Shown here piece after piece: positions 1-64,000 of a stretch of DNA of 64,000 nt. Under the pieces are notes generated by a model. The model saw only the letters and a list, made by a program, of their open reading frames with translations, was not told where the DNA came from and searched no databases. How positions within the stretch are numbered: the first letter of the stretch is position 1; the number at the start of each line of letters is the position of its first letter. The stretch covers positions 87,501-151,500 of the forward strand of contig NZ_CVSH01000052.1 in NCBI RefSeq assembly GCF_001179965.1, in the 5' to 3' direction. This DNA is from Candidatus Pelagibacter communis (GTDB lineage: Bacteria > Pseudomonadota > Alphaproteobacteria > Pelagibacterales > Pelagibacteraceae). The translations under genes and the position numbers were made by a program.

Positions 1-550
1 AAATTTTTTTTAAATTTTTAACAGAACCAAAAATATATACTCCACTACTTGCGTAATAAGTTATTAATTTTTTTTCTAAAATTCGAATTATTTTCCCTTT
101 TCGATTTATATCTACGTAGCTCGACTTACCATGAGTATTGAAATGAATTGGTATATAAACCTTATTGCTATTGATTTTTTTTGGAAGGTAAAAATCCACT
201 ACTTGATCAGGATTTATAATTATACAAGGTTCGTTATTTTTTAATTTCGTTAGAACTCTGTGAACTGTGATACCCGGTCCATTAGTAGTGCCCTTAATAA
301 TTGTATTATTTACTTTACATGGACATTTAATCTTTCTTAAAATTTTTTTTATTACCAATTCAACCTTATATTTTTTTTCGTATTCATGAGTTGTTATAAA
401 ATGAAGTTTATCATTTTTTTTAATTTTTTTTTTTAAATTATATAAAAAATATTCAATAATTGTTTTATTTTTAATTTTTATAAAAGGTTTAAAAGAGCCT
501 AAACTTTTTACTCTTGATCCTTTTCCAGCTATTGGGAAAATCCAGTTCAC
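1..550 (-). CDS. Sugar nucleotidyltransferase-like protein (C-terminus cut by window edge)
   Basis: This is the start of a nucleotidyltransferase of the NTP_transferase type, which activates sugar phosphates as NDP-sugars in the cytoplasm. Translation from a GTG at 550 gives NWIFPIAGKGSR, the glycine-rich nucleotide-binding start of the family, followed by SFKPFIKI (the usual K-P segment). Further on, INPDQVVDF resembles the metal-binding D, and ASSGVYIFGS is a typical later motif. The GTG overlaps the TAG of the upstream gene by one base, and an in-frame stop lies only four codons before it, so GTG is the only plausible common start. The reading frame runs off the left edge without a stop. 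It is the most distal visible gene of the minus-strand array. The exact sugar and nucleotide cannot be told. Confidence 0.75.
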   Translation of the reverse strand, partial: MNWIFPIAGKGSRVKSLGSFKPFIKIKNKTIIEYFLYNLKKKIKKNDKLHFITTHEYEKKYKVELVIKKILRKIKCPCKVNNTIIKGTTNGPGITVHRVLTKLKNNEPCIIINPDQVVDFYLPKKINSNKVYIPIHFNTHGKSSYVDINRKGKIIRILEKKLITYYASSGVYIFGSVKNLKKI

Positions 551-2613
551 TATTTTATATTAATGAATTTTGTTGGTTTTTCCACAAAATGATTGTAGAC
601 AGCTTTATCTAAATCTTCTGCTTTTATTTTATGACCAATTTCAATTAATTGTTTATATTTTTTTGAGTAAACTTCTACGTAATAATTTCTAAAGTCATTC
701 CATTTATAAATTAATTGATCAATTACTCTTGCATCTGAATGTTGTGGAATAAAATTATCATTAAGCATTTCAATTCTTAATTGCAGAATATTTTTAATTA
801 TACTCTCTTGGTTTGTGAACCACCAGTAGCCAAATATTTTTAAGTTTGAAAATTTTCTAGCTAAAACGTTAAGTCTAAAATGATCTGAATAGTCTAAGCA
901 ACTTACAAGAAAAATATTTTTTGGATTTTTTCTTAGAATTCCCTCTAATGTCTCAAGATTCGGTGCTCCTAAACCATCTCCAGCTAACTTGAACTGTGGA
1001 TTTACGTTTCTTTTAACACCCATTAGTATCATAAGAGGGATATTAAATTTTTTTAAAATTCCAAGAACATCATTAAAATAGTTTTTTAAGCTTAGCTCTT
1101 CAAAATTATTCGTTGAAATAGCAAAGTAAACTGGTTTATAATTTTTTATCAATCTTCCTAAATATTCTATAATACTCAATTTATTAAAAAAATTAACTTT
1201 ATCTGTAAATAAGTCGTCTAGTCTAATAGATATTTTATATCTTCTATCTTTATTTTCACTTAAGACCTTATACTCCTCTTTTTCAAAAGGATTATTTGTC
1301 ATCACAACTTCTTTAACACCTGACAAGTTAAAGATATCTGTTTCTGAGAGATTATTTTTACTAAACTCACTATAGACATCTTCAAATGAAGTTTTATTTA
1401 TTTTAATTTCATATTTTTCAAGAATTTTGAGTATACCCATAGCAGAAGTTGATAAAGGTATCCTTTTTAAAAATAAACCATCCCATATAATTCTTGCACG
1501 CTTTAAACTGCTTAATTTATAAAATTTAGATGGATCAAATCTAGATGATGATAAATATTCAGCAACTAGATAATGATAATTTAAAAGTTCAATTAAACCA
1601 CTTTTATAAAATTTCTTAAATTTAGAGGGATATAGATGAGTGTGTATATCAACTACTTGAGTTGAAAATACAAAACGCTCTAAATAATAGTTTATTTGAT
1701 CGTAAGATAAATCGTTTGATTTTTTGATCAAATTATATGGCTGGATACTGTCAAACTTTTTATTTGTGAAAAAAGTTTTTGATGAGTTTTCAATTAAAAA
1801 ACTTTCATTTTTAAGCTCGTTTAATAAATGTACTTTTATATTTTTTTGGTAAGATATTTTTGTTGTTATCAAACTATTTTTTATATTAAAAACATTTGTT
1901 TTAGTGCAATGAATGCCAGTCCCATCAAACCCAATATTTTTTATTAATGAAATTGGTGGATAAAGTACAAGAGCATCATCGAAATAATGAAAAAGAGTCC
2001 ATGATAAACTCCAAATATCCTGTTTGCCCTCAAGTATACTATTATTTTTACAATAGGTTTTAAGATCTAAAGGTAATTTATTTATCTTTCCAAAAGACCG
2101 AAGTTGCTCTATAGCAAATTTAATATCAGGATTAAATTTTAACCATCTATCTCTCCAAGTTGCCCATCCCCAAGGATTAAAACGTTTTAAAAAAAAAGTT
2201 TTTTTTTTATTAGCTACATTTAAATTGTTATATGAACAGATACTTTTAATTTTTCTTTCATTTTTATATTTTTTTAAGGATGTATTCATATATTTAAAAA
2301 ATCCTTTTTGTGGAACACAATCATCTTCTATTAATATTATTGCTTCATTATTTTTTAATTCTGTTTTTACAGCATTAAGAACTGAATGAGCCAAACCATA
2401 ATTCTTTTTTTGGTGAATAAGTTTTATTTTTATTTTTTTTTTTGAATTATTTATTAGATTTTTGATTTTTGTTTGATTTTTTTTTATAACAAGATTTTCA
2501 GGTCCATCCATATAAACACTTAATTCTTTTACTTTCTCTTTAATAATGGCTTGTAAAACTTTTTTAAAATGTTTTGGACGATTATATGCAAGAACCGCTG
2601 TTCCAATTTTCAT
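550..2613 (-). CDS. Fusion: GNT-I-like glycosyltransferase + uronate-isomerase-like TIM barrel
   Basis: Two domains in one 687-residue chain. Residues 1-260 look like a GT-A glycosyltransferase of the GNT-I/GT2-like kind: AYNRP near residue 9, the acidic IEDDC at 96-100 for the nucleotide-sugar metal site, and NPWGWATW at 146-153. The same architecture occurs in the separate 297-residue protein at 38959. From about residue 318 it changes to a metal-dependent hydrolase/isomerase barrel: VVDIHTHLYP supplies the first H-x-H metal pair, followed by LLNYHYLVAEY and VMTNNPFEKEE, which resemble glucuronate/uronate isomerase-like proteins. No signal peptide or membrane segment is seen, so it is cytoplasmic. 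It overlaps the phosphofructokinase-like gene by 4 nt. The barrel may isomerise or hydrolyse the sugar that the first half transfers, but this is inference. Confidence 0.7.
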   Translation of the reverse strand: MKIGTAVLAYNRPKHFKKVLQAIIKEKVKELSVYMDGPENLVIKKNQTKIKNLINNSKKKIKIKLIHQKKNYGLAHSVLNAVKTELKNNEAIILIEDDCVPQKGFFKYMNTSLKKYKNERKIKSICSYNNLNVANKKKTFFLKRFNPWGWATWRDRWLKFNPDIKFAIEQLRSFGKINKLPLDLKTYCKNNSILEGKQDIWSLSWTLFHYFDDALVLYPPISLIKNIGFDGTGIHCTKTNVFNIKNSLITTKISYQKNIKVHLLNELKNESFLIENSSKTFFTNKKFDSIQPYNLIKKSNDLSYDQINYYLERFVFSTQVVDIHTHLYPSKFKKFYKSGLIELLNYHYLVAEYLSSSRFDPSKFYKLSSLKRARIIWDGLFLKRIPLSTSAMGILKILEKYEIKINKTSFEDVYSEFSKNNLSETDIFNLSGVKEVVMTNNPFEKEEYKVLSENKDRRYKISIRLDDLFTDKVNFFNKLSIIEYLGRLIKNYKPVYFAISTNNFEELSLKNYFNDVLGILKKFNIPLMILMGVKRNVNPQFKLAGDGLGAPNLETLEGILRKNPKNIFLVSCLDYSDHFRLNVLARKFSNLKIFGYWWFTNQESIIKNILQLRIEMLNDNFIPQHSDARVIDQLIYKWNDFRNYYVEVYSKKYKQLIEIGHKIKAEDLDKAVYNHFVEKPTKFINIK

Positions 2614-3737
2614 CTTTTAATGACCTCTTCTAAATATTTTAAATAAACATTTGAAACATCAAACTTATTTTTTAATATAAATTTATTTGGCATATTTCTG
2701 CTGAAATTTTTACAATCCTCATACTTAATTAAGTCTATTTTATGATTTTTAGAAAAACCTATTAGATATGATTTTTTATCATTTAATAATGTATTTGCAG
2801 CGGTTTCACCAATTTTTTCTGCAATCTTTTTATCTTTTTCACAAAGCTTATTTTTATAAAATTTAAAAACTCTTTGTAAAATTGTTGGATTAAATACTCT
2901 TGATTGTACTCCTTTTGCAATAAACTTATTATTCAATAGTTGACAATTTGTATTACCACTGGATCCATACATTATTTGACCACTTTTATCTTTTTTTGGA
3001 TTTATATTTCCAATTTCATAACCTTCAGACATGAAAATCATTAATCGTTTCTTTTTTTTTAATATTTTTTTTGCCTGATAATAAATTTTATTAAAATTTT
3101 GTTTATCTTCTGGTAATAGAAGCATAATTGGAAGTTTTCTTTTCTTATCCCAATATCTTATTGAGCCACATATAAATCCAGTTTCTCTTCCAAAAGTTTG
3201 GGAAATAATAATTTTATCGTGAGAGCTTGCTCCAATATTTTCAATATTAATCATCTCTAAAAAAAATTTCCAAATCTCAATACATGTAATAAATCCTGGA
3301 TTATAAAGCATTTTATTAAAATTATTGTCTCCCAGATCGTTATCAACAGTCTTAGGACAAGATATGAAATTTACCTCTGGTAATCTTAAAGATAGATCTA
3401 TTGATTGTTTTAAAGTACCATTACCACCAATATTGATTACTTTAGAAATTTTTTTTTTTAAAAAAATTGATTTTAATTTTAAAATTTCAGAATTAGTTAA
3501 TTTTTTCAATCTTGATGTTCCAGTAAAATGTGAGCCTGGAGTATTTCTTAAAAGTCTTATCTTAGTTTGAGAAAGATTTGATAAATTTAAAAATTGATCA
3601 TTAAGAACACCATCAAGACCTGGCATTCCGGAAAAAACTTTAATTCTTTTTTTTTTAAGAACTTTCAAAATACCTATAAGAGTAGAATTGATAACCGGTG
3701 TTGTTCCGCCAGACATTAAAATGAGTAAACTGCTCAT
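2610..3737 (-). CDS. 6-phosphofructokinase-like protein (PPi-type family), altered GGDG motif
   Basis: This resembles the phosphofructokinase superfamily, especially the pyrophosphate-dependent branch. LMSGGTTPVINS at the N-terminus matches the T-S-G-G-x-x-P-x-x-N phosphate loop, and CPKTVDND near residues 127-134 matches the PKTIDxD active-site segment whose last aspartates act in phosphoryl transfer. The usual GGDGT/GGDDT metal-binding motif reads GGNGT at 104-108, so the aspartate is asparagine. Family length (375 aa) is normal. Its position inside a polysaccharide operon, with 4-nt overlaps on both sides, argues for a specialised sugar-phosphate kinase rather than glycolysis. Activity, phosphate donor and substrate are unknown. 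Confidence 0.7.
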   Translation of the reverse strand: MSSLLILMSGGTTPVINSTLIGILKVLKKKRIKVFSGMPGLDGVLNDQFLNLSNLSQTKIRLLRNTPGSHFTGTSRLKKLTNSEILKLKSIFLKKKISKVINIGGNGTLKQSIDLSLRLPEVNFISCPKTVDNDLGDNNFNKMLYNPGFITCIEIWKFFLEMINIENIGASSHDKIIISQTFGRETGFICGSIRYWDKKRKLPIMLLLPEDKQNFNKIYYQAKKILKKKKRLMIFMSEGYEIGNINPKKDKSGQIMYGSSGNTNCQLLNNKFIAKGVQSRVFNPTILQRVFKFYKNKLCEKDKKIAEKIGETAANTLLNDKKSYLIGFSKNHKIDLIKYEDCKNFSRNMPNKFILKNKFDVSNVYLKYLEEVIKR

Positions 3738-4837
3738 TTATTATCCTTTTTTCTTAAATTTTCCATTTCACCTCTGTATTGATCTCCCCACTCAATTTTC
3801 ATTTTTTGTTTATCAGGATTATTCATTATAAATCCCAAAAATTTTAAATGAGTTTTACATGGCATTCCTAAAAGATTTAAATAAGACGCAAAACTTTGCT
3901 CTGTAGGTGGATAATCAGCTGCTCCGGTTAATTTAAATTCGTCTTTTTCATCATATTTATATTTTAGAGCATCTTCATAATTTTTTTTTATTTTCTGATA
4001 TAAATATTCACTTGGTGGTCTTTTATCTAATGTCTCAACAATTTTTTTTGGAAATTTTAACCATGCAAATCTAGTAGATCCTGGATCAGAATTTATAATT
4101 TGCGTTGGGTTTATTGGCATATACTTAAGATTATGAAAATCATTTAAATAAGACCATTCGGCAAATTCGTAAAAATTTTTTAAAGGTAAAAAAAATTCTC
4201 TTCTTCCACTAAAATGTAAATCACTTTGTGAAAATAAGCAGTTTTCATTATTTTCTCTCGTCATATCCATCAAATTTTCTGAATTAAAGTAATAGAAATC
4301 TGTTCTTACTTTTATAAAATTTTTAAAAAAAAAGGAGTTTAATTTTTCAAATTTATAAATTTCTTCAATTACACATTTTAGTTTAAAAAACTGGCTTAAT
4401 ACTAGATTGGGAATTTTATTGTGACTTGCTCTATAAATTGAATTATCTATATTTATCGCAGATATATTTTTGTGATTAATACAATTAACAATTTTTTTGT
4501 CACTATCATCAGTCATTATAAAAACTTTATTTTTTTCAGCAATAGAGTAGATTAATTCTTTAGACTTTTCCCAACATCTTAATCGTCCCGGAACCAAAAG
4601 AGCAGTTTCATTTGATATACTTTTAAAATTAATAATAGGTTTATTTTTCGGATGATTAACTAATATATCCTCCCAATTATCCTGATCAAAAAATTGTTTC
4701 AGATGAAGAGTATCAAATAATAAAAACCTTATTTTTTTCTGCCTTGTAAACAAAAGCCTTAATAAAAAAATAAATAATTTAAATTTTATAAACAATCTTT
4801 TAAGAAATTGAATTTTTATTATATTTTTTTTTATCAT
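3734..4837 (-). CDS. WavE-like lipopolysaccharide biosynthesis protein (putative glycosyltransferase)
   Basis: A likely 367-residue surface-polysaccharide protein. LVPGRLRCWEKS, the KVRTDFYYF segment, and SQSDLHFSGRREFFLPL resemble the R-x-W, K-x-R-x-D and S-D-x-x-F-x-G blocks of the WavE family, thought to be glycosyltransferases. I place the start at the ATG at 4837, one base after the TAA of the preceding methyltransferase. A longer in-frame start at 4885 would overlap that gene by 47 nt and adds a segment resembling nothing conserved. The chosen N-terminus is very basic and hydrophobic (residues 1-40), suggesting membrane association. The donor sugar is not identifiable. Confidence 0.55.
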   Translation of the reverse strand: MIKKNIIKIQFLKRLFIKFKLFIFLLRLLFTRQKKIRFLLFDTLHLKQFFDQDNWEDILVNHPKNKPIINFKSISNETALLVPGRLRCWEKSKELIYSIAEKNKVFIMTDDSDKKIVNCINHKNISAINIDNSIYRASHNKIPNLVLSQFFKLKCVIEEIYKFEKLNSFFFKNFIKVRTDFYYFNSENLMDMTRENNENCLFSQSDLHFSGRREFFLPLKNFYEFAEWSYLNDFHNLKYMPINPTQIINSDPGSTRFAWLKFPKKIVETLDKRPPSEYLYQKIKKNYEDALKYKYDEKDEFKLTGAADYPPTEQSFASYLNLLGMPCKTHLKFLGFIMNNPDKQKMKIEWGDQYRGEMENLRKKDNK

Positions 4838-4838
4838 T

Positions 4839-5651
4839 TTAATTTTTAATATTTTTACAAAAAGCAAATATTGTAAATTTTCCACTTTTTTCCTTAATAC
4901 TTTTTATTTGAAGTATTTTAAATTTAATTTTTTTTAAGGTATTTTTAAGCGATTTTAAGGAATAAACATGCAAGTGCTCAATAAAAAATTCCTCTCTTAG
5001 TCCTCCCGCAATTGAGGCTTTTTCATCTGGAACTTCTATGTATAAGACACCATTATTACTTAATAGTTTCTTTACCTTCTTTAATATTATTTCTGGATTT
5101 TCTAAATGCTCTAATACTTTATTAATTGAAATAAAATCAAAGAATTTATTATATGATTTATTTTTAGTAAAATAATTTATATCAGATTTTATATTTTCAT
5201 TTTTAAAATTTTTATTTAAGAAATTTATTAAATTTTTGTCTTTTTCCAGTAAATTCATTTTTAAATTCTTGATCTTTTTTTTTAATTCAAATGGAAAAAC
5301 ACCCATTCCAGATCCAATATCTAAAAATTTTTTTCCTTTTATAAATTTGGTGCATCTTAATACTCGATTTTTATTGTCTGATTTATGTTTGGGAAAACTT
5401 ATTATCTTTTTGAAAGTATTTTCAATCTTTTTTGAATTTCCGTAAGTCTTTTCAGAATAGGTTTTTTTGTAGATTTTATTAATATCGAAATCTAAAAAAG
5501 AAAAATAATGCTCGCAATTTTTACATTTTTTATAGTATCTGTTATAATTTTTTATATTAAAATCTGTCTCAAACAATGGTTTTTCTCTATATTCAAATGC
5601 TTTAATTAAATCTTTTTTCTCACAACATTTTAATTTTGCTTTTAGTTTCAT
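4839..5651 (-). CDS. Class I SAM-dependent methyltransferase with N-terminal cysteine motif
   Basis: A 270-residue methyltransferase. FLDIGSGMGVFPFELKK (about residues 110-126) is the glycine-rich SAM-binding motif I, SINKVLEHLENPEIIL is the post-II region typical of Methyltransf_23, and GVLYIEVPD follows. Before the Rossmann domain there are paired cysteines (CC near residue 9 and CKNC near 43-46) that could bind zinc, as in sugar methyltransferases of antibiotic and O-antigen clusters. Two bases separate it from the small gene upstream. Its likely substrate is an activated or polymer-bound sugar made by this operon. Confidence 0.75.
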   Translation of the reverse strand: MKLKAKLKCCEKKDLIKAFEYREKPLFETDFNIKNYNRYYKKCKNCEHYFSFLDFDINKIYKKTYSEKTYGNSKKIENTFKKIISFPKHKSDNKNRVLRCTKFIKGKKFLDIGSGMGVFPFELKKKIKNLKMNLLEKDKNLINFLNKNFKNENIKSDINYFTKNKSYNKFFDFISINKVLEHLENPEIILKKVKKLLSNNGVLYIEVPDEKASIAGGLREEFFIEHLHVYSLKSLKNTLKKIKFKILQIKSIKEKSGKFTIFAFCKNIKN

Positions 5652-5652
5652 T

Positions 5653-6003
5653 TTATTTAGACGTCAATTTCCTTAGGCCTTTTTCATCAAACCACATAAC
5701 AATTTTCGATTTATTTATTTTCAAATACTTTTTAAAAGATAAGATTTTATTTTTATTGACTAAAAGAATAAAAAATTTTTTATCATCACGATTCATTACT
5801 AATACTGCTTTATAAAAATTTTTTTTGAGTCTAGAATTTATTGATGGAAATGGGTAATAACCCCAATTTTTTTTTGTAAAGTCAATTTGTTTTTTTCCAT
5901 CTAAAAAAGTTACAAAATTATTGTTTTTAAGTTTTACATTTGCAACATGCGATAGCTTAACATTTTTAACTTTGAATGATCTTTTTATTTTAGTTATTTT
6001 CAT
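5653..6003 (-). CDS. Small hypothetical protein linked to the sugar amidotransferase
   Basis: I do not recognise this 116-residue protein. It is basic, has no signal peptide, membrane span or cysteine, and shows the pattern NFVTFLDGKKQIDFTKKNWGYYPFP in its middle, followed by alternating hydrophobic strands (KAVLVMNRDDKKFFILLVN), suggesting a small beta-rich fold. It lies 2 nt downstream of the N-acetyl sugar amidotransferase gene and 1 nt upstream of the methyltransferase, so it is almost certainly co-translated with them. It ends with KIVMWFDEKGLRKLTSK. A role as an accessory subunit of the amidotransferase is possible but only a guess from position. Confidence 0.6.
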   Translation of the reverse strand: MKITKIKRSFKVKNVKLSHVANVKLKNNNFVTFLDGKKQIDFTKKNWGYYPFPSINSRLKKNFYKAVLVMNRDDKKFFILLVNKNKILSFKKYLKINKSKIVMWFDEKGLRKLTSK

Positions 6004-6005
6004 TT

Positions 6006-7109
6006 TTACCAGTGATAATTTTTAATTATAAAGTTTTTTATATACCAACTACTTTTACTTTTTTTCCAAATTTTTTTATTTCTGAACTTTTCTACGATAT
6101 TAAAAAATTCTTTTTTTGAAATATTTATATACTTACAAAATTTTTTAATATCATTAATTGGTGGATTAGGATTACTTTTACTAATTATCTTAATAGCTCT
6201 TTCTCTAGTCATTCTTCTATTTCTTATTTCAATTGACAAATTATCGAAAATTCTGGTGAAACCAAACTTATACCACTTTAACCAGTGATGAATTGATATA
6301 AAATCATCATCAATATCAGCAAAATTATAAATACCCGTTTTTGGACCACTTATTAAACTTTTAAAACCTGACTTTTTGGCACTTTTATAGGTAATTTTAG
6401 GATCCCAATTAAAGAAGTATCCCATAAAAATACTCTTTGAATTATTTTTTTTATTAAAAGAATTATAGCTTAAATTTTTTTTTAAATCTTTTTTTTCAAA
6501 TAATTTATTATTTGGGAATATATTTCCATATTCCTTAATCCAGGATTTACTCATCTTTTTCCCCAAATTTTTCTTATTTGAAAAACCGTACTCCTCTGCA
6601 GAATTCTCTCCCCAAAATATATATTTGATACCAAATTTATTTGCAATTTTAAGAGGAATGCTATGAATAGCATTATGCATAAGAATTGCTGTGCTCCCAT
6701 ATTTACAAAAAAATTTATATAACATCTCTTTTTCATGAACGGGGTTAATCTGCCATTCAATATGATCTACACCAAGTTTAATTAATGCTTTTAAATTTCT
6801 ATCCCCAATCTCTGTTCTTACTGGTGTTCTCCAAGTAACAGCCAAAGGAATTAAATTAAATTCAATACACTTTTTAATTTGCCAAAAACTATCCTTGCCC
6901 CCAGATACTGGAACAATGCAATCATAATTAGATTTATTTTTTTTTTTTATATTTTTACAAAGAGTTTTGAATTCATTTTCTCTCCTAGACCAATTAATTT
7001 TATTTTTAATTTTTCTATGAAAGTTACATGCATTGCAAATACCATTTCTATCAATCACAATATTTGGTCTTGTATTTGGTAAAACGCAACTTTTGCACCA
7101 TTGTATCAT
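6006..7109 (-). CDS. N-acetyl sugar amidotransferase (WbpG/PseA-like)
   Basis: This protein matches the family that installs an acetamidino group on an N-acetylated sugar using ATP and ammonia. It has two cysteine pairs, C5/C8 and C25/C28 (CKSC and CNAC), typical of the zinc-ribbon-like N-terminus, and the PP-loop ATP pyrophosphatase motif SGGKDS at 69-74. Length (367 aa) is usual. WbpG in Pseudomonas works with HisH2/HisF2 ammonia-supplying partners; none is present in this window, so ammonia could come from free NH3 or from another glutaminase such as the AsnB at 14081. Sixteen bases separate it from the Gfo/Idh gene upstream. The acceptor may be the nonulosonate or amino sugar made by the neighbouring genes. 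Confidence 0.85.
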   Translation of the reverse strand: MIQWCKSCVLPNTRPNIVIDRNGICNACNFHRKIKNKINWSRRENEFKTLCKNIKKKNKSNYDCIVPVSGGKDSFWQIKKCIEFNLIPLAVTWRTPVRTEIGDRNLKALIKLGVDHIEWQINPVHEKEMLYKFFCKYGSTAILMHNAIHSIPLKIANKFGIKYIFWGENSAEEYGFSNKKNLGKKMSKSWIKEYGNIFPNNKLFEKKDLKKNLSYNSFNKKNNSKSIFMGYFFNWDPKITYKSAKKSGFKSLISGPKTGIYNFADIDDDFISIHHWLKWYKFGFTRIFDNLSIEIRNRRMTRERAIKIISKSNPNPPINDIKKFCKYINISKKEFFNIVEKFRNKKIWKKSKSSWYIKNFIIKNYHW

Positions 7110-7125
7110 AAATAAAATACTAAAA

Positions 7126-8136
7126 TTAGTTAATATTAACTCTAATAGATTTTCTCATTTTAATAGATTTATATAAAGCTTCACAAATGATTAAAGTTTT
7201 TCTACAATCTTCAAATGAAACTCTTGCCTTTTTATTTTTTACCACCGAATTAATAAAATCATCTAGTTGTATCTTAAATGAATCTGAGTATCTCTCTAAA
7301 AAAAAATTAAGATGCTTTGGTTTTGATTCAGTGGATTTAGAATTATACTCCAAAATATTATTTTCATTAATATTTTTCATTTGCAACATACCCTTACTCC
7401 CAAAAACTTCAACTCTTTGGTCGTAACCATAAACAGATCTTCTAGAATTATTAATTATACCTATTTTACCTTTATAGGTTTTAAAAATAGACACAACTGT
7501 ATCATGATCATTTAACTTTTTGATATTCTTATCAAACAAATTAGATGCATAACAAAAAACTTCTTTTATTTTATCTTTATCAAAAATATTATTAATAAGG
7601 TCAATATCATGAATTGAGCAGTCTCTCAAAATCCCACCACTTACTTTTATATAATCCTTAGATGGAGCAGATCGGTCTCTACTGGTAACTATTACTTTTT
7701 CAATATTTCCTATTTTTTTCTTTTTACACTTATTCACTAAATTAGATATAGATGGGTCGTACCTACGATTAAATCCTATTTGGAGAGTTTTCTTATAATT
7801 ATTACAAATATTTTTAAACTTATTTATCTTGTTTAAATCTAGGTCAATTGGTTTTTCGCAAAAAATAAATTTTTTTGATTTGATGGCTTTTATAATTAAA
7901 TCTAAGTGTGAGTTTGTAGATGATGAAATATAAACAACATCTACTGCTTTATCTTTAAAAATTTCTGAACTATTTTTAGCTACTTTTACATTGTATTTTT
8001 TTTTAAAAAAATTTACTTTATCTAAGTTAGGGTCAAATATATACTTTATCTCACATTTTGGATGACTAAGAATATTTTTTAAATGAGTTCCACCAATTCT
8101 ACCCAAACCAAAAATAGCGATTTTAATTTTTTTCAT
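7126..8136 (-). CDS. Gfo/Idh/MocA oxidoreductase, inositol 2-dehydrogenase-like
   Basis: A 336-residue NAD(P)-dependent sugar or cyclitol dehydrogenase. AIFGLGRIGGTHLKN (residues 7-21) is the Rossmann G-x-G-x-x-G loop, FCEKPIDL near 93-100 carries the E-K-P catalytic lysine region, and GFNRRYDPS with the later GGILRDCSIHDID (conserved D and H) resemble bacterial myo-inositol 2-dehydrogenase (IolG) proteins. It lies 2 nt after the sugar-phosphate-cyclase-like gene, which makes oxidation or reduction of a carbocyclic intermediate a reasonable hypothesis. Other Gfo/Idh proteins in this window (19109, 23494) are more divergent from the IolG pattern. Confidence 0.75.
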   Translation of the reverse strand: MKKIKIAIFGLGRIGGTHLKNILSHPKCEIKYIFDPNLDKVNFFKKKYNVKVAKNSSEIFKDKAVDVVYISSSTNSHLDLIIKAIKSKKFIFCEKPIDLDLNKINKFKNICNNYKKTLQIGFNRRYDPSISNLVNKCKKKKIGNIEKVIVTSRDRSAPSKDYIKVSGGILRDCSIHDIDLINNIFDKDKIKEVFCYASNLFDKNIKKLNDHDTVVSIFKTYKGKIGIINNSRRSVYGYDQRVEVFGSKGMLQMKNINENNILEYNSKSTESKPKHLNFFLERYSDSFKIQLDDFINSVVKNKKARVSFEDCRKTLIICEALYKSIKMRKSIRVNIN

Positions 8137-8138
8137 AT

Positions 8139-9284
8139 TTACACAATGTATTTCTTTAGTAAGTTTAAATAATAATTTTCATCAATAGAAATTAATTTAT
8201 TGCTAATTTTAAATAACCGATTCATTAAAATAAAATAATTTTTTTTATTAAAATATTTTTTATCTTTATGCATTGCTTTTAAAAAAATTTTCTTATTAAA
8301 TATTTTTTTATCTAATGTTATTGGCAGATTGTACTTTTTAAATAATTTTCTACTGAGGATCAAAATACCTTTATTCAATTTATTTTTTTTTATTGAAATT
8401 TCTAGAGCGATCAGCATGCCAATTGTTATAGCCTCACCGTGTAAACATTTGTGTTTTGTTGCAATTTCTATAGCATGCCCAATAGTGTGTCCAAAATGAT
8501 ATACTGGCTGAAGTTCGTTATTTTTTTCATTAAATAAATCTACTTTACTCTTAATAGCTAATTTGAGAACTTTAGTAATATCCTCTTTAAATTCATTATC
8601 TTCAATTTCATTTAAATTTTTAATTACTTTTTTTTTTAAATATTTTGATTTATTTAATTTCAAATGATCTAGTAATTTTTTTGAATGACCAATTCCATGC
8701 TTTATTATTTCTGCGTATCCGTCCCAAAAATACCTTGAGGGTAGAAAGTTATAAATATAAGTGGTCTCAATAAAAACGTATTTTGGTAAAGCATATGATC
8801 CAATTTGATTTTTACCACCTCTTAAGTTTAAAGCATTTTTACAGGATATTGCAGCATCTGCTGATGCAAGTAAAGTTGTTGGTATAGATATAAAGTTTAT
8901 TCCTCTGTAAATTACTGATGAGATATAGCCAGCGAGGTCAATTATAGTACCTCCACCAATAGCAATTATAAAGCTATTAGCAGTTACACCAGAGCTAAAA
9001 ATTCTGTCTATATATTTTTTGAAATAAGATAGTGATTTGACCTGCTCTCCTCCTTTTATAGAAAAAACTTCTGCACCAAGTTCTTTCTCTAGTTTTTTAC
9101 AATATAGTTTTAGGTTCATTTTTTGGTGTAAGTTTTTATCAACAAAAACAAATACAGGATTTTTTTTTGTTATAGGTTTTAAAATTTGAGTTATATTTTT
9201 TTTCAAAAAAATATTTTTATTAAAAAAAATCTGGCAATTTTCACTATTTTTATAAATTAATTTTAAATTAGATTTTTTTTTCAT
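8139..9284 (-). CDS. Sugar-phosphate cyclase of the 3-dehydroquinate synthase superfamily
   Basis: A cytoplasmic NAD-dependent cyclase that would turn a sugar phosphate into a carbocyclic ketone. IIAIGGGTIIDLAGY (GGG at 110-112) is the NAD loop and IPTTLLASADAA follows. The predicted metal ligands are E192 (GYAEIIKHG), H266 (HFGHTIGHA) and H282 (LHGEA), spaced as in AroB. Two segments depart from AroB. Where AroB has S-V-G-G-K-T-A-V-N, this has ISCKNALN, closer to the S-L-K pattern of 2-deoxy-scyllo-inosose and 2-epi-5-epi-valiolone synthases. The D-E-R-E-T-x-x-R region is replaced by NEKNNELQPVYHFGHT. Its ATG overlaps the TAA of the upstream aminotransferase (TAATG). Together with that aminotransferase it suggests aminocyclitol synthesis; a second true AroB elsewhere is expected but not visible. 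Confidence 0.75.
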   Translation of the reverse strand: MKKKSNLKLIYKNSENCQIFFNKNIFLKKNITQILKPITKKNPVFVFVDKNLHQKMNLKLYCKKLEKELGAEVFSIKGGEQVKSLSYFKKYIDRIFSSGVTANSFIIAIGGGTIIDLAGYISSVIYRGINFISIPTTLLASADAAISCKNALNLRGGKNQIGSYALPKYVFIETTYIYNFLPSRYFWDGYAEIIKHGIGHSKKLLDHLKLNKSKYLKKKVIKNLNEIEDNEFKEDITKVLKLAIKSKVDLFNEKNNELQPVYHFGHTIGHAIEIATKHKCLHGEAITIGMLIALEISIKKNKLNKGILILSRKLFKKYNLPITLDKKIFNKKIFLKAMHKDKKYFNKKNYFILMNRLFKISNKLISIDENYYLNLLKKYIV

Positions 9285-10432
9285 TAATTTGATGAAATCT
9301 CACAAAAATAATTTTTATCCAGGTTAATATTGCTTCTTTTATCAGAGAAGTCTTTAAACTTGAATTTTTCTCTTTTTAAAAAAAACTTCCAAATTTCAAA
9401 ATGATGAGAGTCTTTTAAATTAACGTGCTCAAATTTTATTTTATTTTTTTTTAGTATTTTTTTAATCTTTGAGTGGGATATTCCCTCCTGTCTATTAAAA
9501 CCTAAAAAAGCATAATTTGTATTTGACTTCTTATCTAATTTTCTAAAAGAAATTAAATTACTTTCTTTAAGAATACTGAGTTTTTTATAAATTGTATTCC
9601 AATTTTTTTCACAACCATTTATTATTTTTTTTATTTTTTTTAATTGAGCAAATGCAACTGCTGCTGTTATTTCAGACATTCTATAGTTCAAACCACAAGA
9701 GGTAATAGAATTTGGACCTATTGGATCATTAGTTTTAGTGGGATCTTCACCCACCTTCCTGTTCATTCCTAAGTTATGAAACCTTACACTTTTCTCCAGA
9801 TACTTTTTTGAATTTGTCATCAAGGCACCACCCTCTCCAGCAGTTATCATTTTGTTATACTGAAAAGACATTGTTGAAATATCTCCCTGATTTCCAACCC
9901 TAACTTTGTTAAGAACCCCTCCAAAGCATTGGCTGCAATCTTCAATAATTACTACATTTTTTTTCTTAAAATAATTTTTGATTGATCTAAAATCACAAGG
10001 ATAACCACGCATATGAATTACAATTAGAGCTTTGGTTTTTTTTGAGACACATTTTTTTACTTTATTTAGATCAAGGTTAGCATCGTCTGATACTGGAGCA
10101 ATTACTGGTACCGCACCCATCATCACAATAGTCATCAAATCTGCACTCCAACCATAAGCTGGAACTATGACCTCATCCCCAGGTTTAACACCTATAGCAT
10201 GTAATGCGCAATGAAGAGCTGCAGTTCCCGAGTTGACAACTAAGCAATGTTTTTTTTTAACAAATTTAGCCATTTCAGTTTCAAGTTTATTACAATACAT
10301 CTGAAGTTTTAAACCTGAAAACCTATATGGAGATTTTGATTTTAAAACCTTATTAACATTGATGATTTCATTTTTACCAATATGTCTTCCACCAGGAAAT
10401 TGCCCAAAAGGAGATTTTTTTTTGACGTTCAT
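9284..10432 (-). CDS. DegT/DnrJ/EryC1-family PLP aminotransferase
   Basis: A 382-residue sugar or cyclitol aminotransferase. The PLP lysine is K194 in SFQYNKMITAGEGG, preceded by the ring-stacking/acid segment IIEDCSQCFGG at 162-172 and the phosphate-binding VNSGTAALHCAL near 67-78. It uses glutamate or glutamine to aminate a keto sugar; DegT relatives also aminate scyllo-inosose-type cyclitols. It is the first gene after the operator-promoter at 10427-10470. Its ATG lies inside the operator and the predicted message starts within about nine bases of it, so no ribosome binding site is present (leaderless). The adjacent downstream gene is the cyclase, so the cyclised ketone is an attractive substrate. 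Confidence 0.85.
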   Translation of the reverse strand: MNVKKKSPFGQFPGGRHIGKNEIINVNKVLKSKSPYRFSGLKLQMYCNKLETEMAKFVKKKHCLVVNSGTAALHCALHAIGVKPGDEVIVPAYGWSADLMTIVMMGAVPVIAPVSDDANLDLNKVKKCVSKKTKALIVIHMRGYPCDFRSIKNYFKKKNVVIIEDCSQCFGGVLNKVRVGNQGDISTMSFQYNKMITAGEGGALMTNSKKYLEKSVRFHNLGMNRKVGEDPTKTNDPIGPNSITSCGLNYRMSEITAAVAFAQLKKIKKIINGCEKNWNTIYKKLSILKESNLISFRKLDKKSNTNYAFLGFNRQEGISHSKIKKILKKNKIKFEHVNLKDSHHFEIWKFFLKREKFKFKDFSDKRSNINLDKNYFCEISSN

Positions 10433-10470
10433 TATTTGAACATTCTATTGTTCATTATTTGAACAGTCAA
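10427..10470 (-). promoter_or_regulatory. Sigma70-like promoter with two TGTTCA-N5-TGAACA operators, driving the 10432 aminotransferase cassette
   Basis: On the minus strand, TTGACT (10470-10465) is a near-consensus -35 and TAGAAT (10447-10442) a -10, with exactly 17 nt between. The spacer is filled by the inverted repeat at 10464-10450, and a second identical 15-bp core lies at 10441-10427, covering the expected start site and the ATG. The two cores are 23 bp apart, about two helical turns, on the same DNA face. The arrangement copies the one in front of the MarR-like regulator at 31063. Confidence 0.75.
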
Positions 10471-10493
10471 TGTTTTTATTATTTAAATAAATA

Positions 10494-11321
10494 TTATATG
10501 CCTAAATCTGTGTCTTTTAATTTCGGTGGAGCATAGTAATCAGCATACCATCCTGAAATAGTTTGATCAAAATCAATTATACTACCAGTCATTAAACCAG
10601 ATTCATTAGAGGTCATAAACGCTAATGCTTTTGCAGCTTCTACTGGTTGAATTAAACGACCCCATGGCAAATCTTTACCTATATTGGTTGGCCAATTTTT
10701 ATCTTTAGTTACATACCTCTCCATAGTTTTTTCCTCTCCCGGCGTATGTGTCCATCCTAAATTTAATCCGTTTACTTTTATATTATCCCTAGCCAATGCC
10801 CAAGCTACGCTTTTAGTCAAATTAACCAAACCAGCTTTTGAAGCAGAATAGGGGGCTTTAAAAACATGACCACTATGTGAAGACATTGTAATTAAATTTG
10901 CAATTGATCCTTTAATTTTTTCTCTTCTCATAATTTTAATTACATCCTGCATTAAAAAAAATGGAGCTCTTAAGTTTACTGATATAATTTCATCGAAAAA
11001 CTTTTCATCTGTACTAAGAATTGTAGCTCTTCTGGTATCTCCAGCACAATTAACTAAAATATGGACTTTTTTAAAATTTTCGTCAGCAGTTCTAACAATA
11101 CTCCTACATTCACTAACATTTTTTAAATCCGCTTTTACAAAAATACATTTACAATTTTTTGAATTAAATTCATCCTCTACTTTCTTCCCTTTTTCTTCGT
11201 CTCTTCCTACAATTATTAAGTTTTTAAGACCTCTTTCGATGTATAATTTTGATAATTCATACCCAATACCTTGCGTACTTCCAGTTACAATTGCTGTTTT
11301 ATTTTTTAAATCTTGATCCAT
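10494..11321 (-). CDS. Short-chain dehydrogenase/reductase
   Basis: A classical 275-residue SDR. TGSTQGIG at 13-20 is the NAD(P) loop, VNCAG near 91-95 stabilises the fold, and the catalytic set is S147/S148 (ITMSSHSG), Y158 and K162 (APYSASKAG). MTGSIIDFDQ near the C-terminus is the common substrate-loop ending. It would reversibly oxidise an alcohol on a sugar or cyclitol. It sits between the IolE-like gene upstream and the operator-controlled aminotransferase downstream, so it can be transcribed from the 21496 promoter and read through into the second cassette. The last 62 bases before 10432 hold the promoter described separately. Confidence 0.85.
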   Translation of the reverse strand: MDQDLKNKTAIVTGSTQGIGYELSKLYIERGLKNLIIVGRDEEKGKKVEDEFNSKNCKCIFVKADLKNVSECRSIVRTADENFKKVHILVNCAGDTRRATILSTDEKFFDEIISVNLRAPFFLMQDVIKIMRREKIKGSIANLITMSSHSGHVFKAPYSASKAGLVNLTKSVAWALARDNIKVNGLNLGWTHTPGEEKTMERYVTKDKNWPTNIGKDLPWGRLIQPVEAAKALAFMTSNESGLMTGSIIDFDQTISGWYADYYAPPKLKDTDLGI

Positions 11322-11341
11322 AAGTAAAATTTTTTACTACT

Positions 11342-12235
11342 TTATTTATTTTTATTCAATAATTTTTTTAAATATAAATAGCCTTTTAATGACAACTTAT
11401 ACGGTGAATATTTCTTAGGATCTTGCTCTGCCTCAACAATAATCCATCCTTTGTATTTATCTTTTATCAAATAATTTAATAATCTAGAAAAATCATAGTC
11501 ACCATCACCAGGCACTGTAAAAGCTCCATTTAAAAACGACTCTCTAAAAGAATATTTTTTTTTGATACAATTTTTTATAATTTTTTTTCTTACATCTTTA
11601 AAATGATAATGGGTTATACGATCTTTATATAATTTATAAATTTCTAGAGGGTTTTCATTAGCAAAAAGAAGATGACCAGTATCTAGAAGTAATTTTACAT
11701 GATCGGATGTAGAACTTAGAAGCATATCTATTTCATTCTTATTCTGTATTATAGTTCCCATATGATGATGATAACTTATGTTAACACCAAATTTCTCATA
11801 AACTTTTTGAGATAATTCATTTAATTTTTTAAAAAACAAAATCCTTTCGTTCATCTTTAATATTGGTTTTTTATATAGACTTATATTTTTTGACTGAATA
11901 GATCTAGTACACTCACAAAAAGCAATATTTTTAGTATTCATATCTTTAAATACTTTTAGTATATTGCTCATTTTTTTAAATTCATCATTTACACTTATAC
12001 TTAGTAAACTTCCGCTGTACCATCCTCCAGAAAATTTTAAATTAAATTTTTTTAAAAGATTTTTAATTTCAAAAGTTTTTTTTGGAAAAGAGCCACAATT
12101 TTCAACACCTTTATATCCACACTTATTTATTTCCTCTAAACACTGATTAACAGATATATGAGAGGTCAAATTTGGCATGTCATCATTTAACCAAGCAATA
12201 GGCGCTATACCTATCTTAATTAGATTTCTTTTCAT
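11342..12235 (-). CDS. IolE-like sugar/cyclitol epimerase or dehydratase (AP endonuclease 2 TIM barrel)
   Basis: A 297-residue xylose-isomerase-like barrel. The start, KIGIAPIAWLNDDMPNL, is strikingly similar to inosose dehydratase IolE, whose proteins open with a G-x-x-P-x-x-W-x-N-D-D motif. Metal-site candidates follow in family order: SYHHHMGT, LLLDTGHLLFA, YHFKDVR and IVEAEQDP. IolE removes water from scyllo-inosose; related proteins are epimerases. Its ATG overlaps the TGA of the degenerate asparagine-synthetase gene (ATGA). Together with the inositol-dehydrogenase-like protein at 7126 and the cyclase at 8139 it supports a carbocyclic or inositol-derived intermediate in this locus. Confidence 0.75.
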   Translation of the reverse strand: MKRNLIKIGIAPIAWLNDDMPNLTSHISVNQCLEEINKCGYKGVENCGSFPKKTFEIKNLLKKFNLKFSGGWYSGSLLSISVNDEFKKMSNILKVFKDMNTKNIAFCECTRSIQSKNISLYKKPILKMNERILFFKKLNELSQKVYEKFGVNISYHHHMGTIIQNKNEIDMLLSSTSDHVKLLLDTGHLLFANENPLEIYKLYKDRITHYHFKDVRKKIIKNCIKKKYSFRESFLNGAFTVPGDGDYDFSRLLNYLIKDKYKGWIIVEAEQDPKKYSPYKLSLKGYLYLKKLLNKNK

Positions 12236-14040
12236 TTATAAATTCTCTTAATAAATTTATTTTTAGGATGATCAAGCCACATATTTAAGTTTGTAATCTG
12301 CCAAATAAGCATTTCAATACCTGGTATTATTGTAATTTTTTCCTTACTATTAATTTTTAAAATTAATTGATCAATTTTAATCAGAGGACTGAATGGTGTT
12401 TTTTTAAATAGTTTAAGTTGTTTTATAACAAATAATCTAAATTTTTTGTTACTTTTAATCCACTCAAAAAAAGGAACATTAAAACCAATTTTTGATTTAT
12501 TATTAATCACCTCACTTGGGAGATAATCTCGCATTAGATCCCTAAGAATTCTTTTTCCATAACCATCTTTTATTTTATAGTTTATATTTAAATTGAAAAA
12601 AAATTCCTTTAGTTTTGTATTGCTAAAAGGATCTTTAGATAAAATTCCTGTTTTTCTCTCAATTTCAGAAAATGGTAATAAGCCTGGCTGTCGTTCTGAG
12701 TTCCAAAGAGCAAATTTTAAATATGCATCCATAAAACTTGATCCTGAATATCTATTTTTACTTTTTAAAGAAATTTTAGACCTATTAAGAAATTTTTTAC
12801 CAACTAGTTCGGGCTTAGGTGCAATAAAATATTTATTTTTTTTAATCTTGAATTTTTCATCTTTAATTATTTTCATAAAAATATTCTTATTTTTTGGAAA
12901 TTCTTTAGTTGAAAAGTTCTTGATCCAAGAGCTCAACTCATGCTTAAGATCTTTATTTTTTGAAAAATAAAGATCAGCTAAAAAATACTTAAATCCTGGA
13001 AAATTTCCTAAAAAATAATGGTCTGCATTACCAGCATTTATTATATTTTTATATCCTAGCTTCTTTATTTTTTTGTAAAGAATAAAATAACCCATGAAGG
13101 AACTTGTACAAAGAGGAAAGCTGAAGTAGTCATAACAGGTTTTCCAATCTTTTAAAAATTCATTAGATGTTATTTTTATTCTAACAAAATTTTTACAATT
13201 TTTTTTGGCAACAGCTTTAGCTGGAATTATCTCATTTAATATATTTTTGGATTGATAATATGCCGTAAAAGATTTCAATGGTTTTTTTATATTTTTAAAA
13301 ACAGCTGCAACTGTTGTAGAATCTAAACCACCACTTAAAGCTAAAATAGTATTATTTAAATTATATTTACATTCTTTAAATGTTTTCTTCATCAAATTCA
13401 TCGAGATAAATTTAGCCTTATCATACGGTAAATTATAATTTTTCTTATTATCAAGAAATTTATCCCAATATCTCTTTTTATATAATTTATCTCCCCTAAT
13501 TAAAATATAGGTTGATGCTTCTAAAAATTTTATTTGCTTGATAAAAGTTTCATTATTTCCGTATACAAAATTGTATCTTAATGATAAATAATTTTTACAA
13601 AAATCTTTATTAATTTCCGAATTAAATTTTAATTCTTCTGGAGAATTTGATATTATAAAGTTATCCTTTATTGTTCTATAGTACAATGGAAGCAATCCAT
13701 CAATATCTCTGCAAATAAAGGTTATGTTTTTTTTAAAGTCATGAACCATTAGATTAAAACTTCCTTTAAAAAATTTTGAAATTTTTTTTAATTTATTAAT
13801 TTCAAATAAATTAAAATTTTTAAAAGCACTTTTTAGATCTAATTTTCCTCCATTTACATCTTCCAAAAAACCATCTAAGAAAAATAAAATATCTTTTTTT
13901 ATGAAAAATTCCTGTTTACTTTTAATACCATTATGAATTTCTTTAAATTTATAAATTTTTAAGTTTGATTTTGAAAATATTTCATACCCATTTATATTAA
14001 TATTATTTATACCTTTTTTAATGACATATATATTTTGCAT
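12232..14040 (-). CDS. Asparagine-synthetase-like amidotransferase with degenerate glutaminase domain
   Basis: A 602-residue homologue of AsnB-type enzymes. The C-terminal synthetase domain keeps the ATP-binding SGGLDSTT at 236-243 and RDLMRDYLP-VINNKSKIGFNVPF motifs. The N-terminal Ntn-hydrolase domain is recognisable (KGSFNLMVHD, FICRDIDGLLPLYYR) but starts MQNIYVIKKG, so the catalytic Cys2 is absent and the glutaminase should be inactive. Beta-lactam synthetase and related adenylating enzymes show the same loss. It could adenylate a carboxylate for amide formation using free ammonia or ammonia from the intact AsnB immediately upstream. Its start codon lies in a 36-bp tandem duplication. 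Confidence 0.8.
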   Translation of the reverse strand: MQNIYVIKKGINNININGYEIFSKSNLKIYKFKEIHNGIKSKQEFFIKKDILFFLDGFLEDVNGGKLDLKSAFKNFNLFEINKLKKISKFFKGSFNLMVHDFKKNITFICRDIDGLLPLYYRTIKDNFIISNSPEELKFNSEINKDFCKNYLSLRYNFVYGNNETFIKQIKFLEASTYILIRGDKLYKKRYWDKFLDNKKNYNLPYDKAKFISMNLMKKTFKECKYNLNNTILALSGGLDSTTVAAVFKNIKKPLKSFTAYYQSKNILNEIIPAKAVAKKNCKNFVRIKITSNEFLKDWKTCYDYFSFPLCTSSFMGYFILYKKIKKLGYKNIINAGNADHYFLGNFPGFKYFLADLYFSKNKDLKHELSSWIKNFSTKEFPKNKNIFMKIIKDEKFKIKKNKYFIAPKPELVGKKFLNRSKISLKSKNRYSGSSFMDAYLKFALWNSERQPGLLPFSEIERKTGILSKDPFSNTKLKEFFFNLNINYKIKDGYGKRILRDLMRDYLPSEVINNKSKIGFNVPFFEWIKSNKKFRLFVIKQLKLFKKTPFSPLIKIDQLILKINSKEKITIIPGIEMLIWQITNLNMWLDHPKNKFIKRIYK

Positions 14041-14109
14041 TTATTTAATAAAACTTTTGTAAAAAGATGTTTGCATTTATTTAATAAAACTTTTGTAAAA
14101 AGATGTTTG
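14038..14109. repeat. Perfect 36-bp tandem duplication across a gene junction
   Basis: Bases 14038-14073 and 14074-14109 are identical. Each unit contains the last nine codons of the upstream asparagine synthetase, its stop, the 4-nt gap and the ATG of the next gene. The copy nearest 14109 supplies the real end of the 14081 gene; the other supplies the real start of the 12232 gene. The perfect identity indicates a recent slippage or unequal recombination event. Confidence 0.95.
14041..14076 (-). other. Twelve-codon mini-ORF created by the duplication
   Basis: The duplicated ATG at 14076 opens an 11-residue frame, MQTSFYKSFIK, whose TAA ends at 14041, directly abutting the ATG of the downstream gene at 14040. 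The unit length of 36 is a multiple of three, so the mini-ORF and the downstream gene share a frame separated by this stop. It repeats the C-terminal residues of the upstream AsnB. It may simply be translated and terminate one base before the real start, allowing reinitiation. No independent function is suggested. Confidence 0.5.
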
Positions 14110-15925
14110 TATTTATGAAAGAAAAAATAAATTTACTTAGATAATTTTCATAATTTTTTTGATAAATAACTTCTTTAAATTTTTCATATTTTACGAATTC
14201 AAAAATTGGGGAATCTTTATTTAAAATTTGTTTAATTATATACTTATTTTTTAAGTCGAAAATGTCGTTAATTGATGAATTAAAACCAATTTTTTTTTTA
14301 TCTAATATTACTTTTTTACACACAACATCTTTAAAAGCTTGTCTAAGTAAGTATTTATTGTAACCATTTTTTAACAATAAATTTGAAGGTAGCGTATATG
14401 CAAATTCGACGAGTCTACTATCTAAATATGGGCTTCTATTTTCAATAGAATAATTCATTGAGTTTAAATCATCCTCATTAAGAATTACAGGAGTTGTCTC
14501 GATATTTAATTCGTTAAGCATTCTATTTCTTAATAAATCATTGGTAAACTTAATTTCTGAAAACTTTTTATTTGATTTAGATATAAGAAATTCACCTAAT
14601 TTTTTATATTCATCAAATATATGTTCTCGTGATTTGGGATTTTTAATATATTTATATGGATCTTTTAAAAGAGGATTTCTTATAAAATTTTTTGCAAATT
14701 TATTAAAAAATAATTTTTGAGAATTAAATATTTTATTATTTTTTTTATTTCTCTTCAACACAGACAATTGTAGAAGGAAATGGTCGTAGTAACCTCCAAA
14801 TACTTCATCAGCTGCAGTGCCCAATACTCCAACCTTAATTTTATCTTTTTTCATTTTCTCAAGCATTAGCGAGTGATTATAGTAACTAATTGTTGCAACT
14901 GGAGCTGTTCTATATTCTATTAATTTTTTTAATCTTTCAAAATTTTTTTCTTTTTTTAATAATATAGAAGTATTTTTTACATTTAAATCATTAATGATTA
15001 GCTTAATATTTTTTTTTTCGTTGTATCTAACATCATTATCTAAAATAGAATAAGTTTTAATATTTTTATTTAGAATTTTTTTTGTCACTGATGCAATTAT
15101 TGATGAGTCAACTCCACCACTCAGACAAATACCAACTGGCACATTAGCATTTATTCTTTTTTCAATACTATCTATTACTTTAAGTCTCGTCTCTTTAATT
15201 GCTTCAGACTCACTAATCTTATCATTTTCTAAAAATTTTAATTTCCAATAATTTCTAAAAAATAATCTTTCCCCAATTCTTGAATATATATAAGATCTCT
15301 TTGGGAATTCTTTGATATTCTGAAAATAGGTTTGATTGTATTTATAAAGAGACTTATACCCAAAATTTAAATAATTTGTTAATTGGTTTAAGTTTATATT
15401 AATTTTTTTGTCACAAAGAGATTGAATAAATTTTATTTCAGATCCAAAATAAAAGTCTTTTGTAGAGTTTTCAAGATAGAATAAAGGTTTTTCTCCAAAT
15501 CTATCTCGAGAAGAAAATATTCTATTGTTTTTGATATTTAAAATTACAAAACTCCACATACCTTCAAAGTATTTCAAACATTTTTCACCATACAAAATAA
15601 AATAATGTAAAATTACTTCAGTATCAGAAGAGGTTTTGACTTTAATCCCTTTTTTAATAAGCTTTTTTCTTAAGTCTAAAAAATTGTAAATTTCACCATT
15701 ATACACAATAATATATTCATTTATTCTAAAAGGTTGATTGGAATTCTGATCTTGATTAACAATACTTAATCTAGATGATAATAGATAAATATTATAACCA
15801 TTATCATTTTGATAGTAAAAAAAATTTTGATTGTCTGGGCCTCTATTCGACATCTTTCTTAGTGTATTTTTGATAAACACTTGAGGCAATTTCTTTCTAC
15901 CAATATATCCCGCAATACCACACAT
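14081..15925 (-). CDS. asnB: Asparagine synthetase (glutamine-hydrolysing), AsnB family
   Basis: A complete 614-residue glutamine-dependent amidotransferase. MCGIAGYIG provides the catalytic Cys2, RGPDNQ, LSSRLSIV and VYNGEIYN complete the glutaminase pocket, and SGGVDSS at 269-275 is the ATP pyrophosphatase loop of the synthetase domain. LRNRMLNELNIETTPVILNEDDLNSM and SPYLDSRLVEFAYTLP are typical. In a polysaccharide island such enzymes often amidate uronic acids (WbpS of Pseudomonas is an example) rather than making asparagine; the nearby nucleotide-sugar dehydrogenase and uronate genes fit that reading. The gene begins 3 nt after a remnant ORF and ends within a 36-bp duplication. Confidence 0.85.
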   Translation of the reverse strand: MCGIAGYIGRKKLPQVFIKNTLRKMSNRGPDNQNFFYYQNDNGYNIYLLSSRLSIVNQDQNSNQPFRINEYIIVYNGEIYNFLDLRKKLIKKGIKVKTSSDTEVILHYFILYGEKCLKYFEGMWSFVILNIKNNRIFSSRDRFGEKPLFYLENSTKDFYFGSEIKFIQSLCDKKININLNQLTNYLNFGYKSLYKYNQTYFQNIKEFPKRSYIYSRIGERLFFRNYWKLKFLENDKISESEAIKETRLKVIDSIEKRINANVPVGICLSGGVDSSIIASVTKKILNKNIKTYSILDNDVRYNEKKNIKLIINDLNVKNTSILLKKEKNFERLKKLIEYRTAPVATISYYNHSLMLEKMKKDKIKVGVLGTAADEVFGGYYDHFLLQLSVLKRNKKNNKIFNSQKLFFNKFAKNFIRNPLLKDPYKYIKNPKSREHIFDEYKKLGEFLISKSNKKFSEIKFTNDLLRNRMLNELNIETTPVILNEDDLNSMNYSIENRSPYLDSRLVEFAYTLPSNLLLKNGYNKYLLRQAFKDVVCKKVILDKKKIGFNSSINDIFDLKNKYIIKQILNKDSPIFEFVKYEKFKEVIYQKNYENYLSKFIFSFINTNIFLQKFY

Positions 15926-15928
15926 TTA

Positions 15929-16018
15929 TTAAATTTGTATCCTACTCAAATTGAAAAGATCAGAATCTAGAGAATTATGATGGTCAGTGTCTGCAGTTAA
16001 AATTAGAACTTTTATCAT
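15929..16018 (-). pseudogene. Truncated gene remnant, 29 codons, start coupled to neuB-like gene
   Basis: An ATG at 16018 overlaps the TGA of the NeuB-like gene (ATGA), the normal coupling arrangement here. It opens a frame starting MIKVLILTADTDHHN, which looks like the beginning of a Rossmann-type enzyme such as a formyltransferase or deacetylase. The frame stops after 29 codons with two consecutive TAA codons just before the AsnB ATG. I read it as the surviving 5-prime end of a deleted gene. A short functional peptide cannot be excluded. Confidence 0.5.
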
Positions 16019-17001
16019 ATTAAGTAGTTTTTCTTGATTAATGTATTCTTTCCAATTTTTTTTTTTGATTTTTTATTAATAATAATGTTTTTATTTGTAA
16101 TTCCATTTCTATTAAATGGACGCACAAATTTTAAATCTCTTTGTTTTAAAACTGTGCCTTTATTTATATTGTTTCTGAGATAAAAAGATCTCCTTAAATT
16201 AAAAATATTTACCCTTTCATCTTTTGAAAGAATTTTTGTTTTTTTCCCCTCAATTGTATTTAAGTTCTTTAAAATATTAACCATATTTTTCATATCTTCA
16301 GGATTTAAAGATAGCTTATGATCTCTAAATTTTGAAAAGTTATTATCTAGCGTAAAATGCTTTTCCACAATTTGTGCACCATAAAATACTGATAGAATTG
16401 GTATAGCGTAACCAATAGTGTGATCTGAATATCCAATTTTAATATTAAATTTTCTTTTTAAATAATTAATTGTGCTTAAATTAACATTTGAAATTGGCGC
16501 AGGATACATGGAAACGCAGTGTAAAAAACTTAGTTTATTAATTGGAAATTTATTTTTTTTTATAAATTCAAAGGTGTTTTTGACTTCTTTTATCGTTGAA
16601 CATCCTGTGGAAATAATAGTATTTTTCTTAAATGAAATTACTTTTTTTATGAGATCAAAATAAGTTAAATCACCAGATGAAATTTTAAATAAATCTACAA
16701 TAGAATTTAAAAATTCAGCACTTTTTATATCTAAAGGTGTTGAGATAAACTTTAAATTTTTATATTTAGCAATTTTTGATAATTTGTAAAATTGCTCCCT
16801 TGAAAATTGAAATTTTTTTAATTGATTATACCTTTTTTTGTTTTTGCCATTTACAAAGTCTTCAGTAGTAAATGTTTGAAATTTAACCGCATCTACTCCA
16901 GCTTGTGAAGCTTTTAGTATTAATTTTTTTGCAATCTCAAATCTTCCCTCATGATTATTCCCAACCTCTGCAATTATGAAAGGTTTTACTAAATTACTCA
17001 T
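16015..17001 (-). CDS. N-acetylneuraminate/nonulosonate synthase, NeuB family
   Basis: A 328-residue synthase that condenses phosphoenolpyruvate with a 6-carbon amino sugar to give a nine-carbon sialic-like acid. IIAEVGNNHEG at 9-19 and DAVKFQTFTTEDF form the start of the barrel; ISTGCSTIKEV, LHCVSMYPAP, GYSDHTIGY and VEKHFTLD are family motifs. The C-terminal 60 residues (RRSFYLRNNINKGTVLKQRDLKFVRP) are the SAF antifreeze-like domain that caps the active site. It overlaps the epimerase upstream by 8 nt. With the cytidylyltransferase and aminotransferase upstream it makes a partial nonulosonate pathway; no obvious NeuC-type hydrolysing epimerase is present. Sialic, legionaminic and pseudaminic products cannot be told apart by eye. 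Confidence 0.88.
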   Translation of the reverse strand: MSNLVKPFIIAEVGNNHEGRFEIAKKLILKASQAGVDAVKFQTFTTEDFVNGKNKKRYNQLKKFQFSREQFYKLSKIAKYKNLKFISTPLDIKSAEFLNSIVDLFKISSGDLTYFDLIKKVISFKKNTIISTGCSTIKEVKNTFEFIKKNKFPINKLSFLHCVSMYPAPISNVNLSTINYLKRKFNIKIGYSDHTIGYAIPILSVFYGAQIVEKHFTLDNNFSKFRDHKLSLNPEDMKNMVNILKNLNTIEGKKTKILSKDERVNIFNLRRSFYLRNNINKGTVLKQRDLKFVRPFNRNGITNKNIIINKKSKKKIGKNTLIKKNYLI

Positions 17002-18004
17002 TTATTAAAGCACTCTTATAAAAATTTTTATACCATTCTATATATTTTTTATATCCTGTATCAATCGAGTAAGACGGCTTATAACCGAGTAACTTTTTAG
17101 CCTTACTAATATTTAAAGTTCCTCTTTCTGGAACAAATTTTTCTTTTGGTACATAGCTTACCTCAACATCCTTGAATTCACTTTTCAGGATTGACAAAAG
17201 TTCACTAATTTTTCTTGCATTTCCATATGTAATATTAAAGGTTTCATTTCTCGCTTTTTCATTTTCACAACACAACATTATACCTTGGACAAGATCGTCG
17301 ATATAAGTGAAATCTAATTTATCATTCCCATCCCCATTAATCGATATTTTTTGATTTTGAAGAGCAGATTCAATAAATACTTGTCCCACTCTTCTACTAA
17401 CACATCTTTCTCCATATAAAGCAGAAGGTCTTATTATAGTATAAGGTAAATCGAATACTTTGTTATAAGATTTTAATATTATTTCACCAGAGTATTTTAA
17501 ACTTCCATAGATACCTATTGGCTTACAAGTTTCATCTTCATTGACAGATTCTGACTTAAAGTCTCCATAAACCATACTTGAAGACATATATATAACATGA
17601 GTTTTTTTATCTTTGGAAAAATCTAAAGTGTTTTCTAGAGTTCTTAAACTATGATCAAATGTAGAGTGAGGGTCTTTATTTGATTTATTAGCATGTGAAA
17701 CTGCAGCCAAATGAATGATTATACTAGGATTAATATTTTCATAAAGCTTGGATATTGCATGGTAGTTTCTTGCATCCTCAATAAATAAATTTACTTTTTT
17801 ATTATTTAATAATTTAATTCTATTATTTAAAATACTTCTATAAAGATTTTTGTTTACTATAGAATTATCTGTAAATGAGAGAAGATTGTTTACAGCCAAG
17901 CTATCAACAATAGAAACATTGTAGTTTTTTTCGACCAATTTTAAAGCCAGGTTATGACCAATAAAACCACATCCACCTACCAAAAGAACATTTTTATTTT
18001 TCAT
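16994..18004 (-). CDS. NAD-dependent nucleotide-sugar epimerase/dehydratase
   Basis: A 336-residue extended SDR. LLVGGCGFIGHNLA (G10-G16) is the NAD-binding loop, LAAVSHANKSNKDP is the conserved alanine-rich strand after it, YMSSSMVYGD holds the catalytic serine region, and IYGSLKYSGE gives Y-x-x-x-K. RPSALYGERC and NGDGNDKLDFTYIDD are typical of UDP-glucose 4-epimerase-like enzymes. It would epimerise or dehydrate the nucleotide sugar feeding the aminotransferase. It shares 11 nt with the DegT gene upstream and 8 nt with NeuB downstream, showing tight coupling. Confidence 0.82.
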   Translation of the reverse strand: MKNKNVLLVGGCGFIGHNLALKLVEKNYNVSIVDSLAVNNLLSFTDNSIVNKNLYRSILNNRIKLLNNKKVNLFIEDARNYHAISKLYENINPSIIIHLAAVSHANKSNKDPHSTFDHSLRTLENTLDFSKDKKTHVIYMSSSMVYGDFKSESVNEDETCKPIGIYGSLKYSGEIILKSYNKVFDLPYTIIRPSALYGERCVSRRVGQVFIESALQNQKISINGDGNDKLDFTYIDDLVQGIMLCCENEKARNETFNITYGNARKISELLSILKSEFKDVEVSYVPKEKFVPERGTLNISKAKKLLGYKPSYSIDTGYKKYIEWYKNFYKSALINE

Positions 18005-19112
18005 TATTTATAAATGTTAATATTTTTTTTGAAATATAATCCACCTCTTTATTTTTTAGTGAGGGATACACTGGAAGAGATATATTTGTATTTGCATAAT
18101 TAATTGCGTTTGTATAATCACTCTTCTTATTTCTATATTTATTTTTGTAATAGCTCATAAGCGGAATAATTTTTGGATAATGTATACTAAACCCAATATG
18201 AATTTTATTTAATAATTTAATTAATTTATCTCTCTTTTTAACAAAAATTGGATAAATAAAATATGAGTTTTGTTTTGAAAACTTTAATTGTCCAATTTTA
18301 TTACTTCTACAAAAATTTTGATAATACCTTTTTGCAATCTTTTGTCTTTTACCTAATGATTTCTTATATGATTGTAGCTGGTCTAATCCTAAGCAAGATT
18401 GAAAATCGGTCATTCTGTAATTAAAACCTAACATTTTAACATCATATTCACCTGGTTTTTTTCTTTCTCCAATATCTTTGTCTATGCCAAATGCTTTAAG
18501 TTTTTTAATACTTTTAAAAAAATTTTTATTATTAGTTATAATCATTCCACCCTCACCAGTAGTTATTTGTTTTGTCGGATAAAATGAAAATGATCCTGAT
18601 AATCCAAAATTTCCAACATGTTTATTTTTATATTTTGTACCAAGGGCATGAGCACAATCCTCAATTATTTTAATTTTTTTCTTATCACAAAAAGTTTTAA
18701 TCTGTTCAAAATCACATGGACCCCCATTCATGTGAACTAAGATTACTCCTTTTGTCTTTTTTGAAATCTTTTTCTTTAAGTTATCTATTGTAAGATTACC
18801 AGAAACTAAATCAACATCACAAAATACTGCTTTTGCACCTGTATATTCAACTGCATGTGCAGTTGCCGTATGTGTCATTGCAGGCACTATTATTTCATCA
18901 CCGTGTTTAAAGCCTGCCGCTATACAAGATAAGTGCAACCCTGCTGTACAACTAGATACTGTTAACGAATACTTAGAATTAGTATATTTCCTAAACTTTT
19001 CTTCAAATAATTTTGTATATTTACCATGTGTAAGCCATCCACTTTTTATTATTTTGCTAATGTCTGATAGACACTTATTTGAAATATTTTTTTTAGAAAA
19101 TTTTACTTTCAT
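17994..19112 (-). CDS. DegT/DnrJ/EryC1-family sugar aminotransferase
   Basis: A 372-residue PLP enzyme. K181 in FSFYPTKQITTGEGG is the PLP-binding lysine, EDCAHALG (151-158) supplies the acidic residue, and TVSSCTAGLHLS near 51-62 binds the cofactor phosphate. The family transfers the amino group of glutamate to a keto-sugar. Its neighbours (epimerase, NeuB, cytidylyltransferase, acetyltransferase) suggest it makes the 4-amino group of a nonulosonate precursor, a LegC/PseC-like role. Identity to those particular enzymes was not tested. Confidence 0.85.
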   Translation of the reverse strand: MKVKFSKKNISNKCLSDISKIIKSGWLTHGKYTKLFEEKFRKYTNSKYSLTVSSCTAGLHLSCIAAGFKHGDEIIVPAMTHTATAHAVEYTGAKAVFCDVDLVSGNLTIDNLKKKISKKTKGVILVHMNGGPCDFEQIKTFCDKKKIKIIEDCAHALGTKYKNKHVGNFGLSGSFSFYPTKQITTGEGGMIITNNKNFFKSIKKLKAFGIDKDIGERKKPGEYDVKMLGFNYRMTDFQSCLGLDQLQSYKKSLGKRQKIAKRYYQNFCRSNKIGQLKFSKQNSYFIYPIFVKKRDKLIKLLNKIHIGFSIHYPKIIPLMSYYKNKYRNKKSDYTNAINYANTNISLPVYPSLKNKEVDYISKKILTFINNEK

Positions 19113-20098
19113 ATGTATTTTATTTTAACTTTTTTATTATTTTTAAAAGACTTGTCTGCAGCAAAACATAGGCTCATTAAATCAAATTGATCCTGATGAG
19201 ACATTATACTAGCTGTATTCTTATTAATATTTTGAATAAAATCTTGAATTAATTTTTTTTTATTAAAATTTTCTGGATAACTGTTTTTTATTTTTTTTAA
19301 AATATTCGTTTTTTTTTTTGATGTAAATTTATATGTAGATGGAAGGGAATGTACTAAAGTATTTTTTTCTCCAAATATTTTAATCTCATGAAAATGTTTG
19401 TAAGAGCAAGCAAGATTAGCTGTAACTTTTGCTATAAGATTATTTTTAAATTCTAAAATATAAACTAAGAAAGACTCTTTCTTAAAAACAGTGTTATTAC
19501 AGGCAATATTATTTCCAAAAGTCATTACAGAAACCGGTTTTTGTCCCGTAATCCATGATATTAAATCAAATATGTGTATTGCAGCTCCTAGCGTTGAGGT
19601 ATAATTTTTGACCTTAGATCTCCATTCAAAAAGCTTAGATTTTCTTCCCCATAAGTAATCACCTTCAATGTAATAGATCTTGTCATTTTTAACAATTTTT
19701 TTTAATTTTTTAAATAATGAGTTTTTTCTTAAAACTAAATTTGAAATCATTTTAATTCTTTTCTTTTTTAGCATATTTTTTATTATTTTAAGTTCTTGAA
19801 TATTAAGGCACATTGGCTTTTCCACTATAATATTTTTATTATTTTTCATGGCTTTTAAAATATGTTTAAAATGATAATTATCATAGCTTGCTATAGAAAC
19901 TAAATTAATATCCTTATCGTTAAAAATATCATTTTCATTATTAGAAATTTTTAAATTGGGAAATTTCTTCCTCAATTTAACGATTTTTTTTTTATTTATT
20001 TCTACAATCGTTTTAACTTTACTTCCTTTAAAATTATGAATGGCTTCATAATGTTTTAATCCAATTCCAGTCCCAATTATACCTGCTTTAATAACCAT
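19109..20098 (-). CDS. Gfo/Idh/MocA-family oxidoreductase
   Basis: A 329-residue NAD(P)-dependent oxidoreductase. VIKAGIIGTGIGLKHYEAI holds the Rossmann G-x-G-x-G, IVEKPMCL carries the E-K-P lysine, and TLGAAIHIFDLISWITG resembles the G-x-x-x-D/H-x-x-D catalytic helix. I choose the ATG at 20098, one base after the TAA of the cytidylyltransferase gene, rather than the one at 20110, which adds only MVYN and overlaps the upstream gene by 11 nt. It probably oxidises or reduces a sugar in the nonulosonate-like branch. Confidence 0.75.
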   Translation of the reverse strand: MVIKAGIIGTGIGLKHYEAIHNFKGSKVKTIVEINKKKIVKLRKKFPNLKISNNENDIFNDKDINLVSIASYDNYHFKHILKAMKNNKNIIVEKPMCLNIQELKIIKNMLKKKRIKMISNLVLRKNSLFKKLKKIVKNDKIYYIEGDYLWGRKSKLFEWRSKVKNYTSTLGAAIHIFDLISWITGQKPVSVMTFGNNIACNNTVFKKESFLVYILEFKNNLIAKVTANLACSYKHFHEIKIFGEKNTLVHSLPSTYKFTSKKKTNILKKIKNSYPENFNKKKLIQDFIQNINKNTASIMSHQDQFDLMSLCFAADKSFKNNKKVKIKYI

Positions 20099-20099
20099 A

Positions 20100-20738
20100 T
20101 TATAAACCAAAATTTAAAAATTTTCTTTTATCTATCTTTTTTTTTATTTTTATAAAATCCGAAATTGTATCAACTGATAATTTCATTATTTTTTTTTTAT
20201 TTTTGCTTTTAAAATTCTTTATTTTAAATTTACTACTATTTTTATAAAAATACCTTGTCACATGTTCTAAATCACTTTTCGACATTTTGTTAATATAATC
20301 TTTCAATATTTGTACTTTAATGATTTCAACTGACTGACCTTTTGGGAAAGTTCTTGGAAAAACATTTGTGATAATATCAAAGTTTTTATTTTTTTTGTGA
20401 ATTTTTATTGCATACTCTATTATTTTGCTATCTATTAGAGGACTATCTCCACTAATTCTCATAAAATATTTACATTTAATTTTCATTGCTAATCTAACAA
20501 ATCTTAAAACAACGTTTTCGAGTTCACCTCTAAAAAATCTTATTTTAAAATTTTTTAATAATTTTATTAAATTGTTATCTAAACTATTATTTGATGTAGC
20601 TACTATTATATCTTTTACTGATTTTGATTTTTTTACATTATTTACGACATGTATAATTAGAGGTAGTCCATAAATAATTTTTAAAACTTTTTTATCAAAT
20701 CTTTTAGAGTTTGATCTTGCCTGAATAAATACAATCAT
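20100..20738 (-). CDS. SpsF/NeuA-type cytidylyltransferase
   Basis: A 212-residue nucleotidyltransferase. FIQARSNSKRFDKKVL has the Q-A-R-x-x-S-x-R-x-x-x-K CTP-binding start of the SpsF/CMP-sugar synthetase group, RFFRGELENVVLRF is the SpsF-like FRG segment, and RISGDSPLID with its acidic residue matches the metal site. It would activate the NeuB product as a CMP-sugar before transfer to the polysaccharide. It overlaps the acetyltransferase by 4 nt. A second, longer paralogue (255 aa) sits with the other NeuB at 25692, so each synthase has its own activating enzyme. Confidence 0.8.
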   Translation of the reverse strand: MIVFIQARSNSKRFDKKVLKIIYGLPLIIHVVNNVKKSKSVKDIIVATSNNSLDNNLIKLLKNFKIRFFRGELENVVLRFVRLAMKIKCKYFMRISGDSPLIDSKIIEYAIKIHKKNKNFDIITNVFPRTFPKGQSVEIIKVQILKDYINKMSKSDLEHVTRYFYKNSSKFKIKNFKSKNKKKIMKLSVDTISDFIKIKKKIDKRKFLNFGL

Positions 20739-21496
20739 TTATTTCCCTTATTTTTAATATGATAAATATAATTTGTAGACATGTGAATAAATTTATTTTT
20801 TTTATAAAAACTTAAGGCATGAGTATTATAATCTTGAGTACCAGCATACAAATGTATCTTATATTTTTTCATAATTTTATTATTTACGTATGCAATTATT
20901 GATGAACCAATTTTTTGGTTACTAAATTTCTTCGAAGTACAAATTATATTTATATTTAATTTTTTCTTTATTTTTTGTAAAAGACAAAACCCACCAATTT
21001 TTTTATTTTTAAGGCATACAATTAAAAATTTTCCCGGTTTATTTCTAAAAGAATTTTCTAACCAATAATATCTTAAGGGGTATTTTAATAATTTTCTAAA
21101 AAAACTGTCTTTAACGAATCTAGAGTTGGATGTGTTTTCTTTACAAATTTTAAGTATTTCAAATCTATCTTTTTTTGTCGAAGGACGACAGTCTTGATAA
21201 ATTTTAAGGTTTTTTTTTTGATATTTTTTTTTAAAATTAATTTGTTTACAAAAAAAATGAGGATTAAATTCTTGTATTTTCTTCTTTGATATTGGTTTTT
21301 TTAATTTAAAATGAACAAAAAAGGGTTTTTGTAAATTCTTCTGAGATAAATCATTTTTCTTAAATGACTTATAAATTTCCTTCCCAGTTATTTGAGTTAA
21401 AAAATTATCCTTATTTAACATTATTAAATTTGAATATGTTTTAATTTGTAGGGCAAGATAGCGATCATTAATTCTGAGAAAATTTATACTGTTCAT
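20735..21496 (-). CDS. GNAT-family N-acetyltransferase with N-terminal extension
   Basis: A 253-residue protein whose C-terminal 140 residues look like a GNAT domain: DRFEILKICKENT, then GKFLIVCLKNKKIGGFCLLQ (beta4), FSNQKIGSSIIAYV (acetyl-CoA loop of Q/R-x-x-G type) and the ending LSFYKKNKFI. The first 110 residues are not recognised. It could acetylate an amino sugar before or after the NeuB step, a PseH-like role. The start is doubtful: the ATG at 21496 lies inside the operator, upstream of the likely -10 box at 21488-21483. The next in-frame ATG is at 21421 (residue 26); an unusual ATT start in between is possible. Confidence 0.65.
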   Translation of the reverse strand: MNSINFLRINDRYLALQIKTYSNLIMLNKDNFLTQITGKEIYKSFKKNDLSQKNLQKPFFVHFKLKKPISKKKIQEFNPHFFCKQINFKKKYQKKNLKIYQDCRPSTKKDRFEILKICKENTSNSRFVKDSFFRKLLKYPLRYYWLENSFRNKPGKFLIVCLKNKKIGGFCLLQKIKKKLNINIICTSKKFSNQKIGSSIIAYVNNKIMKKYKIHLYAGTQDYNTHALSFYKKNKFIHMSTNYIYHIKNKGNK

Positions 21497-21511
21497 TTAT
21501 TGAACAGTCAA
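21483..21511 (-). promoter_or_regulatory. Sigma70-like promoter with one TGTTCA-N5-TGAACA operator, before the acetyltransferase cassette
   Basis: On the minus strand, TTGACT (21511-21506) is followed by a 17-nt spacer made of the inverted repeat at 21505-21491 plus two bases, then TATAAA (21488-21483). This matches the promoters at 10427 and 31026 base for base in design but has only one operator, and the annotated ATG falls inside it. It should drive the minus-strand array from the acetyltransferase toward the AsnB genes. Confidence 0.65.
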
Positions 21512-21567
21512 CTATATTATGTAAAACTTATGTTTACTTAACAGATATAACATATATTTATATTAAT

Positions 21568-22299
21568 ATGACAAAACAAGATAATTTTTATTTAACGGTA
21601 GAGTCAGACTCTTTTTTTGAAAGGAATAAAAAATTAAACAATCAATTTTTAGACAACTTTAAGTCTAAAAAAATTAGAATTAGAAAAGAAGAAATATATA
21701 ATTTAATCAATAAAAAATATAAAATTAAAAAAAAAACTAAAGTTCTAGAGGTAGGTTGTTATTTTGGTGATCTCCTAAGTTTTATCAAGAAAAAACATGG
21801 ATGTGCTGTTTACGGTGTTGAACCATCAAAAAAGGCATGTAAAATTGCAAAAAAATATTTTTCATTAAAGTTAGAAAATAAAACTCTTTTAAAATCAAAA
21901 TTTTTTAATTTTTCAAAAAATACTTTTCAAAAAATGGATATAATTATTTTTGATGATGTTTTGTCGTGGATAGATAGAGATGTGATATTACCAACATTTG
22001 GAGTAATTGATTGGATTCTTAAACCTAATGGAATAATATTTTTTAGAGACTTTATGCCAAAAAAAAATTTTGCTCATCCAAATCACCATTGGAGAGGTAA
22101 AGAAATATTCAATTTTAAATATCAGGATGGTCACAAATCTTTTTTTCTCAAATCAGGGAAATATAAGCAAATTTATAATAACATTTATTTTTCTGATAAA
22201 ATGCAGAATATAAAAATTAAAAATAAAGATTCAATGTTATGGGGAGACTCAATTTTGAAAAAAATATCAAAATTTACACATCCAATAATAAAAATATAA
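21568..22299 (+). CDS. Class I SAM-dependent methyltransferase
   Basis: A 243-residue methyltransferase. KVLEVGCYFGDLLSFIKKK near 60-78 is SAM motif I, AVYGVEPSKKACKIAKK contains the acidic residue that binds the ribose, and DIIIFDDVLSWIDRD is motif II. WILKPNGIIFFRDFMP is the typical strand after it. It opens a short plus-strand operon with the radical SAM and Gfo/Idh genes, one base before the next ATG. It lies divergently from the acetyltransferase, with 71 bases between. The substrate is probably a sugar; nothing more specific can be read. Confidence 0.78.
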   Translation: MTKQDNFYLTVESDSFFERNKKLNNQFLDNFKSKKIRIRKEEIYNLINKKYKIKKKTKVLEVGCYFGDLLSFIKKKHGCAVYGVEPSKKACKIAKKYFSLKLENKTLLKSKFFNFSKNTFQKMDIIIFDDVLSWIDRDVILPTFGVIDWILKPNGIIFFRDFMPKKNFAHPNHHWRGKEIFNFKYQDGHKSFFLKSGKYKQIYNNIYFSDKMQNIKIKNKDSMLWGDSILKKISKFTHPIIKI

Positions 22300-22300
22300 T

Positions 22301-23509
22301 ATGAGCAAAGACCAAATTATAAATATATTCCCAAAAGAAAAGAAAAAAAAAGATATAAAGCCAGAAAACTTTATAAATACAAGTAATAAAAAAAATCTTT
22401 ATCTATTGCCAAAACAGGACATTAATAAAAAAATCTTTGATAGATTGAGCAAATGTTTTCAAAATTCAAAAAATTTAGAAAAGATTAAAAAGGATACGAT
22501 TTTAATTGTTTTAAATAGTTATTCTAAAATTTTAAAGGGTGAAATTTTAAATAACGAGGATTTTATAATTTCAAAACAAGAAATAACTGAATTTTTTAAA
22601 TTAGAAGATAAAGATATTGTTCGATATATATATTATAGGTATAAATATAACAAATTTCCCTCACTTCATAAACTAGATGATTATCCCCCTAATATACAAA
22701 TTGAACCAACATCAATTTGTAATTTGAGATGTATAATGTGTTATCAGTCTGACAGAACCTTCTCAAAAAAATCTGGTGGGCACATGGGCTATATGAGTCT
22801 AGATATTTTAAAAAAAGTAGTTGATGAAATTGAAGGAAAAATAGAAGCAGTTACATTTGCATCGAGAGGTGAGCCTACTCTTCATAAGGAATTAGATAAA
22901 TTTTTAAAATATTGTGAGGGAAAATTTTTAGCTCTTAAACTCAACACTAATGCAACCTTATTAAATGAGCAAAAAATAAATATGCTTTTATCTTCAGATT
23001 TAGAAACTTTAGTTTTATCAATTGACGAAAAGAATAAAGAAACTTATGAAAAAATTAGAGTTAACGCAAAATTTGATAAAATAATGAAAAATTTAGAATT
23101 ACTCAAAAATATAAGAGAAAAAAATTATAGTAACTCTAAAATTAGAGTAAGAATTTCTGGAGTAAAAATTAATACTGATCAAAATGTTGAGGAAATGAAC
23201 AAATTCTATAATGAGTTTGCTGATGAAATTACTTTGGTTAATTATGATCCATGGCAAAGTTCTTATGAAAATCCTATTAATGAAATTGAGGAACCTTGTA
23301 CCGAATTATATAGAAGGATGTTTGTCTGGTGGGATGGGAAGGTAAATCCATGTGATCATGATTACAAGTCATTATTAAGCAAATGGAATATTAAAGATCA
23401 TAGTATTAAATCAATCTGGAATTCAGATAACTATAACAAATTAAGAAAAATTCATCAGCAAAAGAAAAGATCACAACTTGAGCCATGCAATAGATGTCTA
23501 AGTACATAA
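22301..23509 (+). CDS. Radical SAM/SPASM-like protein
   Basis: A 402-residue radical SAM enzyme. The 4Fe-4S cluster cysteines are C140, C144 and C147 in SICNLRCIMC, followed by TFASRGEPTLHKEL, the GGEP-like SAM-binding motif, and LSIDEKNKETYEKIR. C-terminal cysteines (PCTEL, NPCDHD, EPCNRC) arranged as in SPASM or twitch domains suggest one or two extra clusters. The first 120 residues are not recognised. In surface-polysaccharide loci such proteins perform dehydrogenation, epimerisation or deoxygenation of sugars. The last 16 nt overlap the start of the following Gfo/Idh gene, indicating coupling. The reaction is unknown. Confidence 0.82.
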   Translation: MSKDQIINIFPKEKKKKDIKPENFINTSNKKNLYLLPKQDINKKIFDRLSKCFQNSKNLEKIKKDTILIVLNSYSKILKGEILNNEDFIISKQEITEFFKLEDKDIVRYIYYRYKYNKFPSLHKLDDYPPNIQIEPTSICNLRCIMCYQSDRTFSKKSGGHMGYMSLDILKKVVDEIEGKIEAVTFASRGEPTLHKELDKFLKYCEGKFLALKLNTNATLLNEQKINMLLSSDLETLVLSIDEKNKETYEKIRVNAKFDKIMKNLELLKNIREKNYSNSKIRVRISGVKINTDQNVEEMNKFYNEFADEITLVNYDPWQSSYENPINEIEEPCTELYRRMFVWWDGKVNPCDHDYKSLLSKWNIKDHSIKSIWNSDNYNKLRKIHQQKKRSQLEPCNRCLST

Positions 23510-24426
23510 AGAAAATTTGTATAATAGGTAATGGAGTACACTCACAAAGGATTCAAAAAATTCTAAAAAAAAAAAAAATTAATTTTATTGTTTTTAAGCC
23601 AAAATCAAAAAAAAATTATAAAAAAGAGAATTTAGAGAATTTAAAAAAATATAAGATTTTTTTCATTATATCACCAAACAATACCCACTTTTATTATATA
23701 TCTAAATTCTGTAAGAATAGTTATATATTTTGCGAAAAACCACCGACAAATAATCTTAAAGAATTGAATAAATTAAAAAAAATTAACTCCAATAAAATCT
23801 ATTTTAACTTTAACTTTAGATTCAGTCGTATATCAAAAATTTTATCAGAAAGTAAAAAATTTGGTTTGGGAAAATTAATATATTCAAATATTATCTCTGG
23901 TCATGGTTTAGCTTTTAAAGATATTTATAAAAATAGCTGGAGAGCTGATAAAAAAAAGTGTCCGACGGGTGTTTTCGAAATGCTAGCTATACATTGGATA
24001 GATCTAATCAATTATTTGTTTAAAATTAAAAAAATAAAAAACTTTGAACTAAAAAATTTAAGCAAGATTGGAAATAGTTATGATAATTGTAATCTAAGTT
24101 TGCAGACACATAATAATGCTGTGATAGATGTTGTCTGCTCTTATACTAGTCCAGTAATAAGTAAAAAAACTTTTATATTTAAAAATGGATTAATCTTACA
24201 GGATGAGGATAAAATTGAGATTAGAGGTCCTGCATTAAACATTGATAAGGACAATTTTTTAAAAAAACCAAAATTGATTAAGAAAGAAATTTTAGATGAA
24301 AAAAAAGATTATAATGAGTCACTAAAACTAAGTATTGATTATTTTTTTAAACAAATAAATGAAAAGAGAAAATTCTCAAAAAAAGAATTTTATGACTCGT
24401 TAAAAATTAATAAATTAATTTTATAA
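23494..24426 (+). CDS. Gfo/Idh/MocA-family oxidoreductase (divergent)
   Basis: A 310-residue NAD(P)-dependent oxidoreductase. KKICIIGNGVHSQRIQKIL is the Rossmann loop with a degenerate G-x-G-x-x-x pattern, FCEKPPTNNLKEL carries E-K-P, and NFNFRFSRI resembles the N-x-R-x-x region. PTGVFEMLAIHWIDLINYLF carries H and D residues at the catalytic position. It starts within the last codons of the radical SAM gene and its end overlaps by 6 nt the end of the convergent flavoprotein gene. A partnership with the radical SAM enzyme, reducing or oxidising its product, is plausible but inferred. Confidence 0.7.
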   Translation: MSKYIKKICIIGNGVHSQRIQKILKKKKINFIVFKPKSKKNYKKENLENLKKYKIFFIISPNNTHFYYISKFCKNSYIFCEKPPTNNLKELNKLKKINSNKIYFNFNFRFSRISKILSESKKFGLGKLIYSNIISGHGLAFKDIYKNSWRADKKKCPTGVFEMLAIHWIDLINYLFKIKKIKNFELKNLSKIGNSYDNCNLSLQTHNNAVIDVVCSYTSPVISKKTFIFKNGLILQDEDKIEIRGPALNIDKDNFLKKPKLIKKEILDEKKDYNESLKLSIDYFFKQINEKRKFSKKEFYDSLKINKLIL

Positions 24427-25689
24427 TTTCGAGTCAATTTTTGCGTAATTCCAGCATTTAGCCATATTTATTGCTCCAAATAAATCATATCTTAAAAATA
24501 TTTTTAAATTATTCTTTTCTTTCCAATTTTTAATAAATTTAGCTGCTTTTTCTTTCCAGTTTTTTGATGGATAAAAAACCAATCTGGACATTTTATGACC
24601 ATAGTATTGAGGATTTTTCTTTAGTTTAAAGATAGCCTTTATTTCTTTTTTGTATAAAGCAATTGTTTCTTTTGAAATTACCATATCGGTTTGAATAATT
24701 TCTAATTGAAGATTACTATAATTTTTTGAGGAGCTTAATACAGATATCCTATTAAGGTTAGGCAATGAATTATTTAAACATATCATCTCTGTAAAATTAA
24801 CTCTTGTATTAACTTTCATTATTAAATTAATCATAAACTTTTTATAATTATTAAGTTTTTTAAGATGTTTTACATTTGAATATTCCAACAAAAAAGGAGA
24901 GTGAGTACAATAAAAAATTTTGTCAAAATAATCATAGGACAAAGTTTTACTTTGATTGCTTTCTAGTATTTTAATATTATTTTTTTCTAATCTAACTTGA
25001 GTATTAAAAAAAATTCTAACACCAACATTGTTTAAAAAATTATAAAATTTCTTTTGAAATATCTGAAATATTTTCTCCTTTGGTTGAGCATATTTAAATA
25101 AAACTTTATTATTCCTCACTTTCTCTCTAAATAAATCACCCTCATCTCTTAAATTAGAAATTTTATACTCTCTTGGTAAAAACCAGGGTATAAAAAATTG
25201 ATAACAATTTTTAAAATTATTACTATATCTTTTAGAGCATAGTTTAATGAGTTTTTTAAAGTCATTTTTAAAATAACTTGCGATCTTGAAATTTTTAACA
25301 TTAAATTTTTTTTTTAAATCATTTGAAAGAATTTTTGGCCATTTATCGATACCATCTTTAAAGTCAATCATTGATCTATAAATTAAAAGCTTTTGTATTT
25401 TGTTTCTTACAATCATTTTCATCTTTAATTTTTTTTTAATAAAATCTAAAAGATCATTACATCTTGGAATTTCAATGCCATGAAATCCATTGTTAATATT
25501 TAGTTTTTTTATAGAAATAGAATTAAATGAACTTAAAAGTTTATTAGATTTTTCAACCAATATAACCTCGTAATTTTTTTTTTTTGAAAATTGATATGCT
25601 AGGAGGCAGCCATACAAACCACCTCCAATTAAAAGTATTTTTTTTTTACTTTTTTTATTCAAAGAAGATCGTAAAATTTTCATTTTCAT
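24421..25689 (-). CDS. FAD-dependent oxidoreductase, amine-oxidase/UDP-galactopyranose-mutase-like fold
   Basis: A 422-residue flavoprotein. ILLIGGGLYGCLLAYQFSKK (residues 18-37) is the FAD-binding G-G-G-x-x-G loop, EVILVEKSNKLLSSFNS gives the acidic ribose ligand, and NNGFHGIEIPRC resembles the conserved H-G segment of NAD-binding_8 flavoproteins. FYCTHSPFLLEYSNV fits the central strand. The ending, FLRYDLFGAINMAKCWNYAKID, is consistent with a second FAD contact. It could oxidise or rearrange a nucleotide sugar. It is the last gene of the minus-strand 30886-24421 operon. Confidence 0.65.
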   Translation of the reverse strand: MKMKILRSSLNKKSKKKILLIGGGLYGCLLAYQFSKKKNYEVILVEKSNKLLSSFNSISIKKLNINNGFHGIEIPRCNDLLDFIKKKLKMKMIVRNKIQKLLIYRSMIDFKDGIDKWPKILSNDLKKKFNVKNFKIASYFKNDFKKLIKLCSKRYSNNFKNCYQFFIPWFLPREYKISNLRDEGDLFREKVRNNKVLFKYAQPKEKIFQIFQKKFYNFLNNVGVRIFFNTQVRLEKNNIKILESNQSKTLSYDYFDKIFYCTHSPFLLEYSNVKHLKKLNNYKKFMINLIMKVNTRVNFTEMICLNNSLPNLNRISVLSSSKNYSNLQLEIIQTDMVISKETIALYKKEIKAIFKLKKNPQYYGHKMSRLVFYPSKNWKEKAAKFIKNWKEKNNLKIFLRYDLFGAINMAKCWNYAKIDSKL

Positions 25690-25691
25690 GA

Positions 25692-26459
25692 TTAAAAAAG
25701 ATCAGTTCTATATTCTAAAAATTTTTTTTTGTTTTTTTTACTTATAAATTCTAAAGATTTGTTTTTTTTTAAAAAATTTACTATCTCAAAAGTATTTCCA
25801 TTTAGGTTGTTTTTTTCTAGGTATTTTACAATTTTTCTTATAACCATCAGATCATCTTTATAATCTACACAATATCTATAATCAGAAAGATTTTTCTTAA
25901 TTTTATAATTTTTAATTTTAAAAGAATGGGAATTTTTCCAAAAATAGGTTGTAACATGTTCTTGATCATCTTTGTCCTTTGCAAATTCAAAAGCTTTTTT
26001 CAAAGAGCTTAATTTAAATATCTCTATATCACTACCATCAGGAAAGGTCGATTTGTTGATTGGATATGTATTAGCAAAATAATCATATTTTGAATCTAAG
26101 AAAATTTTAAGCATTTTTTTAATAAGTTTGGGATCTACTAATGGACAATCGGATGTAATTCTAACAATATTTTTAATTTTAAACTTTTTTGCACAGTCCA
26201 GGTATCTTTTAAGTACATTTTTTTCAGACCCTCTAAAAAAATTAACATTATTTTTTTTTGCGATTTGACATATTTTTTTATCCTTTTTTTTAATAGTAGT
26301 AGCAATGAAGATATTTTTATTTTTAAATTCATTTAAAACTCGCTTAATTTGAAAACCTAAAACTGAATTTTTTTTATCTATCTTTTTTAAAACTTTTTCT
26401 GGGTAACGCGTGGAACTTGCTCTTGCTTGAATAATTATTCCAAAGTTTAGAGCTACCAT
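25692..26459 (-). CDS. SpsF-type cytidylyltransferase
   Basis: A 255-residue enzyme that would activate an acidic sugar with CTP. IIIQARASSTRYPEKVLKKI is the diagnostic SpsF/KdsB-like start, FIATTIKKKDKKI and NFFRGSEKNVLKRY follow, and RITSDCPLVDPKL holds the conserved metal-binding acids. DYRYCVDYKDDLMVI near the end matches the SpsF substrate region. Two bases separate it from the flavoprotein gene and it overlaps the SDR by 7 nt. The nearby NeuB domain (27134) most likely makes its substrate. Confidence 0.82.
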   Translation of the reverse strand: MVALNFGIIIQARASSTRYPEKVLKKIDKKNSVLGFQIKRVLNEFKNKNIFIATTIKKKDKKICQIAKKNNVNFFRGSEKNVLKRYLDCAKKFKIKNIVRITSDCPLVDPKLIKKMLKIFLDSKYDYFANTYPINKSTFPDGSDIEIFKLSSLKKAFEFAKDKDDQEHVTTYFWKNSHSFKIKNYKIKKNLSDYRYCVDYKDDLMVIRKIVKYLEKNNLNGNTFEIVNFLKKNKSLEFISKKNKKKFLEYRTDLF

Positions 26460-27130
26460 GCTGTATAGCCGCCATCAATAACAATTGTTGACCCGTTTAT
26501 ATATTTATTCTTTTCACTACAAAATAAATCTATAATTCCATATAAATCTTCAACATTCATCATACGATTTTTAGGAATATGTTTTGTAAGCTTATTTTTA
26601 AAACTCGACGGTTGTTTCCATTCTATTCCATGATTAGCAATTGTATTTACATTTACTTTTTTTCCATACATTGTAGCAAAGTATTTTGTAATTCCGTTCA
26701 CTGCAAATTTACTAGAAACATAAAATATACTTTTAGGGTTTTTATAAATATTATGCTTTGGAGATACCAAACTATAGACTGAAGAAAAATTTAATATACC
26801 TTTGCCGTTTTTACAATATTTGATGAAATACTTGTTTGTTAGATAAGTTGAAAAAACATTGTTATAAAAAAAATGGTCAAAATGTTCTTTATCTGTTGCA
26901 TGGTTTTTGGTAATACTTTTTTTGATACCAATGTGCTCATTAGCTCCATGTAAATTTATTAAGTAATTGAAATTGTTGTATTTTTTAAAATAATTTTTAA
27001 CATCATTTTCATCACATAGATTAATATTTTTTTTAATATCTAGTAAAAAAACACTATTTTTTTTTTTTAAATAATTTGATATTTTTTTTCCAATTAATCC
27101 TTCACTTCCTGTTATTAAAATTTTATTCAT
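26453..27130 (-). CDS. Short-chain dehydrogenase/reductase
   Basis: A 225-residue SDR. ILITGSEGLIGKKIS at residues 4-18 is the NAD(P) loop, LINLHGANE lies where N-A-G is usual, LNFSSVYSL holds the catalytic serine and FYVSSKFAV gives Y-x-x-x-K. NGSTIVIDGGYTAW is the classical SDR C-terminus. It is somewhat short at the N-terminal half but looks complete. It belongs to the second nonulosonate-like operon, where a ketoreduction step would be its role. Confidence 0.8.
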   Translation of the reverse strand: MNKILITGSEGLIGKKISNYLKKKNSVFLLDIKKNINLCDENDVKNYFKKYNNFNYLINLHGANEHIGIKKSITKNHATDKEHFDHFFYNNVFSTYLTNKYFIKYCKNGKGILNFSSVYSLVSPKHNIYKNPKSIFYVSSKFAVNGITKYFATMYGKKVNVNTIANHGIEWKQPSSFKNKLTKHIPKNRMMNVEDLYGIIDLFCSEKNKYINGSTIVIDGGYTAW

Positions 27131-27133
27131 ATA

Positions 27134-29575
27134 TTAAAAACTATCCCAGGTGATTGGCGTATCTTTATGAATTTTATTTTTCGTTTTTTTATTAATTATT
27201 ACCTTTATATATTTTGGAAGTAAACCACCAGCTGGACCTTTAATTGTGATATTATTTTCTGTAAACTTTTCACCTTTATTAATATTTTTTTTTGCATAGA
27301 GGCTTTTCTTTTGAGAGTTTATTGTTAAATATTCATTAGGTTGTATTTTTTTTATACCATCACCTAACAATAATTTAATTTGCTCCTTTTCTATTCTGTT
27401 TCTTTTTTTAAACCATAAATTAAATTTGTTATGAAATTTTTTAAATTTTATTAAGGCAGCAATTTCATTTGGTTCTGATGAAAGCATATGGTCAGGACCT
27501 TCCATACGTTTATTTAAAGTAAAATGTCTCTCAATAATGTTTGCCCCAAGAGCGATCGCACTTTTGGATGCTAATAAGTCAGTTGTATGATCTGAAAAAC
27601 CAACAGGTATTTTATATAGAGATTTAAGATTATTCATAAATTTTAAATTTATTTCCGAATGTGTAGATGGATAAGAAGAGTTGCAATGTAAAACTGCTAT
27701 ATTTTTATTTCCTGTTGATCTCACAGTTTCTATCGCATCATCTATTTCTGAAATTTTTGACATTCCTGTTGAAATGATTATCGGTTTATTTTTTTTTGCA
27801 ACATGTTCAATCAATGGCAAATTTACTAAATCTGCTGAAGCAATCTTATATGCTTGTACACCAAGTTTTTCTAAAAAATCCGCACTTTCTAAATCGAAAG
27901 GTGTTGAAAAAATAAATATTTTTCTTTTTTTTGCATAAGAAAATATTTTTTTTTGAGTATTAAAATTAAGACTTAATCTACTAAATAATTGGTGTATGCT
28001 TTCTTGAGTACCTATAATTTTTTCTGAATATTTTTCAGATTTAACTTTATTAGATACTCTACTATCTGGTAAAAATGACTGAAATTTAATTGCGTCACAT
28101 TTTGCTTTTTTTGCATTATCAATAAGTTTTTTTGCAATTGTAAGACTGCCATTATGATTTAATCCTGCTTCTGCGACTATAAAAGGTTTTTCTCCATCAC
28201 CAACAAATTTTTTCCCTAATTTAAACTTTTTATTGAAATCTACCCTATTTAAAATTTTCGTTTCATTTGAAAATAAATTAAATTTATTAGTCAAACTATT
28301 TACAAGATCAAAGGATTTATGGAATAAAATTTGACTGTCGGCATAATTGAACTCCCCTCCAGCTCCAACAGAATAAAGATTATCAAAACTTTCTATAAAG
28401 CTTTTTATAAAATAGGTTTCGCTTTTGTAATCCATAAACTGCACTGGATAAACAAAAGGTTCATAATTTATAGTTGCATCAATTAATTTTTTACTATCGA
28501 CCAGATTTGTTTTTGACATATCTTTTATAACCTGTGAAATTATTTCTTTAGGTTTTCTTTTCGAAAAACTATCTCCCATAGAATAAGTAATTTCTGCTGT
28601 CAAAAAGCTTTTATTTTTGGGAGATACAAACTTTGATAATTTCTTATTTTCAGTTATTCTATTGAATAATGTTCTTTCAGAATCAAAGTATAACCAATGA
28701 ATATTTTTTGGCAAAATTCTACTTTGGTCATAAAACAGATAAACAGAACATACTCCTCTAAATTTTAAACTATTCTTCTTGCCAAGTAACTTTGATGTAA
28801 CACTTATAGGTAAAGTAGATATTACAATTTGTTCTTCATTAATTCTGTAATTGTTTTTTGTAGTTTTTACTTCTGATATCTTTTGATTTTTTGATTTTAG
28901 GCCAATAACAGTTTCATTAAATTTAAATTTTCCACCTAGTTTTATTATTTTATCTTTAATTCTGTCGTAGACACAGCCTGTCCCGTACTTTCCAACCGCA
29001 GCATATTCTTCGTGATAAAATGGTAAGATTTTGTCTCTAAATTTAATTCTATTTGGTGCCCAATCGGGAGTCATTTTATTAGTATCAACACCCCATATTT
29101 TTTTTGGATATTTTTCGTAAAACATTTTTCTTAAGGTTGGTCCAACAAAAGAGTCTATATATTCTTTATAATTTTTAGCTTTAAATCTTTTTTCGAGGTT
29201 CTTACACTTTTGCAGTTCTATCTTTATTTTTTTTTTAGTTTTTACATCAAAATTATCAAGTGCTTCTTTTGAAAATGGATAATCATAAAATTCATTTAAC
29301 TTTTCACCTTTAACATTTTTACAATAAAATTTACCTTCAATTAACAGATCTTTAAAATTTAATTTCCAAAATTTTTTTAATTCCTCTTCCGGTGTATGAA
29401 AGATATGAGGGCCAGTATCCAAGATAAATTCATTATGTTTCCAAGATCTACATAGACCTCCAGAAGTTGAGTTTTTTTCAATTATTAAAACATCGAGACC
29501 TCTTTCAAGTAGCTTCCAGGCAGTAATTAGTCCTGTTGGGCCTGAACCTAAAATAATAATTTTATTTTTTTTCAT
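27134..29575 (-). CDS. Fusion: FAD-dependent oxidoreductase + NeuB nonulosonate synthase
   Basis: A single 813-residue chain with two enzymes. Residues 1-440 are a flavoprotein: IIILGSGPTGLITAWKL (GSGPTG 10-15), IIEKNSTSGGLCRSW, DTGPHIFHTPEEE and a C-terminal YSVGAGGEFNYAD, resembling UDP-galactopyranose-mutase/amine-oxidase-like proteins. Residues 463-735 are a NeuB barrel: FIVAEAGLNHNG (466-476), DAIKFQSF, FSTPFDLESADFL, GFSDHT and IERHFTL. Residues 755-813 are a SAF cap. No stop or frameshift breaks the frame, and no signal peptide is seen. NeuB enzymes are usually separate proteins of about 340 residues. The flavoprotein may supply or modify the sugar substrate of the synthase; both halves appear to keep their key motifs. 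Confidence 0.85.
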   Translation of the reverse strand: MKKNKIIILGSGPTGLITAWKLLERGLDVLIIEKNSTSGGLCRSWKHNEFILDTGPHIFHTPEEELKKFWKLNFKDLLIEGKFYCKNVKGEKLNEFYDYPFSKEALDNFDVKTKKKIKIELQKCKNLEKRFKAKNYKEYIDSFVGPTLRKMFYEKYPKKIWGVDTNKMTPDWAPNRIKFRDKILPFYHEEYAAVGKYGTGCVYDRIKDKIIKLGGKFKFNETVIGLKSKNQKISEVKTTKNNYRINEEQIVISTLPISVTSKLLGKKNSLKFRGVCSVYLFYDQSRILPKNIHWLYFDSERTLFNRITENKKLSKFVSPKNKSFLTAEITYSMGDSFSKRKPKEIISQVIKDMSKTNLVDSKKLIDATINYEPFVYPVQFMDYKSETYFIKSFIESFDNLYSVGAGGEFNYADSQILFHKSFDLVNSLTNKFNLFSNETKILNRVDFNKKFKLGKKFVGDGEKPFIVAEAGLNHNGSLTIAKKLIDNAKKAKCDAIKFQSFLPDSRVSNKVKSEKYSEKIIGTQESIHQLFSRLSLNFNTQKKIFSYAKKRKIFIFSTPFDLESADFLEKLGVQAYKIASADLVNLPLIEHVAKKNKPIIISTGMSKISEIDDAIETVRSTGNKNIAVLHCNSSYPSTHSEINLKFMNNLKSLYKIPVGFSDHTTDLLASKSAIALGANIIERHFTLNKRMEGPDHMLSSEPNEIAALIKFKKFHNKFNLWFKKRNRIEKEQIKLLLGDGIKKIQPNEYLTINSQKKSLYAKKNINKGEKFTENNITIKGPAGGLLPKYIKVIINKKTKNKIHKDTPITWDSF

Positions 29576-30886
29576 TTATCTTATTTTTGGAGAGAGCCTT
29601 TTATAGTTATAAATTCTTTTTCTACTTTTAAGTATATTCAAATTATTTTTCAGAGAATATGATATTTTTTTAAAAGTTTTGTCCACAGCTAGTAAATATT
29701 TTCTGACCAATAAGATTTTATGACTATAAGATAAATATATAAGATTATTTGCTAAGATGTTTTCTCTAAGCATAAGCTCAGTAAATAGAGTTTGAATATA
29801 ATCACTTTTTCTATGAACAAAATCAAAATTAATAATTGTGTCTAACTCATTAATTTTTATTTTTAAGTTATTTTTTTTTGATAATTTTAATAATTCTCTT
29901 TTAAGGAAAATACCGATTTTTTTATTATGTTGAAAAACTTTTTTATTTTTGTGAAATTTAATTACTGCTAGAGCTGCGGAAAATCCAACTCTTTCAGTCC
30001 ATGCTACGCTACTTACAAAAGTATCTTGCGCCACATCCATAATGTCTTTTTTACCAACTATTGCTGATATTGCAAATCCATTCCCCATGGCTTTTCCATA
30101 AACAACAATTGATGGCTTGATTCCAATTTTTTTATAAACACCACCAACACAATCTCTCCAACCAGATGTAATTTCATCTACTATCAAAATAATTTTTTTT
30201 TTCTTACAGATATTATTTAAAGTTTTTACATAATCTTTACTCAGCCTACTTAATCTCTGAGGTTCAACAACAATTGCTGCTAGATTTTTAATATTTGAGG
30301 ATTTTTTTAATTGTTCAATATTATTAAACTCCAAAGGAATTGCAGTATCTTTCAAAAAATTTGGAACACCAATTGGTTTTAAATTTTTAAGAAGATGGTT
30401 ATCTAAATTTTTTATATTTTTTAAATTTGCTGCTAAATACCAATCATGCCATCCATGGTAACCGCAAAATAATATTTTTGTTTTTTTTGATTTTGACCTA
30501 GCAAGACGTATAGCAATTGACATAGCTTCGCCCCCACCTCTTGCAAATTTAACCTGTTGAGCAAATTTATCGATTTTTAGAAGCTCTTTGGCAAGCTCAT
30601 ATTCTTCAATACAATTTAATGTTGTATTAACTCCTAAGTCAATTTTCTTTTTAACATAATTATTTATAAAAAGATTATTGTATCCAATCACAGAAGTTCC
30701 AATACCCATACTTGTCATATCTAAATATTTTTTATTTTTTAAATCCCAAACATGAGCACCATCAGATTTTGAAAAGTATGTAGGCCAACCATCAGGTAAA
30801 AATCTTTCAGGTCTTTTAGATAACAATCCATTTCCACCTGGTATAATTTTTAAAGATTTTCTCCAAATATTCTTTTGATCAATCAT
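29576..30886 (-). CDS. Class III PLP aminotransferase, glutamate-1-semialdehyde aminomutase-like
   Basis: A 436-residue class III aminotransferase. K265 in VVYGKAMGNG is the PLP lysine, LIVDEITSGWRD has the aspartate that contacts the pyridine nitrogen, and FCGYHGWHDWYL and RGGGEAMSIAIRLAR are classical phosphate- and ring-binding segments. The family resemblance is to HemL, but the setting beside NeuB, SpsF and SDR genes argues for amination of a sugar aldehyde or ketone rather than tetrapyrrole synthesis. Its stop is one base before the fusion gene. It is the first gene of the operon; 176 bases separate it from the divergent regulator. Confidence 0.85.
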   Translation of the reverse strand: MIDQKNIWRKSLKIIPGGNGLLSKRPERFLPDGWPTYFSKSDGAHVWDLKNKKYLDMTSMGIGTSVIGYNNLFINNYVKKKIDLGVNTTLNCIEEYELAKELLKIDKFAQQVKFARGGGEAMSIAIRLARSKSKKTKILFCGYHGWHDWYLAANLKNIKNLDNHLLKNLKPIGVPNFLKDTAIPLEFNNIEQLKKSSNIKNLAAIVVEPQRLSRLSKDYVKTLNNICKKKKIILIVDEITSGWRDCVGGVYKKIGIKPSIVVYGKAMGNGFAISAIVGKKDIMDVAQDTFVSSVAWTERVGFSAALAVIKFHKNKKVFQHNKKIGIFLKRELLKLSKKNNLKIKINELDTIINFDFVHRKSDYIQTLFTELMLRENILANNLIYLSYSHKILLVRKYLLAVDKTFKKISYSLKNNLNILKSRKRIYNYKRLSPKIR

Positions 30887-31025
30887 AATTTGTCTTAAAA
30901 AGATTTAGTAATTTTTTAAGTTTTTTTTAAATGTACTTATGAGCATCGATTGTTAAATTATTAAATATAATCAGGCTTTTTTATATATCCTAAAATTTGT
31001 TAAGTAAATAAATATATTATTTTTA

Positions 31026-31068
31026 TTGACCGTTCAAAGAATGAACATTATATGTTCAATTTATGAAC
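31026..31068 (+). promoter_or_regulatory. Sigma70-like promoter with two TGTTCA-N5-TGAACA operators; autoregulatory site
   Basis: TTGACC (31026-31031) and TATATG (31049-31054) are separated by 17 nt. The spacer is occupied by the inverted repeat GTTCA-N5-TGAAC at 31032-31046, and a second copy at 31054-31068 covers the predicted start site and the ATG at 31063. The cores are 22 bp apart. A transcript starting about 7 nt after the -10 would begin one to three bases from the ATG, so a leaderless message is predicted. Binding by the downstream MarR-like protein would block polymerase directly. Confidence 0.75.
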
Positions 31069-31365
31069 AAATTTGACAATGAAGAAGAAGAATTTAATGT
31101 ACTAAGGCAAATTCAAAAAAAGCCAAAATCGTCACAACGTCAGTTAGCAAGTGATTTAGGCTTCAGTCTTGGAAAATTAAATTACTGTGTTAAAGCACTT
31201 AAACAAAAAGGATTGATCAAGATCAATAAATTTAAAAAAAATAAAAACAAAATTAATTATATCTACATATTAACGCCTAAAGGTATCAATTATAGAATTA
31301 AAATAACAATACAATTTATGAAAAAGAAGATGAAGGAATACGATGAGATGAAAAAAGAAATTTAA
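31063..31365 (+). CDS. EPS-associated MarR-family winged-helix regulator
   Basis: A 100-residue winged-helix protein. EFNVLRQIQKKPKSSQRQLASDLGFSLGKLNYCVKALKQKGLI contains helices 1-3 of a MarR/DprA-type HTH, KINKFKKNKNKINYIYILTPKGI is the wing, and the C-terminal helix ITIQFMKKKMKEYDEMKK can form a dimer coiled coil. It resembles the small EPS-associated MarR group found in polysaccharide clusters. A dimer would fit the inverted repeat covering its own start and two other cassette starts. The next gene, a nucleotide-sugar dehydrogenase, follows after 5 nt. It is the only transcription factor I recognise in the window. Confidence 0.82.
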   Translation: MNKFDNEEEEFNVLRQIQKKPKSSQRQLASDLGFSLGKLNYCVKALKQKGLIKINKFKKNKNKINYIYILTPKGINYRIKITIQFMKKKMKEYDEMKKEI

Positions 31366-31370
31366 ATAAA

Positions 31371-32672
31371 ATGAACCAATTAATTGCAAAAATTGAAAGT
31401 AAAAAGGCTGTTATAGGTGTGATTGGACTTGGTTATGTAGGTTTGCCATTAGCGTCAAATTTTTGCCGAAAAGGATATAATGTTATAGGTTTTGATATAG
31501 ATAAAAAAAAAGTAACCAAAGTAAATAAAAAAAAAAATTATATTAAAAGCGTTAATTTAAAAAAATATAAAAAAAAAATCTTAGCAACTTCAAAATTTAC
31601 CAGAATTAAAAACTGCGATGTCATAATAATCACTGTCCCTACACCACTAAAACAAAAAAATATCCCAGATTTAAGTTTCGTAAAGAATTCTATAAAAAAA
31701 ATTTTACCTTTCCTAAGGAAAAATCAGCTTATAAGTTTAGAAAGTACATCTTACCCAGGAACAACTGAAGAGGAATTAACCAAAAAAATTAAAAGTATGA
31801 CAGTCGGAAAAGATATATTTATTTGTTACTCACCCGAGAGAGAGGATCCAGGAAATAAATATTTTAAAACAATAGATGTACCCAAAATTATTAGTGGCGA
31901 AACTTCTAACTGCCTTAAAATAGCAAAAAAATTTTACAAAGTTTTTTTCAAATCTGTGGTTCCAGTCAGCTCAACAAAAACAGCTGAGTTTACGAAGCTT
32001 CTCGAAAATATTTATAGGTCAGTGAATATTGGGCTTGTAAATGAAATGAAAATTATTTCTAAAATCATGAAAATAAATATTCATGAGGCTATTAAAGCAG
32101 CTAGCACCAAGCCATTTGGTTATAGACCTTTTGATCCAGGTCCAGGTATGGGAGGTCATTGTATACCAATAGATCCTTTTTATATGTCGTGGAAAGCCAA
32201 TCAACTTGGTTATGATTCGAGATTCATAAGACAATCAGGAAATATTAACACGATTATGCCAAAATGGATCGTATCCAATATTGAAAAATTTTTCAAATCA
32301 AAAAAAAAAAAAATCAATAAATCAAAAATTCTCATAATTGGAATTGCATATAAAAAAAATGTAGATGACGATAGAGAAAGCCCAGCGTACGAAATAATGA
32401 AAATTTTAAATAAAAAAGGTTCAAAAATTTCTTATTATGATCCTTTAATTAAAAAAATTAACAAAAAAAGAAATTTTAAAAATTTTCATAATTTAAAATC
32501 GATAACTCTTAAAAATAATAAAATAAAAAATTTTGATGCCTCAATCATTGTAACTGATCATGATATTATAAATTTTAATAAAATTTATAAAAATTCAAAA
32601 ATTATTTTTGACTGTAGAAATCGGTACAAAATTAAATTAAACAAAAAAGACAACAAAGTAATTCAACTATAA
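31371..32672 (+). CDS. UDP-sugar 6-dehydrogenase (WbpA/TviB/WecC-like)
   Basis: A 433-residue UDP-glucose/UDP-GlcNAc/UDP-ManNAc dehydrogenase family member, which oxidises the C6 alcohol of a UDP-sugar to a uronic acid with two NAD. IGVIGLGYVGLPLA (G19-G24) is the NAD loop, LESTSYPGTTEEEL is the conserved segment before the catalytic region, and C264 in GMGGHCIPIDPFY is the expected thioester cysteine. AYKKNVDDDRESPAYEIM starts the C-terminal domain. It is probably co-transcribed with the regulator. Uronic acids made here could feed the epimerase at 37981 and the amidotransferases. Confidence 0.9.
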   Translation: MNQLIAKIESKKAVIGVIGLGYVGLPLASNFCRKGYNVIGFDIDKKKVTKVNKKKNYIKSVNLKKYKKKILATSKFTRIKNCDVIIITVPTPLKQKNIPDLSFVKNSIKKILPFLRKNQLISLESTSYPGTTEEELTKKIKSMTVGKDIFICYSPEREDPGNKYFKTIDVPKIISGETSNCLKIAKKFYKVFFKSVVPVSSTKTAEFTKLLENIYRSVNIGLVNEMKIISKIMKINIHEAIKAASTKPFGYRPFDPGPGMGGHCIPIDPFYMSWKANQLGYDSRFIRQSGNINTIMPKWIVSNIEKFFKSKKKKINKSKILIIGIAYKKNVDDDRESPAYEIMKILNKKGSKISYYDPLIKKINKKRNFKNFHNLKSITLKNNKIKNFDASIIVTDHDIINFNKIYKNSKIIFDCRNRYKIKLNKKDNKVIQL

Positions 32673-32678
32673 ATTTTT

Positions 32679-34220
32679 ATGTTTTTGATATCTAGAAAAC
32701 TAATACAGTTAAAAAGGGTATTTTTAAATGATGTAGAGAAAAGTTTTCTAAAATTAAATCATCGTAACCACAATTCTAATAAAGGTAATAAAATAATACT
32801 TTTAGAGATGGGGGAGGACATATATTTTTTAGTTCATTTTTATTTTTTATTAAAAAAAAAAATGTTTCAAAATAAAAAAATTGTTGGATTGTGGATAAAC
32901 CCTGGAAACATTAAGAAACCAGGTATTAGAGGCACTATAGCCTTTTTATTTCAATGTTTAATTTTGCACTTTATAAAACTCAAGTGGAAAAAGATCTACA
33001 AATGTCTTGGAGTAAATGAAGTCATTGAGCTAAATAATAATTTTAAAGATAATGTATTTATAAGAAATACTACTTTCATAAAGAAAAATTGCAATTTAAA
33101 AAATAAAGAAGATGTTTTAAGAATTAACTTTAAAGGAATAAAAATTGGAGATTTAATTTATGATCATTATTTAAGATTTAATAACTCAGTTTCCTTTGAT
33201 ATTAAAAATAGGTATGCAATTAAAAGATTGTTAAATTTTATAGAAACCTCTAATGAAAATCTAGATAAGTTTTATTTTAAAAACAAAAATGATATTTTAT
33301 ATTATATTCCTCAGAAAGCATTCTATACAAATGGTTTTGCCGTAAGATATTTTTTAAGTAAAAAAGTTCAAACTATAGGAGGTATCGAAGACAATAAATA
33401 TATTAAAAAATTTTCAAAAAATGATTACCGAGCGACTACAAAATGCGAAAATTTACCAATTAAATTTAAATCCTTAAAAAATAAAAGAAGAAAAATTTCA
33501 TTATCAAAAAAAAAACTTAGAGATAAATTTAACGGGAAAATAGCTACGGAATTAAAGTATATGAGAAAATCCTCTTATAACAAAAAAAAAACTTTTAAAA
33601 TAAAAAGAAAATTTGATGTAATAATTTTTCTACCTGATTTTTCTGATGCACCGCACGTTTATGGTAAAGTTGTATTTAATGATTTTTCTGATTGGATACA
33701 CGAGACATTGAGTTTTCTAAAATTAAAAAATATATCAATTGCAATTAAAGAACATCCAAATAGTTGGATTTATAATACAATTAAATTTCAAGAAGATCTA
33801 AAGAAAAAGTATTCAAACTTAATTTGGTTTAATAAGAATATTTCCAATATATCAATTTTTAATAAAAGGCCGAAATTTGGAATTTCACCTTTTGGAAGTG
33901 TTTTGCATGAGTTAGCTTATCATAAAATTGTTCCAATAGCTGCAGGATCAAATCCATGTATGGGATATGATTTTGTATTTACACCGAGGAATAAAAAACA
34001 CTATTTTGAACTAATTAATAAAGCAATTAGGAATGAGCTTTATTTGAAAGAAAATTTTAAAGAAAAGATAGCTGAGTGTTATTATATGTTTTTTCTACAT
34101 AATGATGATTTTTTAAAAAATGAATCTAGAGAACTTAATTTAAAAAAATATTTACCATCTGCAGGAATGAAGAGCATTACAATTCTAGACAAATTTAATA
34201 AGGGATATTTTAATAAATGA
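32679..34220 (+). CDS. Capsule-type surface carbohydrate protein, putative GT-B glycosyltransferase
   Basis: A 513-residue cytoplasmic protein that I can place only broadly. The second half reads VIIFLPDFSDAPHVYG, AIKEHPNSWIYNT (the K-E-H-P-N segment seen in capsule polysaccharide transferases and CDP-glycerol glycerophosphotransferase-like GT-B proteins) and ISPFGSVLHELAYHKIVPIAAGSNP, where the G-S-V-x-x-E-L pattern resembles the nucleotide-sugar binding site. The first half (IILLEMGEDIYFLVHFYFLLKK) looks like the acceptor-side Rossmann domain. It overlaps the next gene by 4 nt. The sugar is unknown. Confidence 0.55.
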   Translation: MFLISRKLIQLKRVFLNDVEKSFLKLNHRNHNSNKGNKIILLEMGEDIYFLVHFYFLLKKKMFQNKKIVGLWINPGNIKKPGIRGTIAFLFQCLILHFIKLKWKKIYKCLGVNEVIELNNNFKDNVFIRNTTFIKKNCNLKNKEDVLRINFKGIKIGDLIYDHYLRFNNSVSFDIKNRYAIKRLLNFIETSNENLDKFYFKNKNDILYYIPQKAFYTNGFAVRYFLSKKVQTIGGIEDNKYIKKFSKNDYRATTKCENLPIKFKSLKNKRRKISLSKKKLRDKFNGKIATELKYMRKSSYNKKKTFKIKRKFDVIIFLPDFSDAPHVYGKVVFNDFSDWIHETLSFLKLKNISIAIKEHPNSWIYNTIKFQEDLKKKYSNLIWFNKNISNISIFNKRPKFGISPFGSVLHELAYHKIVPIAAGSNPCMGYDFVFTPRNKKHYFELINKAIRNELYLKENFKEKIAECYYMFFLHNDDFLKNESRELNLKKYLPSAGMKSITILDKFNKGYFNK

Positions 34221-35563
34221 AAACAATAATGTATGGTGGCTGTGATCCATTAGTAATTAAAAAGTTGGATGAAAACTTAGATATTAAATGTAAAATACAC
34301 TCTATTGAAAATCTAGATAAAGATTATTCAAATCTTGGGCTTGTAAGAGACAACTTTAATAAGGAGCCCTTGCTAGATGTGGAAGCCAGGAAAATTTATC
34401 AAGATTTTTATAATAAAAATTTTGTTAAGTTTAATACGATGATAGTCAGAAGAGGTATTCTACTATCCGATTTTCATGATTTGAGAGATGAATTTTCACT
34501 TTATTTTTACTCCTTTTATGAAATTTTAAAAAAAAATAAAATTGAACTAGCTATTTTTTTTTCATTTCCTCACGAGGGTCCAGACTATATTTTATATAAA
34601 TTAGCCAAGTATTTTAAAATTAAAACAATATTATTTTACCAGACTATTTTTAAGGAAAGATTTTTTATTCTGTCTGATTTAAGTGAATTTGGAAAAATAA
34701 AAAAAAATATTGAAAGTGAAAATTATCATTATTTATTAAATGATGATCAATCTTATATTAAAACTGTTAATGATAAAAACCAAAAAAATAGAAAAAATTC
34801 AGAAAGTTTTATTTATAATTTAAAAAAAAGTAGAAGAAAAATAAGGTTCTTATTGCTTAAAATTTTAATTTTTTTAAAAATTGTTAATCGAAGAGATCGT
34901 CAAAAAGAATATCTGGAAAATTTAAAAAAAATACAAGTTAGCAATGAGGATTTAGATAAAATTTTTAAAAATGGTAAAAAAAAAATATATTTTCCTCTTC
35001 ATTTTCAGCCAGAGCTTACAACTTCATTATTAGCTAATAATGATGATCAGCCATTAATTTTAGAAAGATTAAGTCAGTTTGCAGGAGACGAATGGGATAT
35101 AATAGTTAAAGAGAACCCTAAACAAACTTACTATCAAAGAGGCAAGTTCTTCTTCAAAAGATTAAAATATTTTAAAAATGTTTATTTTGTCGATAAATTT
35201 TATAGCTCAGCAGAATTAGTAAAACAAACAGACTTAGTGGCTACTAATTGTGGTACTCCAGGCTGGGAGTCTATAAAAAGTGGTAAAAAAACATTAGTTT
35301 TTGGCACTAGTTGGTTTTCAGATATCCATGGATGTTTTAAGGTAAATAATCAAACTACCGATGATGAAATTAAAAAATTTATCCAACAAGAATTTGATCC
35401 ATCTAAATTCAGTTCTGATTTCAATAACCTTATGAGTCAATCCTGTCATGGTCTCATAGATTTGTATTACAAAGAGTTTTATGGAATAAAAAATTTTGAT
35501 GAAAAAAGAAATGCTGAAAAAATTATTAATCATATTTTAAAATATCTAGAAAAGTTAAATTAA
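34217..35563 (+). CDS. Capsular polysaccharide biosynthesis protein, putative GT-B glycosyltransferase
   Basis: A 448-residue protein resembling capsule polysaccharide synthesis proteins (KpsS/LipB-like fold). FSFPHEGPDYILYKLAKYF is the N-domain pocket; KKKIYFPLHFQPELTTSLLA starts the C-terminal Rossmann fold; WDIIVKENPKQ matches the K-E-x-P pattern. CGTPGWESIKSGKKTLVFGTSWF matches the G-T-x-G-x-E-A-l-x-x-g-k-P nucleotide-binding block. Its neighbour at 32679 has the same overall design, so the two may add consecutive residues. Gene ends overlap by 4 nt upstream and 1 nt downstream. Confidence 0.65.
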   Translation: MKTIMYGGCDPLVIKKLDENLDIKCKIHSIENLDKDYSNLGLVRDNFNKEPLLDVEARKIYQDFYNKNFVKFNTMIVRRGILLSDFHDLRDEFSLYFYSFYEILKKNKIELAIFFSFPHEGPDYILYKLAKYFKIKTILFYQTIFKERFFILSDLSEFGKIKKNIESENYHYLLNDDQSYIKTVNDKNQKNRKNSESFIYNLKKSRRKIRFLLLKILIFLKIVNRRDRQKEYLENLKKIQVSNEDLDKIFKNGKKKIYFPLHFQPELTTSLLANNDDQPLILERLSQFAGDEWDIIVKENPKQTYYQRGKFFFKRLKYFKNVYFVDKFYSSAELVKQTDLVATNCGTPGWESIKSGKKTLVFGTSWFSDIHGCFKVNNQTTDDEIKKFIQQEFDPSKFSSDFNNLMSQSCHGLIDLYYKEFYGIKNFDEKRNAEKIINHILKYLEKLN

Positions 35564-36225
35564 TGTTTATAAAAAATATAAAACATAAAAATATTTTCCT
35601 TGATGGAGAGGGAGATAATTGGTTCTTAAGGAATAAAAAAAAATTAAATAATCCATTAAAAGATTCAAAAATAATTAATATTGTTCAAAATATAATTTTT
35701 AATGATAAAAAAAAAAAAATTAATTTTCTAGAAATAGGATGTTCAAATAGTTCACTTTTATTAAATTTAAAAAAACAATTTAAAAACATTGAAATATTTG
35801 GAATCGATCCCTCAAAAAAAGCAATTAATAAATTAAAAAAGAAAGGTATAAAATCCTATGTAGCTACCGCAGACAACCTTCAATTTAAAAATAAAAGTAT
35901 AGATATAATTTTTTATGGGTTTTGTCTGTACTTATGTGATCAAAAAGATTACAAGAAAATTCTGTCTAACGCTGACAAAGTTTTAAAATCAAAAGGTAGT
36001 ATAATTATTTTAGACTTTTATTCAAAAAAAATTAAAAAGATTATATATAAGCATGATAAAAGAGTCTCATGCATAAAACGAGATTTTACTAAAATATTTA
36101 CTGCAAAAAAATTTAAATTAATTTATCGAAGTTATTTTAATTATTCTGATATGTATGAGACAGATAAATACAATGAGCACGATCTCATGAACATTGCTGT
36201 ATTGAAGAGAGGTAAAAATGTTTAG
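35563..36225 (+). CDS. Class I SAM-dependent methyltransferase
   Basis: A 220-residue methyltransferase. INFLEIGCSNSSLLLNLKK is SAM motif I, FGIDPSKKAINKLKK supplies the ribose-binding aspartate, and ATADNLQFKNKSIDIIFYGFCLYLCD is the Methyltransf_11-type motif with the D-N-L region. SKGSIIILDFYSKK follows. The start, INIFLDGEGDNWF-like residues near 10-22, resembles the opening of the methyltransferase at 21568 (both have a D/E-x-x-W/F-F-x-R-N segment), suggesting related subfamilies. It is coupled to the ABC transporter by an 8-nt overlap. Confidence 0.8.
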   Translation: MFIKNIKHKNIFLDGEGDNWFLRNKKKLNNPLKDSKIINIVQNIIFNDKKKKINFLEIGCSNSSLLLNLKKQFKNIEIFGIDPSKKAINKLKKKGIKSYVATADNLQFKNKSIDIIFYGFCLYLCDQKDYKKILSNADKVLKSKGSIIILDFYSKKIKKIIYKHDKRVSCIKRDFTKIFTAKKFKLIYRSYFNYSDMYETDKYNEHDLMNIAVLKRGKNV

Positions 36226-37981
36226 TTTGTTTTCAAGAGTTATAGTATGTTTAGATAAATCAAGTATAATAAAAATAATAAAGTTACAATTTGTTACATT
36301 ATTAATAGGTATTTTGAATGTTGTATCAGCACTTTTAATAGCTCAATTTGTATTACTAATATCTGGAAGTGAAAATAATATAGAAAATCCTTTTTTTCAA
36401 AGCGTTTCTTTTTTTCTTAATATTTTTTACCCAAATAATTTACTTTTATACGTATCTATCACAGTAGTAAGTTTTTATGTACTTACAATTATGCTTACAT
36501 TAGTTCTAACATATTTTAATCTAAGGTGGATACAAGATATCTTAGTTTTTTTTCAAAAAAATTTATTTAATTACTATTTAGAAAAAAAATGGCTGTTCCA
36601 TGCTGATAACTCCTCTAAAGATATTATAAGCAAGATACATACAAATACTGAGAGGCTATCTGGTCAAGTTCTTCTCCCTTTTTTAGACTTATTTTCAAGT
36701 TTAATTATCAGTATAATTATACTTTTGGCAGTTTTAATTGTAGATTTAAGAGTAGCTTTAATATCATTTATAATATTTTCATCTTTTTATGTATTTTTTT
36801 TCTTTTTTTTTAAAAAAAAATTAAGAAAATCGGGCGATGAGATCACACGGATATATCCCTTGTATTTCAAGGCAATATTTGATGCGTTCACATCTATTAA
36901 GGACGTTATTTTATACGATAAAAAAAATTATTTTAAAAATTTTTTTTCAAATAATCTAACCAGGTTTAGAGAGATGACAGTTATTCAAGCATATTTATCA
37001 CAAATTCCAAGAAATTTAATTGAAGCAATCTTTTTTACTTTTTTAATTTTTGTTGTTTTTATAGCAATTAAATATTTTAACTATAAATTTTCAGAAATAA
37101 GCGCATTAATTGCATTTTATGGAGTTTGTGCCATTAAGATAATACCAGCTTTTCAAAAAATTTTTAAATCAGTTACATCCATAAACTCAAATTTAAGTGC
37201 ATTTGAAAATATTGAAAAAGATTTAGTCAAAGCTAAAAAATTCGAATTAAAAAATAAAAATGACCAAATAAATAAAAAACTTAATTTTAATAAATCTATA
37301 AGGCTTGAAAATTTAAGCTTCAGTTATCCAACTAATAAACAAGCAGGAATTTTTGATGTGAACATTGAAATCCCTTTCGGTTCGAAAGTTGGAATTGTTG
37401 GTAAAACAGGGTCTGGAAAATCAACATTACTAGACATAATACTTGGATTTATTTCACCAGATAAAGGAAATATCAAAGTTGATGATACAATAGTAAACGA
37501 ACATAATGTAAAATATTGGCAAAAAAATTTATCATATGTTCCCCAAAACTTTTATATTTATGAGGGGGATATAGCGTCAAATGTAGCATTTTCTGCAGAT
37601 GAAAAATTAATTAGTAAAGAAAAAATAAAATCAAGCTTAATTTCTTCTGAATTGAAAGAATTTATTGGAAATGAAAACATGAATGTTGGAGAAAATGGAA
37701 AAAAATTATCAGGAGGTCAAAAACAAAGAATTGGTATCGCAAGAGCAATATATCGAGATTCAGAAATTATTATTCTTGATGAAGCTACAAACGCACTAGA
37801 CTCAATTACTGAAAAGAACATATTAAATAATATCGAGTCACATGAAACAATTAAAACAATACTTATTGTTTCTCATAGATTTGAGACTTTAAAGATGTGT
37901 GATAAGTTTTATTTTATTGAAAATGGAAAAGTAGAAAAATTTGAAAATTTTGAAGATCTAATGACGAAATATAAAAAATAA
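36218..37981 (+). CDS. ABC transporter, fused membrane and ATPase domains (MsbA/PglK-type flippase)
   Basis: A 587-residue half-transporter. The N-terminal 320 residues hold about six hydrophobic segments. The ATPase domain has Walker A GKTGSGKST (395-403), the Q-loop NLSYVPQNFYIYEG, signature LSGGQKQR (497-504), Walker B IIILDEATNALD and the H-loop SHRFET. All catalytic residues are present. A homodimer in the inner membrane would flip or export a lipid-linked oligosaccharide. It is the only polysaccharide-type transporter I find here; no Wzx is recognised, so it may serve the lipid-linked product of the WecA-like enzyme at 55242. Confidence 0.9.
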   Translation: MFSLFSRVIVCLDKSSIIKIIKLQFVTLLIGILNVVSALLIAQFVLLISGSENNIENPFFQSVSFFLNIFYPNNLLLYVSITVVSFYVLTIMLTLVLTYFNLRWIQDILVFFQKNLFNYYLEKKWLFHADNSSKDIISKIHTNTERLSGQVLLPFLDLFSSLIISIIILLAVLIVDLRVALISFIIFSSFYVFFFFFFKKKLRKSGDEITRIYPLYFKAIFDAFTSIKDVILYDKKNYFKNFFSNNLTRFREMTVIQAYLSQIPRNLIEAIFFTFLIFVVFIAIKYFNYKFSEISALIAFYGVCAIKIIPAFQKIFKSVTSINSNLSAFENIEKDLVKAKKFELKNKNDQINKKLNFNKSIRLENLSFSYPTNKQAGIFDVNIEIPFGSKVGIVGKTGSGKSTLLDIILGFISPDKGNIKVDDTIVNEHNVKYWQKNLSYVPQNFYIYEGDIASNVAFSADEKLISKEKIKSSLISSELKEFIGNENMNVGENGKKLSGGQKQRIGIARAIYRDSEIIILDEATNALDSITEKNILNNIESHETIKTILIVSHRFETLKMCDKFYFIENGKVEKFENFEDLMTKYKK

Positions 37982-38946
37982 TGAAAATTTTAATAACTGG
38001 ATGCGCAGGTTTTATTGGTTACCATTTAACAAAAAAACTATTACAAAAAAAAACTTTTAAAATTATTGGAATAGATAATCTTAATGATTATTATGATACA
38101 AAATTAAAGTACGCAAGACTGAAAGAATTAAAAAAATTTAAAAATTTTATCTTTTTTAAAGTCAGTTTAGAGGAAAAGAAAAAAATACAAAAAATATTTT
38201 CTAAATTTAAAATTAATTTTGTAATTAATCTTGCGGCTCAGGCTGGTGTAAGATATTCACAAAAAAATCCAGATCAATATTTAAATTCAAATATAGTAGG
38301 TTTTTATAATCTCTTAGAGACTATGAAAAAATATAATGTAAAAAAACTTTTATTTGCCTCATCATCCTCTGTTTATGGAAAAGTAAAATCTAAGATTTTT
38401 AGTGAAAATTTAATAACTGATAAACAAATTTCTCTTTATGCAACTTCAAAAAAAATTAATGAAGTCTTCATGAATTTTTATGGAAATATTTATAATATTT
38501 CAAACATTGGAATGAGATTCTTTACAGTGTATGGACCTTATGGAAGACCTGATATGGCCTATTTCAAATTTACAAAATTAATCCAAGAAAAAAAAAAAAT
38601 ATATCTTAATAATTTTGGAAACCATTCACGTGATTTTACTTACATTGATGATTGCGTAGAGTGCATCGTTAAATTAATAGATTTAGTTAATAAAAAAAAA
38701 ATGAACACAATAGTCAATATAGCTGGGGGAAGAAAAATAAGTATTAAACATATGTTAAAATTAATTGAAAAGAATTTAAATATAAAAGCTAAAATATCTC
38801 TCAAACCTTTACAATTTGGCGATGTTAAAAATACTTTCTCAAATCCAAAAAAATTAAAAAAAATGATCAACTACAAACCAAAAACATCTTTAGAGTTTGG
38901 TATAAAAAAATTTTGTAATTGGTACATAAAATTTTATAAGATTTAA
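37981..38946 (+). CDS. UDP-glucuronate 4-epimerase-like NAD-dependent epimerase
   Basis: A 321-residue extended SDR. ILITGCAGFIGYHL (8-14) binds NAD, GIDNLNDYYDTKLKYARL is the segment typical of UDP-glucuronate epimerases (Gla/LspL group), LAAQAGVRYS.NP follows, SSSSVYGK gives the serine and YATSKKINE gives Y-x-x-x-K. MRFFTVYGPYGRPDMAYFKF is also characteristic. It would interconvert UDP-glucuronate and UDP-galacturonate, fitting the UDP-sugar dehydrogenase at 31371. Start ATG overlaps the ABC gene stop (TAATG). Confidence 0.87.
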   Translation: MKILITGCAGFIGYHLTKKLLQKKTFKIIGIDNLNDYYDTKLKYARLKELKKFKNFIFFKVSLEEKKKIQKIFSKFKINFVINLAAQAGVRYSQKNPDQYLNSNIVGFYNLLETMKKYNVKKLLFASSSSVYGKVKSKIFSENLITDKQISLYATSKKINEVFMNFYGNIYNISNIGMRFFTVYGPYGRPDMAYFKFTKLIQEKKKIYLNNFGNHSRDFTYIDDCVECIVKLIDLVNKKKMNTIVNIAGGRKISIKHMLKLIEKNLNIKAKISLKPLQFGDVKNTFSNPKKLKKMINYKPKTSLEFGIKKFCNWYIKFYKI

Positions 38947-38958
38947 AATTTATCAAAA

Positions 38959-39852
38959 ATGAACAAATTAGCTCCCATTGCATATTTCACTTATAACCGC
39001 CCTGAGCACACAAAAGTCTCTCTTGATGCGCTTAAAAATAATGAATTGGCATCACATTCTAAAATAATAATTTTTTCTGATAGCCCAAAAACTAATCAAG
39101 ATGAAAAAAAAGTTGATGAAGTAAGAAAAATTTTAAATGATCTTAATGGATTTAAAGAGAAAAAAATTATAATCAGAGAAAAAAATTATGGACTATATAA
39201 AAACTTTGTTACCGGTATCACTGATGTTTGCAATGAATATGATAAGATAATTGTTGTTGAGGACGATAATAAAACATCAAAGTATTTTCTTAATTTTATT
39301 AATGATGGTTTAAACGTATATCAAAATGAACCAGAAGTTTGCGCAATTAATGGATGGTTTTATCCAAATAAAAATGATCTCAAAGAAACATTTTTTTTAA
39401 AGGGTGGAAATACCTGGGGATGGGGAACTTGGAAGAGAGCCTGGGATAAATTTAATCCAAATACAGATTATTTGATCAAGGAAATTAAAAAAAGAAATTT
39501 AGTAAAAAAATTTAATCTAAATAATTCTTTTGATTATTTAAGTATGCTTGAAAAAAGAGATAAAAATTTAAATGAATCACATACTATAATTTGGAAAGCA
39601 TCTACGTTTTTAAATGATATGTTTTCACTTTATCCATCGTCATCATTCGTTAAAAATATTGGATTTGATGGATCTGGAATACATAATAAAAAACCAGATA
39701 AATTACATGAGCATTCTTATATTCAAGAAAAAAAAATAATTATACAAAAATCAGATATTAAGGAAAACATTGATGCTATCAAATTTATAAAAAAATTTTA
39801 TAGGAGAAATAGAATTAAAAATTTAATAAAAAAGATAATGGGAATTTTTTGA
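38959..39852 (+). CDS. GNT-I-like/GT2-like glycosyltransferase
   Basis: A 297-residue GT-A protein. IAYFTYNRPEHTKVSLDAL is the nucleotide-binding start, IVVEDDNKTSKYFL is the D-x-D-like metal site, and NTWGWGTWKRAWDKFNP is the acceptor-side motif. VKNIGFDGSGIH near the end is shared with the N-terminal domain of the 550-2613 fusion (KNIGFDGTGIH), so the two are paralogues. It transfers a sugar in the cytoplasm to a lipid-linked oligosaccharide. It follows the epimerase by 12 nt. Confidence 0.8.
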   Translation: MNKLAPIAYFTYNRPEHTKVSLDALKNNELASHSKIIIFSDSPKTNQDEKKVDEVRKILNDLNGFKEKKIIIREKNYGLYKNFVTGITDVCNEYDKIIVVEDDNKTSKYFLNFINDGLNVYQNEPEVCAINGWFYPNKNDLKETFFLKGGNTWGWGTWKRAWDKFNPNTDYLIKEIKKRNLVKKFNLNNSFDYLSMLEKRDKNLNESHTIIWKASTFLNDMFSLYPSSSFVKNIGFDGSGIHNKKPDKLHEHSYIQEKKIIIQKSDIKENIDAIKFIKKFYRRNRIKNLIKKIMGIF

Positions 39853-39916
39853 TAAAAATTGATATTAAATATATATTAGATTATTATTATGTTAACCACA
39901 CTAAATTTATTTTAAA

Positions 39917-40849
39917 GTGAAAAAATTAGTCAAAAGTTTAATATCTAAAATTTTGAAATTAACTAACTTTAGAAATAATGACGAAGTTGAAAAAATTGCG
40001 TTAGGAAAAATTCTAAAAAAAAAAAATAATTTTAAAACTTTGCAAAAGATAGAGGATGTAGAATTCAAAATTTTTTCTCAATTTGGAGATGATGGAATTA
40101 TACAGTTCTTGATTGATAAATTAGAAGTTGGATATGATTATCAAAATTTTATTGAATTTGGAGTGGAGGATTATTCAGAGGCAAATACAAAATTTTTATT
40201 ATTAAATAATAATTGGTCTGGTTTTATTTTAGATTCGTCAGGCAAAAACATTGAAACTATAAAGAAGAAAAGTTATTTTTGGAAATATGATTTAGAGGCA
40301 AAACAAAGTTTTGTAAAAAAAGAAAATATTAATGAGTTAATTTATAACTCCAGCATGAAAAATAAAAAAATTGGAATTCTAAGTATAGATATTGATGGAA
40401 ACGATTACTGGATTTGGAAAGAGATAAGTGTAATAGATCCAATGATCGTAATTATTGAATACAATAGTACCTTTGGGCAAAATCATAAAATAAGCATACC
40501 TTATGATAAAAATTTTGATAGATCTAAGGCACATTATTCAAATCTATATTGGGGAGCTTCAATAGAGGCTCTTAAGTTTCTTGCTGACAAGAAAGGGTAT
40601 AAGTTTCTAACTACCAATAGTGCTGGCAATAACGCATATTTTATAAAAGAAAATATTTTTAATAAGTTGGAGACCAACATTAAAAAGAACATTTTTCAAA
40701 GCAAATTTAGAGAAAGTAGAGATAAAGATGGCAAAAAAAATTTTGCTAATTTTGAGGAAAGATTAAAAACCATTGGGCATCTAGAAGTTATAGATGTAGA
40801 GACTAATGAAATATCAAAATTATCAAAATTATTAAAAACAACAGTTTAA
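39917..40849 (+). CDS. Conserved protein, FkbM/methyltransferase-like region
   Basis: A 310-residue protein beginning with GTG. KIFSQFGDDGIIQFLIDKL precedes NFIEFGVEDYSEANTKFLL, the position where FkbM-type SAM methyltransferases have their glycine-rich motif. ILDSSGKNIETIKK and ILSIDIDGNDYWIWKEI follow (the acidic DIDGND segment is typical). VIIEYNSTFG is the next strand. It has no membrane span. No ATG is available nearby; a stop lies upstream and the GTG is preceded by an A/T-rich stretch. Function in sugar or lipid methylation is the family expectation, but glycines are fewer than normal, so activity is uncertain. Confidence 0.6.
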   Translation: MKKLVKSLISKILKLTNFRNNDEVEKIALGKILKKKNNFKTLQKIEDVEFKIFSQFGDDGIIQFLIDKLEVGYDYQNFIEFGVEDYSEANTKFLLLNNNWSGFILDSSGKNIETIKKKSYFWKYDLEAKQSFVKKENINELIYNSSMKNKKIGILSIDIDGNDYWIWKEISVIDPMIVIIEYNSTFGQNHKISIPYDKNFDRSKAHYSNLYWGASIEALKFLADKKGYKFLTTNSAGNNAYFIKENIFNKLETNIKKNIFQSKFRESRDKDGKKNFANFEERLKTIGHLEVIDVETNEISKLSKLLKTTV

Positions 40850-41766
40850 TGAAAATACTTATAACTGGTTCCCAGGGTTTTTTAGGTAGAAACTTATCTC
40901 AAAAATTAAGTAGAGAAGGTTTTATTTGTTATGGAATTGGAAGGGGTAATTGGAAAAATAAAAATTATAAAAAATGGGGATATTTTAAAAATATAAATGG
41001 AACTATTAGTTATAAAAATTTAAAAAAATTTGAAAAAATAAATTTTGATTACATTCTACATTGTGCAGGTGGAGTATCACCAAATGCAAGTTTAGTAAAA
41101 TTTATACCTTTTAATAAAGATTACGAAAAAAATGTAATTAGTATTTTAACAGTGCTAGAATTTTTTTCAAAAAAAAAAAGAAAACCTAAAATTATTTTTA
41201 TTTCAACAGTCTCGGTTTACGGAAATTCAAAATTAAAAAAAATTAAAGAAGAAACCAATTTAAATCCTGTTTCAAATTACTCTATAAATAAAGTTATTGG
41301 AGAAAAGGTTTGTAGAAAATTTTATCAAGATAATAAATTTGATATACTTATTTTAAGAGGAAGTTCTTTATATGGACCAGGTTTAAAGAGGCAGATTATT
41401 TACGACGTTTGCTCAAAAATTCAAAAAAGGAAGTTTTTTTTCTTTGGCAGTGGTAGAGAAATAAGAGATTTTATACATATAAGTGATTTTTCTAATCTTA
41501 TTAGATGCATAATTAATAAAGGTTTTAAAGGATATTCAGTTTTTAATGCTGGAACTGGGAAAGGGATGAAAATATCTAAAGTTATTTACTATATTGGTAA
41601 AAAATTTAAAGTTAAAATAAAACCAAAATTTAATTATTTTGGTAAAGAAGTGAATCCCACGTCACTCATACCAGATATTAAAAAAGTTAAAAAGTTTAAT
41701 TGGTCTCCAAAAATAAATTTTTATGAAGGTTTAGACGAGTATATAAAATGGTTCAAATATGGTTAG
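40849..41766 (+). CDS. NAD-dependent nucleotide-sugar epimerase/dehydratase
   Basis: A 305-residue extended SDR. ILITGSQGFLGRNLS (6-13) is the NAD loop, ILHCAGGVSPNASL is the following strand, FISTVSVYGN the serine region and NYSINKVIGE the Y-x-x-x-K. RGSSLYGPGLKRQIIYDVC and FFGSGREIRDFIHISD complete the fold. Its ATG overlaps the previous stop. Substrate unknown; the family includes 4-epimerases, 4,6-dehydratases and 4-reductases. Confidence 0.82.
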   Translation: MKILITGSQGFLGRNLSQKLSREGFICYGIGRGNWKNKNYKKWGYFKNINGTISYKNLKKFEKINFDYILHCAGGVSPNASLVKFIPFNKDYEKNVISILTVLEFFSKKKRKPKIIFISTVSVYGNSKLKKIKEETNLNPVSNYSINKVIGEKVCRKFYQDNKFDILILRGSSLYGPGLKRQIIYDVCSKIQKRKFFFFGSGREIRDFIHISDFSNLIRCIINKGFKGYSVFNAGTGKGMKISKVIYYIGKKFKVKIKPKFNYFGKEVNPTSLIPDIKKVKKFNWSPKINFYEGLDEYIKWFKYG

Positions 41767-42922
41767 ATTAGCATTCACAATACATTTTAACAGAACATGG
41801 CTTGGAGGAATTAATGTTATTGTAAGTTTGATAAATTCAATTTTGTCCATCCAAAATTTGAGTTCAAAAATTAAAATAATCTTACTAACAAACTCAAAAA
41901 AAAAATTGAGTAAATTAAACATAAGTAAAAAAGTAGAAGTTATTGAAAGTTTTGAATTTTTTAATCGAAGCCTATTTGTGAGAATTTTAGACAAAGCGTC
42001 TATAATTTTTTTCAATAAAACAATTTTTTTAGAAAAATTTTTAAAAAGATATAATATAGATTTTCTATCACATACATCTATAGCGACAGGAAAAAATAGT
42101 GATATAAAAAGTATTGTTTGGATACCAGACTTTCAATATTTACACTTTCCAAATTTTTTTTCATTAAAATATAAAATTTTGAAAAAATTAAATATTTTAA
42201 TTTATAAAAATCATGTATATAAAATTTTATTAAGCAGCAAATCTGCATTTAAAGATTTGCAAAAGATTACTAATATTCATAACTCTAAAATATTAATTAA
42301 CAAATTTTCATTTGATGTACCTAACTCAAAAAATTTGAGAAGCTTTTCATATTTGAAAAAAAAATATAAGTTGAGGAAAAATTATTTTTATCTCCCCAAT
42401 CAATATTGGGTGCACAAAAACCATAAAGTTGTTTTAGAAGCACTAGTAAAAACAATCAAACATGGAAAAAAAGATGTCTTTATATATTCATCTGGATCCA
42501 AAGAAGATTATAGGGACCCACAAAATTTTCAAAATCTATTTAAATATGTGAAGAACAATAACATTGAGAAAAATTATATTTATTTAGGCTTAATTCCTTT
42601 TATTGATGTTATGTCTCTTATTTTTTATTCGACAGCAGTTATCAATCCATCTCTTTTCGAGGGTTGGAGTAGCACTGTTGAGCAAGCTAAAATGTATAAT
42701 AAAAAAATTGTATTATCCAACATCAATGTTCATAGAGAACAAAATCCAAAATATGCATTTTTTTTTAATTCACATGATAGCAATAAGCTGTCAAATATTT
42801 TTCAGAGTATAAATTCAATTCAAAATAAAAAAAAAAAACCAATATATAAATTAAGTCGTATAAGAAAAAAAAACGATAATTATATCAAGGATTATATTAA
42901 TCTTATTTTAAAAGTGAGATAA
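41759..42922 (+). CDS. GT4-family (group 1) glycosyltransferase
   Basis: A 387-residue GT-B enzyme. The N-terminal domain begins LAFTIHFNRTWLGGINVIVSLI. The C-terminal domain has YFYLPNQYWVHKNHKVVLEAL (the family's P-N-Q-x-W-x-H-K-N-H signature) and NPSLFEGWSSTVEQAKMYNKKIVLSNINVHREQ, which is the E-x7-E motif that binds the nucleotide diphosphate. Retaining glycosyl transfer in the cytoplasm is expected. It overlaps the epimerase by 8 nt and its stop directly adjoins the convergent VTC-domain gene. Confidence 0.87.
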   Translation: MVRLAFTIHFNRTWLGGINVIVSLINSILSIQNLSSKIKIILLTNSKKKLSKLNISKKVEVIESFEFFNRSLFVRILDKASIIFFNKTIFLEKFLKRYNIDFLSHTSIATGKNSDIKSIVWIPDFQYLHFPNFFSLKYKILKKLNILIYKNHVYKILLSSKSAFKDLQKITNIHNSKILINKFSFDVPNSKNLRSFSYLKKKYKLRKNYFYLPNQYWVHKNHKVVLEALVKTIKHGKKDVFIYSSGSKEDYRDPQNFQNLFKYVKNNNIEKNYIYLGLIPFIDVMSLIFYSTAVINPSLFEGWSSTVEQAKMYNKKIVLSNINVHREQNPKYAFFFNSHDSNKLSNIFQSINSIQNKKKKPIYKLSRIRKKNDNYIKDYINLILKVR

Positions 42923-43528
42923 CTATCTTCTATCCAATTTTAACAATTTAATAGAATTTGAATATTTAGAGTATCTTATTTTTTTAAATGGAAAAAGGTT
43001 ATTAATTTCATTCTCTAAGTAAATATTTTTAACTTTTACCTCAACTATACATTGTTCCACATCTTTAAAGAAAGCTTTACTTCCAAAGATTTTATATTTT
43101 ATATCTTTATCAAATGTTATTCTAAATTTATTTATACTAAAATATTCTCTTGTATAATTTACTAATACAATAGGTTTACAGTTTCCATAAAAGTCATCAT
43201 GTATTCCATTTTTTAAAAAATTTTTAAAATTTTTCACTTTTCTTGATGTTTTATACTTTCCTTCATATGAATTTATTTTTTCTTCTAATTGCAATTCTTT
43301 CAAAGTATTAAAATTTTCTGAACCATAATATCTAAGTCTAATTTTTTTTCTAGGTACGACCCCCTCTTCTGAATTATGAAATGAATCTTTGAACTTATTG
43401 TCAAAATATATAGAAGAGATTTTTCTCTTATCATACATTTGTTTTGCATTTTTATTTTTAAGAAATTCAAAAAAATTATTTATTCTCTTGATAGAAATTT
43501 CATATTTATTTTCAATTCTAAAACTCAT
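42923..43528 (-). CDS. VTC-domain protein (polyphosphate polymerase family)
   Basis: A minimal 201-residue VTC domain. FRIENKYEIS opens the tunnel fold, ISSIYFDN and RKKIRLRYYG give the basic residues, ELQLEEKINSYEGKYKTSR carries the E-x-K and R of the phosphate tunnel, VNYTREYFSINKFRITFDKDIKYK is the core repeat and CIVEVKVKN ends it. Yeast Vtc4 uses this fold to polymerise phosphate from ATP; bacterial relatives often occur with DUF4956 and CotH-like genes, as here. It lacks any membrane span and is divergent from 43585 with 56 bases between. Confidence 0.82.
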   Translation of the reverse strand: MSFRIENKYEISIKRINNFFEFLKNKNAKQMYDKRKISSIYFDNKFKDSFHNSEEGVVPRKKIRLRYYGSENFNTLKELQLEEKINSYEGKYKTSRKVKNFKNFLKNGIHDDFYGNCKPIVLVNYTREYFSINKFRITFDKDIKYKIFGSKAFFKDVEQCIVEVKVKNIYLENEINNLFPFKKIRYSKYSNSIKLLKLDRR

Positions 43529-43584
43529 ATTTATAAAAATTTATTTTACTTTAAGTATCACACTTTTTAATATAGATTAATTAA

Positions 43585-44223
43585 ATGAATATATTATTAT
43601 CCCAATCTTTCTTGGAGTTTTCTGGAACAGTAATCGTAGGTCTGTTAATCTATCTAACATTACTTTTTGTAAAGCAGTATTGGGTAAATACGATTACTTA
43701 CTTTAATACATTCTTACTTTTACCTGCTACAACTTATGTTGTAACTAAAGTAATTTCTGACAATTTAGCGTTGTCACTAGGAATGATTGGTGCATTATCA
43801 ATTGTAAGATTTCGTAACCCAGTCAAAAGTCCCTTAGAACTCGTAATATTTTTTGTTTTAATAACTGTTGGTATATCAATGGGCGTCAGTCATTTTTGGA
43901 GTATAATATTTTCAGTCACAGTAATTTTGATATTAATATTTTCTTTTTTATTAGAAAAATTTACAAAAAAAATAAAATTTTTCAAATTTTTTGAGTATTC
44001 ATTTAATTCTAATGACAGTATGAATTATAATATTCTTGAAGTTGAGTCAGACAGTCCAGTCAATGAATTAAAAGATGATCCTAACTTATTATTTTTTACT
44101 AGCTCAAATAACAAAAATATTTATAGGCTTGGTATAAGTGATAGGGAAAAATTAAAAAAGATAGAGGAAGCTTTAAAAAAAAATGAAAATATTAAAAATA
44201 TTGAAATTCAATATTCTAATTAA
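43585..44223 (+). CDS. DUF4956 family membrane protein
   Basis: A 212-residue integral membrane protein with about four hydrophobic helices in the first 130 residues (FSGTVIVGLLIYLTLLF, FNTFLLLPATTYVV, VIFFVLITVGISMGV, IIFSVTVILILIFSFLL). GMIGALSIVRFRNPVKSPLEL is the highly conserved DUF4956 core between helices. The cytoplasmic tail of about 80 residues contains a ferredoxin-like strand pattern. Its partners, the VTC gene and the CotH-like gene, support a joint envelope function. It overlaps the next gene by 41 nt. Confidence 0.82.
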   Translation: MNILLSQSFLEFSGTVIVGLLIYLTLLFVKQYWVNTITYFNTFLLLPATTYVVTKVISDNLALSLGMIGALSIVRFRNPVKSPLELVIFFVLITVGISMGVSHFWSIIFSVTVILILIFSFLLEKFTKKIKFFKFFEYSFNSNDSMNYNILEVESDSPVNELKDDPNLLFFTSSNNKNIYRLGISDREKLKKIEEALKKNENIKNIEIQYSN

Positions 44224-46549
44224 AATTCTAATTTTTTATTTAACATTTTGTCAAGGTTCATATGCGATCGATGAATGTAAAAATAATTCACACAATATGA
44301 TTGATAAAATTAAATATCTGGAAATAGTTATAGATAATGAAAGAAAATATTTAACAGAAGTTGGCAGGAAATTAATTAAATATTCGCGTGGTAAAAATGC
44401 AGAAAATAAAGGTGATAAAGCTAAGGCTATTGAGGAATATAAAAATTTCGGAAAAAAAAGAAGATATAAATCTAGATTAGTTGTTAACTATCTAGACGGC
44501 AAAAAATGTATTTTAAGTGCCAAAATTAGAGCACATGGAAATATGTCAGATCATATTGATTTAATAAGTGGTGTGCCAGTTTCAAGTTTAAGAGTCAATT
44601 TAAGTGAAGGCAATATAAAAAATGGAACAAAATTCTTACTACTTCGACCTAAGTCTAGAAATTCTGATAATGAAATTTTCGTTTCCACATTACTTTCTCA
44701 TTTAGGAATTTTATCACCTGAAAGTTTTTACATAAACATCAAGATTCACGGAAAAATATTTAGATATATTTTTCAAGAAAATCTTAAAAAAGAATTTTTA
44801 GAAAAAAATAAAAGAGTTGAAGGTCCTATTATTGAGAAAAAAGAAGATTTTTGGTTTAGCCAGGATTTATTACAAATGGCAAGAGTTACTAATAAAAAAT
44901 GGATAAAGTCTGATGACTCAAACCTTTATAATACTATCAAAGCAATACAAAAGCTGAATAAAAATTTATTACACTCATTTAATTATTCTATAAATTTTAG
45001 AAACGATGTAATTTTAAGGTCTCATGAAAGTTATTCTACAGAGGAAGAATTTAAAATTAATTCAATTTTTGAAGCATTAATGTTTGCTCTTGACGCAAGA
45101 CATGGATTAGCATTTGATAATAGAAGATATTACTTCGACCCTGTCTACAAGAGATTAGAACCAATTTATTATGATGGAATGTCAAGAATACTCTCTAAAA
45201 TTGGCTACAATATTAAAAATGAAAAATATGAAATTCAATTAGGAAGAGGATTAAGTACAATACAACTTCTTTTCAATGAAGATGATGTAATTCCAGAGGG
45301 ACGTTATAATTTTGTGACTTATTCAGCTGTACAGGGTGCTAAATATGCAATTGATAAAATAAACAATTTAAATAAAAAAAATTTTATTGATGATTTAAAA
45401 AGCTATGGAGTCAAAAAGATAAATAATAAAGAATTAGATACTCTTTTAAGTTTCATTTTAAAAAGATTAGATTTAATTAAAAATGCAAAAATTTCTCCTT
45501 TCAATGAAGTAGCAGAAGGTCAAATTTTTACAAAATACTCTAAAAATATGAAATCGTTAGATGATGATAAATTTTTAGTATTTTTAAATAAAATAAAAGA
45601 AAATAATAACAATTTATATGATATTGAAATTTGTAATTATAAATTAGAAAATTGCAAAAAAGAGACTATTGATAGTAAAATCTTAATTAAATTGTTAGAT
45701 CAGCAAAAATATCAAAATAAATATTCAATCTTTATTGCTTTAAGTAAAAACGACTACATTAGCGGTAAAATAGAAAGTGAAAAAGTATCATTTGGAAAAT
45801 CATACAATAATATAAAATTAAATAATAATTTAAATTTTGCTTTTTCAGATGGTTTAGAATTTAAATTTGATGAAGCTAGTAATAATTTAAATATTAGTTT
45901 TAATAAAAATACTGCAAGAGCAATAATATATAGATCGAAGTTGGAGGGTGTAAAAATATCTATGAAAAACTTTTCAATAAATAATGAAGTTTTTAAGAGT
46001 AAAGTAAATGGCCTGACCGGCTGTCTCACAATTCTTGATACTGAGATAAAAGACCTGAATATCGAAGCAGAAAACTTTAATTGCGAAGATACTGTGAATT
46101 TTATAAGATCCGAAGGTTCCGCAAATCAAATTTTAATAAAGAATTCTATTTCAGACGCCTTAGATTCTGATTTTTCAAAGTTAAATATTAAAAAAATTAA
46201 AATTACCGACTCTGGTAATGATTGTTCAGATTTTTCATTTGGTAAATATAAAATTGATTTCGCAGAATTAGAGAATTGTGGAGATAAGGCAATTTCTATT
46301 GGTGAAAAATCTTATATGAATGTAAAAAATTTAGTAGTACGTAATAGTTATACTGGGATAGCGTCTAAAGACTCATCAAAGACAGATATTTTAAATTCGA
46401 ATATAAATGAGGTAACAGAATGTTATGCTTCTTATAATAAAAAACAAGAGTTTAGTGGGGGATCAATAATTGTTGACAAATCAATATGTAAAAATTTTTT
46501 AAATTTAACAAAAGTAGATCACGACTCATTAATCCAAATAAAAAACTGA
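44183..46549 (+). CDS. Secreted CotH-like kinase-fold protein with long C-terminal repeat domain
   Basis: A 788-residue exported protein. Residues 1-28 form a signal peptide ending in FCQGSYA. The region YLEIVIDNERKYL to about residue 440 resembles CotH kinase-like proteins: KIRAHGNMSDH (116-124), FLLLRPKSRNSDNEIFVSTLL, FRYIFQEN, and RRYYFDPVYKRLEPIYYDG, where CotH has its N and D active-site residues. Residues 520-788 are rich in short N- and I-rich strands (KLNIKKIKITDSG, NVKNLVVRNSYTG), suggesting a right-handed beta-helix. CotH phosphorylates proteins on the spore coat; the role here is unknown. The start gives a proper signal peptide, so the 41-nt overlap with DUF4956 is accepted. Confidence 0.65.
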   Translation: MKILKILKFNILIKILIFYLTFCQGSYAIDECKNNSHNMIDKIKYLEIVIDNERKYLTEVGRKLIKYSRGKNAENKGDKAKAIEEYKNFGKKRRYKSRLVVNYLDGKKCILSAKIRAHGNMSDHIDLISGVPVSSLRVNLSEGNIKNGTKFLLLRPKSRNSDNEIFVSTLLSHLGILSPESFYINIKIHGKIFRYIFQENLKKEFLEKNKRVEGPIIEKKEDFWFSQDLLQMARVTNKKWIKSDDSNLYNTIKAIQKLNKNLLHSFNYSINFRNDVILRSHESYSTEEEFKINSIFEALMFALDARHGLAFDNRRYYFDPVYKRLEPIYYDGMSRILSKIGYNIKNEKYEIQLGRGLSTIQLLFNEDDVIPEGRYNFVTYSAVQGAKYAIDKINNLNKKNFIDDLKSYGVKKINNKELDTLLSFILKRLDLIKNAKISPFNEVAEGQIFTKYSKNMKSLDDDKFLVFLNKIKENNNNLYDIEICNYKLENCKKETIDSKILIKLLDQQKYQNKYSIFIALSKNDYISGKIESEKVSFGKSYNNIKLNNNLNFAFSDGLEFKFDEASNNLNISFNKNTARAIIYRSKLEGVKISMKNFSINNEVFKSKVNGLTGCLTILDTEIKDLNIEAENFNCEDTVNFIRSEGSANQILIKNSISDALDSDFSKLNIKKIKITDSGNDCSDFSFGKYKIDFAELENCGDKAISIGEKSYMNVKNLVVRNSYTGIASKDSSKTDILNSNINEVTECYASYNKKQEFSGGSIIVDKSICKNFLNLTKVDHDSLIQIKN

Positions 46550-46552
46550 TTA

Positions 46553-47326
46553 TTATCCAATTTTCTGAATTATTATTTGATAATTTAAATACAAAATTTT
46601 AATTTTCTTTAAGTTTTTTTTTAAAAATTTAAGTATAGCAAAAGTTGGTGATAAAGTGACTTTTTGATGTTCCCATAAAAAATCATCGAAAATTATTATT
46701 CCATATTGGTTCAAATTAGCAAAAGATTCTTGAGCATCATACAATACATCCTTATATTCATGTGAACCATCAACATAAATTAAATCAAACTTATCTCTAT
46801 TTTTTAAAAAAAAGTTTTTTGAGTCTTGTTTAAAAACTACAGCTCTTTCAGAAAATTCTTGGGTATTATACTTAAAATTTTCATAAATTTGATTAAATTT
46901 TTCTGGATAATCTCCCTTTAGTTCGTGAAAAGGTTTAAAAGTATCTACACAAGTCAATTCTGTTCTTTTTAATTTTTTTAACAGAAAAAAACTACTTCTT
47001 CCCTCGTAAGATCCAATCTCCAAAGCTTTAAGTTTTTTATCAAAAAGTGAGAATTTATCAAAAATATATAACCAAGATGGAACATTATTACTGAACAAAT
47101 CTCTTTGATTAAATTTAAGCTTTATATCACATAGTTCTATAAATTCTTTTTTTTCTCTACGATATTGTGATTCAATTTTTCTATTAATAATCAAAATAAA
47201 ATAAACATAGTGCACTAAAACTGTGAGAGATGCGTATAAAAGTTTTAAATCAATAATTCCACATAAAAAAATTTTAAAAAATCTTCTTAAATAAGTAACA
47301 AGTCTTCGGAGAGTATTAATAAACAT
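46553..47326 (-). CDS. Class I SAM-dependent methyltransferase (Methyltransf_24 type) with N-terminal hydrophobic segment
   Basis: A 257-residue protein. KALEIGSYEGRSSFFLLKKL is SAM motif I, LTCVDTFKPFHEL supplies the aspartate, and FKQDSKNFFLKNRDKFDLIYVDGSHEYKDVLYDA carries the V-D-G-x-H segment that is diagnostic of Methyltransf_24. GIIIFDDFLWEH follows. Residues 15-48 contain hydrophobic stretches that could anchor it to the membrane. It is convergent with the CotH-like gene, three bases apart, and divergent from the epimerase with 136 bases between. The substrate is likely a sugar or glycolipid. Confidence 0.78.
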   Translation of the reverse strand: MFINTLRRLVTYLRRFFKIFLCGIIDLKLLYASLTVLVHYVYFILIINRKIESQYRREKKEFIELCDIKLKFNQRDLFSNNVPSWLYIFDKFSLFDKKLKALEIGSYEGRSSFFLLKKLKRTELTCVDTFKPFHELKGDYPEKFNQIYENFKYNTQEFSERAVVFKQDSKNFFLKNRDKFDLIYVDGSHEYKDVLYDAQESFANLNQYGIIIFDDFLWEHQKVTLSPTFAILKFLKKNLKKIKILYLNYQIIIQKIG

Positions 47327-47462
47327 TTTTATTTTAAAAATTTTATATATGTAAAGCTGTTTATATAAATATTATAATTTTAAGAAAGTAAATTGTAATA
47401 AGCTAATATTTATTCTAAAAAGCATATAAATTATTAAAATTAAAGTTATTTACAGATTAAAA

Positions 47463-48401
47463 ATGAATTTATTGATAACCGGATGTTGTGGGCATATAGG
47501 TTCCTATACATCACAAAATATACATAAAATTAAAAAAATAAAAAAGGTAATTATAGTTGATAATTTAAAATCAAATCGATTTCACTCATTATTTAATTTA
47601 AATAAAAAAACCAAAAAAAAATTTCTAATTAGAGACATAAGTAAAAAAAATAGTCTTAATGACTTAAAAAATATTGATTACGTAATTCATTGTGCCTCTA
47701 TGACTAACGCAGAGAAAAGTTTTTCAAAAAAAAATGAGATGTATAGAAATAATATTAATTGTTTAAAAACAGTTATATCTTTTTGTAAAAAAAATAATTC
47801 AAAGTTGATACATATATCCTCCACAAGTGTTTATGGAAAGAAAGCTAAGATTGTAGATGAAACGTGTGAGAAAAAATATTTAAAACCACAATCACCTTAT
47901 GCAGATATAAAGTTAAAAGAAGAAAAATTAATTAAAAAAGAGGGTAGATTTTTAAAATATAACACTTTTCGCTTTGGCACTATATCAGGTGTTTCTGTTG
48001 GTATGAGTTTTCATACTGCAGTTAATAAATTTTGTTTTAATGCAGCAATAGGTGAAGATATTAATGTTTATAAAACTGCAATACATCAGTATCGACCTTA
48101 TTTATCCTTAAAAGATGCATTTAAAGTTTTTAAATTTTCTATAGAAAATGATTTTTTCAAAAACGATATTTATAACGCCTTATCTGGCAACTATACAGTT
48201 AAACAAATACTAAATAAAATTAAAAAAAATAAAAAAAATATAAAAGTAAAATTTGTTAAATCAAAAATTATGAACCAATTATCTTATAAGGTAAGTACTA
48301 AAAAACTTGAGAAAGAGGGACTTAAATTGAAAAATAATATTAATAAAGATATAGTGGCAACATTAAAACTATTAAGGTCTCAAAAAAGACTTAAGACCTA
48401 A
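47463..48401 (+). CDS. NAD-dependent nucleotide-sugar epimerase/dehydratase
   Basis: A 312-residue extended SDR. LLITGCCGHIGSYTS (5-12) is the NAD loop with H in place of the usual F, IVDNLKSNRF and IHCASMTNAEKSF follow, ISSTSVYGKK is the serine region and YADIKLKEEK provides Y-x-x-x-K. FRFGTISGVSVGMSFHTAVNKF resembles sugar epimerases that act on GDP or UDP sugars. The gene lies alone on the plus strand, and its last 30 bases overlap the end of a convergent glycosyltransferase. Confidence 0.8.
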   Translation: MNLLITGCCGHIGSYTSQNIHKIKKIKKVIIVDNLKSNRFHSLFNLNKKTKKKFLIRDISKKNSLNDLKNIDYVIHCASMTNAEKSFSKKNEMYRNNINCLKTVISFCKKNNSKLIHISSTSVYGKKAKIVDETCEKKYLKPQSPYADIKLKEEKLIKKEGRFLKYNTFRFGTISGVSVGMSFHTAVNKFCFNAAIGEDINVYKTAIHQYRPYLSLKDAFKVFKFSIENDFFKNDIYNALSGNYTVKQILNKIKKNKKNIKVKFVKSKIMNQLSYKVSTKKLEKEGLKLKNNINKDIVATLKLLRSQKRLKT

Positions 48402-49166
48402 AATAGAAGAAATTAATCCGTATAATCTAAAAAATCTTAATTTCATCTTTTTAAAATCAAAAAAGAATATTGAAATTAGTAAAACAATTAAATCTTTTAT
48501 TAAAAATTTACTAGTTTTTTTTAATGCTGAAATATAACCAAAATTTTTTTTATAAAAATAAAACATTGACCACATATAATGCCAAATCCTTAAGCATTTA
48601 AGATCATTACCTTCATTTTCAATTGACGATGCACGATGATGTTTAATTATTAAATATGGAATTAAATAACATTTAATATTATTAATTTTACATCTGTGGA
48701 GTAAATCCATTTCTTCGTAATATAAAAAAAAATTTTCATCAAAAAAATTAATTTTTTTCAAATTTTCTATATCATAAAGCATTACAGATGCTTCACCTTT
48801 ATAAAACTCAAACACAGAATCTGTAATTTTAAAATTTCCATGGTTAGGAACTAGAATACCAAATTCTTGAATTTTTTTTAAAGTATCAATAAATCTTACT
48901 AAAAAATTATTGTCTATATCAATATCAATATCCATATACATTGCAAATCTTGTTTCACATTTTTTTAAAGCCTTGTTTATAGCAGCACCGTTTCCAACAT
49001 TTTCCGATCTTATTATGGAAGTTTTATGAGAAATATTTATTTTTGAAAAATTATAATTACTCGAATTATCTACAATAATTATTTTATAATTCTCATTTAT
49101 TTTTTTTATAATTTTATTTAATTTTAAAGGATCTGTTCTAAAAATAACTAATATTATTGTAATCAT
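48372..49166 (-). CDS. GT2-family glycosyltransferase (rhamnosyltransferase-like)
   Basis: A 264-residue GT-A enzyme. TIILVIFRTDPLKLNKII starts the fold, IIIVDNSSNYNF is the nucleotide-binding strand, SENVGNGAAINKALKKC is the N-x-G-x-x-x-x-x-N motif, and MYMDIDIDID carries the D-x-D metal site. FFLYYEEMDLLHRCK supplies the E-E/D-x-D catalytic base. The C-terminal 60 residues are hydrophobic and basic, probably membrane associated. It belongs to a minus-strand run with the SDR, C-methyltransferase and ketoisomerase upstream. Confidence 0.85.
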   Translation of the reverse strand: MITIILVIFRTDPLKLNKIIKKINENYKIIIVDNSSNYNFSKINISHKTSIIRSENVGNGAAINKALKKCETRFAMYMDIDIDIDNNFLVRFIDTLKKIQEFGILVPNHGNFKITDSVFEFYKGEASVMLYDIENLKKINFFDENFFLYYEEMDLLHRCKINNIKCYLIPYLIIKHHRASSIENEGNDLKCLRIWHYMWSMFYFYKKNFGYISALKKTSKFLIKDLIVLLISIFFFDFKKMKLRFFRLYGLISSILGLKSFLRP

Positions 49167-49172
49167 GAAAAA

Positions 49173-49907
49173 TCAAAGAATTATTTTTTTTAATTTATTT
49201 TTTTTTATAATTTTTAAAAATTTTTTTATATTGATTGAACTATCTTTTGGAAAATTTTTTACTTTTGATAAAGGTATTTTTTTAATTTTTTTGTCACTGA
49301 ATTTTTTTGCAAATTTAAAAATTTCACGTTTTTTTCCTCCAATATTTAAAACACCTTTTTCATCAAGTAAATATGGAATTACCTTAGCAACTAACTTGTT
49401 ATATACAAAACTTGAAAAAGCTCCGCTTATTGCACTCTTATGAACAAAGGGATAATCAGTTACACACAATCTTAATATAAGAGAATTTTTATACATTTTT
49501 ACTGAAGCTTCGCCCCCCAATTTAGACCATGCATAATTATTTATTGGATTCAAATCATCGTACTCAGAATAATTGCCTTTAGAACCTGGATATACATAAC
49601 TTGTAGAAAAATATATGAGTTTTACTTTATTTTTTATGCATGCCTTAACTATATTTGCAGTTCCAATAATATTTAAGTTTATACTTTTTTCTATATCTTC
49701 ATCATGAATCGACATTGGTCTTGATAATCCAGCAATATGTATAAGATGTGTTATTTTATTATTTTTTAAATATTTATTTACTAATTTATAATTAAGAATA
49801 TTGAAGTCTTTTTTATTTACAAAAGTAGTAATTTTTGAATCCATCTCTTTAATAAGATATTTACAAAATCTACTTGTTTTACCGTTAACTAAAATTTTTT
49901 TTTTCAA
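49173..49907 (-). CDS. NAD-dependent sugar reductase/epimerase (RmlD-like SDR)
   Basis: A 244-residue short extended SDR. KILVNGKTSRFCKYLIKEM is a reduced NAD loop (G-x-x-S/G pattern degraded), HLIHIAGLSRPM follows, FSTSYVYPGSKGNY is the serine region and NYAWSKLGGEASV provides Y-x-x-x-K. It is about 50 residues shorter than RmlD and has lost the usual G-x-x-G-x-x-G, so its cofactor site is atypical. Next to a C-methyltransferase and FdtA-like ketoisomerase it probably reduces a 4-keto-6-deoxy sugar. It overlaps the methyltransferase gene by 4 nt. Confidence 0.72.
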   Translation of the reverse strand: MKKKILVNGKTSRFCKYLIKEMDSKITTFVNKKDFNILNYKLVNKYLKNNKITHLIHIAGLSRPMSIHDEDIEKSINLNIIGTANIVKACIKNKVKLIYFSTSYVYPGSKGNYSEYDDLNPINNYAWSKLGGEASVKMYKNSLILRLCVTDYPFVHKSAISGAFSSFVYNKLVAKVIPYLLDEKGVLNIGGKKREIFKFAKKFSDKKIKKIPLSKVKNFPKDSSINIKKFLKIIKKNKLKKIIL

Positions 49908-51091
49908 TTTAAATGACTAAACCAATTTATATTTTTTAATTTTTTTTCTTTTTTCATTATTTCCTGTTTATGATTCCAGGCAAATAAAAAAACATTTTTA
50001 TAATTTTTTTTTTTAAATAATTTATGATTTAATATTGGTATATGAGTTCCAGGAGAATATCTTCCGATTTTAAATGGTGTTGTATCAAAAATACAATCTA
50101 TATGTTTAAAATTTATATTACAATAATTTAGAATTGTTGTACTTTTTGATGTAGCTCCATAACCACAAATTTTTTGTTTTTTACTTTTTATAGATAATAT
50201 CTTTTCTCTTAATCTTTTTTTCGATTTTTCAACTTCTTTCTTAAATTTTATACATCCTTTAAAATTATCTATATTTTTTAATTTTTCATTAAATAAAATT
50301 TTTTTCAATCTTTTAGAAATTTTTGAATTAATATTATTTTTTACAATATATCTCATTGATCCACCATGTGTTTTCTGGGGAATTGCATCAATTAGTTTCA
50401 TTCCATACTTTTCATAAATTTTCTTAATGGAAGTTGCTGAAAACATATAAATATGTTCATCATAAATTTGATCATATGAAACCTTTTCATACATTGACCC
50501 AAGGTAAGGTTCCTCAAAAACAAATAAACCATTATTTCGCAAAATTTTTAAAATATTATTAATTAAAGCATTTTGATCAGGGATATGGCAAATAACATTT
50601 GAACCTACAATTATATCAAATTTAATTTTTTTTTTTATATATTTTTTTATTGTTTTGTAGTTAAAAAACTTATTCTCACTATTTACATTATTTTTAATAG
50701 CATCTTTATGCACACTTTTAGATGGCTCTATTCCAACATGATAGTTTTTTTTAAAATTTTTTAAAAAGGTTCCATCGTTTGAACCTATTTCTAAAATTTT
50801 AAATTTTTTGTTATTTGAAAAATATTTTTTGACCCACAAAGAAAATTTTTCAAAGTGACTAACCATAAATTTAGAACTCGCGGTATAAAAAGGATAATTT
50901 TCATTAAACATTTTTTTTGGACTTGGATTTTTTTCTAACTGAAAAAGACTTAATTTTTTATTAAAACCAACGTTTAACTCAAAAAAATATTCTTTTTTAA
51001 ATTGATTTTTTTTTAAAAAACCATTCGCAATAGGCATTTTACCAAAACGTAAAAATATCTTACATTTAGATTTATCTATTCTACATTTCAT
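49904..51091 (-). CDS. Sugar C-methyltransferase-like protein (NovU/TylCIII-type architecture)
   Basis: A 395-residue two-part methyltransferase. LRFGKMPIANGFLKK near 15-29 is the family's N-terminal signature; KILEIGSNDGTFLKNFKKN is SAM motif I; GSNVICHIPDQNALINNILKIL and FEEPYLGSMYEKVSYDQIYDEHIYMFS match the catalytic Y-D-x-x-Y-x-E-H region. GYGATSKSTTILNYCNI and GRYSPGTHIPI start the C-terminal Methyltransf_14 domain. Only C3 and C10 remain of the usual zinc cysteines: the second pair, normally C-x-x-C before L-x-Q, reads FNKKLSLFQ here. It may add a methyl branch at C3 of a keto-deoxysugar. Confidence 0.8.
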   Translation of the reverse strand: MKCRIDKSKCKIFLRFGKMPIANGFLKKNQFKKEYFFELNVGFNKKLSLFQLEKNPSPKKMFNENYPFYTASSKFMVSHFEKFSLWVKKYFSNNKKFKILEIGSNDGTFLKNFKKNYHVGIEPSKSVHKDAIKNNVNSENKFFNYKTIKKYIKKKIKFDIIVGSNVICHIPDQNALINNILKILRNNGLFVFEEPYLGSMYEKVSYDQIYDEHIYMFSATSIKKIYEKYGMKLIDAIPQKTHGGSMRYIVKNNINSKISKRLKKILFNEKLKNIDNFKGCIKFKKEVEKSKKRLREKILSIKSKKQKICGYGATSKSTTILNYCNINFKHIDCIFDTTPFKIGRYSPGTHIPILNHKLFKKKNYKNVFLFAWNHKQEIMKKEKKLKNINWFSHLN

Positions 51092-51483
51092 TTTTTAAAA
51101 AATTTCTTTTTTGATTGAATATATTCTTTTTTATCATATTTGTAATCACATAACGTCAAAAGAATACTTTTTTTTTTTATAAATTTTAATTTGATCCAAT
51201 GATCTTTAGGAACAAATAAATAATTATTACTTCTTAAACTTAACAAAAATTTTCTTTCTTTTTTGTTTTTATTTGTTATGTAGACTTCGATTGTACCATT
51301 AATAGGTATAAGAACTTGATTACATTTTTTATGGGCATGATCTGCTCTAAAATATCTTTTATTTCCATATACAAAAAAAAATCTTTTTATGTTAAAATTC
51401 AAAAGAGACTCATTTTTGTAGAATGGTATTAAATCACCAGTTTTGTCAGAAAAAGTTTTACTTTTTTTTAATTTCAATTTCAT
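51088..51483 (-). CDS. WxcM/FdtA-like sugar 3,4-ketoisomerase (cupin)
   Basis: A 131-residue cupin. GDLIPFYKNESLLNFNIKRFFFVYG has the family opening, FRADHAHKKCNQVLIPINGTIEVYI carries the R-x-x-H-A-H active-site motif, and NYLFVPKDHWIKLKF is the second cupin block. FdtA-type enzymes turn dTDP-4-keto-6-deoxyglucose into the 3-keto isomer for amination by an FdtB-type aminotransferase; a DegT gene lies divergently at 51670. The dTDP-glucose synthase (rmlA) and dehydratase (rmlB) needed to make the substrate are not in this window. Confidence 0.85.
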   Translation of the reverse strand: MKLKLKKSKTFSDKTGDLIPFYKNESLLNFNIKRFFFVYGNKRYFRADHAHKKCNQVLIPINGTIEVYITNKNKKERKFLLSLRSNNYLFVPKDHWIKLKFIKKKSILLTLCDYKYDKKEYIQSKKKFFKK

Positions 51484-51669
51484 TTTTGTTATATTTTAAA
51501 TAAATTATATATTTATATAATTGATGTCCCTGGTAAATTATATTTTAAATTTGATCAGTTTATGACATTTTGTAAGAAATTTAGTTAATAAATATGTTTT
51601 TCCCGGAAAAAATGGGATAGATAATTGTTTTTATTTTAAATATGTATAAAAAAACCAATTGATTTTATT

Positions 51670-52764
51670 ATGAGAGTTAAATTTACCAACTTATACAAAC
51701 TAGTCCCAAAAAAGAAAGAAATTTTAGTAAAGATTAATTCTTTAATAAAAAATTCTAAATTTGTAGGAGGAGAAGAAGTTGCAAACTTTGAAAAAAATTT
51801 TTCAAAGTTTACTGGTTCAAAGTATTGTACAACAGTTGGAAATGGCACAGATGCCTTAGAAATAGCTGTTAAATCTCTTAATTTAAAAAAAAATTCTGAA
51901 ATCATTGTTCCGGCAAATACATGGATTTCCACAGCGGAGGCAGTTGTAAACAATGGAATGAAGCTAGTTTTTTGTGATATTAATTTAGAGGATTATACTA
52001 TCTGCATCAAAGATCTTAAAAAAAAAATCAATAAAAAAACAAAAGCAATTATCGCAGTTCATTTGTATGGAAATCCAGCAAATATGATTGAAATTAAAAA
52101 AATTATCAAGAATAAAAAAATTAAAATTATCGAGGATTGTGCACAAGCACATGGAACTAAAATTAAAAAAAAACACGTTGGCAGTTTTGGCGATGTTGGA
52201 ACCTTTAGTTTTTTTCCGGGAAAGAATCTTGGTGGATTTGGTGATGGTGGTGCAATAATCACTAATTCTAAAAGTATATTTAATTATTGCAAAAGAGCAA
52301 AAGATCACGGGGCATTAAAAAAATATGACCATCAATTCTCAGGAAGAAACTCTAGATTAGATACTATTCAATCAGCTGTTTTAAACATTAAACTTAAAAG
52401 CTATAACAAAGTAATATCTTTAAGAAATAAGCTATCTAAGATTTATTTTAAAAAACTTAAAAAGATTAATGGTATAAAAGTTTTCGAAACTAAAAAAAAT
52501 AATACTTATAGTTTTCATCAATTCGTAATTAAAACAAAAAAAAGAAATAAATTAAGAAGTTATTTGTTAAACAAAAAAATTGATACAATGATTCATTATC
52601 CCTATATGCTTAATGAGCTAAAATTTTTTCCAAATGCTAAATTAAATAATTGTAAAAGACTTGGAGATCAAATTTTGAGCTTACCAATATCCGAAGAGCA
52701 TACTGCAAAAGAAATTGAATATGTATCAAATAAAATTATTGATTTTTTTAATAAAAAAAAATGA
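51670..52764 (+). CDS. DegT/DnrJ/EryC1 sugar aminotransferase (FdtB-like)
   Basis: A 364-residue PLP enzyme. K185 in FSFFPGKNLGGFGDGG is the PLP lysine, and this F-P-G-K-N-L-G-x-x-G-D-G-G block is characteristic of FdtB/QdtB and WlbE-type 3-aminotransferases. EDCAQAHG (155-162) and TVGNGTDALEIAV near 55-67 complete the site. With the FdtA-like ketoisomerase across a 186-bp divergent region it should make a 3-amino-3,6-dideoxy sugar. Its last 4 nt overlap the frameshifted rmlC-like gene. Confidence 0.87.
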   Translation: MRVKFTNLYKLVPKKKEILVKINSLIKNSKFVGGEEVANFEKNFSKFTGSKYCTTVGNGTDALEIAVKSLNLKKNSEIIVPANTWISTAEAVVNNGMKLVFCDINLEDYTICIKDLKKKINKKTKAIIAVHLYGNPANMIEIKKIIKNKKIKIIEDCAQAHGTKIKKKHVGSFGDVGTFSFFPGKNLGGFGDGGAIITNSKSIFNYCKRAKDHGALKKYDHQFSGRNSRLDTIQSAVLNIKLKSYNKVISLRNKLSKIYFKKLKKINGIKVFETKKNNTYSFHQFVIKTKKRNKLRSYLLNKKIDTMIHYPYMLNELKFFPNAKLNNCKRLGDQILSLPISEEHTAKEIEYVSNKIIDFFNKKK

Positions 52765-53290
52765 CAAGAATAAATTTAAAAAAAATAAATAAACCAAAAA
52801 AAATAAAAATGAAAAAATTTTTTGATACCAGAGGATTTTTTCAAGAAATTTTCTTAAAAAAAAGTTTTAATTTAGATATAAAGTTTACTGCTTTAGCAAA
52901 ATCTAAGAAAAATGTAATTCGAGGACTACATTTTCAATTAAGAAACAAACAAACAAAATTAATATATGTATGCGAGGGAAAAATATTAGATATTGTTGTA
53001 AATTTAAAAAGAGATTCATCGAGTTTTGGCAAAGTTTCCAAGTTTGTTCTGAAAGAAGGTGAAATTTTATTTATTCCTGAATTTTACGCTCATGGATATG
53101 AGTGCTTATCAAAAAATGTACAGTATTATATCATCTTGAAAAATATCGGGACGTTAAAAATGAGTCTGGGATTCAGTACAACGATAAAAGTTTAAATATT
53201 CCTTGGAAGACCAAAAAACCAGTTTTATCTCAAAGAGATAGTAATCATATTAGTTTTATAGAATTCAAGAAAAAATTTAAATCTTTGTAG
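52761..53290 (+). pseudogene. rmlC: RmlC-like dTDP-4-keto-6-deoxysugar 3,5-epimerase, frameshifted
   Basis: The first 123 residues follow the RmlC cupin: FDTRGFFQEIF, SKKNVIRGLHFQ (with the catalytic His) and ILFIPEFYAHGYECLS. Around 53124-53132 the frame is lost: the sequence reads CAG TAT TAT ATC, but dropping the two bases at 53130-53131 restores YYHLEKYRDVKNESGIQYNDKSLNIPW and LSQRDSN, the normal RmlC C-terminus, up to a stop at 53288-53290. Read as is, the frame ends at 53195 after 144 residues. The repaired protein would be about 175 residues, the normal length. A two-base insertion in a TAT run, or a sequencing error in such a run, explains it. Confidence 0.8.
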
Positions 53291-54044
53291 ATTTATTAGT
53301 CTTAGCTTTTAGGAATTTTATCGGCTTTTTAATTATTTTAATAAAGTATAATAATTTTACCAAAATTTTATTTTGATTATTATCAATTCTTATAGAATTC
53401 AAATCTTTTAGATGATCAATATAGTTTATTTTACTTGAGTACCCACCTTTTGAGAATGTTCCTAATACCTCATTTTTTTTTGTGGAGATGCCTTTTAAAT
53501 TAAAATTAACTATCATTTTATAAAAAAAGTCTAAGTCTGCGCTTAGATACTTAGGGTTATATAAGCCAACCTCCATATGTTTTTTGAGTTTAATAAAAAA
53601 ACCAACTGAATGAGATGTATAAAAACCAAAGCTCAATTTGATTTTCCAAGGATTGAAACCATGCATAAGTTTATATTTCATTACAGTGCCAAATAGAAAA
53701 TCAATTTTATGGTTATTAAAATAATTGTTTACAATTTTAACAGCATCTGGATTATAAAAATCATCAGCATTAAGAAATCCTACAATTTCACCTTTTGCTT
53801 TTTTAATTCCTTTATTCATTGCATCCCAAATTCCATTATCTTGCTCTATAATAATTTTATCAATTTTTTTTTCGTATTTTTTCAATATCTCTATTGTTTT
53901 ATCAGTAGATCCACCGTCTATAATTATATACTCAATATAGTCATAATTTTGGTTTAAAACGCTTTGAATGGATCTTTCGATAGTTTGTTCAGCATTTTTT
54001 ACAACTGTTATAATTGTAATTAAGTTATTTTTAAATTTTTGCAT
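53277..54044 (-). CDS. GT2-family glycosyltransferase (WcaA-like)
   Basis: A 255-residue GT-A enzyme. LITIITVVKNAEQTIERSIQSVLNQ is the start, YIIIDGGSTDKTIEILKKYE binds the nucleotide, EQDNGIWDAMNKGIKKAKGEIVGFLNADDFY carries the D-N-G-I-x-D-A-x-N-K-G motif and the A-D-D metal site. MHGFNPWKIKLSFGFYTSHSVGFFIKLKKH resembles the acceptor loop of colanic-acid-type transferases. Its end overlaps the rmlC-like gene by 14 nt on the opposite strand. Divergent from 54084 with 39 bases between. Confidence 0.88.
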   Translation of the reverse strand: MQKFKNNLITIITVVKNAEQTIERSIQSVLNQNYDYIEYIIIDGGSTDKTIEILKKYEKKIDKIIIEQDNGIWDAMNKGIKKAKGEIVGFLNADDFYNPDAVKIVNNYFNNHKIDFLFGTVMKYKLMHGFNPWKIKLSFGFYTSHSVGFFIKLKKHMEVGLYNPKYLSADLDFFYKMIVNFNLKGISTKKNEVLGTFSKGGYSSKINYIDHLKDLNSIRIDNNQNKILVKLLYFIKIIKKPIKFLKAKTNKSTKI

Positions 54045-54083
54045 TCTTTTAAGATTTGAATATATACATAATAAGTAAAAATT

Positions 54084-55235
54084 ATGAAAAAAATATTTTT
54101 CTGGTCTCCCTATCTCTCAAATGTTGCAACAATTAAAAATGTCCTAAACTCAGCAATGTCAATGAAAAAATACAATAAAAAGTCTCTTAATATTTCAATA
54201 TTAGACGTTATTGGAGAATGGTCAAAGTATGAAAAAGAAATTCAGGCATTAAAAATTAATCTAATAAAAATGCCAGGTTTTAAATTAGATAAATTTTTTC
54301 CGATTGAGGGTTTTTTAAAATCAAGAATAATTTTTTTTTTAATATTTTTTTTTAAATTTTTTTCATTAAGAAAAATTATTAAATATGAAAAACCTGAATA
54401 TTTTATAATACACTTACTATCTTTTTTACCTTTTACTTTAATGATTTTTTCAAATTTTGAAACTAGGTTTATTCTTAGAATATCTGGTTTACCAAAACTC
54501 ACAATTTTAAGAAAATTATTTTGGAAAATAATATCAAAAAAAATTTATATGGTGACGTGCCCTTCATATAAAACTAAGCAAGATTTATTAAAAATGGGAA
54601 TTTTTCCTGAAAAAATTTTAAAAACACTTTATGATCCTATTATTGATGTTGATAAAATTAATAAAAATTTGATGAAAACAAATAAATATAATTTTTCAGA
54701 TAAAAAATATTTTTTAAATATAGGAAGATTAACGAAGCAAAAAAATCAATTGTTATTATTAAAAGCTTTTTCGAAAATATCAAATTCAAATAAAGACTTA
54801 AATTTAGTAATAGTCGGAGAGGGAGAAGAAAGAAGTAAACTTGAAAGTTATATAAAGTCTAAAAACTTGGGCACCAAAGTTTTTCTGGTAGGTTATACTG
54901 AAAATGTCTATCCTTTAATAAAAAAATCAATTGCAATTATATCAAGCTCTTTGTGGGAAGATCCGGGCGCAGTAATGATTGAGGCATCTTACTGTAACAA
55001 AAATGTCATTTCGTCAAATTGTCCTAACGGACCAGAGGAATTTTTATCTTCTGATAGCGGAAATTACTTATTTAGAAATAACGATGTTGTATCACTTATT
55101 AATAAAATTAATTGTTTCTTAAACGATGATGAAAATAAGAAATTTTTACAAATTCTTTCTTGTAAAAAAAAAAGTAGAAATTACACAATATTTAAACACT
55201 ATAAAAGATTAGTTTTATTATTAAAATTAAATTAA
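54084..55235 (+). CDS. GT4-family (group 1) glycosyltransferase
   Basis: A 383-residue GT-B enzyme. ISILDVIGEWSKYEKEI and VTCPSYKTKQDLLKMGI are in the acceptor domain; FLNIGRLTKQKNQLLLLKAF opens the donor domain with G-R-L-x-x-Q-K; LVIVGEGEERSKLESYI, VFLVGYTENVYPLIKKS and SSLWEDPGAVMIEASYCNKNVISSNCPNGPEEFL give the E-x7-E nucleotide site. A retaining transferase acting on the lipid-linked acceptor is expected. It begins a plus-strand run with the WecA-like gene. Confidence 0.9.
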   Translation: MKKIFFWSPYLSNVATIKNVLNSAMSMKKYNKKSLNISILDVIGEWSKYEKEIQALKINLIKMPGFKLDKFFPIEGFLKSRIIFFLIFFFKFFSLRKIIKYEKPEYFIIHLLSFLPFTLMIFSNFETRFILRISGLPKLTILRKLFWKIISKKIYMVTCPSYKTKQDLLKMGIFPEKILKTLYDPIIDVDKINKNLMKTNKYNFSDKKYFLNIGRLTKQKNQLLLLKAFSKISNSNKDLNLVIVGEGEERSKLESYIKSKNLGTKVFLVGYTENVYPLIKKSIAIISSSLWEDPGAVMIEASYCNKNVISSNCPNGPEEFLSSDSGNYLFRNNDVVSLINKINCFLNDDENKKFLQILSCKKKSRNYTIFKHYKRLVLLLKLN

Positions 55236-55241
55236 GAAAAT

Positions 55242-56270
55242 ATGTATAAAGATTTTTTAACTTTATTTATAGTTGTTTCTTTATTTTTAGTTTACTTTTG
55301 TAGAAAAAATAATCTGTTAGTTGATTTTAAACTTGAAAAACACAAAAGATTTTCTTCCAAATTCAAAATTAATTCTATAGGTGGAATTCTTTTAATTAGT
55401 TTTTTTATATATGAATACTTATTTATAGATCAAAATTTTTCATTATTATTATTTCTTTTTTGTATTTTTTTTATTGGTTTAATGTCAGATGTAAAAAGAT
55501 TGAATAGTGTAAGTTTAAGATTTATTTTACAAATAGCATTAGTCATATTTTTTGCAAAAATTATTGGTTTAGAAATAACAAGTACCAGGATTGAATTTTT
55601 AGATTTAATTTTGTCTAACAATCTTGCAAATGTTATTTTTGTTTCTTTCTGCTTGATGGTATTAATAAATGGTGGAAATTTTATAGATGGTTTGAATGGA
55701 CTTTTAATAAAATATTTTTTATTAATCTATTTAGTTATATTTTTTAATTTTGACTATAATATAAATACAAATACAGACTTTTTATTAAATTTCATTATAG
55801 TTTTATCTTTAATATTGTTATTAAATTTATGTGGATTTATATATATGGGTGACTCGGGGGCATATTTATTATCTTTGTTCACAGGCATCTATCTCATTAA
55901 TTTCTCATATAACAATGAATACATATCTCCTTTTTTAATCATTGTTCTATTATGGTACCCATGTTTTGAGCTTCTATTTTCAATGATTAGGAGATTTATA
56001 GATAAATCAGAAACATATAAGCCTGACACGAGCCATTTACATCAACTTGTATATTATTTTATTAAAAAAAATAAATTCAGTTATAAAAACTCAATAATTC
56101 ACTTTATAACTTCTCTATTAATAAATTCTTATAACTTATTTATCTTTATATTTGCTATGCATTTTATTTATAATTCAAAAGTATTAATTTTAATGATTAT
56201 GACAAATATATTTATATACGTTTTATTATATATTTTTCTAAAAAAAAAATATCAAATGGATAATCAATAA
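55242..56270 (+). CDS. WecA/MraY-like polyprenyl-phosphate sugar-1-phosphate transferase
   Basis: A 342-residue membrane enzyme with about ten hydrophobic segments that starts lipid-linked glycan synthesis by moving a sugar-1-phosphate from UDP onto undecaprenyl phosphate. INSIGGILLISFF is the first conserved loop, GLMSDVKRLNSVSLRFILQ carries the D-x-x-x aspartate, LINGGNFIDGLNGLL is the N-x-x-N-x-x-D-G-x-x-G motif, YMGDSGAYLLSLF the G-D-S/T-G and SHLHQLVYYF the H-x-H of the UDP site. All catalytic elements are visible. It likely initiates the repeat unit built by this island. Confidence 0.88.
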   Translation: MYKDFLTLFIVVSLFLVYFCRKNNLLVDFKLEKHKRFSSKFKINSIGGILLISFFIYEYLFIDQNFSLLLFLFCIFFIGLMSDVKRLNSVSLRFILQIALVIFFAKIIGLEITSTRIEFLDLILSNNLANVIFVSFCLMVLINGGNFIDGLNGLLIKYFLLIYLVIFFNFDYNINTNTDFLLNFIIVLSLILLLNLCGFIYMGDSGAYLLSLFTGIYLINFSYNNEYISPFLIIVLLWYPCFELLFSMIRRFIDKSETYKPDTSHLHQLVYYFIKKNKFSYKNSIIHFITSLLINSYNLFIFIFAMHFIYNSKVLILMIMTNIFIYVLLYIFLKKKYQMDNQ

Positions 56271-56278
56271 ATTTGTGC

Positions 56279-57946
56279 ATGGAGTTTTTAAAATTTATAA
56301 TTATTTATACACTTCTGACTGTATCAATAATTGGATATGGACTAATTTTTTCAAAAAAATTCACGAGTTTTAATAATTTTCAATATGAAAATATTTCTAT
56401 AGGGTATGTGGGTCTTTTTGGAATTTTTCTCTCGATAATTATATCCTATTTAACAAATTTATTCTTTCCACATAATAATTTACATAATCTTTTTTTCATC
56501 TTCATTGGAATAATTATTTTTTTTCTTCTTCAAAATAAAGTTAAAAAGCAATTTATTTCCAAGTACTTTATTTTTTCATACTTAATATCTTTTTTTGCAA
56601 TTTTTTATTTTAAAAGTCATGACGATTTTTCATACTATCATCTCAGTTTAATAAATAATATTACAGAAAATAAGATTGAATTTGGTCTATCGCATTTTGA
56701 TATAGCTTTTAATCATGTATCCTCATTATTTTATTTTCATTCTTTATTTAAAACTTTATTTACGGGTGATTATTATTATCAAATTGGGCAATTGAGTATT
56801 GTAATATTCGTAAATACAATCTTACTTGAAAATATATTCAAAAAGAATTCTTCTAAACCACTTGATATAAGCTTCTTTTTAAGCATATTTTTATTAATTC
56901 TAATTAATATTTTCTTTTATAGATTAGCTGAACACGGAACCGACAGATCAGCTCAAATATTATTTTTTTTGGCCTTTATCTTAGTAATAAATTTGATTAA
57001 TGAAAATAAAATCGAAAAAAAAATTTTTGAATTATTAATAATTATTTTTAGCTTAATAATATCAATTAAATCATTTTATATATTATACTCTGTTTTATTT
57101 TTTATCATTTATTTCAAGTTTTTTAAAATAACAGAAACTTTTAAAATTTTTTCAGTTTTTCCCGTCGCGTATTTCAGTTTACTAATAATATCTTTAATGA
57201 TTTTAAGTAATATAGCTGCATCAGGGTGCCTATTGTATCCAATATCCCTTACATGTTTTGAAAGTTTTTTTTGGGGATATGGAAAAGATCAAGTAGTAGG
57301 AGTAATGCAATGGTATGAAATATGGTCAAAAGCAGGTGCAACTCCAAATTATAGAGTTGATAATTTTGAGGAATATCTTAGAAATTTTAATTGGGTTTCT
57401 AACTGGGTAGATAAATATTTTTTTAATAAATTTTCTGATTTTTTTTTGGGAGTAATATTTTCAATCTTTATTTTATACTTATGTTTTTTTCCAAAAAATA
57501 AAAATTTAAAAAACTTTAAAAAATATTTTATTATTTATTTCATACTAATATTATTATTAATAGAATGGTTTTGGAATCACCCAGCATTAAGATATGGAGG
57601 ATTTGTTTTGGTCTTTCTGATTATGACTTTTCCATTTGCAATTTTATTTAAAAATCAAAAATTTACTTTTAAAAAAAAACTTTTACAAATTAAACTAATA
57701 CTATTGATTATTTTTATAGTATTTTCTTTTCGAAACGTAAATAGACTAATTAATGAATATAATATTTACAATTATAATTTTCTTAAAAATCCAAATTATT
57801 CGATTGATAAAGATTATTATACTATGCAAAATGCAAAGAAAAACCTTTTTAAAGATCTAAGTAAATGCGATGAAAATAACTCTTTAGGGAAAATTAAGTG
57901 TAAAAAAATTTTAAATTATAATTTTTACTATAATTCTAAAAATTAA
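56279..57946 (+). CDS. Polytopic membrane protein, putative polysaccharide polymerase or GT-C transferase
   Basis: A 555-residue protein with at least eleven hydrophobic helices, rich in F and I. The longest non-membrane stretch lies near residues 340-400 (YGKDQVVGVMQWYEIWSKAGATPNYRVDNFEEYLRNFNWVSNW), which would form the large periplasmic loop seen in Wzy-like and LIC_10190-type membrane proteins. FYRLAEHGTDRSAQILFF near residue 215 is a candidate catalytic region. I use the ATG at 56279; a TTG two codons upstream is also open. It follows the WecA-like gene by 8 nt, as expected for a repeat-unit polymerase, but the assignment is tentative. Confidence 0.5.
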   Translation: MEFLKFIIIYTLLTVSIIGYGLIFSKKFTSFNNFQYENISIGYVGLFGIFLSIIISYLTNLFFPHNNLHNLFFIFIGIIIFFLLQNKVKKQFISKYFIFSYLISFFAIFYFKSHDDFSYYHLSLINNITENKIEFGLSHFDIAFNHVSSLFYFHSLFKTLFTGDYYYQIGQLSIVIFVNTILLENIFKKNSSKPLDISFFLSIFLLILINIFFYRLAEHGTDRSAQILFFLAFILVINLINENKIEKKIFELLIIIFSLIISIKSFYILYSVLFFIIYFKFFKITETFKIFSVFPVAYFSLLIISLMILSNIAASGCLLYPISLTCFESFFWGYGKDQVVGVMQWYEIWSKAGATPNYRVDNFEEYLRNFNWVSNWVDKYFFNKFSDFFLGVIFSIFILYLCFFPKNKNLKNFKKYFIIYFILILLLIEWFWNHPALRYGGFVLVFLIMTFPFAILFKNQKFTFKKKLLQIKLILLIIFIVFSFRNVNRLINEYNIYNYNFLKNPNYSIDKDYYTMQNAKKNLFKDLSKCDENNSLGKIKCKKILNYNFYYNSKN

Positions 57947-58690
57947 TTAAATTTTTCTCTTTATCGAATTAATACCAAGTAATATAAGATAATATAAAGA
58001 TTTAATAAGATTAAATTTTTCATATTCCATAAAAACCGCAAAACCATCGGATAATTTTTGATAAAAGTTTGACGATAATGAGTTTTTTGTCTTATTCCAT
58101 ACAACTAAGCTTTGTGGAAAATTATAAGCATTTATATTATTTTTTGTAATTTTAAGCCATGCAACATAGTCCTCTTTAGTTTTAAGAGGTGGAAATAGTT
58201 CCTCCATAATTATTTTTTTGTTTAATTGAACCGTTGATAATCCAATTTCATTTGAACCTAGCAAATCTTTGTAATCTAAAACAGATTTAGGACTTTTTAC
58301 ATTGATTGTTTTCTCCTTAGAAACTACCTTGTCATAATTGCAAAACGTAAAATCATAATTATTTTCTTGCATAAATTTAGTTTGTCTTTCCAGTTTCTCA
58401 GGTAGCCAAAAATCATCAGAGTCCACAAAAGCAATAATTTTACCCTTAGCATGTTTGATGCCTATATTTCTTGAAATACCAGCACCTAAATTCTTCGAAT
58501 TTTTAATAATTTTAATTTTAGGATTTTTTTTAAAATCACTTTCTATCTCAAATAAATCGTTTAAATTTTCATCATCATAAATCAAAATAACTTCAAAGTC
58601 TTTGAATGATTGGCTTAAAATAGAATTAATAGTTTTTTTAACATAATTTATTTTTCTATAGTAAGGTAATATGATACTAACAAATGGCAT
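57947..58690 (-). CDS. GT2-family glycosyltransferase
   Basis: A 247-residue GT-A enzyme. VSIILPYYRKINYVKKTINSILSQ is the nucleotide-binding start, VILIYDDENLNDLFEI follows, KNLGAGISRNIGIKHAKGKIIAFVDSDDFWLPEKLERQ contains G-x-x-x-x-R-N-x-G and the D-S-D-D-F metal site. EELFPPLKTKEDYVAWLKI carries the usual K-x-E-D-Y catalytic base. Its end abuts the polymerase-like gene with no spacing. The donor is unknown. Confidence 0.9.
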   Translation of the reverse strand: MPFVSIILPYYRKINYVKKTINSILSQSFKDFEVILIYDDENLNDLFEIESDFKKNPKIKIIKNSKNLGAGISRNIGIKHAKGKIIAFVDSDDFWLPEKLERQTKFMQENNYDFTFCNYDKVVSKEKTINVKSPKSVLDYKDLLGSNEIGLSTVQLNKKIIMEELFPPLKTKEDYVAWLKITKNNINAYNFPQSLVVWNKTKNSLSSNFYQKLSDGFAVFMEYEKFNLIKSLYYLILLGINSIKRKI

Positions 58691-58748
58691 TATTTAATAA
58701 GTTAATAATGAAATACTATTATACATCATAAATATATTAAATAAGATA

Positions 58749-59423
58749 ATGAAAGATTTAACTTTGATAATTCCAGCAAAAAAAGAGGCTGAGTCTCTTC
58801 CGATTTTCTTGAAAGAAATAGAGAAATATGAATGCAAAAAACTAATAGTGCTTCAGAAAGAAGACTTAGAAACAAAAAAATCAATAGAAAATATTAAAAA
58901 TATAGAAATCTACGAACAAAATAATAATGGATATGGTAGTGCCTTAATTGAAGGTATTAATTCTGTTAAAACAGATTATTGTTGCATAATTAATGCAGAT
59001 GGTTCTATGGACCCTAAATATCTAGAAGATATGAAAAAACAATGTACAAATTTGGATTTTGTTTTTGGTTCAAGATATCAAAAACCAGGGGGAGGAAGCG
59101 AAGACGATGATGTAGTTACATCAATTGGTAATTTCGTATTTACTTTATCAGGTAATATTTTATTTAATTTAAAAATAACAGATATTTTATTTACTTATAT
59201 TCTAGGAAAAACTTCTTCTTTCAAAAATTTAGATTTAAATAATTTTGACTTTAGAATTTGTGTTGAAATTCCAATTAAGGCTAAATTTAGAAAAATGAAT
59301 TATATTTGTGTACCTAGCTTTGAAAGAGAGAGAATAGGCGGAAAAAAGAAAGTTAATGCATTAAAAGATGGATTGCTTATCCTTTCTGAAATTGTTAAAT
59401 ATTTTTTGAAATTAAAGAAATAA
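58749..59423 (+). CDS. GT2-family, dolichyl-phosphate-mannose-synthase-like glycosyltransferase
   Basis: A 224-residue compact GT-A enzyme. LTLIIPAKKEAESLPIFLKEI has the A-K-x-E-A-E-x-L-P start of DPM1-like proteins, NNGYGSALIEGINSVKTDYCCIINADGSMDPKYL gives the G-Y-G-x-A-L motif and the N-A-D-G-S metal site, and FVFGSRYQKPGGGSEDDDVVTSIGNFVFT is the characteristic middle. It would make a polyprenyl-phosphate sugar. No membrane helix is obvious at the C-terminus. It lies 8 nt upstream of gmd, so the sugar could be GDP-derived. Confidence 0.85.
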   Translation: MKDLTLIIPAKKEAESLPIFLKEIEKYECKKLIVLQKEDLETKKSIENIKNIEIYEQNNNGYGSALIEGINSVKTDYCCIINADGSMDPKYLEDMKKQCTNLDFVFGSRYQKPGGGSEDDDVVTSIGNFVFTLSGNILFNLKITDILFTYILGKTSSFKNLDLNNFDFRICVEIPIKAKFRKMNYICVPSFERERIGGKKKVNALKDGLLILSEIVKYFLKLKK

Positions 59424-59431
59424 ATATTTAA

Positions 59432-60472
59432 ATGAAAAAAGTCGCACTAATTTTTGGTATTACTGGTCAAGATGGATCATATTTAGCTGAATTTCTATTA
59501 AAAAAAAAATATATAGTTCATGGAGTAAAAAGAAGATCATCATCAATTAATACTGGAAGAATTGACCATATTTATCAAGATCCACAGATTAAAAAAAGAA
59601 CATTTATTTTACATTATGGAGATATCACAGATTCATTATTAGTAACCAGATTGATTAAAGAAATTAAACCTAATGAAATTTATAATTTAGCCGCCCAATC
59701 TCATGTACAAGTATCTTTTGAGTCACCAGAATATACAGCAAATGCAGATGCTTTAGGAGCACTAAGAATACTTGAAGCAATTAGATTCAATAAATTAGAA
59801 AAAAAAACCAAATATTATCAAGCAGGCACATCAGAACTATATGGAAGAAATGAAAAAACTCCTCAAAATGAAAGAACAAACTTTCATCCTGCAAGCCCAT
59901 ATGGTGTTGCAAAACTTTATGCGCATTGGATTACGATCAACTATAAAGAAGCCTATAATATATTTGCTTGTAACGGTATTTTGTTTAATCATGAAAGCCC
60001 AAGAAGAGGAGAAACTTTCGTCACTCAAAAAATTGTTCAAGCTTTATGCAGAATTAAAAAAAAAAAGCAAAGGATATTATATCTTGGTAATTTATATGCC
60101 AAAAGAGATTGGGGGCATGCAAGAGACTATGTTGAGGCAATGTGGCTTATGTTGCAACAAAAAAAACCTATTGATTTAGTAATATCAACAGGCAAGCAAT
60201 CTACTGTTAAAAATTTTGTCAACAAGGTTTCAAAAAAACTAGATATGAAATTAAGTTGGAAAGGTAAAGGAATATCTGAAAAAGCAGTTGATCAAAATGG
60301 AAAAACTATAGTTGCTTGCGATAAAAATTATTATAGGCCTTTAGAGGTAAACAACCTTCTAGGAGATTCAAGAAAAGCTAGAAAATTACTTAATTGGAAG
60401 CCAAAAACTGGACTTGATGATTTAATTTCTGAGATGGTAAATTTAGAAATAAATAGGTTTGACTATAAATGA
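59432..60472 (+). CDS. gmd: GDP-mannose 4,6-dehydratase
   Basis: A 346-residue SDR that converts GDP-mannose to GDP-4-keto-6-deoxymannose. IFGITGQDGSYLAEFLL (9-25) is the Gmd NAD loop, VHGVKRRSSSINTGRIDHIY is the diagnostic NADP/arginine segment, NLAAQSHVQVSFESPEYTANADALGALRILEAIR is near identical to the family, and YQAGTSELYG with SPYGVAKLYAHW gives T, E, Y and K. FNHESPRRGETFVTQKI and RDWGHARDYVEAMW are also conserved. It shares 4 nt with the fucose synthase gene. Highly confident. Confidence 0.95.
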   Translation: MKKVALIFGITGQDGSYLAEFLLKKKYIVHGVKRRSSSINTGRIDHIYQDPQIKKRTFILHYGDITDSLLVTRLIKEIKPNEIYNLAAQSHVQVSFESPEYTANADALGALRILEAIRFNKLEKKTKYYQAGTSELYGRNEKTPQNERTNFHPASPYGVAKLYAHWITINYKEAYNIFACNGILFNHESPRRGETFVTQKIVQALCRIKKKKQRILYLGNLYAKRDWGHARDYVEAMWLMLQQKKPIDLVISTGKQSTVKNFVNKVSKKLDMKLSWKGKGISEKAVDQNGKTIVACDKNYYRPLEVNNLLGDSRKARKLLNWKPKTGLDDLISEMVNLEINRFDYK

Positions 60473-61395
60473 GTATTTTTTTAGCTGGACATAAAGGTCT
60501 GGTAGGTTCAGCGATTTTAAGGAAACTGAGAAAAAAAAATTATAAAAAAATAATCACAATAAGTAGAAAAAATCTTGATTTACTAGACCAAAAAGCAGTC
60601 CACAGTTTTTTAAAAAAAAAAAAACCAAAAGTTGTTATAATTGCAGCTGCAAAAGTTGGTGGGGTTTATCATAACAATACTCATGGTGCTGATTTCATTT
60701 ATGAGAATTTGCAAATACAAAATAATTTAATTCATGGAAGTTTTAAGAATAAAGTAAAAAAGGTTATTTTTCTTGGATCAAGTTGTATTTATCCAAAAAA
60801 ATCCAAGCAACCTATTAAGGAAAAATACCTTTTAACAGGAAAATTAGAAGAAACGAACGAACCTTACGCTGTAGCAAAAATAGCCGGAGTAAAAATGTGT
60901 GAGGCTTATAATAAACAATATAAAACTAAATATTTGAGTCTAATGCCAACGAACACTTATGGTCCCAATGATAATTACCATACAAATAACTCTCATTTTT
61001 TCCCCGCATTAATTAAAAAAGCTCACGAATGTAAAATTAAAAAGCAAAAAATATTTAAAGTTTGGGGTAGCGGAAAGCCATTAAGAGAATTAATTTTTGT
61101 TGACGATATTGCTGATGCATGTATTTTTTTTATGAACAAAAATATAAAAGATACAATTATTAATATAGGGACTGGTAAGGATATGAGGATTAAAGATTAT
61201 GTTAATTTTTTAATAAAAAAATTGAAACTTAAAGTGAATATTAAATATGACAATAAAAAGCCTGATGGAGTTTTTAGAAAAGTTCTTGATGTAAATCTTG
61301 CAAGAAAATATGGATGGAAATCTAAAATATCTTTAGAAAAAGGTTTTGATATCACATATAAAGATTTTGAAAAAAAATATAAAAAAAACCAATGA
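60469..61395 (+). CDS. fcl: GDP-L-fucose synthase
   Basis: A 308-residue epimerase-reductase that finishes GDP-L-fucose from the Gmd product using NADPH. IFLAGHKGLVGSAILRKL is the NADP loop, AAAKVGGVYHNNTHGADFIYENLQIQNNLIHGSF is the canonical Fcl block, FLGSSCIYPKKSKQPI supplies the serine and cysteine, and NEPYAVAKIAGVKMCEAYN the tyrosine and lysine. LMPTNTYGPNDNYHTNNSHFFPALIKKAHE and WGSGKPLRELIFVDDIADA complete it. It is tightly coupled on both sides, and with gmd it should supply fucose for the island's polysaccharide. Confidence 0.95.
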   Translation: MSIFLAGHKGLVGSAILRKLRKKNYKKIITISRKNLDLLDQKAVHSFLKKKKPKVVIIAAAKVGGVYHNNTHGADFIYENLQIQNNLIHGSFKNKVKKVIFLGSSCIYPKKSKQPIKEKYLLTGKLEETNEPYAVAKIAGVKMCEAYNKQYKTKYLSLMPTNTYGPNDNYHTNNSHFFPALIKKAHECKIKKQKIFKVWGSGKPLRELIFVDDIADACIFFMNKNIKDTIINIGTGKDMRIKDYVNFLIKKLKLKVNIKYDNKKPDGVFRKVLDVNLARKYGWKSKISLEKGFDITYKDFEKKYKKNQ

Positions 61396-62273
61396 AAAAC
61401 ATTCTTGTTGTAACAGGTGGTGCAGGATTTGTTGGATCAAATTTAATAAGTTATTTAATAAAAAAGACAAATCATAAAATTATCTCAATAGATAATTATA
61501 GCTCTGGGTCAAAAAAAAATCATATTAAAAATCCAAGAGTTAAATATTTTTCATCACATACAAGAAATATTTCTCAGATATTGAAGAAACCAAAAAATAT
61601 AAATGCAATTTTTCACTTTGGTGAGTTTGCAAGAATTTATCAAAGTTTTTTGAAAATGGATCAATGTTTAGACTCAAATAATATAGGCACAAATGCAGTA
61701 TTTAATTTTTGTTTAATTAATAAAATAAAACTTATCTATAGCGCAACCTCAGCATCACTGGGAAATCGTGGTAAAGATAAAAATCTTTCCCCTTATGCTT
61801 TTTCAAAATCTCAAAATTTAGAATTGCTTGAGAATTTAAAAAAGTGGTTTAAGTTTAAGTACGAAATAATTTATTTTTATAATGTATATGGTCCAAAACA
61901 GATAAGTCTAGGTAGCATGGCTACAGTTATAGGAATATTTGAAAATTGTTTCAAAAAAAAAAAATTTTTACCAGTTGTAAAACCTGGTACTCAAACTAGA
62001 AGATTTACTCACATAGATGATACAATAAAGGTTTGCTATCTTGCTTGGAAAAATAATTTATGTAGACATTATAGTATCTCACACAGAGAAAGCTATTCCA
62101 TCTTGCAAGTAGCAAAGCTTTTTAAAAAAAAAATAAAATTTTTACCAAGAAGATCTGGTGAAAGGTATGCATCTGCATTAACAAACATGAATCTTTCAAA
62201 TCGTGTCTATAAATACTTTGGTAAGAAAAAATTAAAGGATTATGTAGAAGATTTTATTAAAAATAATCAATAA
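61392..62273 (+). CDS. NAD-dependent UDP-sugar 4-epimerase-like protein
   Basis: A 293-residue extended SDR. LVVTGGAGFVGSNLISYL (5-16) is the NAD loop, ISIDNYSSGSKKNH is the ribose-binding D-N-x-S-S-G segment of GalE/WbpP-like epimerases, FHFGEFARIYQSF is the next block, YSATSASLGNRG replaces the usual S-S-S-x-x-Y-G and PYAFSKSQNLEL gives Y-x-x-x-K. YNVYGPKQ and RRFTHIDDTIKVC are typical. It is the last gene before the 5S rRNA, 40 bases away, and probably ends the gmd-fcl operon. Confidence 0.82.
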   Translation: MKNILVVTGGAGFVGSNLISYLIKKTNHKIISIDNYSSGSKKNHIKNPRVKYFSSHTRNISQILKKPKNINAIFHFGEFARIYQSFLKMDQCLDSNNIGTNAVFNFCLINKIKLIYSATSASLGNRGKDKNLSPYAFSKSQNLELLENLKKWFKFKYEIIYFYNVYGPKQISLGSMATVIGIFENCFKKKKFLPVVKPGTQTRRFTHIDDTIKVCYLAWKNNLCRHYSISHRESYSILQVAKLFKKKIKFLPRRSGERYASALTNMNLSNRVYKYFGKKKLKDYVEDFIKNNQ

Positions 62274-62280
62274 TTTATTG

Positions 62281-62308
62281 TTGATTTTAAGTTTTTTTTA
62301 AATATAAA
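62281..62308 (+). promoter_or_regulatory. Probable dedicated promoter for the 5S rRNA gene
   Basis: TTGATT (62281-62286) and TATAAA (62303-62308) are separated by 16 nt, close to the sigma70 consensus. A start about six bases downstream would be 62314-62315, the first bases of the 5S rRNA. That match suggests the 5S is transcribed on its own. A 5S gene far from 16S-23S needs such a promoter; read-through from the epimerase is the alternative. Confidence 0.5.
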
Positions 62309-62313
62309 TTCAG

Positions 62314-62431
62314 TGCCTGGTGATTATTGCGAAGGTGTAATACCCGATCCCATTCCGAACTCGGAAGTCAAGCCCTTCTGCGCCGATGGTACTTTGTCTT
62401 AAGACATGGAAGAGTAGGACGTTGCCAGGCT
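62314..62431 (+). rRNA. rrf: 5S ribosomal RNA
   Basis: About 118 bases with the full 5S pattern. GCCTGG at 62315-62320 pairs with CCAGGC at 62425-62430 to form helix I. CCCGATCCCATTCCGAACTC is the strongly conserved loop-B/C region, GAAGTCAAGC follows it, and GCCGATGGTACTTTG with GAGAGTAGGACG-like residues (62410-62421) match loops D and E. No 16S, 23S or tRNA gene is beside it. The last two bases overlap the stop codon of the facing glycosyltransferase gene. Exact ends are uncertain by one or two bases. Confidence 0.93.
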
Positions 62432-63206
62432 ATAAAATTACATTAATTATTTTTGTAATTAAATAATCTAAGTTTATAATATTTTTTTTTTTTAAAAAAA
62501 AGTCGTATTCAATCTGCATTTTCCGTCTTTTCCAAAACGAAATAGATATTAAATTTGAGAAGGTTTTATCTAAATTAGCATTATGTACTCTCTTCATAGT
62601 TAATTTCTTTTGCAGTGAGATCATATCAAATTGTGTGTGAGCAAATAATATTAATTTTATATCTATAGCTAAATAGTTCCAACAAAAAGGTTTTCCTTTC
62701 TTAAAAAATTTATAGAGTATTTCTCTACTACAAGATATTGAGCTTGTTCCAAAAATTTGTGGCCAACTAACTAAAATTTTTTTAAATAAAATATTATCTT
62801 TGTAGAATTTAATTTTACTTTTTTTTTCGAAGGTATTTGAGAATAAGTAAGGAACATCTTGAACAATTTTATTTTTAGTTTGAACAAATATTTTTGATAA
62901 ATTATTTAACTTTAAATTGGAGAATTTATCGTCCCCGTCTAAGAGACAAATATATTTTCCTTTTGACTTAAAAAATCCATATTGAATTTGATACATTTGA
63001 TTTAAAACAGGAAATTTTCTAAACTTTTCTTTAATATGAAAATATTTTAATTTTTTTGTATTTTTATATTTATCTTTCGAAGGTCTTTTTGAAGTGTCAA
63101 CAACAATTATCTCATAACTAGAGTAGTTTTGATTTAAGCAAGTTTTTATACATTCATTCAAGAACTTTGACTGATTATGAGTATTAATAATTATACTAAA
63201 GTCCAT
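62430..63206 (-). CDS. GT2-family glycosyltransferase on the far side of 5S rRNA
   Basis: A 258-residue GT-A enzyme. FSIIINTHNQSKFLNECIKTCLNQ is the nucleotide-binding start, YEIIVVDTSKRPSKD follows, FRKFPVLNQMYQIQYGFFKSKGKYICLLDGDDKFS contains the D-G-D-D metal site. The C-terminal region (LFAHTQFDMISLQKKLTMKRVHNANLDKTF) resembles the acceptor part of cell-wall transferases. Its TAG at 62432-62430 overlaps the last bases of the 5S rRNA on the opposite strand. It lies outside the 5S border yet is clearly an island-type gene. Promoter region 63207-63292 is shared with rpmJ. Confidence 0.88.
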   Translation of the reverse strand: MDFSIIINTHNQSKFLNECIKTCLNQNYSSYEIIVVDTSKRPSKDKYKNTKKLKYFHIKEKFRKFPVLNQMYQIQYGFFKSKGKYICLLDGDDKFSNLKLNNLSKIFVQTKNKIVQDVPYLFSNTFEKKSKIKFYKDNILFKKILVSWPQIFGTSSISCSREILYKFFKKGKPFCWNYLAIDIKLILFAHTQFDMISLQKKLTMKRVHNANLDKTFSNLISISFWKRRKMQIEYDFFLKKKNIINLDYLITKIINVIL

Positions 63207-63253
63207 TTGTTAAATTATTCAGTATTTTATATGCTGATGCAACAATTCTTTTA

Positions 63254-63282
63254 TTGACCAAATAAATTTAAATAAGTAAAAG
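63254..63282 (+). promoter_or_regulatory. Possible sigma70-like promoter of rpmJ
   Basis: TTGACC (63254-63259) is a good -35. With a 17-nt spacer the -10 would be TAAAAG (63277-63282), four of six matches to consensus. The AT-rich region allows other -10 choices, so this is a weak call. It is the only -35-like sequence in the 86 bases before rpmJ. Confidence 0.3.
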
Positions 63283-63292
63283 TTCTGAAATT

Positions 63293-63418
63293 ATGAAAAT
63301 AAAAAGTTCATTAAAATCACTAAAATCGAGAGATCTTAACTCTAAATTAGTAAGAAGAAGAGGGCGAGTTTACATAATTAATAAAAAAAATCCAAAATTT
63401 AAAGCAAGACAAAAATAA
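63293..63418 (+). CDS. rpmJ: 50S ribosomal protein L36
   Basis: A 41-residue basic protein, too short for many gene finders. [36 protein letters not shown] is the alphaproteobacterial L36 pattern: S-L-K-x-x-K-x-R-D, then V-R-R-R-G-R-V-Y-x-I-N-K-K-N-P-x-F-K-A-R-Q. The zinc-binding cysteines of the other L36 form are absent, as in related alphaproteobacteria. It belongs to the large ribosomal subunit. It directly joins the next ATG, with no spacing. Confidence 0.95.
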
Positions 63419-63529
63419 ATGGATAACGAGAGTCATAAAAAAACCTGGGACAATTTCACAAAATTTGTACTTTGGGGAACTATAGCTGTAATTGGTGTAT
63501 TAGTTCTCATGGCAATTTTTTTATTGTAA
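63419..63529 (+). CDS. aa3-type cytochrome c oxidase subunit IV-like small membrane protein
   Basis: A 36-residue protein: a short polar start (MDNESHKKTWDNFTKFVLWG) and one membrane helix (TIAVIGVLVLMAIFLL). The H-x-x-T-W-x-x-F-x-K pattern before a single helix is that of the bacterial aa3 oxidase subunit IV family, often found just upstream of the pntA transhydrogenase genes in alphaproteobacteria. That is the setting here: pntAA starts 9 bases later. It would be an accessory subunit of the terminal oxidase in the inner membrane. Confidence 0.8.
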   Translation: MDNESHKKTWDNFTKFVLWGTIAVIGVLVLMAIFLL

Positions 63530-63537
63530 AAAATTTC

Positions 63538-64000
63538 ATGATTGTAGGATCTATTTCAGAAAATAAAGACTTAGAAAAGAGAATTTCATTAGTACCAGAC
63601 ATAATTAAAAAATATAATAATCTTGGACTAGAAGTGAATATAGTTAAAGGATATGGCGACCATATAGGTTTTAGCGATGATTCCTTTAAAAACGCTGGTG
63701 CCAAAATTCTTCAATCAAAAGAAGAAGTAATGAAAAATTCAAATATTTTAATTCAGTTAGACTTGATTAATGAAAATGATTTTTCAATTTTAAATAAAGA
63801 AAAAATTTTAATTGGCTCTCTAAACTATTCTCAAAATAAAGATAAAATTGAAAAATTAAAATCCAAAGGAGTAAATATATTTTCTTTAGAATTACTTCCA
63901 AGAATTACAAGAGCTCAATCAATGGATATTTTATCATCCCAAGCAAATCTCGCAGGTTATAAAGCTGTGATTGAGGCATTTGCTTTTTTTGAAAAAGCGA
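63538..64000 (+). CDS. pntAA: NAD(P) transhydrogenase subunit alpha, PntAA (cut by window edge)
   Basis: The first 154 residues of the proton-translocating transhydrogenase alpha1 subunit. IVGSISENKDLEKRISLVPDIIKKY matches the family start with R and P, VNIVKGYGDHIGFSDDSFKNAGAKI follows, and LELLPRITRAQSMDILSSQANLAGYKAVIEAF is a strongly conserved block with the R-x-x-x-x-D NAD-site residues. It transfers hydride between NADH and NADP in the cytoplasm, linked to proton flow through PntAB/PntB. The gene continues beyond the window. Confidence 0.92.
   Translation, partial: MIVGSISENKDLEKRISLVPDIIKKYNNLGLEVNIVKGYGDHIGFSDDSFKNAGAKILQSKEEVMKNSNILIQLDLINENDFSILNKEKILIGSLNYSQNKDKIEKLKSKGVNIFSLELLPRITRAQSMDILSSQANLAGYKAVIEAFAFFEKA

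Follow-up and report, generated by a model that had tools for sequence, protein, structure and literature searches.

The autorepressor mechanism of MarR/SlyA-type proteins is one model with which the regulator studied here can be compared. The regulator is, by score, a member of the NCBIfam family TIGR04176 (MarR_EPS) and heads a polysaccharide cassette. In the literature that we searched, TIGR04176 appears as annotation only and no operator was found for it; the search was partial, and an earlier description is possible. An EPS-associated MarR gene was up-regulated under salt in Acidithiobacillus caldus, according to the part of that paper available to us (PMC10599003), and the available parts of the PEP-CTERM/EpsH paper (PMC1569441) and of a paper on Proteobacteria regulons (PMC5343134) contain no passage on the EPS-associated MarR regulator. 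A first-pass annotation of the DNA had treated the binding of inverted repeats by such proteins as known; we found no experimental source for this in the literature searched.

SAR11 bacteria are the most abundant in the ocean. The window, by which we mean the whole stretch of 64,000 nucleotides analysed, comes from a SAR11 assembly of 801,227 bases that is 67.7% complete. SAR11 hypervariable region 2 is described, in the part of the source available, as 48 kb of mainly cell-surface genes flanked by 5S and 23S genes (Wilhelm et al. 2007, PMC2217521). Because the 5S rRNA gene at the right edge of the window (62316-62430) matches the described flank, the island carried by the window is very probably this region. 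The features of the island on which our argument draws are the following.

31026-31031, plus strand: -35 hexamer TTGACC of the marR promoter, read directly from the sequence
31032-31046, no strand: operator 1, GTTCAAAGAATGAAC, GTTCA-N5-TGAAC, within the -35/-10 spacer of the marR promoter; recurs in marR promoters of the order
31049-31054, plus strand: -10 hexamer TATATG, 17 nt from the -35 hexamer of the marR promoter
31054-31068, no strand: operator 2, GTTCAATTTATGAAC, GTTCA-N5-TGAAC, spanning the predicted +1 and the marR start codon
31063-31365, plus strand: EPS-associated MarR-like regulator of 100 aa (TIGR04176 MarR_EPS; winged helix in AlphaFold2)
31371-32672, plus strand: nucleotide-sugar (UDP-sugar) dehydrogenase, first gene behind marR (TIGR03026, 400 bits)
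10450-10464, no strand: operator 1 of cassette A, flanked on the minus strand by TTGACT (10470-10465) and TAGAAT (10447-10442)
10427-10441, no strand: operator 2 of cassette A, covering the minus-strand ATG at 10432-10430
9284-10432, minus strand: DegT/PseC-like aminotransferase, first gene of cassette A, which runs to about 550
21491-21505, no strand: single operator of cassette B, with TTGACT (21511-21506) before it and TATAAA (21488-21483) after it on the minus strand
20735-21496, minus strand: acetyltransferase, first gene of cassette B, which extends from 21496 down to about 10494

The regulator scores 126.6 bits against TIGR04176 (cut-off 88), covering profile positions 2-96 of 105. It lies below the gathering thresholds of the Pfam MarR profiles (22.7 against 24.6 for PF01047 and 22.6 against 27 for PF12802) and above that of HTH_24 (44.9 against 21.9). 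The AlphaFold2 model, made with a 55-sequence alignment, is a winged helix with a mean pLDDT of 89.5: predicted helices span residues 7-19 and 25-32, the recognition helix 36-48 and a long C-terminal helix 72-99, and the wing is formed by strands 52-58 and 64-70. The same alignment shows no variation at S35, L36, G37, N40 and C42, where the recognition helix begins, and no sensor domain is visible. A phage origin was considered and rejected: the protein has no match (E up to 1e-3) among 50,697 phage records, and of 600 pattern matches in viral contigs not one was confirmed. The surroundings are those of a surface-polysaccharide locus: behind the UDP-sugar dehydrogenase, plus-strand genes for a methyltransferase, an ABC transporter, two epimerases and a glycosyltransferase, together with three genes without a match, continue up to 42922, a weak Capsule_synth match lies on the same strand at 34217, and NeuB genes are found elsewhere in the island.

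The first-pass annotation stated that the palindrome exactly fills the 17-nt spacer between the hexamers of the marR promoter; the spacer does measure 17 nt (31032-31048) and contains operator 1, but the palindrome occupies 15 of its 17 bases, so the wording was slightly off. The second palindrome begins within the -10 hexamer, its first G being the last base of TATATG, and contains the start codon (31063-31065), as had been proposed along with the predicted +1. The two sites thus overlap the predicted promoter core, where a repressor would be expected to sit. The claim of a leaderless transcript fared less evenly: our promoter model predicts a leader of about 2 nt, which makes a near-leaderless start plausible in the window, but the trait is not conserved among relatives, as leaders predicted for the 39 double-site promoters of the order range from -4 to 31 nt (median 11), 11 of them being 4 nt or less. 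Of the order's 73 marR genes, 16 have an in-frame ATG-AAC inside the last palindrome.

The same repeat had been reported at two other cassette starts, and it is indeed present there. The start of cassette A repeats the two-site layout of marR, with TTGACT, site and TAGAAT followed by a second site over the ATG; cassette B has one site, and behind its acetyltransferase come cytidylyltransferase, MocA, DegT aminotransferase, epimerase, NeuB and asparagine-synthase genes. Its -10 hexamer falls inside the listed acetyltransferase reading frame, which starts at 21496, so either the true start lies downstream or another promoter is used. Altogether, the window has five exact copies of GTTCA-N5-TGAAC against 0.03 expected from 100 shuffles; these are the only copies in the whole assembly, and the reversed word used as a control does not occur. 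The longer form TGTTCA-N5-TGAACA is matched by three of the five, the other two differing in one outer base. When two mismatches were allowed, the longer form gave eight matches where 5.65 were expected, and it follows that only the exact form is informative.

To see how far the association extends within the order we searched 297 genomes, of which 72 carry a TIGR04176 gene over the cut-off; four matches below it were left out. The search for the strict 17-base word, TGTTCA-N5-TGAACA, that the first-pass annotation had proposed as a check does track these genomes: the word is found in 72 genomes, 60 with both word and gene, 12 with the gene only and 12 with the word only, leaving 213 with neither. 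It is thus present in 60 of the 72 marR-positive and 12 of the 225 other genomes (Fisher p 2.7e-38, a value to be read knowing that related species are not independent samples), at 1.36 and 0.05 copies per genome, respectively. The reversed word is found in 12 of the 297 genomes, five with the gene and seven without; given those seven among 225, the strict words of the 12 marR-negative genomes, one copy in each, look like background. As a defining word, the 17-base form proved too strict and was abandoned: 11 of the 12 marR-positive genomes that lack it have the shorter word at marR, and in the remaining one (G178) the region is cut by the contig end.

At the level of genes the shorter word is almost invariable. 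There are 73 genes over the cut-off in the order, and 71 of them have at least 100 nt of upstream sequence (L097 and L128 are too near a contig end); the exact 15-base word lies within 135 nt upstream in 69 of the 71, the reversed word in none, and 44 have two copies. The word is absent upstream of L108 and L137, and L129 has it only at -134, a site that we treated as a marR site in this count and as a non-marR site in the count of targets below. No spacer of 0-4 or 6-12 bases was found upstream of the marR genes of the order, and in the rest of their loci (1.22 Mb) N5 occurs 23 times and every other spacer zero to three times. The five spacer bases vary among sites, with A and T dominant, while the half-sites are constant. 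Where there are two words, they are 20, 21, 22, 23 or 24 bases apart in 6, 5, 7, 16 and 5 cases (39 of the 44 double-site genes). Most of these 39 promoters have the motif TT[T/G]AC one base ahead of the first word (T in 37, T in 37, A in 38 and C in 35), and the best -35/-10 spacing is 17 in 32, with ties settled towards 17.

Copies away from marR lie near reading-frame starts. The marR loci of the order (1.25 Mb) contain 137 exact words, 112 at marR and 25 elsewhere, and the centres of all 25 lie 1-91 nt from the nearest mechanically listed reading-frame start; none is flagged inside a reading frame of at least 80 aa. A motif frequent outside gene starts, which had been named as an observation that would speak against an operator, is thus not what these loci hold. 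The genes served by the marR promoter, on the other hand, change from locus to locus. Ten sampled from 68 genes directly after marR include epimerases, a cytidylyltransferase, ABC transporters, a radical-SAM protein, a CDP-alcohol transferase and a carbamoyltransferase, two of the ten having no Pfam match; no conserved downstream gene emerged, and a match to the window's UDP-sugar dehydrogenase comes next in only four of 73 loci, the window included. As the gene after marR varies, the conserved unit is the regulator with its operator, while the cargo changes. In the order, 30 of 70 loci have a protein of about 165 aa resembling NusG/UpxY directly behind marR, the place taken by the UDP-sugar dehydrogenase in the window; five of seven tested match UpxY at E < 1e-3, none of them above the cut-off, and two have no match. 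The same single query found such a next gene in none of 72 other loci, a search in which a diverged one could be missed. An arrangement of this kind would combine repression at the promoter with an elongation factor serving long operons.

The word is not confined to the order. With five proteobacterial relatives as queries, a scan of genomes from 84,980 species confirmed at least 524 relatives, and from these we took the best 80 loci, picked by protein similarity alone; they come from Gallionellaceae, other Nitrosomonadales, Methylobacillus, Methylotenera, Methylophaga, Alcanivorax, Mariprofundaceae, Oricola and others. Among these best 80 of at least 524, GTTCA-N5-TGAAC lies within 300 nt upstream in 79 loci, in 71 of them starting 20-45 nt before the start of the matched protein, and the eightieth, from Oricola, has N4 instead of N5 upstream of marR; the rest of the 80 loci, 465 kb in all, holds two N5 words. 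The Gallionellaceae-type loci inspected have one word, between a promoter of the TTGACA...TGTAAT type and the ATG, and the extra word in the -35/-10 spacer therefore looks like an addition made in the window's order. Ten whole genomes of 2.3-5.1 Mb from the same set contain 1, 1, 3, 1, 1, 2, 6, 1, 1 and 1 strict words, and two of them have one copy each of the reversed word. By coordinates, the single word adjoins marR in all seven one-word genomes, and the two-word genome has two TIGR04176 genes with one word beside each. The genome with six strict N5 words, Oricola G699, has a single marR gene with an N4 site of its own; three of the six lie within 5.5 kb on one contig (C40:198465-203943), and the TIGR04176 gene is on another.

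An even draw of 398 genomes from the phylum yielded 26 over the TIGR04176 cut-off, the truncated matches of G484 and other weak matches below the cut-off being left out. The N5 word precedes 14 of the 17 standalone genes of this sample that exceed the cut-off; when 21 standalone phylum-level genes are considered, seven lack GTTCA-N5, one having GTTCA-N4, five GCTCA-N4 and one nothing. The sites, their positions and their conservation are thus linked to the TIGR04176 family across Pseudomonadota, and the word stands before almost every gene of the family that we examined.

Two comparisons serve as natural controls, the first of them provided by a gene fusion. In 14 genomes of one alphaproteobacterial family, which we call Rhodobacteraceae-type on the grounds that the plasmid relatives are Rhodobacterales, the MarR_EPS domain lies within a reading frame of 690-705 aa, and in the five of these fusions tested, ATP-sulfurylase and APS-kinase domains follow the N-terminal MarR_EPS domain. 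The set consists of L157-L167 together with G621, G531 and G595, which were added afterwards. GTTCA-N4-TGAACA is present upstream of the fusion gene in all 14, at a distance of roughly 40 to 115 nt from the domain match. The same word also occurs elsewhere in nine of the 14 genomes and its reversed form in five; as an 11-base word is expected by chance in 3-5 Mb, the evidence here comes from position and not from number. From 51 matching records we inspected four unfused plasmid relatives without the DNA-binding domain, and none of the four has such a word, with any spacer of 0-12 bases, in the 1.5 kb upstream. It is possible that the fusion is a sulfate-activation enzyme regulating its own synthesis.

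As the second control, we compared spacer length with the recognition helix in 185 genes, seven of which repeat the protein of another row, leaving 178 distinct proteins; four fusion genes below the cut-off were kept. Judged from these sequences, the spacer follows residue 38 of the helix: among the proteins having a site, lysine at this position goes with N5 in 153 of 153, and glycine, alanine or serine with N4-type sites in nine of nine, five of them being of the GCTCA class, and arginine is found with N4 in eight and N5 in two. As the N4 group is alphaproteobacterial apart from some unassigned cases, shared descent contributes to this association, which is not a formal test. Five alphaproteobacterial proteins (L150, L153, L293, L294 and L300) have an altered recognition helix (STGGIHY, SVGSAHF and similar), in which position 40 is histidine, and GCTCA-N4-T(G/A)A(A/G)C about 119-134 nt upstream; a shifted operator specificity is possible in these, although the GCTCA-N4 class was read off the same five sequences and is a lead rather than a test. 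One protein with lysine at 38 and histidine at 40 keeps GTTCA-N5, so that the histidine alone does not predict the change of half-site.

From these patterns we infer that the regulator binds the palindromes as a dimer, that it represses rather than activates and that it regulates its own gene. Each subunit of the TIGR04176 dimer would insert its recognition helix (36-48) into one GTTCA half-site. Many promoters of the window's order would carry a pair of dimers 20-24 bp, or about two helical turns, apart, one between the -35 and -10 elements and the other over the start site. The bound dimers would keep RNA polymerase off the marR promoter and hence off the polysaccharide operon behind it, and with the level of free regulator setting its own ceiling, expression would be self-limiting. 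The same operator would place cassettes A and B of the hypervariable island under the same regulator. Very probably, then, the regulator shuts off its own promoter and the surface-sugar genes that follow, and our best reading is that a compact winged-helix autorepressor with a family-wide operator forms a portable control module heading variable polysaccharide operons. A broader reading, to which we give an even chance as a whole, is that GTTCA-N4/5-TGAAC is the ancestral operator of the family, belonging to a portable promoter-plus-repressor module with nearly a single target, that the N4 fusion regulates itself, presumably by the state of sulfate activation, and that helix positions 38 and 40 make up a small recognition code.

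Several other explanations fit parts of these observations. The site may be purely autoregulatory and the copies at the other cassettes of the window functionless remnants of duplicated promoters: in seven of the ten whole genomes outside the order, the sole strict site is the one at marR, and the promoters of cassettes A and B do resemble that of marR. We consider this unlikely, as all 25 non-marR copies in the marR loci of the order are near reading-frame starts and none of the 21 outside the window has the TT[T/G]AC neighbour typical of marR, which shows that these words are not copies of one promoter. Alternatively, the regulator could bind the same sites and activate, or switch between states, by bending the promoter for RNA polymerase. 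MerR-type activators act in the -35/-10 spacer, and one of our sites is centred there; such action has, to our mind, little probability when the spacer already has the ideal 17 nt, and needs no distortion, in 32 of the 39 double-site promoters whose -35 and -10 words are good, the second site covers the predicted start, and the single site of the Gallionellaceae-type loci inspected lies downstream of the -10 element in the position of a repressor.

The repeats might also have another reader, with the EPS-MarR gene merely one of its targets. GTTC-N7-GAAC resembles the LexA words of other bacteria, although the alphaproteobacterial LexA word is a direct and not an inverted repeat. A LexA-like reader is hard to reconcile with a site that is nearly unique in whole genomes and placed at the marR gene, with five assembly copies that all fall within one island, with a spacer that tracks the regulator's own helix and with the absence of the word from the four unfused relatives of the fusion gene; we rejected this explanation on the near-uniqueness at marR and the contrast between fused and unfused genes, and regard it as highly improbable. 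Still less credible is that the palindromes are RNA hairpins or parts of a mobile repeat element. Palindromes can fold and the copies recur in one island, yet operator 1 lies upstream of the predicted +1 and would not be transcribed from the marR promoter, the five spacer bases vary when the half-sites do not, and the copies are near reading-frame starts. An RNA element was also rejected on the Rfam search, where the 5S rRNA gene was the only match in the window at gathering thresholds.

With repression of its own promoter as the preferred reading, a regulator family that appears in the literature searched as annotation only gains a precise and testable candidate operator across Pseudomonadota, and SAR11 gains a candidate switch for its hypervariable surface-sugar island. 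Phages commonly use surface sugars as receptors, and an operator that can be read from sequence allows cassettes under common control to be sought in genomes and transcriptomes.

How the regulator relates to systems with solved structures depends on the feature compared. By fold, MarR and PadR proteins are tied at Z of about 12, and an assignment to one or the other on this basis was given up. The MarR/SlyA type, matched by 3bj6 (Z 12.6) and 1jgs (Z 12.2), shares the winged helix and the palindromic sites over the protein's own promoter, but the window's regulator has only 100 aa, and the aligned ranges, which begin at residue 34 in 3bj6 and residue 37 in 1jgs, show no counterpart of the N-terminal dimer helix of those proteins. 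PadR-type proteins (3hhh, Z 12.1; 6abt, Z 12.0) are similar in length and have a long C-terminal helix, and the PadR family is absent from the Pfam and NCBIfam matches of the regulator at E up to 0.001. A further comparison is with the archaeal-type winged helices LrpA and Sta1/Lrs14. The best sequence match among solved structures is LrpA (1i1g, 6.5e-7); there is no Lrp ligand domain among the Pfam matches, and the scores for Sta1 (30 bits) and Lrs14 (24.9 bits) are below the NCBIfam cut-offs of 80 and 90 bits. Relative to all that is annotated for TIGR04176, the family to which the regulator belongs, the operator is the new part.
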